DNA of 37,156 bases, from NCBI GenBank assembly GCA_007131685.1, contig SLQD01000139.1, forward strand, positions 1-37,156, written 5' to 3'. Source of the DNA: Paracoccaceae bacterium. Its GTDB lineage: Bacteria > Pseudomonadota > Alphaproteobacteria > Rhodobacterales > Rhodobacteraceae. Both the position numbers and the translations under genes were made by a program. This document shows positions 1 through 37,156 of the stretch, one piece after another. The notes below the pieces were generated by a model. That model was not told the DNA's origin and ran no database searches. It was given only the letters and a program-made list of their open reading frames with translations. Each line of letters begins with the position of its first letter. Position 1 is the stretch's first letter.

Positions 1-636
1 GCGAGCCAGGATCTCGACCTGCGCGGGGCGGGCAACATCCTCGGCGAGGAGCAGTCGGGCCATATCCGCGAGGTCGGGCACGAACTCTACCAGTCGATGC
101 TCGAGGAGACGATCGCGAAGATCAAGGCGGGCGAGGCCGAGGGGCTCGCGCAGACCGACGAGCAATGGGCGCCGCAGATCAATCTCGGCGTGCCGGTGCT
201 GATCCCCGAGGACTACGTGCCCGATCTCGATGTGCGGCTGGGCCTCTACCGCCGGCTCTCGGCGCTGACGACGAAGGTCGAGCTCGAGGGCTTCGCCGCA
301 GAGCTGATCGACCGCTTCGGGGCGCTGCCGAAGGAGGTCAACACGCTCCTGCTGGTGATCCGCATCAAGGCGATGTGCAAGCGTGCCGGAATCGCGCGGC
401 TCGATGCCGGGCCCAAGGGCGCGACGATCCAGTTTCACAATGACCGCTTCGCCAACCCCGCCGGGCTCGTGCAGTTCGTGCAGGATCAGGACGGGCTCGC
501 GAAGATCCGCGACAACAAGCTCGTCGTGCGCCGCGACTGGCGCGCGGAAAAGGACAAGATCCGCGGCGCCTTCGCGATCGCGCGCGACCTTGCCGGCCAT
601 GCCGAGGCGGGGGCGGAACGCGCCGCCCCCGCCTGA
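1..636 (+). CDS. mfd: Transcription-repair coupling factor Mfd, C-terminal part (5' truncated by window)
   Basis: Frame 1 is open from base 1: ASQDLDLRGAGNILGEEQSGHIREVGHELYQSMLEE..., typical of the Mfd C-terminal helicase/TRCF region; stop at 636. Confidence 0.93.
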   Translation, partial: ASQDLDLRGAGNILGEEQSGHIREVGHELYQSMLEETIAKIKAGEAEGLAQTDEQWAPQINLGVPVLIPEDYVPDLDVRLGLYRRLSALTTKVELEGFAAELIDRFGALPKEVNTLLLVIRIKAMCKRAGIARLDAGPKGATIQFHNDRFANPAGLVQFVQDQDGLAKIRDNKLVVRRDWRAEKDKIRGAFAIARDLAGHAEAGAERAAPA

Positions 637-641
637 GCCGG

Positions 642-1130
642 TCAGCGCGCGCGCATCAGTTCGATGCCGCTGGCCTTGGCGGCTGCGAGCAGCGCGGGCA
701 GCGCCGGGCCCTCGGCGGGCGGCTCGGCGGCGATGTCGTCGATCGGGGTGCCGATGGCGTCGAGGAAGGCCTCGTGCAGCCCGCCGGGCCAGTTGAGGAT
801 CAGCATGCGCGCCGGGGCGCGATCGGCGTTGCGAAAGGCGTGCACGGTGCCGCGCGGGATCTGCACGAAGCTGCGCGGCCCGCGGGTGACGCGCGCATCG
901 CCGATGCGGAATTCGTAGCGCCCCTTGAGCACGAAGAAGGCCTCGTCGTCGTGCGACTGCAGATGCGGCGGCGTCCCCGCGCCGGGCAGGGTTTCGCATT
1001 CGACGAGGGTGAAGCCGCCACCGGTCATGCCGCTGCGCAGATGAAAGGTGAGGGTGTTCCCCATGACATGGACACGCTGCATGGGCGCCTGCGCCGGCGT
1101 GGCGGGACGAGAGACATCATGGAACGACAT
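642..1130 (-). CDS. Cupin domain-containing protein
   Basis: Translation MSFHDVSRPATPAQ...PPHLQSHDDEAFFVLKGRYEFRIGD...FVQIPRGTVHAFRN has cupin motif 1 and 2 character; ATG at 1130 preferred over the longer track ORF. Confidence 0.8.
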   Translation of the reverse strand: MSFHDVSRPATPAQAPMQRVHVMGNTLTFHLRSGMTGGGFTLVECETLPGAGTPPHLQSHDDEAFFVLKGRYEFRIGDARVTRGPRSFVQIPRGTVHAFRNADRAPARMLILNWPGGLHEAFLDAIGTPIDDIAAEPPAEGPALPALLAAAKASGIELMRAR

Positions 1131-1250
1131 TTGAAGGGGTCCTGCTACGAACGCCCCCTCTGCGGGAAGCCACGAAAAAAATACGCGGCTGGCGGCTTTC
1201 GGGCAAGCCTGCGCAGAGCGCAAACCCCTGCATGGGCGGAGTTTCGCCGC

Positions 1251-2477
1251 TCAGACGGCGCCCGTCGCGGAGGCCGCGCGCCGGGTCGTGAGCATCAGCG
1301 CACAGGCCAGCGCCGCGCACAGCATCACCCCGGTGACGACAGGGACGAGCGAGCCGTCATAGAGCTGCGCGATCGGGATCGCGATCACCACCGCCAGCAC
1401 CGTCGAGACCGAGCCGACCACCGAGGCCGCGAGTCCCGCGATATGCCCCAGAGGCTCGAGCGCGAGCGCATTGAGATTGCCGAAGGTCAGCCCGACCATG
1501 AAGAAGGCGGTGCACATATAGACGAAATAGAGCGCGAAGTCCCAGGGCGCAGGGGGCCCCGCGAGCACCATCGCGAGCATCAGCAGCGACAGCGCCGTCT
1601 GCGCGGCGAAGGCCGTCGTCGCCAGCCGGCGCATGCCGTATTTCATCACCAGCGTCGCGTTGAGGAGCCCGGATGTGCCCGCCGCGAGCGCGATCCCGGC
1701 GAACCAGAACGGAAAGCTCTCCTGCCGGTCGAAGAGCTCGGCGAAGATCTGCGGCGTGGTGGACAGATGCACGAACATCTGCCCGAAGCCCAGCGACAGC
1801 GCGGCGATATAGGTGACGACGAGGCGCGAGCCGAGCACCTCGCGCAGCGCCGCGCGCAGCGTGTCGGCGCGCAGCGGGCGGCGCTTTTCGGGCGGGTGCG
1901 TCTCGGGCTGGCGCAGCAGCATCCAGCTTGCCGCGACGATGCCGAAGACCACGAAGGCAAGGAACACCGCCCGCCAGCCCGACACCGCGATGATCCCCGC
2001 CCCGATCGCCGGCGCCACTGCCGGCACCAGCACGAAGAGCGTCATCACGAAGGACATCACCCGCGCCATCATCCGCCCCTGGTAGAGATCGCGCACCATG
2101 GCGAGCGTGACGACCCGCGGCGCCGACGCCCCGAGGCCCTGCACGAAGCGCGCCGCGAGCAGCACCTCCAGCGTCTGTGCCCGCGCCGCGACGAGGGCGG
2201 CGCCGCAATAGATCGCGATGCCCACCGCGACGACGCTCTTGCGCCCCAGCGCGTCCGAGATCGGCCCCGCGATCAGCGTGCCGAGCCCCATGCCGAGCAC
2301 GAAGACCGTCACCACGAGCTGCAGCAGGTTGGGCGCCTCGGGGCTGAGCTCGGCGGCCATGACGGGCAGCGCCGGCAGCATCGCATCCACCGAAAACGCG
2401 ATGGTCGAGAACATCAGCGCGAGCAGCGCGACGAATTCGCCGAACCGCAGCGGCCGCGTGGGGGTGGGAATCCTCAT
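1251..2477 (-). CDS. MFS transporter, Bcr/CflA-type drug efflux
   Basis: MRIPTPTRPLRFGEFVALLALMFSTIAFSVDAMLPALPVMAAEL...GPISDALGRKSV...; 12-TM MFS pattern; ATG 2477 overlaps the preceding stop. Confidence 0.85.
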   Translation of the reverse strand: MRIPTPTRPLRFGEFVALLALMFSTIAFSVDAMLPALPVMAAELSPEAPNLLQLVVTVFVLGMGLGTLIAGPISDALGRKSVVAVGIAIYCGAALVAARAQTLEVLLAARFVQGLGASAPRVVTLAMVRDLYQGRMMARVMSFVMTLFVLVPAVAPAIGAGIIAVSGWRAVFLAFVVFGIVAASWMLLRQPETHPPEKRRPLRADTLRAALREVLGSRLVVTYIAALSLGFGQMFVHLSTTPQIFAELFDRQESFPFWFAGIALAAGTSGLLNATLVMKYGMRRLATTAFAAQTALSLLMLAMVLAGPPAPWDFALYFVYMCTAFFMVGLTFGNLNALALEPLGHIAGLAASVVGSVSTVLAVVIAIPIAQLYDGSLVPVVTGVMLCAALACALMLTTRRAASATGAV

Positions 2478-3112
2478 TCGGCCAGCTTCGCGGCGATCTC
2501 GTCGATGGCTTCGATCCACAGATCGGTGGGCTGCGCGCCGGGCAGGACGTGCTGGTTGGCGACGATGAAGGTGGGCACGCCGGTGATGCCGCGTTCACGG
2601 GCATGGGCGTCGCGCGTGCGGATCGCCTCGATATCGGCGTCCGAGTCGAGCAGCCGGCGGGTGACGTCGCGGTCGAGCCCGGCGCGGCTGCCGAGTTCGG
2701 CGAGCACGTCGCGATCGCCGATATCGCGGCCTTCGCGGAAATAGGCGCGAAACAGCGTGGCCACGGCGGCGGTCTGCCCGCCCTCGAGCCCGGTCCAGTG
2801 GATCAGGCGGTGCGCGTCGAGCGTGTTGGGCGTGCGCTCGATGGCCGCCCAGTCGATCTCGAGCCCGGCCTCGCGCGCGGCCGCATCGATGCGCGCATAC
2901 ACCTCGGCGGCGGCTGCCTTGCCGCCGAACTTGGCCTCGAGATAGTCGCGCCGGCCCATGCCCCCGGGCGGCATCTCGGGGTTGAGCTGGAAGGGGTGCC
3001 ACTCGATGGTGAAGGGATGCCCGGGCCGGGCCTCGAGGGCGCGGTCGAGCTGCGCCTTGCCGATATGGCACCACGGGCAGACCGGGTCGGAGAAGATGTC
3101 AAGCCGGATCAT
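2474..3112 (-). CDS. DsbA family oxidoreductase, FrnE-like
   Basis: MIRLDIFSDPVCPWCHIGKAQLDRAL...ITGVPTFIVANQHVLPGAQP: CPWC motif and cis-Pro region typical of FrnE/2-hydroxychromene-2-carboxylate isomerase-like DsbA proteins. Confidence 0.88.
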   Translation of the reverse strand: MIRLDIFSDPVCPWCHIGKAQLDRALEARPGHPFTIEWHPFQLNPEMPPGGMGRRDYLEAKFGGKAAAAEVYARIDAAAREAGLEIDWAAIERTPNTLDAHRLIHWTGLEGGQTAAVATLFRAYFREGRDIGDRDVLAELGSRAGLDRDVTRRLLDSDADIEAIRTRDAHARERGITGVPTFIVANQHVLPGAQPTDLWIEAIDEIAAKLAE

Positions 3113-4631
3113 GCTGTGCCTCCCACTGTGCGCGCAGCGTCCGGCGCAGGAGCTTGTTGTTGGCCCCCCGCGGCAGGGCGGGCACGCGGATGAAGCGGCG
3201 CGGCTGCTTGTAGCGGGCGAGATGGGCAGCGGCGTGGGCGGCGAGGGCGGCCTCGCCGGGATCAACTGCGGCGACGTAGAAGGCGGCGATGATCGTCGCG
3301 TCGCGCTTGACGGCGATTTCGCAAACGGCGCTTTCGGCAATGTTCGGGTGCGCGTTGAGCGCCCCCTCCACCTCGAGCGGCGAGACCCGGAAGCCGCCGG
3401 CGTTCATCATGTCGTCATCGCGCCCGAGATAGCGCACCGCGCCGTCCGCCGCCATCGTCACCGCATCGCCGGTCAGGAACCAGCCCCGTGCGAACTTCGC
3501 CGCGGTCGCCTCGGGGGCGCCGAGATAGCCCAGAAACAACCCCGGATCGTCGGCGGACACGGCGAGGATGCCTTCGCGGCCATGCGGCACGGGGCGGCCA
3601 TCCGGGTCGAGGACGGCGATGCGGCGCCCGCTTTGCGGGTATCCGAGGCTGCCGGGCGGTCCCGGGCGCGCGGGGCTTTGGGAGATGAAGGTGGAGCATT
3701 CCGACATGCCGAGCGCCTCGAACACGGGCCGGCCGGTCGCCGCCTCCCATGCGGCGCGGGTGGTCTCGGGCAGTTTCTCGCCGGCCGAGAGCCCGTGGCG
3801 CAGCCGGGGCAGGTCGAGCTCCTCCGATGACTTCAGCATCTGGCGGTAAACGCCCGGTGCCGCGGCAAAAATCGTCACATCGAAGCGGCGCATGAGGAGC
3901 GGGAGCTGCGCCGGGGTGACCCCCTCACCGGGGATGAGCGCGCTCAGCCCCGCCGCCCACGGGTCCATCAGCCCGGTGCCCAGCGTGTAGGTCCAGTTGA
4001 ATGCGCCGGCATGCAGGATGCGGTCGCCGTCCTCGAGCCCGTACCAGTCCCGCCACATCATGCGCCGGGCCCAGACCGCGCGATGTGCATGCATGACAGC
4101 GCGCGGGGCGCCCGAGCTGCCCGAGGTGAAGATGATGTAGGCGAGCCGGTCCGCCGGCCCCGTTTCCCAGTCGCAGGGGGCGGCGTCGCGCATCGTGCGC
4201 AGCGCGCCGGTGTCGAGGACGGGGCAGGGCGCGGGATCGGGCAGGGCGATGCCGGGACCGGCGATGATCGCCGCCGGCTCGATGATCGCGGCGAGCTTGC
4301 CGGCCTCGCCCGCTGTCAGCCCGGCCGCCGTGGGCACCGGCACCAGCCCCGCGGCGATGGCGCCAAGATAGGCGATCGGGAAATCCACCGTGTTGCCGAG
4401 CCGCAGGAGGATCCTGTCGCCGGGCGCCAGCCCGCTTGCGCGCAGCCCCGCGCCGGTGCCGCGCACCGCGGCCTCGAGCTGGCCGTAGCTCCAGCGTTCG
4501 ACGCCGTCGGGGCGCAGGATGCGCAGCGCGATGCGCTCGGGGTGCCGCGCCGCCGGGGCGAGCACTTGCGCGGCCATGTTGAACGGTTCGGGGCAGGGCG
4601 CGGGCGGGCCGGTATCGCGGATCGAAGCCAT
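3099..4631 (-). CDS. AMP-dependent acyl-CoA synthetase/ligase (benzoate-CoA ligase-like)
   Basis: YIIFTSGSSGAPRAVMHAHRA (P-loop), GMSECS, GWFLTGD, YLGRDDDMMNAGGFRVSPLEVE and terminal ...LPRGANNKLLRRTLR. Confidence 0.85.
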   Translation of the reverse strand: MASIRDTGPPAPCPEPFNMAAQVLAPAARHPERIALRILRPDGVERWSYGQLEAAVRGTGAGLRASGLAPGDRILLRLGNTVDFPIAYLGAIAAGLVPVPTAAGLTAGEAGKLAAIIEPAAIIAGPGIALPDPAPCPVLDTGALRTMRDAAPCDWETGPADRLAYIIFTSGSSGAPRAVMHAHRAVWARRMMWRDWYGLEDGDRILHAGAFNWTYTLGTGLMDPWAAGLSALIPGEGVTPAQLPLLMRRFDVTIFAAAPGVYRQMLKSSEELDLPRLRHGLSAGEKLPETTRAAWEAATGRPVFEALGMSECSTFISQSPARPGPPGSLGYPQSGRRIAVLDPDGRPVPHGREGILAVSADDPGLFLGYLGAPEATAAKFARGWFLTGDAVTMAADGAVRYLGRDDDMMNAGGFRVSPLEVEGALNAHPNIAESAVCEIAVKRDATIIAAFYVAAVDPGEAALAAHAAAHLARYKQPRRFIRVPALPRGANNKLLRRTLRAQWEAQHDPA

Positions 4632-4657
4632 GCCTTCGTGCTACGCCGCGGCCCCGC

Positions 4658-4675
4658 CCGGCGCAAGGGCGCCGG
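4658..4675 (-). other. Perfect 7-bp stem-loop 3 nt downstream of the SBP stop codon
   Basis: CCGGCGC-AAGG-GCGCCGG; no U tract. Confidence 0.6.
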
Positions 4676-4678
4676 TCA

Positions 4679-6502
4679 TTACTCGGACCACCAGAGCTCG
4701 GGCTGAAAGCCGATCCAGTCCCCGTAGATCGGCAGGCGATCGGGATACTGCAGCCGGCTCCTGTGGGCGATGCGCGAGACATCGGAATACCAGAACGGGA
4801 TCACGTAGCGTCCCGTGGAGAGCGCCCGGTCGAGCGCGCGCGTCGCGGCGACGAATTCCTCATGCGAGTCGGTGGTCAGCATCCGGTCGATCATGGCGTC
4901 GATGGCCGGCGACTCGACGCCCATCCAGTTGCGCGAGCCGGGCTGGTCGGCGGCCTCCGAGCCCCAGTACTGGCGCTGCTCGTTGCCGGGGCTGAGCGAG
5001 AGCGAGCGGGTGTAGCGGGTCATGTCGAAATCGAAATTGTTGGTGCGCTCGCGCAGTTGCGCGCTGTCGATGACATTGACGCGCGCCTCGATGCCGAGCC
5101 GCCTGAGCGCCTCGACATAGGCATTGGCCACGGCCTGGGTGTCGCGCGCGCCCTGTGACAGCAGGATCTCGAAGCGAAAGGCCCGCCCGTCCGCATCGCG
5201 CAGCACCCCGTCCTCGACGCGCCAGCCCGCCGCCTCGAGCAGCGCCATCGCCCGACGCATATTGGCGCGGTTGCCCTCGCTGCCATCGGAGGCGGGCAAG
5301 GTGTAGCCGTCGAGCGCGCCGGGTTTGAGCGCATCTGCGAAGGGGTCGAGCAGCTCGCGCACGCGGCCCTCGGCGGGGCCGTCGCGCATGCCGAGCTCGG
5401 AGTTCGAGAAATAGGAGGTGATGCGCGGCTCGGCCCCGTCATTGACGATCTTGTTGATGAACTCGAAGTTGAAGGCGAGGATGAGCGCCTCGCGCACGCG
5501 CCAGTCGCTGAAGCGGTCGCGCCGGGTGTTGAAGACGAAGCCGGTGATGCCCGAGGGGCGCTCGTGCTCGATCTCGGACTTGACCACCTCGCCCTCGCGC
5601 AACGCCGGGAAATCGTAGCGCCGCTGCCAGCGCACCGGGCTCGACTCGCGGTAGGTGTCGAGATTGCCGGCGGTGAAGGCCTCGAAGATCACGTTGCCGT
5701 CGGCGAAATACTCGTAGCGGATCTCGTCGAGATTGTGCTGGCCGCGATTGAAGGGCAGGTCTGCGCCCCACCAGTCCGGGTTCTTCTCGAAGGCGACATG
5801 GCGGCCGGGCTCGAAGTCGCCCACCACATAGGGGCCGGACCCGATCACCGGGTCGAGGCCGGAGCGGGCGAAGTCGCGCGCCTCGAACTGCGCCTTCTGC
5901 AGGATCGGGCGCAGCCCGAGGATCAGCGGCAGCTCGCGGTCCTGCTCGCGGAAGGTGAAGCGCACCGAGCGCGGGCCGGTGCGCTCCATCGTCTCGATAT
6001 TGGCCCAGGCGCCGTGATAGCGCGGATGGCCGTCGGTCCCGAGTGTTTCGAAGGACCATTTCACATCCTCGATCGTGACCGGGCTGCCATCGGAGAAGCG
6101 CGCCTCCTCGCGCAGGGTGAACTCGACGAAATCGCGCGCGTCGTTGGTCTTCACCGACTCGGCGAGCAGGCCATAGAGCGTGAACGGTTCGTCGTAGCTG
6201 CGCCCCATCAGGCTTTCGACGGTGAGCGAGCTCTGCGCCCAGGGCGCCGTTCCGGCGAGGATGAAGGGGTTGAGCGAATCGAATCCCCCCGACTCGCCGA
6301 ACACGATCCGCCCGCCCTGCGGCGCGTCCGCGTTGGCATGGGGCAGGGATTCGAAATCGGGCGGCAGCTCCGGCGCTCCATACATCGCGATGCCGTGCTC
6401 GCCCGCCAGTGTGGCCCCGGCCCCCGCCGCGGCGAGCGCAAGGGCCTTGAAAACAAGGATCGAGCGCGGCTTTACCGCGCGGAACAGGGGGGGTGCGTGC
6501 AA
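4679..6502 (-). CDS. Peptide-type ABC transporter substrate-binding protein (SBP family 5, YejA-like), orphan
   Basis: EHGIAMYGAPELPPDFESLPHANADAPQGGRIVFGESGGFDSLNPFI... typical of YejA-type SBPs. The track start corresponds to TTG at 6502 with GAGG upstream; no in-frame ATG precedes the mature region. Confidence 0.88.
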   Translation of the reverse strand: MHAPPLFRAVKPRSILVFKALALAAAGAGATLAGEHGIAMYGAPELPPDFESLPHANADAPQGGRIVFGESGGFDSLNPFILAGTAPWAQSSLTVESLMGRSYDEPFTLYGLLAESVKTNDARDFVEFTLREEARFSDGSPVTIEDVKWSFETLGTDGHPRYHGAWANIETMERTGPRSVRFTFREQDRELPLILGLRPILQKAQFEARDFARSGLDPVIGSGPYVVGDFEPGRHVAFEKNPDWWGADLPFNRGQHNLDEIRYEYFADGNVIFEAFTAGNLDTYRESSPVRWQRRYDFPALREGEVVKSEIEHERPSGITGFVFNTRRDRFSDWRVREALILAFNFEFINKIVNDGAEPRITSYFSNSELGMRDGPAEGRVRELLDPFADALKPGALDGYTLPASDGSEGNRANMRRAMALLEAAGWRVEDGVLRDADGRAFRFEILLSQGARDTQAVANAYVEALRRLGIEARVNVIDSAQLRERTNNFDFDMTRYTRSLSLSPGNEQRQYWGSEAADQPGSRNWMGVESPAIDAMIDRMLTTDSHEEFVAATRALDRALSTGRYVIPFWYSDVSRIAHRSRLQYPDRLPIYGDWIGFQPELWWSE

Positions 6503-6565
6503 GCTCGGGACCTCGCGTTCTTGTGGAGATTATTCGCCCAACCCGATGGTTTCAAACTTTTTGGG

Positions 6566-6594
6566 TTGGACAGCCGCTCAAGAATCCGTATAAG
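6566..6594 (+). promoter_or_regulatory. Predicted sigma70-like promoter of intergenic transcript
   Basis: TTGGACA (TGGACA 6567-6572, 5/6 match to TTGACA), 16-bp spacer, TATAAG (6589-6594, 5/6 match to TATAAT). Confidence 0.6.
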
Positions 6595-6599
6595 TGACT

Positions 6600-6680
6600 C
6601 ACTGCTCGATAGGTTTCTTGCCTGTATGAAACCTGCCTCAATGACTGGACGTCCGCCTTGTGCGGACGTCTTTTTTTTCT
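6600..6680 (+). ncRNA. Candidate small RNA of about 80 nt
   Basis: Promoter immediately upstream; hairpin AGGTTTC-(10 nt)-GAAACCT (6611-6634); strong rho-independent terminator at the 3' end; no convincing ORF or RBS. Confidence 0.6.
6648..6679 (+). terminator. Rho-independent terminator
   Basis: GACGTCCGC-CTTGT-GCGGACGTC followed by TTTTTTTTCT; 9-bp perfect stem, U8 tract. Confidence 0.92.
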
Positions 6681-6693
6681 TGCAGTTGCAGCA
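6680..6693 (+). promoter_or_regulatory. Tandem TTGCAG repeat upstream of bdhA
   Basis: TTGCAGTTGCAGCA; a possible -10 TATATT lies at 6726-6731. Confidence 0.35.
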
Positions 6694-6758
6694 TCGTGAC
6701 GGGGCTGGATTTCGCGCGCGCAGAATATATTGTCGTCGCGGAACAAGGAGGAGGCACC

Positions 6759-7532
6759 ATGTCACTCGCAGGCAAGACCGCCATCGTCACCGGATCGACC
6801 TCGGGCATCGGACTGGGTATCGCGAAGGAACTCGCCCGCGCCGGGGCGTCCGTCGTTCTCAATTCCTTTACCGACAGCGGCGAGGATCATGCAACCGCCC
6901 GGGCGGTCGCGGACGAACACGGTGTCGCGGCGCGCTACGTCTCGGCGGACATGTCTGACCCGGAGGCCTGCCGCGCACTCGTCGAGCGGGCCGGGGCCTG
7001 CGACATTCTCGTCAACAATGCGGGTATTCAGCATGTCGCGCGGATCGAGGAATTCCCGCCCGCGAAATGGGATGCGATCATCGCGATCAATCTGAGTTCG
7101 GCCTTCCACACGACCGCGGCGGCGCTGCCGGGGATGAAGGCGGCGGGCTGGGGCCGGGTGCTCAACATCTCTTCGGCGCACGGGCTGACGGCCTCGCCCT
7201 ACAAGGCCGCCTATGTCGCCGCCAAGCACGGCATCGTGGGGCTGACCAAGACCACCGCGCTCGAAGTGGCCGGGCAGGGCATCACCGCGAACGCGATCTG
7301 CCCGGGCTATGTCCTCACCCCGATCGTCGAGTCGCAGATCCCCGACCAGATGAAGACCCACAACATGGACCGCGAGACCGTCATCAAGGAGGTCATGCTC
7401 GCGCGCCAGCCCTCGGGCGAGTTCGCCACCACCGAGCAGGTGGGCGGCACGGCGGTGTTCCTGTGCTCGGACGCGGCGGCGCAGATCACCGGCACCACGA
7501 TCAGCGTCGATGGCGGCTGGACGGCGCTCTGA
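6759..7532 (+). CDS. bdhA: 3-hydroxybutyrate dehydrogenase (SDR family)
   Basis: MSLAGKTAIVTGSTSGIGLGIAKELARAGA...NNAGIQHVARIEEFP...YKAAYVAAKHGIVGLTK...CPGYVLTPIVE; characteristic BdhA motifs; AGGAGG just upstream of ATG. Confidence 0.93.
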   Translation: MSLAGKTAIVTGSTSGIGLGIAKELARAGASVVLNSFTDSGEDHATARAVADEHGVAARYVSADMSDPEACRALVERAGACDILVNNAGIQHVARIEEFPPAKWDAIIAINLSSAFHTTAAALPGMKAAGWGRVLNISSAHGLTASPYKAAYVAAKHGIVGLTKTTALEVAGQGITANAICPGYVLTPIVESQIPDQMKTHNMDRETVIKEVMLARQPSGEFATTEQVGGTAVFLCSDAAAQITGTTISVDGGWTAL

Positions 7533-7534
7533 GC

Positions 7535-8572
7535 ATGGAGCCCAAGCGGATCAATCTCGCGCTGCAGGGCGGGGGCGCGCATGGCGCCTTCACCTGGGGC
7601 GTGCTCGACCGGCTGCTCGAGGACGAGGCCATCGAGATCGCCGGGATCAGCGGAACCTCGGCGGGCGCGCTCAACGGGGCCGCGCTCAAGTCGGGGATGC
7701 TCGAGAACGGGCGCGCCGGGGCGCGGGCTAATCTCGACTGGCTCTGGCGCCAGATGGGCGCGATTCACGATTTTCGGCTATCGGGCTGGATGACGACGCT
7801 GATGCCCTCGGCCGGGCAGGTCAACCAGTGGCTCGATGCAGCCGCGCCGTTCTCGCCACTCGACGTGGCCACGCAGATGTTCTCGCCCTATGCGCTCGGC
7901 CCGGCCTGGGTGAACCCGCTCGAGCGGGTGGTGCGGCGCTTTCGCTTCGACCGGGTCTGCGCGATGGAGGGGCCGGCGCTTTTCGTCTCGGCCACGAATG
8001 TGCGCACCGGCAAGGTCCGGGTCTTTCGCGGCGACGACATCACCACCGAGGCCATCCTCGCCTCCGCCTGCCTGCCCACGCTGTTCAAGGCCGTCGAGAT
8101 CCCGGACCCGGACGGCGGGCGCATGGACGCCTACTGGGACGGGGGCTATACCGGCAACCCGGCGCTGTTTCCGCTCTATGACGCGGCGCTGCCCGACGAC
8201 ATCGTGATCGTCAACATCAACCCGCTGTGTCGCGACGAGGTCCCCACGACGCCGCAGGACATCCAGAACCGCATCAACGAGATCAGCTTCAATTCCTCGC
8301 TCCTGCGCGAGCTGCGCGGGCTGGCGATGTTCAAGGAGCTTCTCGCGAAGGAGCAGGTCACGCCGGGCGCGATGCCGGATGCCAATATCCACATGATCGC
8401 CGACGACGAGCTGATGAACACGCTCTCGGCGGGCACCAAGCTCACGCCGACGCCTTTCCTGCTGCACGAGCTCAAGACTGCCGGGCGCGCCGCGGCGGAC
8501 CGGTTCCTGCGCGCGCATCGGGGCGATCTCGGTGCGTGCAGCACCGTCGATCTGGCGGGGATGCTGGCCTAG
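7535..8572 (+). CDS. Patatin-like phospholipase/acyl hydrolase
   Basis: INLALQGGGAHGAFTWGVLDRLLE and GISGTSAGALNG (GxSxG nucleophile), YWDGGYTGNPAL (DGG). Starts 2 nt after the bdhA stop. Confidence 0.9.
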   Translation: MEPKRINLALQGGGAHGAFTWGVLDRLLEDEAIEIAGISGTSAGALNGAALKSGMLENGRAGARANLDWLWRQMGAIHDFRLSGWMTTLMPSAGQVNQWLDAAAPFSPLDVATQMFSPYALGPAWVNPLERVVRRFRFDRVCAMEGPALFVSATNVRTGKVRVFRGDDITTEAILASACLPTLFKAVEIPDPDGGRMDAYWDGGYTGNPALFPLYDAALPDDIVIVNINPLCRDEVPTTPQDIQNRINEISFNSSLLRELRGLAMFKELLAKEQVTPGAMPDANIHMIADDELMNTLSAGTKLTPTPFLLHELKTAGRAAADRFLRAHRGDLGACSTVDLAGMLA

Positions 8573-9261
8573 CCCTGTGCGATGTGCGCCGGGGCGGGGG
8601 CGGCCGTGCCGTCGGGATAGACGAGCCCGGCCGAGATCACGAGCTTGGCGGCGTCCTCGACCGACATGTCGAGCACGATCACGTCGCTTGCCGGCACGAA
8701 GAGCAGAAAGCCCGAGGTCGGGTTCGGCGTCGTGGGCAGGAAGACGCTCACCAGCGTGTCGTCCCGGGGGATCTTGGCGTCGATCTCGTGGCGCGCCTGC
8801 GCGGAGATGAACGCCACCGCCCAGATGCCCTTGCGCGGATATTCCACGAGACAGGCGCGGTCGAAATTGGTGCCCGACTGCGAGAAAACGGTCTCGGCGA
8901 TCTGTTTGACGCCGTTATAGACCGACCGCACCACCGGCATCCGCGCCACGATGCTCTCGCCCCAGGCGATCAGCGTGCGCCCGATCAGCCCCTTGGCGAG
9001 CCATCCCACGAGCACCGTGAACACCAGAAACAGCACCACCCCGAGGCCGGGCAGGTCGAGGCCGAGCTGCTCCATCGGGCGCAGCTGCGAGGGGATGAAG
9101 GGCAGGACCAGACCGTCGATCCAGCTGATCACCGACCAGATCAGCCACAGCGTCAGCGCGATCGGCGCGATCACGACAAGTCCGGTCAGGAAGTTGCGCC
9201 GCAGCCGGGCGAACATGCTGGGCTGGCGCGGCGGTTCGTCGGGGGATGTCTTCTGGTCCAT
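8569..9261 (-). CDS. DUF502 family membrane protein
   Basis: LRRNFLTGLVVIAPIALTLWLIW...GWLAKGLIGRTLIAWGESIVARMPVVRSVYNGVKQIAETVF... typical of DUF502. Confidence 0.88.
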   Translation of the reverse strand: MDQKTSPDEPPRQPSMFARLRRNFLTGLVVIAPIALTLWLIWSVISWIDGLVLPFIPSQLRPMEQLGLDLPGLGVVLFLVFTVLVGWLAKGLIGRTLIAWGESIVARMPVVRSVYNGVKQIAETVFSQSGTNFDRACLVEYPRKGIWAVAFISAQARHEIDAKIPRDDTLVSVFLPTTPNPTSGFLLFVPASDVIVLDMSVEDAAKLVISAGLVYPDGTAAPAPAHIAQG

Positions 9262-9291
9262 TCCGGCGCCCTGGTTGACCTCGCGCAGACC

Positions 9292-10245
9292 TTAGGCGCG
9301 GCCCCGCGCCTCGGCAACCCGCCCGGGCGCTCCCGCGAGGGCGCGCGCGATCGCGGCGCCGGTGCGCGCATTGTGGCGCAGCAGGGCGAGATTGGCCGTG
9401 AGCGTCGCGCCACCGCTGAGCGCGCGCAGCCGGTCCAGCACGAACGGGGTGACGGCCTTTCCGCTCACGCCCTCGGCGCGCGCGGCGGCGACGGCCTCGG
9501 CGATCATCGGCTCGAGTGTGGCGCGGGGGATCTCGTCGGCGGCGGGAATCGGGTTGGCTACGAGCTGGCCGCCGGCAATCATGAGGCGCGCGCGCATCCG
9601 GTGCGCCGCGGCGATCTCGGCGGGATCGTCCATGCGCAGCGGCGCATCCAGCCCCGAGCCGCGCGACCAGAAGGCGGGAAATTCGTCCTGGCCATGCGCG
9701 ATCACCGGCACGCCCAGCGTCTCCAGCACCTCGAGCGTGGCGGGCAGGTCGAGCAGCGCCTTGGCGCCCGAGGCGATCACCGTGACCGGCGTGCGCGCGA
9801 GCTCGTGCAGATCGGCGGAGACATCGAAGCTTTCGCCCGCGCCGCGATGCACGCCGCCGATGCCGCCGGTGGCGAAGACCTCGATGCCGGCGAGATGCGC
9901 CGCGATCATGGTGGCCGCGACGGTGGTGCCGCCGCTGCCGCCGCGCGCGAGCGCCGCGGCGAGATCGGCGCGCGAAAGCTTGGCCACGGGCTCGGTCGCG
10001 AGGCGTTCGAGCAACCCTGCCTCGAGCCCCGCGCGGATGCGCCCGTCGAGCACCGCGATCGTCGCGGGCGTCGCGCCGGCGGCGCGGATCTCGGCTTCGA
10101 GAACGGCGGCGGTCTCGAGGTTGACCGGGCGCGGCAGGCCATGCGTGATCAGCGTCGACTCGAGCGCCACCACGGGCGCGCCCCCGGCGCGGGCATCGGC
10201 GACCTCCGGCGCGAGGTCAAGCGGAAGGTCCTTGTCGGCGCGCAT
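9292..10245 (-). CDS. psuG: Pseudouridine-5'-phosphate glycosidase
   Basis: [22 protein letters not shown]...[46 protein letters not shown] at 10245 (track start 10278 is a TTG). Confidence 0.92.
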
Positions 10246-10288
10246 GGCCCTTGGTCGCACGCGCGCGGCGATTGTCAAGCGCGGCGAC

Positions 10289-10316
10289 TTGCGCCGGCGC
10301 GCAGACTGCGCTAGAG
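10289..10316 (+). promoter_or_regulatory. Possible rpsB promoter
   Basis: TTGCGC, 16-bp spacer, CTAGAG; weak consensus match. Confidence 0.3.
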
Positions 10317-10331
10317 CGCGCGCACTTCACA

Positions 10332-10402
10332 GGCGGGGCTTGGGCCGACGGGGGAGACATCCCCGAAGGTCCGCCGGTTGGGCATTGCCCTCACGCCCCG
10401 CC
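10332..10402 (+). promoter_or_regulatory. Candidate structured rpsB leader
   Basis: Outer stem GGCGGGGC (10332-10339)/GCCCCGCC (10395-10402) enclosing hairpins GGGG-AGACAT-CCCC (10351-10364) and GGGC-ATT-GCCC (10380-10390). Confidence 0.45.
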
Positions 10403-10430
10403 GCGGCGCAAACCGGAAAGGACCGAACCC

Positions 10431-11219
10431 ATGGCGCTTCCCGAATTCTCCATGCGTCAGCTGCTCGAAGCTGGCGTTCATTACGGCCACCAGACACAGC
10501 GCTGGAACCCGCAGATGCGCGAGTTCATCTACGGCGCGCGCAACGGCATCCATATCGTGGACCTCACGCAGACCGTGCCGATGCTCGATGCCGCGCTCAA
10601 CGTCGTGCGCGAGACCGTCGCGAAGGGCGGGCGCATCCTCTTCGTGGGCACCAAGCGCCAGGCCGCCAAGCCGATCGCCGAGGCGGCCGAGAAATCGGCG
10701 CAATACTACATGAATCACCGCTGGCTCGGTGGCACGCTGACCAACTGGAAGACGGTGAGCCAGTCGATCCAGCGGCTGCGCGCGATCGATGAGCGCCTCG
10801 AGGGGGGTGCCGAGGGCATCACCAAGAAGGAGCGGCTGCACATGGAGCGCGAGCAGGCCAAGCTCGAGGCGAGCCTGGGCGGCATCCGCGACATGGGCGG
10901 CGTGCCCGATCTTCTCTTCGTGATCGACGTGAACAAGGAAGACCTCGCCGTCAAGGAGGCCAACAAGCTCGGCATTCCCGTGGTCGCGGTGGTGGATACG
11001 AACTGCTCGCCGCAGGGCGTCGATCACGTCATCCCGGGCAATGACGACGCCGCGCGCGCGATCGGGCTCTATTGCGATCTCGTCAGCCGCGCCGCGCTCG
11101 ACGGGATGTCGGCCCAGCTCGGTGCCGCGGGCGTCGATCTCGGCGAACTCGAGGAGTCGCCGCGCGAAGAGGCCGTCGCCGAGGCGCCCGCCGAGGAAAG
11201 CACCGGGACGCAGGGCTGA
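10431..11219 (+). CDS. rpsB: 30S ribosomal protein S2
   Basis: [48 protein letters not shown]...[13 protein letters not shown]. Confidence 0.98.
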
Positions 11220-11235
11220 TCCCGCACCCATCCGG

Positions 11236-11254
11236 TCCGGGCACCGTGCCCGGA
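11236..11254 (+). other. rpsB-tsf intercistronic hairpin
   Basis: Perfect palindrome TCCGGGCAC-C-GTGCCCGGA; no U tract. Confidence 0.6.
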
Positions 11255-11287
11255 TCGCGACGTGACAGAGCAATCAGGAGAGCCGAG

Positions 11288-12163
11288 ATGGCAATCACCG
11301 CAGGCATGGTGAAGGAGCTGCGCGAAAGCACGGGCGCAGGCATGATGGACGCCAAGAAGGCGCTGCAGGAAACCGGCGGCGACATGGAGGCGGCGCAGGA
11401 CTGGCTGCGCACCAAGGGGCTGTCGAAGGCGGCCAAGAAATCCGACCGCACCGCGGCCGAGGGTCTCGTCGGGGTCGCGGTCGAGGGCGGCAAGGGCGTC
11501 GCCGTCGAGGTCAATGCCGAAACCGATTTCGTCGCCAAGAACGCCGAATTCCAGAGCCTGGTGGGCGACATCACCCGCACCGCGCTCGGCGTGAACGATG
11601 TCGAGGCGCTGCGCGGCGCCGATCTGGGCGGCAAGACCGTCGAGACAGCGATCACCGACGCGATCGCCAAGATCGGCGAAAACATGGCGCTGCGCCGCAT
11701 GGCCCGGCTCGAGGGCGATAGCGTGGTCTCCTATGTCCACAATGCCGCCGCCGACGGGCTCGGCAAGATCGGCGTGCTGGTGGCGGTCAAGGGCGCCGAT
11801 AACGGCATCGGGCGGCAGGTGGCGATGCATGTCGCCGCGACGAGCCCGGCCTCGCTGGGCGAGTCCGATTTGGATCCGGCGCTGGTGCAGCGCGAAAAGG
11901 CCGTCCTGACCGAGCAGGCGCGCGAATCCGGCAAGCCCGAGCAGGTCATCGAGAAGATGATCGAGGGGCGGATGAAGAAGTTCTTCGAGGAAGTGACGCT
12001 TCTCAATCAGAAATTCGTCGTCAATCCGGACGTCACCGTGGCCGAGGCCGCCAGTGAAGCCGGCGTGGAAATCACCGGCTTCGTGCGGCTCGCCGTGGGC
12101 GAGGGGATCGAGACGAAGGAAGAGGACTTCGCCGCCGAGGTTGCCAAGACCCTGGGCGGCTGA
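11288..12163 (+). CDS. tsf: Translation elongation factor Ts
   Basis: [45 protein letters not shown]... Confidence 0.98.
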
Positions 12164-12277
12164 GACGACGGGCCGCGCGGCGGGACCCCCGCCCGCGGCA
12201 CCCTTCCGCCGGGGCGGTGTCCGGTGCACATACATCCTCGGGTCGATCCGCGCCGTGGTCGCGCTTGCCGCGGGATT

Positions 12278-12308
12278 GACCGGTCGTCGGCCGGCCGGTC
12301 GTGGCCGG
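12278..12308. repeat. Tandem direct repeat with embedded inverted repeat, convergent tsf/luxR intergenic region
   Basis: CCGGTCGTcGGCCGG (12280-12294) followed directly by CCGGTCGTGGCCGG (12295-12308); also GACCGG...CCGGTC inverted repeat (12278-12300). Confidence 0.5.
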
Positions 12309-12376
12309 GTCCACGCAGAAATTGCAACGGGACACCGGCCACGGTTCCCGGCCATAACGGCCACCACTCACGGAAC

Positions 12377-12397
12377 CCGTCCACCTTGACGGTTTTT
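12377..12397 (+). terminator. Weak rho-independent terminator
   Basis: CCGTC-CACCTT-GACGG followed by TTTTT. Confidence 0.45.
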
Positions 12398-12423
12398 CGG
12401 CCCCGGTGAAACTGCGGAAAACC

Positions 12424-13323
12424 CTACCCGGGGCGGACATGCTGCCAGCGCCGGGCGCGGCGCCTTTGGACCGGCTCGGCCGGGGCGAGCACGTAAAGCT
12501 GGTTGCGAAAGGCGGCCTTGAGGACCGCCTGCGGCGTTGTCTGGACATCCAGTGCCTCGCGCGCAAGGCGCAGGTGCTTTTCGACCGTCGCCGAGGTGAC
12601 GCCGAGGATGGTGGCGGTGTCCTGCACCGTCTTGCCCTCGCCGACCCATTGCAGCACTTCGCGCTGGCGCGCCGTCAACTGGCGGCCGCAGCCGATCTGC
12701 GGCAGGCTCGACATGCACATATGCGCAGCCGCGTTGATGACCATCAATTCGCGTTCGTGCGCCTGCCAGATCGCGTCGGCATCGTCCTGGTCGAGACCGT
12801 CGCGGGCGCAGATCGCGATTGCCGCCATGGTGCGCGGTGCGCGCGCGGGAAAGCCGATGGAGAAGCCGTGGAGCATGCCGAACTCGGCCTGGCGCTCGAC
12901 TGCGTGCCGGTGGGCCGGGCGCAGTTCGCCGCGCAGATACCATTCATAGACGTCGCCCCAGTTGAGCAGCCCCTCATTGCGCGACAGCCAGTCGACGACG
13001 GGGCAGTGCCGGAACCCGCCATCGTCGATATAGTATTTCATGTAGGCGGCGGGCATGTTGGCGATGACGAGTGCATCCTCCGGATCGCCGAAGCCGCGTG
13101 AGCCGGGAAAGCGCGTGCAGGCGTAGAGCAGACGATCGAAACCGTACGCGGCCATCCTGGCGCAATGCAGCTGCCAGACCTCCTCGATCGTGCGCGCGGC
13201 GAACACCCGATCGAGATGGCCGACGAGGTCAGAAGCCGGCTCCTCGGCATCTCCCTGGCCGAGAGCGTCACCGCCGCCGAGCGGCTCGCCGACGATGCGC
13301 GCAGTGCAAACACCGTCCGTCAT
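12424..13323 (-). CDS. LuxR family transcriptional regulator with autoinducer-binding-like domain (LuxR solo in this window)
   Basis: C-terminal HTH LTARQREVLQWVGEGKTVQDTATILGVTSATVEKHLRLAREALDVQTTPQAV; N-terminal region with YMKYYIDDGGFRHCPVVDW...NWGD typical of autoinducer-binding domains. ATG 13323 (13338 is GTG). Confidence 0.85.
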   Translation of the reverse strand: MTDGVCTARIVGEPLGGGDALGQGDAEEPASDLVGHLDRVFAARTIEEVWQLHCARMAAYGFDRLLYACTRFPGSRGFGDPEDALVIANMPAAYMKYYIDDGGFRHCPVVDWLSRNEGLLNWGDVYEWYLRGELRPAHRHAVERQAEFGMLHGFSIGFPARAPRTMAAIAICARDGLDQDDADAIWQAHERELMVINAAAHMCMSSLPQIGCGRQLTARQREVLQWVGEGKTVQDTATILGVTSATVEKHLRLAREALDVQTTPQAVLKAAFRNQLYVLAPAEPVQRRRARRWQHVRPG

Positions 13324-13443
13324 CGCAACACACCCCACTCACTACCCTGGCACGATCCTAGACCCTGAACAGGCGAGTTCAATGCGTTGCCGCCCGAAGG
13401 AGCGCCGGCGCGGTAATTCAGCAACGTCGGCGGGCATGGTGGC

Positions 13444-15204
13444 TCAGCCCGGGCGCAGCGCCGTCTCGTGGCGCGCGGCGGCGCGGGTGTGTTCGGCGAG
13501 GCCGGGGGCGAGGGCGCGCAGCGCGTCGAACTGTGTCAGATGGACCTCGCCGGTGAGCGCGTCGAGGAAGTGGCTGCGCCGCAGCCGGTCCATCACTGGC
13601 CCCTTCACCTCCGACAGGTGCAGCCGGACATCCGAATCGGCCAGCATCCGGTTGATCGTCTCGAGGCTTTCGAGCGCCGAGGCATCCACCGCGTTGACGG
13701 CGGGAAACATCAGCACGACATGGCGCAACCGCGGATTGCCGGCGACCTGCTCCATCACGCAATCCTCCAGAAAGCGCGCATTGGGGAAATAGAGGCTCTC
13801 ATCGATCCGGATCGAGAGGATCTCCGGATCCGTGACCACGGCATGGCGCTCGACATTGCGGAAATGCTCGGTGCCCGGAACCTGGCCCACGATGGCGACA
13901 TGCGGGCGCGAGGTGCGGTAGAGATGCATCAGCAGCGACAGCCCCACCCCGGCCGCCAGCCCCGGCTCGACCCCTAGGAGCAGCGTGACCCCGATCGTCG
14001 CGGCCATCGCCGCCCCGTCGGCGCGCGAATAGGCCCAGATCCGGGGCAGGGCGCGCAAGTCGAGCAGCGAGGCAACCGCCACTATGATGATCGCTGCCAG
14101 CGTCGCGCGTGGCAGGAAATGCATCAGCGGCGTGAAGAGCAGCACGGCCAGCCCGACGCCGAGCGCCGTCATCGCCCCGGCGGCCGGGGTGCGTGCGCCC
14201 GCGTCGAAATTGACGATGGAGCGCGACAGCCCGCCGGTCACCGGCATCGCCGAGGTCGCCGAGGCGCCGAGATTCGCCGCCCCAAGCGCGACGAGCTCGC
14301 GGTCGACATCGATCTTCTGGCGCCGGCGCGCCGCGAGGGTCTGCGCGATGGAAACCGATTCGACATAGCCCACGATCGCGATCATCAATGCGGGCACGGC
14401 AAGCGCGGTCATCATGCCCGGTTCCGCGAGCGGCAGCGACAGCGCCGGCATGCCGCGCGGGATCTCGCCCACGATCGCCACCCCTGCCGTGCCAAGCCCG
14501 AGCGCCGCCACCGCCGCCGTCGAGACCGCCACCGCCAGGAGCAGCGCCCCGCGCGCCACCAGCGTCGCCGCCTTCGCCCCGAGTCCGACCCTTCGCATCA
14601 GCGGCGCGAGCCCCGACCGCGCCCAGAACAGGAAACCGAGCACCGCCGCGCTTAGCGCCAGGGTGGGCAGGTGCAGCCCGCCGATCCCCGATGCAAGCGA
14701 TGTGACGAGCGCGGGCAGGGTGCTGCCGCCCATCTCGATGCCGGTAAGGTGGCGCAGCTGGCTGCCCGCGATCAGGATGCCGGCGGCGGTGATGAAACCG
14801 GAGATCACCGGATGGCTCAGGAAGTTCGCCAGAAAGCCGAGCCGCAGCAGCCCGAGCGCGAGCAGGATCGCCCCCGACAGGAACGCGATGACGAGCGCGG
14901 CGAGGTGGTAGCCCGGCGTCCCCTGCGCTGCGACCTCGCCCGCTGCCGCCGCCGTCATCAGTGCGACCACCGCCACCGGCCCCACGGCGAGCTGGCGCGA
15001 GCTGCCGAGCAGGGCATAGATGACCAGTGGCAGCATCGCGCCGTAAAGCCCCACCTGTGGCGGCAGCCCCGCGAGCATCGCGTAGGCCATCCCCTGCGGC
15101 ACCAGCATGATCGTCACCACGATCGCGGCGACGAGATCGCTGGTGAAGCTCTCGCGGTCATAGCCGCGGCCCCATTCGAAGACCGGAAACAGACGGTGCA
15201 GCAT
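13444..15204 (-). CDS. SulP family inorganic anion transporter with STAS domain
   Basis: FTSDLVAAIVVTIMLVPQGMAYAMLAGLPPQVGLYGAMLP... SulP signature; C-terminal STAS-like region (VVLMFPAVNAVDASALESLETI). Confidence 0.93.
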   Translation of the reverse strand: MLHRLFPVFEWGRGYDRESFTSDLVAAIVVTIMLVPQGMAYAMLAGLPPQVGLYGAMLPLVIYALLGSSRQLAVGPVAVVALMTAAAAGEVAAQGTPGYHLAALVIAFLSGAILLALGLLRLGFLANFLSHPVISGFITAAGILIAGSQLRHLTGIEMGGSTLPALVTSLASGIGGLHLPTLALSAAVLGFLFWARSGLAPLMRRVGLGAKAATLVARGALLLAVAVSTAAVAALGLGTAGVAIVGEIPRGMPALSLPLAEPGMMTALAVPALMIAIVGYVESVSIAQTLAARRRQKIDVDRELVALGAANLGASATSAMPVTGGLSRSIVNFDAGARTPAAGAMTALGVGLAVLLFTPLMHFLPRATLAAIIIVAVASLLDLRALPRIWAYSRADGAAMAATIGVTLLLGVEPGLAAGVGLSLLMHLYRTSRPHVAIVGQVPGTEHFRNVERHAVVTDPEILSIRIDESLYFPNARFLEDCVMEQVAGNPRLRHVVLMFPAVNAVDASALESLETINRMLADSDVRLHLSEVKGPVMDRLRRSHFLDALTGEVHLTQFDALRALAPGLAEHTRAAARHETALRPG

Positions 15205-15241
15205 CGCGAAACTCCCGCGGCGCCGGGGGGCGCCCAGACGG

Positions 15242-15284
15242 CATATACCCGCTCGCCCATATATATCAAGTCATGAATATATCA
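15242..15284 (-). promoter_or_regulatory. Predicted sulP promoter with AT-rich repeated operator-like sequence
   Basis: Minus strand TTGATA (15264-15269), 16-bp spacer, TATATG (15242-15247). Plus-strand ATATATCA repeated at 15261-15268 and 15277-15284; imperfect dyad ATATATCA-AGTCA-TGAATATAT. Confidence 0.5.
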
Positions 15285-15953
15285 GATCGCGCCGCGCTCC
15301 GGCTGCGCCAGCGCATCCAGATGCGCGGGCAGGGCGGTGAAGTCGTCGAAGGCGGCGTCATGCGCGATCCGTGCGACGGGCAGGTTGCGGTAACCCCGCG
15401 TGAAGAGCACGAAGGGCAGCGCCGCCTCCGTTGCGGTCTGCGCGTCGACTTCGCTGTCGCCCACATAGACCGCTGATTCCGCGCCGAGGCCGTGCACGGC
15501 GTGAAACAGCGGCGCCGGATCCGGCTTGCGTTGCGGCAGCGTGTCGCCGCACACGATGATCGGGAAATACGGCGCGAGGCCGAAGTGATCGAGCAGGGCG
15601 TGCGTCGGCGCCGTCGGCTTGTTGGTGCACAGCCCGAGCGCCCAGCCTGCGGCCTGCAGCGCGCGCAAGGTCGCCTCGATCCCGGTGAATGGACGCGTAA
15701 GGGCGAAGGTTTTCTCGTATGCTACTATGAATGAGCGATAAAGTTCGGCATGAAGTGTGGCGTTCTCGGGCAGGTCGAGGGCCGCCATCATGCGCGCGAC
15801 GAAGACTTCCGAGCCGTCGCCGAGGAATTCGACGGTCTGCGCATGCGTGATCGCGCCGAGCCCCTGCGCGGCGAGCGCGGCATTGGCGGCGGCGTGAATG
15901 TCGGGCGCGCTGTCGACGAGCGTGCCGTCGAGATCGAAGACCGCCGCCCTCAC
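15282..15953 (-). CDS. gph: HAD family phosphoglycolate phosphatase
   Basis: VRAAVFDLDGTLVDSAPDIHAAANAAL...LCTNKPTAPTHALLDHFGL...VYVGDSEVDAQTA; GTG start 15953 overlapping the previous stop (GTGA). Confidence 0.88.
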   Translation of the reverse strand: MRAAVFDLDGTLVDSAPDIHAAANAALAAQGLGAITHAQTVEFLGDGSEVFVARMMAALDLPENATLHAELYRSFIVAYEKTFALTRPFTGIEATLRALQAAGWALGLCTNKPTAPTHALLDHFGLAPYFPIIVCGDTLPQRKPDPAPLFHAVHGLGAESAVYVGDSEVDAQTATEAALPFVLFTRGYRNLPVARIAHDAAFDDFTALPAHLDALAQPERGAI

Positions 15954-16507
15954 GCCGCCTTCCACTTGATCGAGCAGCCCATCGAGGGCGTCTGTTCGCG
16001 CGGGCCTTCGCGGCTGTCGCGCACCATCCGCATCGCCTCGATCAGCTCGCGGCGCGTGTCGGGTCCGGCCGCGCCCTTGCCCGCATCGTCCAGCCGGCCG
16101 CGATACTGCAACTCCATCGCGGCGTTGAAGCCGAAGAAGTCCGGCGTGCAGGCCGCGCGCCATTCGCGGGCGACTGCCTGGCTGTCGTCGTGCAGATAGG
16201 GGAAGGGGAATCCGTGCTCGCGGGCCATGCGGGCCATGTTCTCGAAGCTGTCATCGGGGTGGGTCGTCGCGTCGTTGGAGCAGATCGCGGCGACGCCGAT
16301 GCCCATTTCCTGCAGCGCGCGCGCATCGTCGATCAGCCTGTCGAGCACGGCGAGCACATAGGGGCAGTGATTGCAGATGAACATGACCACGGTGCCGTTC
16401 TCGCCGCGGATATCGTCGAGGCTGTAGCTTCGCCCGTCGGTGGCGGGCAGGGTAAAGCCCCGCGGGGTCCAGCCGAAATCGCAGATCGGGGTTTGCTTCA
16501 AGGCCAT
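15950..16507 (-). CDS. Thioredoxin/peroxiredoxin-fold family protein
   Basis: GFTLPATDGRSYSLDDIRGENGTVVMFICNHCPYVLAVLDRL...TPDFFGFNAAMELQYRGRLDD; CxxC as CNHC. Confidence 0.85.
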   Translation of the reverse strand: MALKQTPICDFGWTPRGFTLPATDGRSYSLDDIRGENGTVVMFICNHCPYVLAVLDRLIDDARALQEMGIGVAAICSNDATTHPDDSFENMARMAREHGFPFPYLHDDSQAVAREWRAACTPDFFGFNAAMELQYRGRLDDAGKGAAGPDTRRELIEAMRMVRDSREGPREQTPSMGCSIKWKAA

Positions 16508-16533
16508 GTCGTGGCTCCCTTGGCTTGCGCCGT

Positions 16534-17226
16534 TCAGGCCATGCGGCCCGCGCCCTTCGCGGCGGCGCTGCGGATTGCGCGGATGTTGTCGCCGTAGACA
16601 TGCGGCGCGTCAACCGAGCCGCCCCTGAACACCGCCGACCCCGCCACCAGCACATCCGCCCCCGCCGCCGCGGCGCGCGGCGCGGTCTCGGCGGTGATAC
16701 CGCCATCGATCTCGATATGGACGGGGCGATCCCCGATCATCCTGCGCAGCGCCGCGATCTTGGCGATCTGGCTGTCGATGAAGGCCTGCCCGCCGAAGCC
16801 GGGATTGACCGTCATCACGCAGACGAGGTCGATCATGTCGAGCAGATGCGCCACCGGCTCGATCCCGGTGCCGGGGTTGAGCGCGAGCCCGGCCTTCGCG
16901 CCCGTGGCCCGGATCGCCTGCAGCGTGCGGTGGATATGCGGGCCGGCCTCGAGATGGGCGGTGATGATGTCGGCGCCCGCCCCGGCGAAGGCCTCGATAT
17001 AGGGATCGACCGGGGCGATCATCAGATGCACGTCCATCACGGTGCGCACATGCGGCCGGATCGCCTTGCACATGGCGGGGCCGAAGGTGATGTTGGGGAC
17101 GAAATGCCCGTCCATCACGTCCACATGCACCCAGTCCGCGCCCTCGGCCTCGATGGCACGGCATTCGGCGCCGAAATTCGCGAAATCCGAGGACAGGATG
17201 GAAGGGGCGATCTTGATCTGGGACAT
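16534..17226 (-). CDS. rpe: Ribulose-phosphate 3-epimerase
   Basis: MSQIKIAPSILSSDFANFGAECRAIEAEGADWVHVDVMDGHFVPNITFGP...VMTVNPGFGGQAFI. Confidence 0.97.
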   Translation of the reverse strand: MSQIKIAPSILSSDFANFGAECRAIEAEGADWVHVDVMDGHFVPNITFGPAMCKAIRPHVRTVMDVHLMIAPVDPYIEAFAGAGADIITAHLEAGPHIHRTLQAIRATGAKAGLALNPGTGIEPVAHLLDMIDLVCVMTVNPGFGGQAFIDSQIAKIAALRRMIGDRPVHIEIDGGITAETAPRAAAAGADVLVAGSAVFRGGSVDAPHVYGDNIRAIRSAAAKGAGRMA

Positions 17227-17365
17227 GGCGGCTCTCCGGCGGCTGCGCAGGCTGCATATCCGCTCGGCGGGGGACGGTCCAGTGCCGCACGGCACGCCAA
17301 TGTGACCATCCGCCGCGTGACGGCGCGGGCGGTATGCATTACGCCGGAGACATCAAGGAGCTCGC

Positions 17366-18118
17366 ATGTTTGGATTCGACCTGTTCGATGCCGCGCTCAT
17401 GCCGGCGATGATGATCGCGCTTGCGGCGGGCGGGCTGTCCTTTCTCAGCCCCTGCGTGCTGCCGATCGTGCCGCCCTATCTCGCCTATATGGGCGGGATC
17501 AGCATGAACGACCTCGCCGAGCAGGGCCGGGCGAGCCGCAAGGCGATCCTGCCGGCGCTGTTTTTCGTGCTGGGGCTGTCCACGGTGTTCATGATGCTGG
17601 GCTTCACGGCGTCGTCGATGGGCAATTTCCTGCTGCGCAACGATGTTCTGTTCGCGCAGATCGCGGGCGTCGTGGTGATCGTGTTCGGGCTGCATTTCGT
17701 GGGGGTGTTCCGCATCCCGATCCTCGACCGCGAGGCGCGGCTCGATGCCGGCGAGCGTGGCGGTTCGGCGGTCGGGGCCTATGTGCTGGGGCTGGCTTTC
17801 GCCTTCGGGTGGACGCCCTGCATCGGCCCGGTTCTGGGGATGATCCTGAGCATGGCGGCGACGGAATCGGATGTCACGCGCGGCACGGCGCTGCTGGGGG
17901 TCTATGCGCTGGGGCTGGGGCTGCCCTTCCTGCTCGCGGCGGTGTTCGTGCAGCGCTCGATGGCGATCATGACGCGGCTCAAGCGGCACATGAAGGTGAT
18001 CGAACGGTCGATGGGCGTGCTGTTGCTGCTCGTGGGACTGGCCATGGTGACGGGGGCGTTCACCCGGTTTTCCTGGTGGCTTCTGGAGACCTTCCCGGCG
18101 ATGGCGCTGATCGGCTGA
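17366..18118 (+). CDS. ccdA: Cytochrome c biogenesis protein CcdA
   Basis: AGGLSFLSPCVLPIVPPYLAYMGG...AFAFGWTPCIGPVLGMIL; conserved Cys/Pro motifs of CcdA. Confidence 0.93.
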   Translation: MFGFDLFDAALMPAMMIALAAGGLSFLSPCVLPIVPPYLAYMGGISMNDLAEQGRASRKAILPALFFVLGLSTVFMMLGFTASSMGNFLLRNDVLFAQIAGVVVIVFGLHFVGVFRIPILDREARLDAGERGGSAVGAYVLGLAFAFGWTPCIGPVLGMILSMAATESDVTRGTALLGVYALGLGLPFLLAAVFVQRSMAIMTRLKRHMKVIERSMGVLLLLVGLAMVTGAFTRFSWWLLETFPAMALIG

Positions 18119-19342
18119 TCAGGCGGCGCGCGGGCGCATCGACAGCCAGACCAGCGCCGCGCCCGCCATCACCAGAAACGGCAGCATCGCGAGATTGACG
18201 AGCGCCCAGCCCGCTTCCGCCGAGCCGCCCATGCAGTTCATCAGCGTGCCGGAAAACAGCGAGGCGAAGGTCACGCCGCCGAAAACGATCATGTCGTTCA
18301 TGCCCTGCGCGCGGCCGCGCTCCTCGGGGCGCTGATTGGCCGCGAGCATCGTGGTCGCGCCGATGAAGCCGAAATTCCAGCCGATGCCGAGCAGGATCAG
18401 CGCGATGTAGAACTGCGTCAGTTCCACCCCGCTGAGCGCGACGATCCCCGCCGCGGCAAGGATCGCGAGCCCCAGCCCCACCGTGCGCTGCGCGCCGATA
18501 CGCGCGATGATGTGGCCCGTGAAGAAGGAGGGCGCATACATCGCCAGCACATGCGCCGAGACGATGTTCGCCGCGTCGCTCGTGGCGAAGCCGCAGCCCA
18601 CCACGGCGAGCGGCGTCGAGGTCATCACGAGATTCATCAGCGCATAGGACACTGTCGCACAGACCACCGATACCGCGATCACCGGCGTGCTCAGAAGCTC
18701 GAGCCGCGAGCGCGCGACGGGCGCGTCGGCCCGGGGCACAGGTGGCTTGGGGATGTCGAGAAACGCGAACAGGAACACGCCACCCAGATTGAGCGCGATC
18801 ACCGCGAGATAGGTGCCCAGAAACGGGATCAGCATGCTCTCGGCGGTGACGTTGACGATCTGCGGGCCGATCACCGCGGCGAGCAGCCCGCCCGCCATCA
18901 CGTAGGAGATCGCCTTGGGCCGGAACGCATCCGAGGCCGTGTCGGCGGCGGCGAAGCGGTAGAACCCCTGCGTGGACATGTACATGCCGGTAAACAGCGA
19001 GCCGAGCAGGAACAGCTCGAAGGAGGCGCGCCAGAGCCCGTAGGCCGCGATCGCCGCGCCCAGCGTGCCGCCCATGGTGCCGAGGATGAACCCCGCGCGC
19101 CGGCCGTAACGCTGCATGAAGGCCGCAAGTGGCGTCGCGGTGAGCATCGAGCCGAGCACGATCAGCGAGATCGGGAGCGTCGCCCAGCACACATTCGCCG
19201 CGAGGCTCTGCCCGGCCAGCCCGCCCACGGTGAAGATCATCGGCATCTGCGCGCCCAGGATCGCCTGCGCGGCGATCAGGACGGTCACGTTGCGCTTCGC
19301 GCGGCGGTCGGTCGGGGCGGCTGTCGCGGCGGTTTCGCTCAT
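18119..19342 (-). CDS. MFS transporter
   Basis: RNVTVLIAAQAILGAQMPMIFTVGGLAGQSLA...; MFS topology and AAFMQRYGRRAGF loop; ATG 19342. Confidence 0.85.
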   Translation of the reverse strand: MSETAATAAPTDRRAKRNVTVLIAAQAILGAQMPMIFTVGGLAGQSLAANVCWATLPISLIVLGSMLTATPLAAFMQRYGRRAGFILGTMGGTLGAAIAAYGLWRASFELFLLGSLFTGMYMSTQGFYRFAAADTASDAFRPKAISYVMAGGLLAAVIGPQIVNVTAESMLIPFLGTYLAVIALNLGGVFLFAFLDIPKPPVPRADAPVARSRLELLSTPVIAVSVVCATVSYALMNLVMTSTPLAVVGCGFATSDAANIVSAHVLAMYAPSFFTGHIIARIGAQRTVGLGLAILAAAGIVALSGVELTQFYIALILLGIGWNFGFIGATTMLAANQRPEERGRAQGMNDMIVFGGVTFASLFSGTLMNCMGGSAEAGWALVNLAMLPFLVMAGAALVWLSMRPRAA

Positions 19343-19436
19343 GGCGCCTTGGGTAGCGTCCCGCGCCGGCAAGGGGAAGGGCAAAGCCGGTGCGCGGCGG
19401 GTTGGCGCGCGGGAGCAGGGGGGATAGCCTGCGCGC

Positions 19437-20066
19437 ATGGATGAACGGATCATCGAGACGGAAGACTGCGTCGCCGAGGGCGCCGCGTGGCTCGCCGGGC
19501 AGGAGCCGCGCTTTGCCGGAGCGCTGGCGCTGACCGGGCCGCTGCCGCTGCGCCGGCGCCCGGACGGGTTCGCGGCGCTGATGGGCGCGATCGTGAGCCA
19601 GCAGGTCAGTGTCGCGGCCGCCAGCGCGATCTGGGCGCGGCTGGAGGCGGCGGGGCTGACCGATCCGGCCCGCATCGCCGCCGCGGACCCAGAGGACCTG
19701 CGCACGGCCGGGCTGTCGCGCCAGAAGGTGCGCTATGTCACGGCGCTGGCCGGAGCGGGGATCGACTACGCCGCGCTTCGCCGCGCGCCCACCGAGCAGG
19801 TCGTCGCCGAGCTTACCGCCGTGCCCGGCATCGGGCGCTGGACGGCGGAGATCTACGCGATGTTTTCGCTGGGTCGGGCGGATGTCTTCGCGCCGGGCGA
19901 TCTCGCCTTGCAGGAGTCGGCGCGGATGCTGTTCGCGCTCGAGGCCCGCCCGCGCGAGGCGGCGCTGCGCGAGATGGCGCGGGGCTGGTCGCCCTGGCGC
20001 GCGGTTGCGGCGCGGCTCCTGTGGGCCTATTACCGCGTGGACAAGGGACGCGAGGGGATCGCATGA
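19437..20066 (+). CDS. DNA-3-methyladenine glycosylase II (AlkA-like, HhH-GPD)
   Basis: RPDGFAALMGAIVSQQVSVAAASAIWARLE...LTAVPGIGRWTAEIYAMFSLGRADVFAPGDLALQ: HhH-GPD with catalytic Asp. Confidence 0.93.
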   Translation: MDERIIETEDCVAEGAAWLAGQEPRFAGALALTGPLPLRRRPDGFAALMGAIVSQQVSVAAASAIWARLEAAGLTDPARIAAADPEDLRTAGLSRQKVRYVTALAGAGIDYAALRRAPTEQVVAELTAVPGIGRWTAEIYAMFSLGRADVFAPGDLALQESARMLFALEARPREAALREMARGWSPWRAVAARLLWAYYRVDKGREGIA

Positions 20067-20725
20067 CGACGACGCTGAAGGCGGGGCGCCGCGCCGCGCG
20101 CTCGGGCACGACGAAGAGCGTGGTGGTGTTCCTGCACGGCTACGGGGCCGACGGGGCGGACCTGCTCGGCCTCGCCGATCCGCTCTCGGCGCACCTGCCC
20201 GACACCGTCTTCCTCGCCCCCGACGCGCCCGAGCGCTGTGCTGGCAACCCGTTCGGCTACCAGTGGTTCCCGATCCCGTGGATGGACGGCTCGGACGAGG
20301 CCGCGGCCGCGGCGAGCCTTGCGACCTCGACGCGCGCGCTCGACGCCTATCTCGACACGGTGCTCGACTCCGAGGGCATCACGCCGGCGCAGCTCGGCGT
20401 GATCGGTTTTTCGCAGGGCACGATGATGGCACTGCAGGTGTTGCCGCGGCGGGCCGAGCCGGTGGCTGGGATCGTCGGCTTCTCGGGGCGGCTGCTGGCC
20501 CCCGAACGCCTTGCCGCCGAGACGGTGAGCCGTCCGCCGGTACTGCTCGTCCATGGCGATGCCGACGAGATCGTGCCGCCCGCCTCGATGCCCGATGCCG
20601 CCGCCGCGCTCGAGGCGGCGGGCTTCAGCGTGCGCACGCGGGTCTCGGAGGGAATCGGCCACGGCATCGCCCCCGACGGGCTGGGTGCTGCGCTCGGCTT
20701 CCTGCGCGAGGTCCTGCCGGGCTGA
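20063..20725 (+). CDS. Alpha/beta hydrolase, phospholipase/carboxylesterase family
   Basis: SVVVFLHGYGADGADLLGLADPL...LGVIGFSQGTMMALQVLPRR...PVLLVHGDADEIVP; ATGA overlap with upstream gene. Confidence 0.9.
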   Translation: MTTTLKAGRRAARSGTTKSVVVFLHGYGADGADLLGLADPLSAHLPDTVFLAPDAPERCAGNPFGYQWFPIPWMDGSDEAAAAASLATSTRALDAYLDTVLDSEGITPAQLGVIGFSQGTMMALQVLPRRAEPVAGIVGFSGRLLAPERLAAETVSRPPVLLVHGDADEIVPPASMPDAAAALEAAGFSVRTRVSEGIGHGIAPDGLGAALGFLREVLPG

Positions 20726-20797
20726 CCCGGCACAGGGCCGGACCGGCTTGCGCGCCGGGACTGCGGACCGTGCGATGATGCTGCGCGTCCGGTGCCC

Positions 20798-20825
20798 TTG
20801 ACCGCTTGGGGCAAGCCTGTAAGGT
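20798..20825 (+). promoter_or_regulatory. Predicted promoter of the peptide ABC operon with palindromic spacer
   Basis: TTGACC (20798-20803), 16-bp spacer, TAAGGT (20820-20825); perfect palindrome GCTTG-GGG-CAAGC (20804-20816) fills the spacer. Confidence 0.5.
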
Positions 20826-20926
20826 CTGAGCCGGGGCACAGACCCGGCCGCACCCGGCCTCGCACCGGTGCCGCGGCAGCAAAGAAAGCGGCGCGCCGGA
20901 TCGCGCCAGGCCAACAGGGGGATACC

Positions 20927-22546
20927 ATGACCAGCAAGCACATGCGCCGCGCGGCGCACGGATCCGCGGGCACCGGGGCGAGCGCAACGATCGGCGGGCT
21001 CGCGGCGCTCGTTCTCGCCACCGGCGGTGCCATGGCCGACGAGCCGCAGCACGGCGGCACGCTCAACGTGATCCTCGATCCCGAGCCGCCGATGCTGATT
21101 CTCGGGATCAACCAGCAGGCGCCCACCCAGAAGGTCGCGGGCAAGATCTACGAAAGCCTGCTGCGCTACGATTTCGACCTCGAGCCGATGCCGAGCCTCG
21201 CCCGGGAATGGGACATCTCCGATGACGGGATGACCTACACCTTCCATCTGCAGGAAGGCGTGACATGGCATGACGGCGAGCCCTTCACCGCCCATGACGT
21301 GGTCTTCACCGCCACCGAGTTCCTGCCCGAGACGCATCCGCGCGCCGGCTCCAATTTCCGCCATGTCGAGAGCGTCGAGGCGCCCGACGATCACACCGTC
21401 GTCTTCGAGCTCGATACGCCCTATCCGGCCTTTATCCTCGCCTTCGAGGTCGCTTCCTTCCCGATCATGCCGGCGCATATCTACGAAGGCACCGACTTCA
21501 ACGACAACGAGATGAACGACCAGCCCATCGGCACCGGACCCTTCGTCTTCGACAGCTGGAGTCGCGGCGACGTCATCCGCCTGGCGCGCAACGACGACTA
21601 CTGGCAGGAGGGTCTGCCCTATCTCGACGGGATCAATTTCCGGATGGTCCCCGATGCCGCCTCGCGCGCACTGGCGCTCGAGTCGGGCGATCTGGACATG
21701 AGCTCGTTCAACAACATCGAGCCCTTCGATGTGCCGAGGCTCGAGGAGCTGCCGCATCTCGAGGTGATCACCGACGGCTACGAGATCGCCGCGCCGCTGG
21801 CCTGGATCGAGATCAACCATCGCGTCGAGCCGCTCGACGATCCGCGTTTTCGCCAGGCGATGCTCTACGCGCTCGACCGCGAATTCATCCGCGACAACAT
21901 CTTCATGGGGCTCGGGCGCATTCCCACCGGCCCGATCAACTCGGTCACGGTCGAGTATTCCGACAATGTCCATATCTACGAGCACGACCCCGAGCGCGCC
22001 GTGGAACTGATGGAGGAGATGGGCCTCGAGCCGGATGATGACGGCAACTATGCCGAGGTGGAGCTGCTGCCGCTGCCTTACGGCGAGACCTTCACGCGGC
22101 TGTCGGAATACATCTCGGAAACGCTCGGGGATGTGGGCATCGACGTTACCCTGCGCAGCACCGACTCGGCCGGCTGGGCGGACCGTGTCGCGAACTGGAA
22201 CTACGAGCTGACCAAGAACTTCGTCTACCAGTACGGCGATCCGGCGCTCGGCGTCTCGCGCACCTATGTGTGCGACAATATCCGCGAGGGGGTGCTGTTC
22301 TCGAACACCATGGGCTACTGCAACGAGCGCGTGGACGAGCTCTTCGCCGCCGCCGCCACCGAGAACGACCCGGACGAGCGCGCGGCGATGTATGAGGAAG
22401 TCCAGCAGATCCTCGTGGACGAGCTGCCGGTGATCTGGCTGCTGGAGATGGAATTCCCCACCATCGTCAATACCCGGGTGCAGAACGCCACGACCACGGC
22501 CATCGGGGTCGCCGACACCTTCGCGGATACCTGGATCCGCGAGTGA
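20927..22546 (+). CDS. Peptide-type ABC transporter substrate-binding protein (SBP family 5)
   Basis: Signal-like N-terminus then ADEPQHGGTLNVILDPEPPMLILGINQQAPTQKVAGKIYESLLRYDFDLEPMPSLAREWD... Confidence 0.93.
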   Translation: MTSKHMRRAAHGSAGTGASATIGGLAALVLATGGAMADEPQHGGTLNVILDPEPPMLILGINQQAPTQKVAGKIYESLLRYDFDLEPMPSLAREWDISDDGMTYTFHLQEGVTWHDGEPFTAHDVVFTATEFLPETHPRAGSNFRHVESVEAPDDHTVVFELDTPYPAFILAFEVASFPIMPAHIYEGTDFNDNEMNDQPIGTGPFVFDSWSRGDVIRLARNDDYWQEGLPYLDGINFRMVPDAASRALALESGDLDMSSFNNIEPFDVPRLEELPHLEVITDGYEIAAPLAWIEINHRVEPLDDPRFRQAMLYALDREFIRDNIFMGLGRIPTGPINSVTVEYSDNVHIYEHDPERAVELMEEMGLEPDDDGNYAEVELLPLPYGETFTRLSEYISETLGDVGIDVTLRSTDSAGWADRVANWNYELTKNFVYQYGDPALGVSRTYVCDNIREGVLFSNTMGYCNERVDELFAAAATENDPDERAAMYEEVQQILVDELPVIWLLEMEFPTIVNTRVQNATTTAIGVADTFADTWIRE

Positions 22547-22554
22547 TGCCCGCC

Positions 22555-22576
22555 GCGGGGGGCACGCGCCCCCCGC
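22555..22576 (+). other. Perfect 9-bp stem-loop between SBP and permease genes
   Basis: GCGGGGGGC-ACGC-GCCCCCCGC. Confidence 0.75.
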
Positions 22577-22604
22577 AGTCCCGCCCGATGCGCCGGAGTG
22601 CCCC

Positions 22605-23582
22605 ATGGCCTGGCTGAGCCTGTTCCTCGTGCGACGCCTGCTGAAGGCCGCGGGAATCCTGTTCGTCATCGTGCTGATCAATTTCGCGCTGATCCGTGCC
22701 GCGCCGGGGGATCCGGCCACGGTGATGGCCGGCGAGGCCGGCGCGGGGGATGCGGAATACGTCGAGCGCCTGCGCGAACGCTTCGGCCTCAACGAGCCGC
22801 TGCACACGCAGATGTTCGTCTATGTCACCAACGTCTTCCAGGGCGATCTGGGCTTTTCCTACCGCCAGAACCAGCCGGTGATGGGCCTGATCCTCGAGCG
22901 GCTGCCGGCCACGCTGCTGCTCACCGTGACCGCCTTCGTGTTCGCGCTGGCTATGGGGATCCTGCTGGGCACGCTGGCGGCGGCCAATGTCGGGCGATGG
23001 AGCGACACGGCGATCACGACGCTGGCGCTGATAAGTTACGCGACACCGCTCTTCTGGCTGGGCCTGATGCTTATCCTGCTGTTCAGCGTGCAGCTCGGAT
23101 GGCTGCCCAGCTTCGGCTACGAATCCACCGGGCGCGACTACGAGGGGCTGGCGCGCGCGCTCGACGTGGGGCGGCATCTCGTCCTGCCGGTCCTGACGCT
23201 GGGGCTGTTCTACATGGCCGTCTATACCCGGCTCGCGCGCTCCTCGATCCTCGAGGTGCACGAGATGGATTTCGTCAAGACCGCCCGGTCCAAGGGGGTG
23301 AGCGAGCGCAACGTGATGGTCCGGCACATCCTGCGCAACGCGCTCCTGCCGGTGATCACCTTCGCCGGCTTTCAGGCCGGGCACCTGATCGGCGGCTCGA
23401 TCCTCGTGGAGACGGTCTTCGCCTGGCCCGGGATCGGCCGGCTCGCCTTCGACGCGCTCATCCAGCGCGACTACCAGGTGCTGCTCGGCGTGTTCGTCGT
23501 CACCTCGGTGCTGGTGCTTGCCTTCAACATCGTCACCGACCTGATCTACACCCTCATAGACCCCCGCATCGAGGTGAGCTGA
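22605..23582 (+). CDS. ABC transporter permease (DppB/OppB-like)
   Basis: FLVRRLLKAAGILFVIVLINFALIRAAPGDPATVMAGEAG...; downstream ABC permease EAA-like loop. Confidence 0.93.
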   Translation: MAWLSLFLVRRLLKAAGILFVIVLINFALIRAAPGDPATVMAGEAGAGDAEYVERLRERFGLNEPLHTQMFVYVTNVFQGDLGFSYRQNQPVMGLILERLPATLLLTVTAFVFALAMGILLGTLAAANVGRWSDTAITTLALISYATPLFWLGLMLILLFSVQLGWLPSFGYESTGRDYEGLARALDVGRHLVLPVLTLGLFYMAVYTRLARSSILEVHEMDFVKTARSKGVSERNVMVRHILRNALLPVITFAGFQAGHLIGGSILVETVFAWPGIGRLAFDALIQRDYQVLLGVFVVTSVLVLAFNIVTDLIYTLIDPRIEVS

Positions 23583-23583
23583 G

Positions 23584-24426
23584 ATGAACAGGGAGTTCTG
23601 GAGCGCCTTCGCAAGCAACCGCGGCGCGGTGATCGGGCTCGTCTTCCTCGTGCTGATCATCATCGTGGCCGCCAGCGCCCACCTGATCTACCCGGTCAGC
23701 CCGTGGTCGATGGGCAATCCTCCGTTTCAGCCGCCGCTTGCGGGCGGCCCCTTTCTCGGCACGGACACTCTGGGGCGCGATGTCGCCGCCGGGGTGGTGC
23801 ACGGGGCGCGCGTGTCGCTGCTGATCGGGCTCGTCTCCTCGCTCGCGGCGCTCCTGATCGGGGTGACGCTGGGCGCGGTCGCGGGGTATTTCGGCGGCTG
23901 GGTGGATGACGCGATCATGCGCTTTACCGAGCTTTTCCAGACCATCCCCAACTTCGTGCTCGCCGTGGTGCTCGTGGCGATCTTCACGCCCTCGATCGGC
24001 AGCCTCGTCGCGGCCATCGCGATCGTGAGCTGGCCACCGCTCGCGCGCCTGACGCGGGGGGAGTTCCTGAGCCTGCGCTCGCGCGAATTCGTGCTCGCCG
24101 CGGTGACGACGGGCCAGTCCACGCCGCATATCATCCTGCGCGAGATCCTGCCCAACTCGCTCTCGCCGATCATCGTCGCCGCCTCGCTCACCGTGGCGAC
24201 GGCGATCCTGCTCGAAAGCGCGCTGAGCTTTCTCGGCCTCGGCGATCCCAACGTGATGAGCTGGGGCTACCAGATCGGGGCGGCGCGCACCGTGATCCGG
24301 CAGGCCTGGTGGATGAGCTTCTTTCCCGGCATCGCCATCCTGATCACGGTGCTGGCGATCAATCTCGTGGGCGAGGGGCTCAACGACGCCCTCAATCCCA
24401 AGCTCGCACGCAAGGGGCGGGGCTGA
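23584..24426 (+). CDS. ABC transporter permease (DppC/OppC-like)
   Basis: FLGTDTLGRDVAAGVVHGARVSLLIGLVSSLAALLIGVTLGAVAGYFGGWVDDAIMR... Confidence 0.94.
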   Translation: MNREFWSAFASNRGAVIGLVFLVLIIIVAASAHLIYPVSPWSMGNPPFQPPLAGGPFLGTDTLGRDVAAGVVHGARVSLLIGLVSSLAALLIGVTLGAVAGYFGGWVDDAIMRFTELFQTIPNFVLAVVLVAIFTPSIGSLVAAIAIVSWPPLARLTRGEFLSLRSREFVLAAVTTGQSTPHIILREILPNSLSPIIVAASLTVATAILLESALSFLGLGDPNVMSWGYQIGAARTVIRQAWWMSFFPGIAILITVLAINLVGEGLNDALNPKLARKGRG

Positions 24427-26084
24427 TGGCGGCGCCGGTGGTCGAACTCTCGGGGCTCAGCGTCGCGCTTCCGGCGGGTGCCGAGCGGCCGCTTGCGGTG
24501 GAGGATGTCAGCTTCACTGTGGAGGCCGGGGAGATCCTGTGCGTGGTGGGAGAGTCCGGCTCGGGCAAGTCGATGATCGCGCATGCGATCATGGGGCTTC
24601 TGCCGGCGCCGCATGTGCGCGTGTCGGGCGGGCAGGCGCGGTTGCAGGGCGAGGATCTCCTGGCCATGTCGCCCCGGCGCCAGCGCGCGGTGCGCGGCAC
24701 CGGCATGGGCATGATCTTCCAGGAGCCCATGACCTCGCTCAACCCGCTGATGCGCGTGGGCGACCAGATCGACGAGACGCTGCGCCTTCACACGCCGCTG
24801 TCGCCGCGCGAGCGGGTGGAGCGGGTGATCGAGCTTCTGGACGATGTCGGCCTGCCGAACCCGCGCGAGCTGCGCCGCAGCTACCCGTTCAGCCTGTCGG
24901 GCGGGCAGCGCCAGCGGGTGATGATCGCCATCGCGCTCGCCGTGGAGCCCGCGCTTCTGATCGCGGACGAGCCGACCACCGCGCTCGATGTCACCACCCA
25001 GAAACAGATCCTCGACCTGATCGCCGCGATGCAGAAGCGATCGGGGATGGGGGTGATCTTCATCACCCATGATTTCGGCGTCGTCGCCGAGATCGCGGAC
25101 TCCGTCGCGGTGATGCAGGACGGCCGCTGCGTGGAATACGGCTCCGCCGAGCAGGTGCTCAACAAGCCGCGCCACGCCTACACCCGCGAGCTGATCCGCG
25201 CGGTGCCCCATGACATCATCTACCGCCCCGATTTCGACCCGGGCGCGGAGCCCGGGATCCTGCAGGCCGAGGGGGTGCGCAAGGTCTTTCATGTGGGTGG
25301 CGGGATGTTCCGCAAGGGGCGGGAACTCGTGGCCGCGGATGATGTCTCGCTCGACATCCATCGCGGCGAGACCGTGGGCGTGGTGGGCGAATCGGGCTCG
25401 GGCAAGTCGACGCTGGGGCGGTGCATCGTGGGCCTGCACCGGGCCGATGGCGGGCAGATCCTGTTTCGCGATCACGACCTCGCGCGGCTCAGCCGCCGTC
25501 AGTTCCGCCCCATCCGGCGCCATGTCCAGATGGTGTTCCAGGATCCCTACGCCTCGCTCAACCCGCGCTACCGGGTGGCCGACATCATCGCGCAGGGGCC
25601 GGTCGCCTTCGGCACCCCGCGTGCCGAGGCGCGGGCGCGGGCGGAGGAGCTTCTCGAACTCGTCGGCCTCGATGCCTCCGCCGCGCGGCGCTACCCGCAT
25701 CAGTTCTCCGGCGGGCAGCGCCAGCGCATTTCCATCGCGCGCGCGCTGGCGCTCGACCCCGATCTTCTGATCGCGGACGAGCCGGTCTCCGCGCTCGATG
25801 TCTCGGTGCAGACGCAGGTGCTCCGGCTTCTGGACGAGATCCGCCGCAGGCTCGGCCTCGCGATGCTGTTCATCACCCATGACCTGCGCGTCGCCGCCCA
25901 GGTCTGTGACCGCATCGCGGTGATGAAGGAAGGCCGGATCGTGGAGCTGGGCACCTGCCGCGAGGTCTTCGGCGCCCCGAAGCACGAGTATACCCGCACT
26001 CTCCTAGACGCGATTCCGGGCAAGGACTGGGAGATCCGCCCGGAAACCTGGGACGACCCAGACCCCGACACGCCCGCGCGCTGA
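24426..26084 (+). CDS. Dual-domain peptide ABC transporter ATP-binding protein (DppD-DppF-type fusion)
   Basis: Two complete nucleotide-binding domains: GESGSGKS twice; LSGGQRQR and FSGGQRQR; two Walker B LLIADEP. Confidence 0.95.
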
Positions 26085-26097
26085 CCCGGGCGCGAGA

Positions 26098-26129
26098 GTT
26101 GCCGCGCGCAACGGCAACGGCGCGCGCGG
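26098..26129 (+). other. Two mutually exclusive hairpins 3' of the peptide ABC operon
   Basis: GTTGCCG-CGCGCAA-CGGCAAC (26098-26118) overlaps CCGCGCGC (26102-26109)/GCGCGCGG (26122-26129). Confidence 0.5.
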
Positions 26130-26150
26130 TGCCTCGGGGGGCGTGCCGGC

Positions 26151-26165
26151 GCCCAAATTTTGGGC
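26151..26165. promoter_or_regulatory. Perfect 15-bp palindrome upstream of the TRAP operon
   Basis: GCCCAAA-T-TTTGGGC. Confidence 0.55.
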
Positions 26166-26265
26166 AATGGTGACCGAAATCGTGGCTTTCGCGAGGGGTT
26201 CCGGTATGTAGACTTGCGGCTCGCGGGCGCCACGGCGCCGGACAACAGCAAGGGGGGGAGACCGC

Positions 26266-27357
26266 ATGGATCGTCGCACGTTCCTGAAGACATCGACCAT
26301 TGGCACCACGGCCGCAGCGGCGACGGGGCTGGCCGCGCCGGCGGTGGCGCAGGGGCGCACCTCGATGGTGATCGTATCGAGCTGGCCGCGGGACTTTCCC
26401 GGCATCGGCACCGGCGCGCAGCGCCTCGCCAGCGCCATCGAGGACGCCACCGACGGCGCCATCGAGACGGAATACTACGCCGCGGGCGAGCGCGTGGGCG
26501 CCTTCGACGTGTTCGACGAGGTCTCCTCGGGCAACGCGCAGGCCTACCACTCGGCCGACTATTACTTCCAGGGCGTGCACCCCGCCTTCGCCTACATCAC
26601 CTCGGTGCCGTTCGGGCTGACCGCGCTCGAGCAGAACGCCTTCATCCATTACATGGGCGGGCAGGAGCTTTGGGACGAGCTCGGCGACGAATACGGGCTC
26701 AAGGGCCACCTTGCCGGCAACACCGGCTGCCAGCCCGGCGGCTGGTTCAACACGGAAATCAACAGCCCGGAGGATTTCCGCGGGCTGAACTTCCGCGTCC
26801 CGGGCATCGGCGGCGACATGATGACCAATCTGGGGGTCTCGGTGGTGTCGCTGCCCGCCGGCGAGATCTACGAGGCCTTCATCTCGGGGGCGATCGACGC
26901 GGCCGAGTTCGTCGGGCCCTGGAACGACTACTACCTCAATTTCCACGAGGCGGCGCGCTACTTCTACAATCCCGGCCCGCAGGAGCCGGGGGCGGCGATC
27001 TCGTTTTCCATGAACAAGGAATGGCTCACCAGCCTGCCGGCGTGGCAGCAGAAGGCGATCGAGGCCTGCTGTCACATGGAAAACGACCGCATGATGGCGG
27101 AGTACAACGCCAATAACGGGCGCTACCTCGCCCGCCTGATCGAGGAGCACGGCATCGAGACGCGCACATTCAACGACGACGTCTTCGACGCCTTCGGGCG
27201 GGCCTCCGACGAGGTCTTCGAGCAGGTGCGCCAGCACTCCGATCTCGCCAACCGCATGCACGAGGCGTTCGTCGCCGCACGCGCCGATGCCGGGGGCTGG
27301 CTCAACATCTCCGAGACGGCCTTCCTGCAGCAGCGCAACCGCGTGCTCGGCATCTGA
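26266..27357 (+). CDS. TRAP transporter substrate-binding protein DctP (TakP-like), Tat signal
   Basis: MDRRTFLKTSTIGTTAAAATGLAAPAVAQ twin-arginine signal; GNTGCQPGGWFNTEINSPEDFRGLNFRVPGIGG and EFVGPWNDY resemble TakP-type SBPs. Confidence 0.92.
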   Translation: MDRRTFLKTSTIGTTAAAATGLAAPAVAQGRTSMVIVSSWPRDFPGIGTGAQRLASAIEDATDGAIETEYYAAGERVGAFDVFDEVSSGNAQAYHSADYYFQGVHPAFAYITSVPFGLTALEQNAFIHYMGGQELWDELGDEYGLKGHLAGNTGCQPGGWFNTEINSPEDFRGLNFRVPGIGGDMMTNLGVSVVSLPAGEIYEAFISGAIDAAEFVGPWNDYYLNFHEAARYFYNPGPQEPGAAISFSMNKEWLTSLPAWQQKAIEACCHMENDRMMAEYNANNGRYLARLIEEHGIETRTFNDDVFDAFGRASDEVFEQVRQHSDLANRMHEAFVAARADAGGWLNISETAFLQQRNRVLGI

Positions 27358-27376
27358 CACCGCCCGCGCATCCTGA

Positions 27377-27408
27377 CGGGGCGTGCCGCCACCTTGCGGC
27401 GCGCCCCG
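27377..27408 (+). other. 13-bp stem-loop between dctP and dctQ
   Basis: CGGGGCGTGCCGC-CACCTT-GCGGCGCGCCCCG (one G-U wobble). Confidence 0.8.
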
Positions 27409-27441
27409 CAACATCATCACCTCGCAGGAGTGACGGCCGGC

Positions 27442-28425
27442 ATGGCACAGGCCGCGATGCGCGATCCGTTCGGGTTCGCCCTCAGGCTCTTCGCCTGGGG
27501 GACCGTGACCGTGACCGGCGCGCTCATCCTCGAGGCGTATCTCGTCTTCTGGCTGGGGCAGGCGGGCGCGTCGGCGCTCGGCGCGGGCGGCACGGCTGCG
27601 GCGGCGGGCTATGCGCTGGCGGTGCTCGGTGCCGTCGGCCTGACGCTGCGCGGCGCGGCGGATCCTGTCCATGACGAGAGCGCGCGGATCTCGGCGCTGG
27701 TGCGGTATCTGGCGCGGGGGGCGTTCTTTGCGGTGCTGTTCGTGGGGATCGGCGATGCGCTGGTGTCCTTCCTGCGCATCGAGGCGGCGCTCGCCGGGCT
27801 GGTCGGGCCCGAAATCGCCTCCGATCTTGGCCGCACGAGCTGGCGCGGGGCCAATCTGCACATGCCGCTCGCCGCCGCGGGCTTCGTGGCGGCGCTGTTC
27901 ACGCGCACGCTCGGTTTCATCTGGCTCGCGCTCATGGTGGTGCTGGCACAGCTCGCGCTGGTGATCGGACGTTTCGTCTTCTCCTACGAGCAGGCCTTCA
28001 TGAGCGACCTCGTGCGGATGTGGTATTCGGCGCTGTTCCTGTTCGCCTCGGCCTTCACCCTGGCCGAGGACGGCCATGTGCGCGTCGATATCTTCTACTC
28101 GGCGATGCGCATGCGCAGCCGCGCGCTCGTCAACGGCCTCGGCGCGGTGGTTCTGGGCATGCCGATGTGCTGGATCATCCTGATCTACGGCACCTCGACG
28201 AGCGCGAGCCAGATCGTCGGCCCGTTCCTGCGCTTCGAGCAGAGCCAGCAGAGCTACGGCATGTTCACGAAATACCTGCTCGCGGTCTATCTCGGCGTCT
28301 TCGCGGTCACGATGCTGTTCCAGTTCGCCGCGCTGGTGCTGCGCTCCTATGCGGAATGGCGCGCCGAGCCGGGCGCGGTGACGGATTTCGAGCGCCGCGC
28401 CGCCCGGGCCGAGACGGGATACTGA
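27442..28425 (+). CDS. TRAP transporter small permease (DctQ) with N-terminal membrane extension
   Basis: C-terminal half DctQ-like (VIGRFVFSYEQAFMSDLVRMWYSALFLFASAFTLAEDGHVRVDIFYSAM); about 327 aa with extra hydrophobic N-terminal segments. Confidence 0.88.
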   Translation: MAQAAMRDPFGFALRLFAWGTVTVTGALILEAYLVFWLGQAGASALGAGGTAAAAGYALAVLGAVGLTLRGAADPVHDESARISALVRYLARGAFFAVLFVGIGDALVSFLRIEAALAGLVGPEIASDLGRTSWRGANLHMPLAAAGFVAALFTRTLGFIWLALMVVLAQLALVIGRFVFSYEQAFMSDLVRMWYSALFLFASAFTLAEDGHVRVDIFYSAMRMRSRALVNGLGAVVLGMPMCWIILIYGTSTSASQIVGPFLRFEQSQQSYGMFTKYLLAVYLGVFAVTMLFQFAALVLRSYAEWRAEPGAVTDFERRAARAETGY

Positions 28426-28428
28426 GCG

Positions 28429-31104
<2,676 letters not shown>

Positions 31105-31128
31105 GAGGGACTCGCGGCACCGCGCCGG

Positions 31129-32385
31129 TCAGGCCGGCGGCGCGGGCGGCAGGCGCGGCCGCTCGCGCAGCAGCAGGACAGCGAACCACGCCGCGGCGGT
31201 GAGCGACGGCAGCGCCGCGACGAGGAACATGACCCCCGGCCCCTGCGCCGCGGCGAGCAGCCCCGCGAGCGCCGGGCCGATCACGCTGCCCGCCGCGACG
31301 CTGAGCAGCGCGGCGGTAAAGCCGAGCGTGCTGCGCCCGGGAAACAGCCGCACGCTCCAGAACGAGAACACCGCGCTGACCATCATGATGGCCATGCCAT
31401 GCAGCCCCGACGCGGCGATCACTGCGCTCCAGGAAGTGGGCGCAATCCCGATCAGCACGAGCGACAGCGCCCCCGACGAGAAGATCAGGCAGAACAGCGC
31501 GGCCAGGCCGATCCGCGCCTCGAGCCGCCCGGTCAACAGGCCGAGCACGCCGAACACGCCGTATCCCAGGAAGATCACGACCGACGCGACCGAATCCGCG
31601 AGCCCCGGCAGCCCGCCCGCCGCCACCACGCGGTCGGCGGCGAAGGACAGGAAGACGGCATTCGTCATCCCGAAGCAAAGCGCGGTGGCATAGAGCGGCA
31701 TCACCTCGCGGCGCAGAAGATGCGATTCGCTCGCCGCGTGCGCCGGTTCGGGCGCCGGTTCGATCGGTGCGGAAATGCCGGCCCCGCCGCTGTCATGGAG
31801 CGGACCCCGCGCCGGCGCCGCCCATCCGCCCGGCGGCAGCCCCGTCACCGCGAACCCCGTCAGCGCGACGCTGCTGACCGCGAAGCCGATCCACGCACCG
31901 CGCCAGTCGAAAACCCCCTCGATCACGAGGAAGGCAAGCACCGCGGCGCCGGCGACCCCGAAGGTCGTCCCGGTCGAGATCACCGAGAGCGCGGTGGGGC
32001 GCGCCTCGGGGGCGATGATGCGCTCGGCCGCGTCGTTGAAGGGTGCCCAGCAAAGTCCGGCGCTGCTGCCCGCAAGCGCGATCCCGATGGCCAGATGCAT
32101 CGGCGTGAACGCCGCCGCGACGATGACGAACCCGACGAGCGCGCAGATCGCGCCGGTCACGACCGAGGCGCGCGCGCTGTAGTGGCGCGCCATGCCGGCC
32201 GAGGCGAGAAGCCCCACGAGGAACGCCAGAAAGCCGCCGCTCGCGATCAGCCCGGCTGTTGCCGTCGTGAGGGCGAAATCCTCCCGGAAGGCGGGCAGGA
32301 ACAGGCCGAAACCCATCCTGCCGGGGCCGAAGGTCACGGCCGTGGCCACGAATCCGGCCGCCGTCAGGCGCATGGCGCGTGTCAT
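31129..32385 (-). CDS. MFS transporter
   Basis: MTRAMRLTAAGFVATAVTFGPGRMGFGLFLPAFREDFALTTATAGLIASGGFLAFLVG...; ATG at 32385. Confidence 0.87.
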   Translation of the reverse strand: MTRAMRLTAAGFVATAVTFGPGRMGFGLFLPAFREDFALTTATAGLIASGGFLAFLVGLLASAGMARHYSARASVVTGAICALVGFVIVAAAFTPMHLAIGIALAGSSAGLCWAPFNDAAERIIAPEARPTALSVISTGTTFGVAGAAVLAFLVIEGVFDWRGAWIGFAVSSVALTGFAVTGLPPGGWAAPARGPLHDSGGAGISAPIEPAPEPAHAASESHLLRREVMPLYATALCFGMTNAVFLSFAADRVVAAGGLPGLADSVASVVIFLGYGVFGVLGLLTGRLEARIGLAALFCLIFSSGALSLVLIGIAPTSWSAVIAASGLHGMAIMMVSAVFSFWSVRLFPGRSTLGFTAALLSVAAGSVIGPALAGLLAAAQGPGVMFLVAALPSLTAAAWFAVLLLRERPRLPPAPPA

Positions 32386-32640
32386 TGTCCCCGGCCCCTC
32401 GTTGCGTTCGCAAGAACCGCCTGCGGATTGCCGGCCGCAGGGGGGGGCGTCATTCCGCTCGCCCCGGCTGCACCTATCCTCTCCGGCGGCCGAATCAAAT
32501 CGGGAATCCTGCGCGGGGGGCTGCCTGCACCGTTTCGGGGGTGACGGCGCGCGCGCATGGCGCGGCGCGTTCTGGTAGACTCGGAGCGCTGTGGCGCGGT
32601 TGCGCCGGCAGAGCGGTCCAGGTGAAGAGTGGAGGATCCG

Positions 32641-32850
32641 ATGAGTGAAGGTGTCTACAAGATCGTCGAGGTGGTCGGGGTGAGCGAGAAGTCGTGGGAG
32701 GATGCGGGCCGCAAGGCCGTCGAGACGGCATCGGACTCGATCCGCGACCTGCGCGTGGCCGAGGTGGTAAAGCTCGACATGAAGGTCGAGGACGGCAAGG
32801 TCGCCGCCTTCCGCGCCCGCGTGTCGCTGTCGTTCAAGTACCAGCACTGA
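32641..32850 (+). CDS. Dodecin family protein
   Basis: MSEGVYKIVEVVGVSEKSWEDAGRKAVETASDSIRDLRVAEVVKLDMKVEDGKVAAFRARVSLSFKYQH; canonical dodecin length and motif. Confidence 0.95.
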   Translation: MSEGVYKIVEVVGVSEKSWEDAGRKAVETASDSIRDLRVAEVVKLDMKVEDGKVAAFRARVSLSFKYQH

Positions 32851-32880
32851 CCCGCGCGGTCGCGGGGCGGCGATCCGGGT

Positions 32881-33261
32881 TCAGGACTCCGCGATCTCGA
32901 TGCGATCGGCAATCTCCGGGGCGACGAGCCCGGCATGCAGGGCGAGCAGAACAAGCTTCGCGTCGGGCGAGTCGCCGCTGTCGATCGCCGCCGCAAGGCG
33001 CTGCTCGGCCCGCTCCGCCGCGGTGGCGCTGGCGGACTCGAGGAAGGTCGCGCGGCCATGCATGCAGTAGGCCAGAAGCTCGGCCGCATCGCCGCAGGCT
33101 GCATCATGGCCGCGCCGCCGCGCATCCTCCCTGAGCAGCCGCACGATGGTCAGCTTGACGGCATCGGGCACGAGCAGCGGATGCAGTCCGTGCGCGCGCA
33201 GCGCGTCATCGAGCGCCTGCAGCGCGGGGGAGCGGCCGAACAGCTTGAAGAAACCCAGCAT
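32881..33261 (-). CDS. Uncharacterised protein (126 aa)
   Basis: MLGFFKLFGRSPALQALDDALRAHGLHPLLVPDAVKLTIVRLLREDARRRG...; coherent soluble helical protein; no family recognised. Confidence 0.72.
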   Translation of the reverse strand: MLGFFKLFGRSPALQALDDALRAHGLHPLLVPDAVKLTIVRLLREDARRRGHDAACGDAAELLAYCMHGRATFLESASATAAERAEQRLAAAIDSGDSPDAKLVLLALHAGLVAPEIADRIEIAES

Positions 33262-33314
33262 GCGCCAAGACTAACAGGTCCTGCGCGCGGCTCCACCGTG
33301 ATCTGCATCCGCGC

Positions 33315-34427
33315 TCACGGCGGCGCAACATGACGCCATTCCTGCGCCGTGGCGGAAGCGTGCACCGCCTCGACGAGCTGCTGGACGCGCAGACCCTTGT
33401 CGAAGCCGAACGGCTCGGGCGCGCCCGCGAGCGCCTCGGCAAACCCCGCGATCTCGATGGCCTTGAGATCGTTGAAGCCGAGCTGGTGACCCGGGGCGGG
33501 GCAGAAACGTGCATAAGGCGGATGTTCGGGGCCGGCCATGATGGTGCGAAAACCCCGCTGCCCGCCGGCATCCCCGCTATCGTAGAATTGAAGCTCGTTG
33601 AGGCGCTCGCCCGTGAAGGCGAGGGCGCCCTGTGTGCCATGGATCTCGAAATCATGGCGCATCTTGCGCCCCGTGGCGACCCAGCTTGCCTCGATGAGGC
33701 CGGGCACATTGCCGCCAAGGCGCAGGAAGGCGCGCGCCACGTCATCCACCGCGACGCGGCGCGGGCCGTCCGCGCCCGGGCGCTCGGCGATCACGGTCGC
33801 GGTATCGCCCATCACGGCCGTGATGGGGCCGAGCAGGAATTCGGCGGTGGCGAGCGCATGGCTGCCCAGATCGGCCATCGCCCCGCCGCCCGCGGGATCG
33901 TGGCGAAACGACCACGGCGCCGCCGGGTCGGCCATGTAATCCTCCGCATGCTGGCCGCGATAGGACAGGATATCACCGAGCGCACCGCCGGCGATCATCT
34001 CGCGCGCCAGCCGCAGGACGGGATTCGCAAGGTAGTTGAATCCCAGCTGCGTGACGACCCCCGCCGCGGCGGCGGCCTCGGCCATTTCGCGCGCCTCGGC
34101 GGCTGTCGGGGCGAGGGGCTTTTCGCAATAGACATGCTTGCCGGCGGCGATCGCCGCGAGCGCCATCTCGCGATGCAGCGCGTTGGGCGCGGTGATGTCG
34201 ATCACGTCGATGGCCGGATCGTCGATCAGGCTGCGCCAATCGCCCGTGGCACGCTCGATCCCGAAGGACCGGCGCGCGGCCTCGGCCGCCTCGGTGGTGA
34301 CATCGGCCACCGCCTCGAGCCGCAGCCGCACCGGCATCTCGAAGGCCCGCGAGGCTGTGGCGAAGCCGAGCACATGAGTGCGCCCCATGAAGCCCGTGCC
34401 GATCAGGCCGACCCTGTAGTCGCGCAT
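33315..34427 (-). CDS. Gfo/Idh/MocA family oxidoreductase
   Basis: YRVGLIGTGFMGRTHVLGFATA...DVIDITAPNALHREMALAAIAAGKHVYCEKPLAPT. Confidence 0.95.
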   Translation of the reverse strand: MRDYRVGLIGTGFMGRTHVLGFATASRAFEMPVRLRLEAVADVTTEAAEAARRSFGIERATGDWRSLIDDPAIDVIDITAPNALHREMALAAIAAGKHVYCEKPLAPTAAEAREMAEAAAAAGVVTQLGFNYLANPVLRLAREMIAGGALGDILSYRGQHAEDYMADPAAPWSFRHDPAGGGAMADLGSHALATAEFLLGPITAVMGDTATVIAERPGADGPRRVAVDDVARAFLRLGGNVPGLIEASWVATGRKMRHDFEIHGTQGALAFTGERLNELQFYDSGDAGGQRGFRTIMAGPEHPPYARFCPAPGHQLGFNDLKAIEIAGFAEALAGAPEPFGFDKGLRVQQLVEAVHASATAQEWRHVAPP

Positions 34428-34437
34428 GCCGCCCCCT

Positions 34438-35217
34438 TCAGACCGTGCCGCCGAGCGAGCCCTCGAGCTCGGCGAGCTCCTCGCCGCCGGCCATCATGTC
34501 CTGCAGCTCCTCCGGGCTGATCTCGCCGCGCGACGCAGTGCCGAGCGTCCGGCCGCGGTTGAGCACCGTGAAGCGATCGCCCACGGCATGCGCGTGGCGC
34601 ACGTTGTGCGTGATGAACACGACCGCGACGCCGCGCTTGCGCACCGCGTCGATGGTGGCGAGCACGTTCGAGGTCTGGCGCACCCCGAGCGCCGAGGTCG
34701 GCTCGTCGAGGATCAGCACCCTGGCGCCGAAATAGGCCGCGCGTGCGATGGCGACGGTCTGGCGTTCGCCGCCCGAGAGCGTGCCCACGGCCTGATCGGG
34801 GCCGCGCAGGCGGATGCCGAGCCGGGCCATCTCCTCCATCGTGACACGATTGGCGTAGTCGTGATCGAAGAAGGGGATGCCGAGGACGCGCTTTTGCGGC
34901 TCGTTGCCCATGAAGAAATTGCGCGACACCGACATCAGTGGGATCATCGCAAGATCCTGATAGACGGTGGATATCCCCGCCGCGATCGCCACGCGCGGAT
35001 CGGCGAAGCGCACCGGCGCGCCCTCGAAGCGGATCTCGCCCTTCGAGGGCTGATGCACGCCGGACATCACCTTGATGAAGGTGGACTTGCCCGCGCCATT
35101 GTCGCCCAGAAGGCAGTGGCACTCGCCGGGATGCACCGACAGCGACACCCCGGCCAGCGCGATCACGGGGCCGAAATGCTTCTCGATGTCGCGCAGTTCG
35201 ATGATCGGCTCGCTCAT
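34438..35217 (-). CDS. Sugar-type ABC transporter ATP-binding protein (single domain, FrcA-like)
   Basis: [27 protein letters not shown]...[32 protein letters not shown]. Confidence 0.94.
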
Positions 35218-35218
35218 C

Positions 35219-36328
35219 TCACCTCTCCCCCGTGATCATCTGTCGGATATAGGTGTTCAGGATCACGCCCATGAGCAGGATCACCCCGAGAAAGACCCGA
35301 AACAGCGAGCTCTCCGCACCGGCGAAATAGAGCCCCTGCTGGACGATCCCGAAGATCAGCGCCCCCATCGCCGCGCCGATGACCGAGCCGTAGCCGCCCG
35401 TCAGCAGCGCACCGCCGATGACCACGCAGATGATCGCCTCGAGCTCCTTGAGCAGGCCGCGATCCGCCGCTGCCGAGCCGAACTCCATCACCTGCGCCGC
35501 GGCGAAGACCGTCGCGCAGAAGGCGGTGAACATGAACATCAGGATCTTCACGCGGTTGACGGGCACGCCGGCATAGCGCGCGGCCTGCGCGTTGCCGCCG
35601 GCGGCATAGATCCAGTTGCCGAAGCGGGTGCGCGTGAGCAGCAGATGCGCGAACACGATGAGCGCGACCGCCCAGACGATCATCATCGGCACCCCCTGCA
35701 CCAGCGGCTGGCCAGCGCGGGTGCCGGAGGTGTAGACATCCAGCAGCCCGATATCCGCGAACCACTGGAACAGCCCCTGAAACGCCACGCCGCCGAACAC
35801 CGCCCCGAGCCAGTCGCCCTCGCCGGCCTGGCCGACGCCGCTGATGATGGTGCGGTTCGTGGTCAGGATCGACAGCCAGATCGTCAGCCCGCGCAGGATG
35901 TAGAGCGACGCGAGCGTGACGATGAAGCTCGGCAGCCCGGTCCGGATCACCAGAAAGCCGTTGAAGGCCCCGATCCCCATCGCCGCGACGAAGGCGCAGA
36001 TGATCGCCAGCCAGACCGGCAACCCCACCTGCACCGACAGGATCGCGATCACGATGCCGGAGAACCCGATCATCGAGCCGATCGACAGATCGAACTCCCC
36101 CGCGATCATCAGCAGGCACGCCCCCGTCGCGATGATCGCGAACTGCGCGGCGACCACCATCCAGTTGCGCACGCCGTCCGGCGAGAACATGCCCGTGTCA
36201 TGTGCGATCATCAGAAAGAACACGAAGACGAGGATCGTGCCGCAGGCCGCGCCGAGTTCCGGGCGCATGAGCCAGTCGCGCAGCTTCGAGGTCTGCTTGA
36301 CGCGCTCGTCCTGAACAGTGTCGGTCAT
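35219..36328 (-). CDS. Sugar-type ABC transporter permease (RbsC/FrcC-like)
   Basis: [23 protein letters not shown]...[19 protein letters not shown]...[22 protein letters not shown]. Confidence 0.94.
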
Positions 36329-36347
36329 GTCGTTCCTCCCCCATGGT

Positions 36348-36377
36348 GCCGCGCGGGGGCGATGCCGCCCGCGCGGC
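36348..36377 (-). other. Stem-loop between sugar SBP and permease genes
   Basis: GCCGCGCGGG-GGC-GAT-GCC-(G bulge)-CCCGCGCGGC. Confidence 0.75.
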
Positions 36378-36389
36378 GCACGGCCCCGC

Positions 36390-37156
36390 TCAGCGGAACT
36401 CGCCGGCCAGATCCTCGACCAGATCGACGTTGTCGGCCGTCACGAAGCCCGGCCCCGAATTGATCGAGTTGGACGGCGCGATGCCGTAGCGCACGTAGTT
36501 GGCGAGAATCGTCACCGGCATGTGCCCCTGCAGGAAGGGTTGCTGGTCGATGGCGAAGTTGATCACGCCGTCGCGCAGGCCCTGCACGATCTCGTCGGAG
36601 ACGTCGAAGGTGCCGAAATAGATCTCGCCGTCGAGCCCCATCGTCTCGAGCGCGCGCAAGGTCGGATGCGCCGAGGACGGACCCAGCGTCAGCACCGCGT
36701 CGGTCTCCGGGTTCGAGGAAAGATAGGCCTGCACGTTGTTCTGGATCTCGCCCGGGTCCTGGCCGGCATCGATCATCTGGCTGCCGAGCTCGACGCCGAG
36801 CGCGTCGGCAAAACCCTGGCAGCGCTCCACCGAGGCGGGGTTGGTGATGTAGTGGTTCACGCACAGGAAGGATTCGGCGCCCGCCTCCTCGATGGCGCGC
36901 TGCCCGGCGCCGTAGCCGGCATCGTATTCGGGCTGGCCGACATGCAGCAGCGCGCCGAGCTCCTGCGACTGCTCGATGGTGCCCGAATTGATCGTCACCA
37001 CCGGGATGCCGCGATCGACGGCGTTGCGGATCGGCCCCCCGAGCACGTCGAAATCGGCGATGGTGACGATGATGCCGTCGGTATTGCCCGCGGCGGCCTG
37101 CTCGATGATACGCGCCATGTCGGCGAGATCGCCGGTCGTCGGGTTGCGGTAATCGA
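36390..37156 (-). CDS. Sugar-type ABC transporter substrate-binding protein (5' end beyond window)
   Basis: DYRNPTTGDLADMARIIEQAAAGNTDGIIVTIADFDVLGGPIRNAVDRGIPVVTINSG...; type I periplasmic binding fold. Frame is open to the window edge, upstream of the track M at 37118. Confidence 0.9.
   Translation of the reverse strand, partial: DYRNPTTGDLADMARIIEQAAAGNTDGIIVTIADFDVLGGPIRNAVDRGIPVVTINSGTIEQSQELGALLHVGQPEYDAGYGAGQRAIEEAGAESFLCVNHYITNPASVERCQGFADALGVELGSQMIDAGQDPGEIQNNVQAYLSSNPETDAVLTLGPSSAHPTLRALETMGLDGEIYFGTFDVSDEIVQGLRDGVINFAIDQQPFLQGHMPVTILANYVRYGIAPSNSINSGPGFVTADNVDLVEDLAGEFR

Follow-up and report, generated by a model that had tools for sequence, protein, structure and literature searches.

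The window, by which we mean the whole analysed stretch of 37,156 nucleotides, contains a short transcription unit between an ABC transporter SBP gene on the minus strand and bdhA on the plus strand. Promoter, hairpin and terminator were all found by sequence check where the original prediction had placed them, at 6566-6678 of the plus strand, and the locus is laid out as follows.

4679-6502, minus strand: SBP gene; the TTG at 6502 is the first possible start and probably lies too far upstream
6551-6565, plus strand: conserved AT-rich element abutting the -35 box on its upstream side, TTTTCAAACTTTTAGC in most relatives (column counts over 137 loci, and alignments)
6566-6571, plus strand: -35 box TTGGAC, mostly preceded by C in relatives (CTTGG); TTGG kept in 129 or more of 137 loci
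6589-6594, plus strand: -10 box TATAAG; the successive letters of TATAA are kept in 135, 136, 131, 129 and 104 of 137
6600-6678, plus strand: sRNA, very probably of StsR type, 76-79 nt (about 78), with a putative start at 6600 or 6601
6602-6608, plus strand: CTGCTCG, possible second contact, complementary to CGAGCAG in the dcw leader (predicted joint fold)
6611-6634, plus strand: hairpin 1, 7 pairs and a 10-nt loop, invariant
6619-6635, plus strand: TGCCTGTATGAAACCTG, predicted to pair with the target and perfectly complementary to CAGGTTTCATACAGGCA of the dcw/UpsM leader
6648-6678, plus strand: intrinsic terminator, the stem covarying across the order and followed by T8
6759-7532, plus strand: bdhA, 3-hydroxybutyrate dehydrogenase (370 bits to TIGR01963, whose cut-off is 307)

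The -35 and -10 boxes are separated by a spacer of 17 nt. A simple sigma-70 scan, which demands T at the last -10 position, did not pass this promoter; it is backed by comparison, in that TTGG and TATAA are conserved amid variable flanks across 137 distinct loci. In the same loci the block of perfect conservation begins at A6601, and the transcript is therefore inferred to start at 6600 or 6601, in agreement with the start near 6600 that had been proposed. The element at 6551-6565 could act as an UP element or as a regulator site. An CAAACTTTT element directly before the -35 box is kept across most of the family, reduced to CAAAC in Paracoccus. Hairpin 1 is composed of AGGTTTC (6611-6617), the loop TTGCCTGTAT (6618-6627) and GAAACCT (6628-6634), and the terminator of GACGTCCGC (6648-6656), CTTGT, GCGGACGTC (6662-6670) and T8 (6671-6678). 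Computational folding of 6600-6679 yields these two hairpins and nothing else, with an energy of -26.5 kcal/mol (z = -4.55) that none of 200 shuffles matched. The terminator, singled out beforehand as the only strong one in the window, is indeed the best of 21 terminator-like sites, and no other of them combines a stem of 10 pairs with an uninterrupted T run. We conclude that 6566-6678 is a real, orphan sRNA gene with its own promoter and Rho-independent terminator. A small-protein reading was also considered and rejected: the Paracoccus copies contain ATG AAA CCT GCC TCA TGA, but the stop is lost elsewhere, leaving no conserved ORF.

The sRNA is present as a single copy in its own genome. By BLAST, 4 of 5 genomes in the genus have it, as do 243 of 249 in the Rhodobacteraceae and 124 of 125 in Paracoccus, and a covariance model based on 50 diverse copies recovered it from all 295 Rhodobacterales genomes, each at least 90% complete. 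High scores of this model in a sample of the class were confined to the family; in 21 genomes that belong to the class but not to the family, scores were weak, 32 bits at most, and inspection revealed the 5' domain in none of these. Such weak matches are mostly terminators alone, and one (L217) is an alphaR8-like RNA. The length in relatives is 72-82 nt, and the same RNA occurs in Cereibacter flavus (L134), a congener of Rhodobacter sphaeroides. No match to the sRNA was seen in phage records, and among plasmids it is found only on the chromid-like plasmids of Paracoccus (P. versutus and P. pantotrophus). Among named genome contigs, at least 118 stretches contain an exact 32-nt core; they come from Paracoccus, Ruegeria, Roseobacter, Leisingera, Cereibacter and other genera, Neomegalonema included. 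Since this set was selected by the core itself, its invariance there comes partly from the selection. The 5' domain is unchanged also in 20 lower-scoring genomes from an unselected family search. The Neomegalonema copies (L059, L121 and L129) have the same 5' domain with unrelated terminators; no bdhA match was found at these three loci, and the SBP gene is retained only in L121.

A target for the RNA is suggested by the genome's own dcw (mraZ) leader, which carries CAGGTTTCATACAGGCA, the perfect 17-nt complement of window positions 6619-6635, at 169-185 nt before the mraZ start (G000:C179). When this genome was searched for an overlapping 18-nt version with up to 3 mismatches, only the dcw-leader site and the sRNA gene itself were retrieved, and the reversed control of the 18-nt site gave no sites at the same threshold. 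The exact target site is present in 34 of 121 genomes (reversed control, 0), and all 30 of the exact sites inspected lie 169-264 nt upstream of mraZ, which is the place of UpsM. Almost all of 40 leaders that had not been chosen for an exact site likewise have an exact or near match: 33 of them contain the 18-nt site when up to 4 mismatches are allowed (a derived count), and their longest complementary runs reach up to 18 nt versus 6-9 nt (once 11) in controls. With all leaders taken together, the site is found at this threshold in 63 of 70. Whole-leader RNAduplex energies were uninformative against random controls because large loops are allowed, and exact complementarity was used instead. Joint folding gains -24.5 kcal/mol, hardly more than the -23.7 reached by the top leader in a set of about 60 shuffled ones; the case is therefore built on the exact complementarity and on its being conserved, and not on energy. 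The joint fold also predicts a second contact, between CTGCTCG of the sRNA and a CGAGCAG that follows the main site in the leader at a distance of about 35-40 nt. The latter motif is present in 55 of 63 leaders, and this contact is only suggestive because the surrounding leader is conserved too.

The dcw-leader target, the size and the presence in Cereibacter make StsR, the 'sRNA targeting sRNA' of R. sphaeroides, the simplest reading. StsR is a 72-nt, Hfq-associated and RpoHI/RpoHII-dependent RNA, called orphan (PMC8625941), that pairs with UpsM as well as with the dcw 5' UTR and gives RNase E access (PMC8625941; PMC11354728; PMC8307010); the rpoE mRNA, paired just past its start codon, is another partner reported in R. 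sphaeroides. UpsM itself is a 206-nt product of the dcw leader that starts 268 nt before mraZ, the long dcw leader being limited to Rhodobacteraceae. RNase E cuts it to a 130-nt fragment, for which Hfq and either RpoHI or RpoHII are needed. By arithmetic, this cut, near nt 76 of UpsM, coincides with or adjoins the mapped pairing region, and the site in our dcw leader lies about where the 130-nt fragment begins.

What is found at our locus agrees with that description: an orphan, intergenic sRNA close to 72 nt with its own promoter and terminator, for which pairing with UpsM and the dcw leader is predicted from the conserved antisense site. CTTG at about -37 to -34 is compatible with RpoHI promoters, in which TTG with C-37 is conserved, but equally with a sigma-70 promoter, and the U-rich tail of the terminator would be compatible with Hfq association. 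The claim that the RNA belongs to no named family holds as far as Rfam is concerned, since a scan of the whole window gave no family at gathering score, and the sRNA is indeed without an Rfam family; it does not hold for the literature, where the dcw-leader target identifies StsR (PMC8307010, PMC8625941). Nor can the RNA be called undescribed any longer, as its perfect 17-nt complement in the dcw leader points to the published StsR. We are therefore highly confident that the sRNA at 6600-6678 is the orthologue of R. sphaeroides StsR, an assignment that is drawn from target, size, architecture and distribution, with R. sphaeroides stsR compared by its published description. The RNA with CACTGCTCGATAGGTTTCTTGCCTGTATGAAACCTGCCTCA might instead be a different, undescribed one, such that Rhodobacterales would possess two UpsM-targeting RNAs, StsR and this one. 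That comparison by description would leave room for such a pair, as would the length of 76-79 nt here, unlike the 72 nt reported in R. sphaeroides; however, a single UpsM-targeting sRNA is described in the literature we reached, an RNA present in 295 of 295 Rhodobacterales genomes is to be expected in R. sphaeroides as well, and an antisense to the most abundant exponential-phase sRNA of that organism would hardly have been overlooked. We regard the existence of two such RNAs as improbable.

Whether the unit acts in trans or on its neighbour had been left as a choice between a self-contained sRNA and an attenuated bdhA leader. The former is supported by the autonomy of the unit and by the conserved dcw-leader antisense, while the latter, which would have conditional readthrough from 6600 past the terminator control bdhA, appears very unlikely. 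It is true that 111 of 146 loci have the bdhA start no further than 450 nt downstream, but the other 35 keep the RNA unchanged while bdhA either lies beyond 450 nt or was not found on the downstream side, so the linkage is common but dispensable and the sRNA is a unit of its own. The terminator seals this unit, the interval between terminator and bdhA has a recurring TGCAGCAT motif of its own, and conservation hints at no antiterminator fold, hairpin 1 being invariant and the terminator covarying independently. The bdhA gene, with its own upstream region, is outside the sRNA unit. The interval at 6679-6758 of the window contains an TGCAGCAT-like motif in the form TTGCAGTTGCAGCATCG, and TGCAGCAT is found in 39 of the 111 loci with adjacent bdhA; the motif is reminiscent of CTGC-N-GCAG, the operator of PhaR, a PHB regulator. 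On the other side, 146 of 152 loci have a divergent ABC transporter SBP gene no more than 450 nt away. In the window the start of this gene, originally put at 6502, is probably near 6400, as its homologues start some 200 nt away from the beginning of the sRNA.

Sequence constraint on the StsR-type RNA is unevenly distributed. In the 50-sequence alignment, nucleotides 2-40 are invariant. Covarying changes had been predicted in the stem at 6611-6634 and are absent there: its seven pairs never vary, and hairpin 1 is for this reason uninformative on structure. Covariation sits in the terminator stem instead, where both sides have changed in 8 of 9 pairs (covariation score 0.219 versus 0.089 in shuffles). 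The target site drifts among genera, whereas the sRNA does not. Nucleotides 10-19 and 37-40 of the sRNA fall outside both dcw-leader contacts, and the dcw target site explains at most about 24 of the 39 invariant nucleotides. Other, equally old contacts with mRNAs or proteins, for example through nucleotides 10-19 and 37-40, are thus probable, and it is likely that further conserved StsR partners exist. For the combined proposition that the StsR-UpsM switch of one sRNA acting on another is an order-wide core control of division and that StsR has such further partners, we see the chances as evenly balanced.

By extension from R. sphaeroides, the sRNA would be made under RpoHI/RpoHII in stress and stationary phase, would associate with Hfq and would pair with UpsM and the dcw leader. 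Pairing would alter the structure of UpsM and the dcw leader such that RNase E could cleave, and cleavage would lower the amount of dcw mRNA, by which growth and division would be restrained. We propose that pairing may nucleate at the exposed 10-nt loop of hairpin 1, which would then be opened by strand exchange, because the target repeats AGGTTTC of the 5' arm and can replace that arm. Such an exchange would account for a hairpin 1 stem that is frozen without covariation.

StsR itself was already known; what is new is its near-universality in Rhodobacterales, the frozen 5' domain and the conserved target site. An anonymous intergenic signal is hereby turned into an assigned gene, and a division-restraining circuit in which one sRNA targets another, known from a single phototroph, is found encoded with frozen sequence across a major marine and soil order. 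The circuit thus becomes open to tests in laboratory roseobacters and in Paracoccus, and the sRNA alignment provides material for the missing Rfam family.

Several other RNAs invite comparison. Membership in the alphaR8/mmgR family (Rfam suhB, RF00519), with a role in regulating carbon storage that fits the bdhA neighbourhood, is suggested by an Rfam match that stays below threshold (20.4 bits, with gathering set at 41), by the effect of MmgR on polyhydroxybutyrate in Sinorhizobium (PMC12559287) and by the adjoining bdhA, but is refuted with near certainty by the lack of the defining single-stranded core UUUCCUCCCU, which neither the window RNA nor any aligned relative contains. Better candidates with ACCTCCCTGTTGGACT or TTCCTCCCTGTTGGACT elsewhere in the same genome (C192:25-92 and C134:5955-6046) also speak against membership, as does a neighbourhood of SBP gene and bdhA in place of the N-formylglutamate amidohydrolase gene. 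The likeness to alphaR8/MmgR/SisA is that of a short alphaproteobacterial sRNA with a hairpin, an unpaired stretch and a terminator, whereas core and neighbourhood differ and separate alphaR8-like genes coexist in the same genome. These two alphaR8-like sRNAs (G000:C192:25-92 and G000:C134:5955-6046; L036 and L043) consist of CCTCCCTGTTGGACT followed by a strong terminator; both are below the Rfam gathering cut-off, so RF00519 seems to cover Rhodobacterales members poorly. The best raw Rfam score at the sRNA locus belongs to Hrs13 (RF02631), an Hfq-regulated sRNA of Erwinia amylovora that shares the two-hairpin layout; it was rejected because the match scores 26 bits where gathering requires 52, because the first hairpin lacks four of its pairs in this match, and because the lineage is unrelated. 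'Intergenic 134' of Paracoccus denitrificans is, by description, an intergenic sRNA of 84 nt whose conservation extends over Rhodobacteraceae and which is probably located on chromosome 2 (PMC5107571), a location that recalls the chromid-like plasmids carrying our sRNA in P. versutus and P. pantotrophus; unlike for our sRNA, the published matches of 'Intergenic 134' include unrelated phyla (PMC5107571). UpsM, the dcw/mraZ-leader sRNA of Rhodobacteraceae, would be the partner and target of the RNA described here and is not the same RNA. With StsR (formerly RSs0827), our sRNA shares its orphan status, a promoter of its own, a similar size and the predicted pairing with the dcw/UpsM leader.
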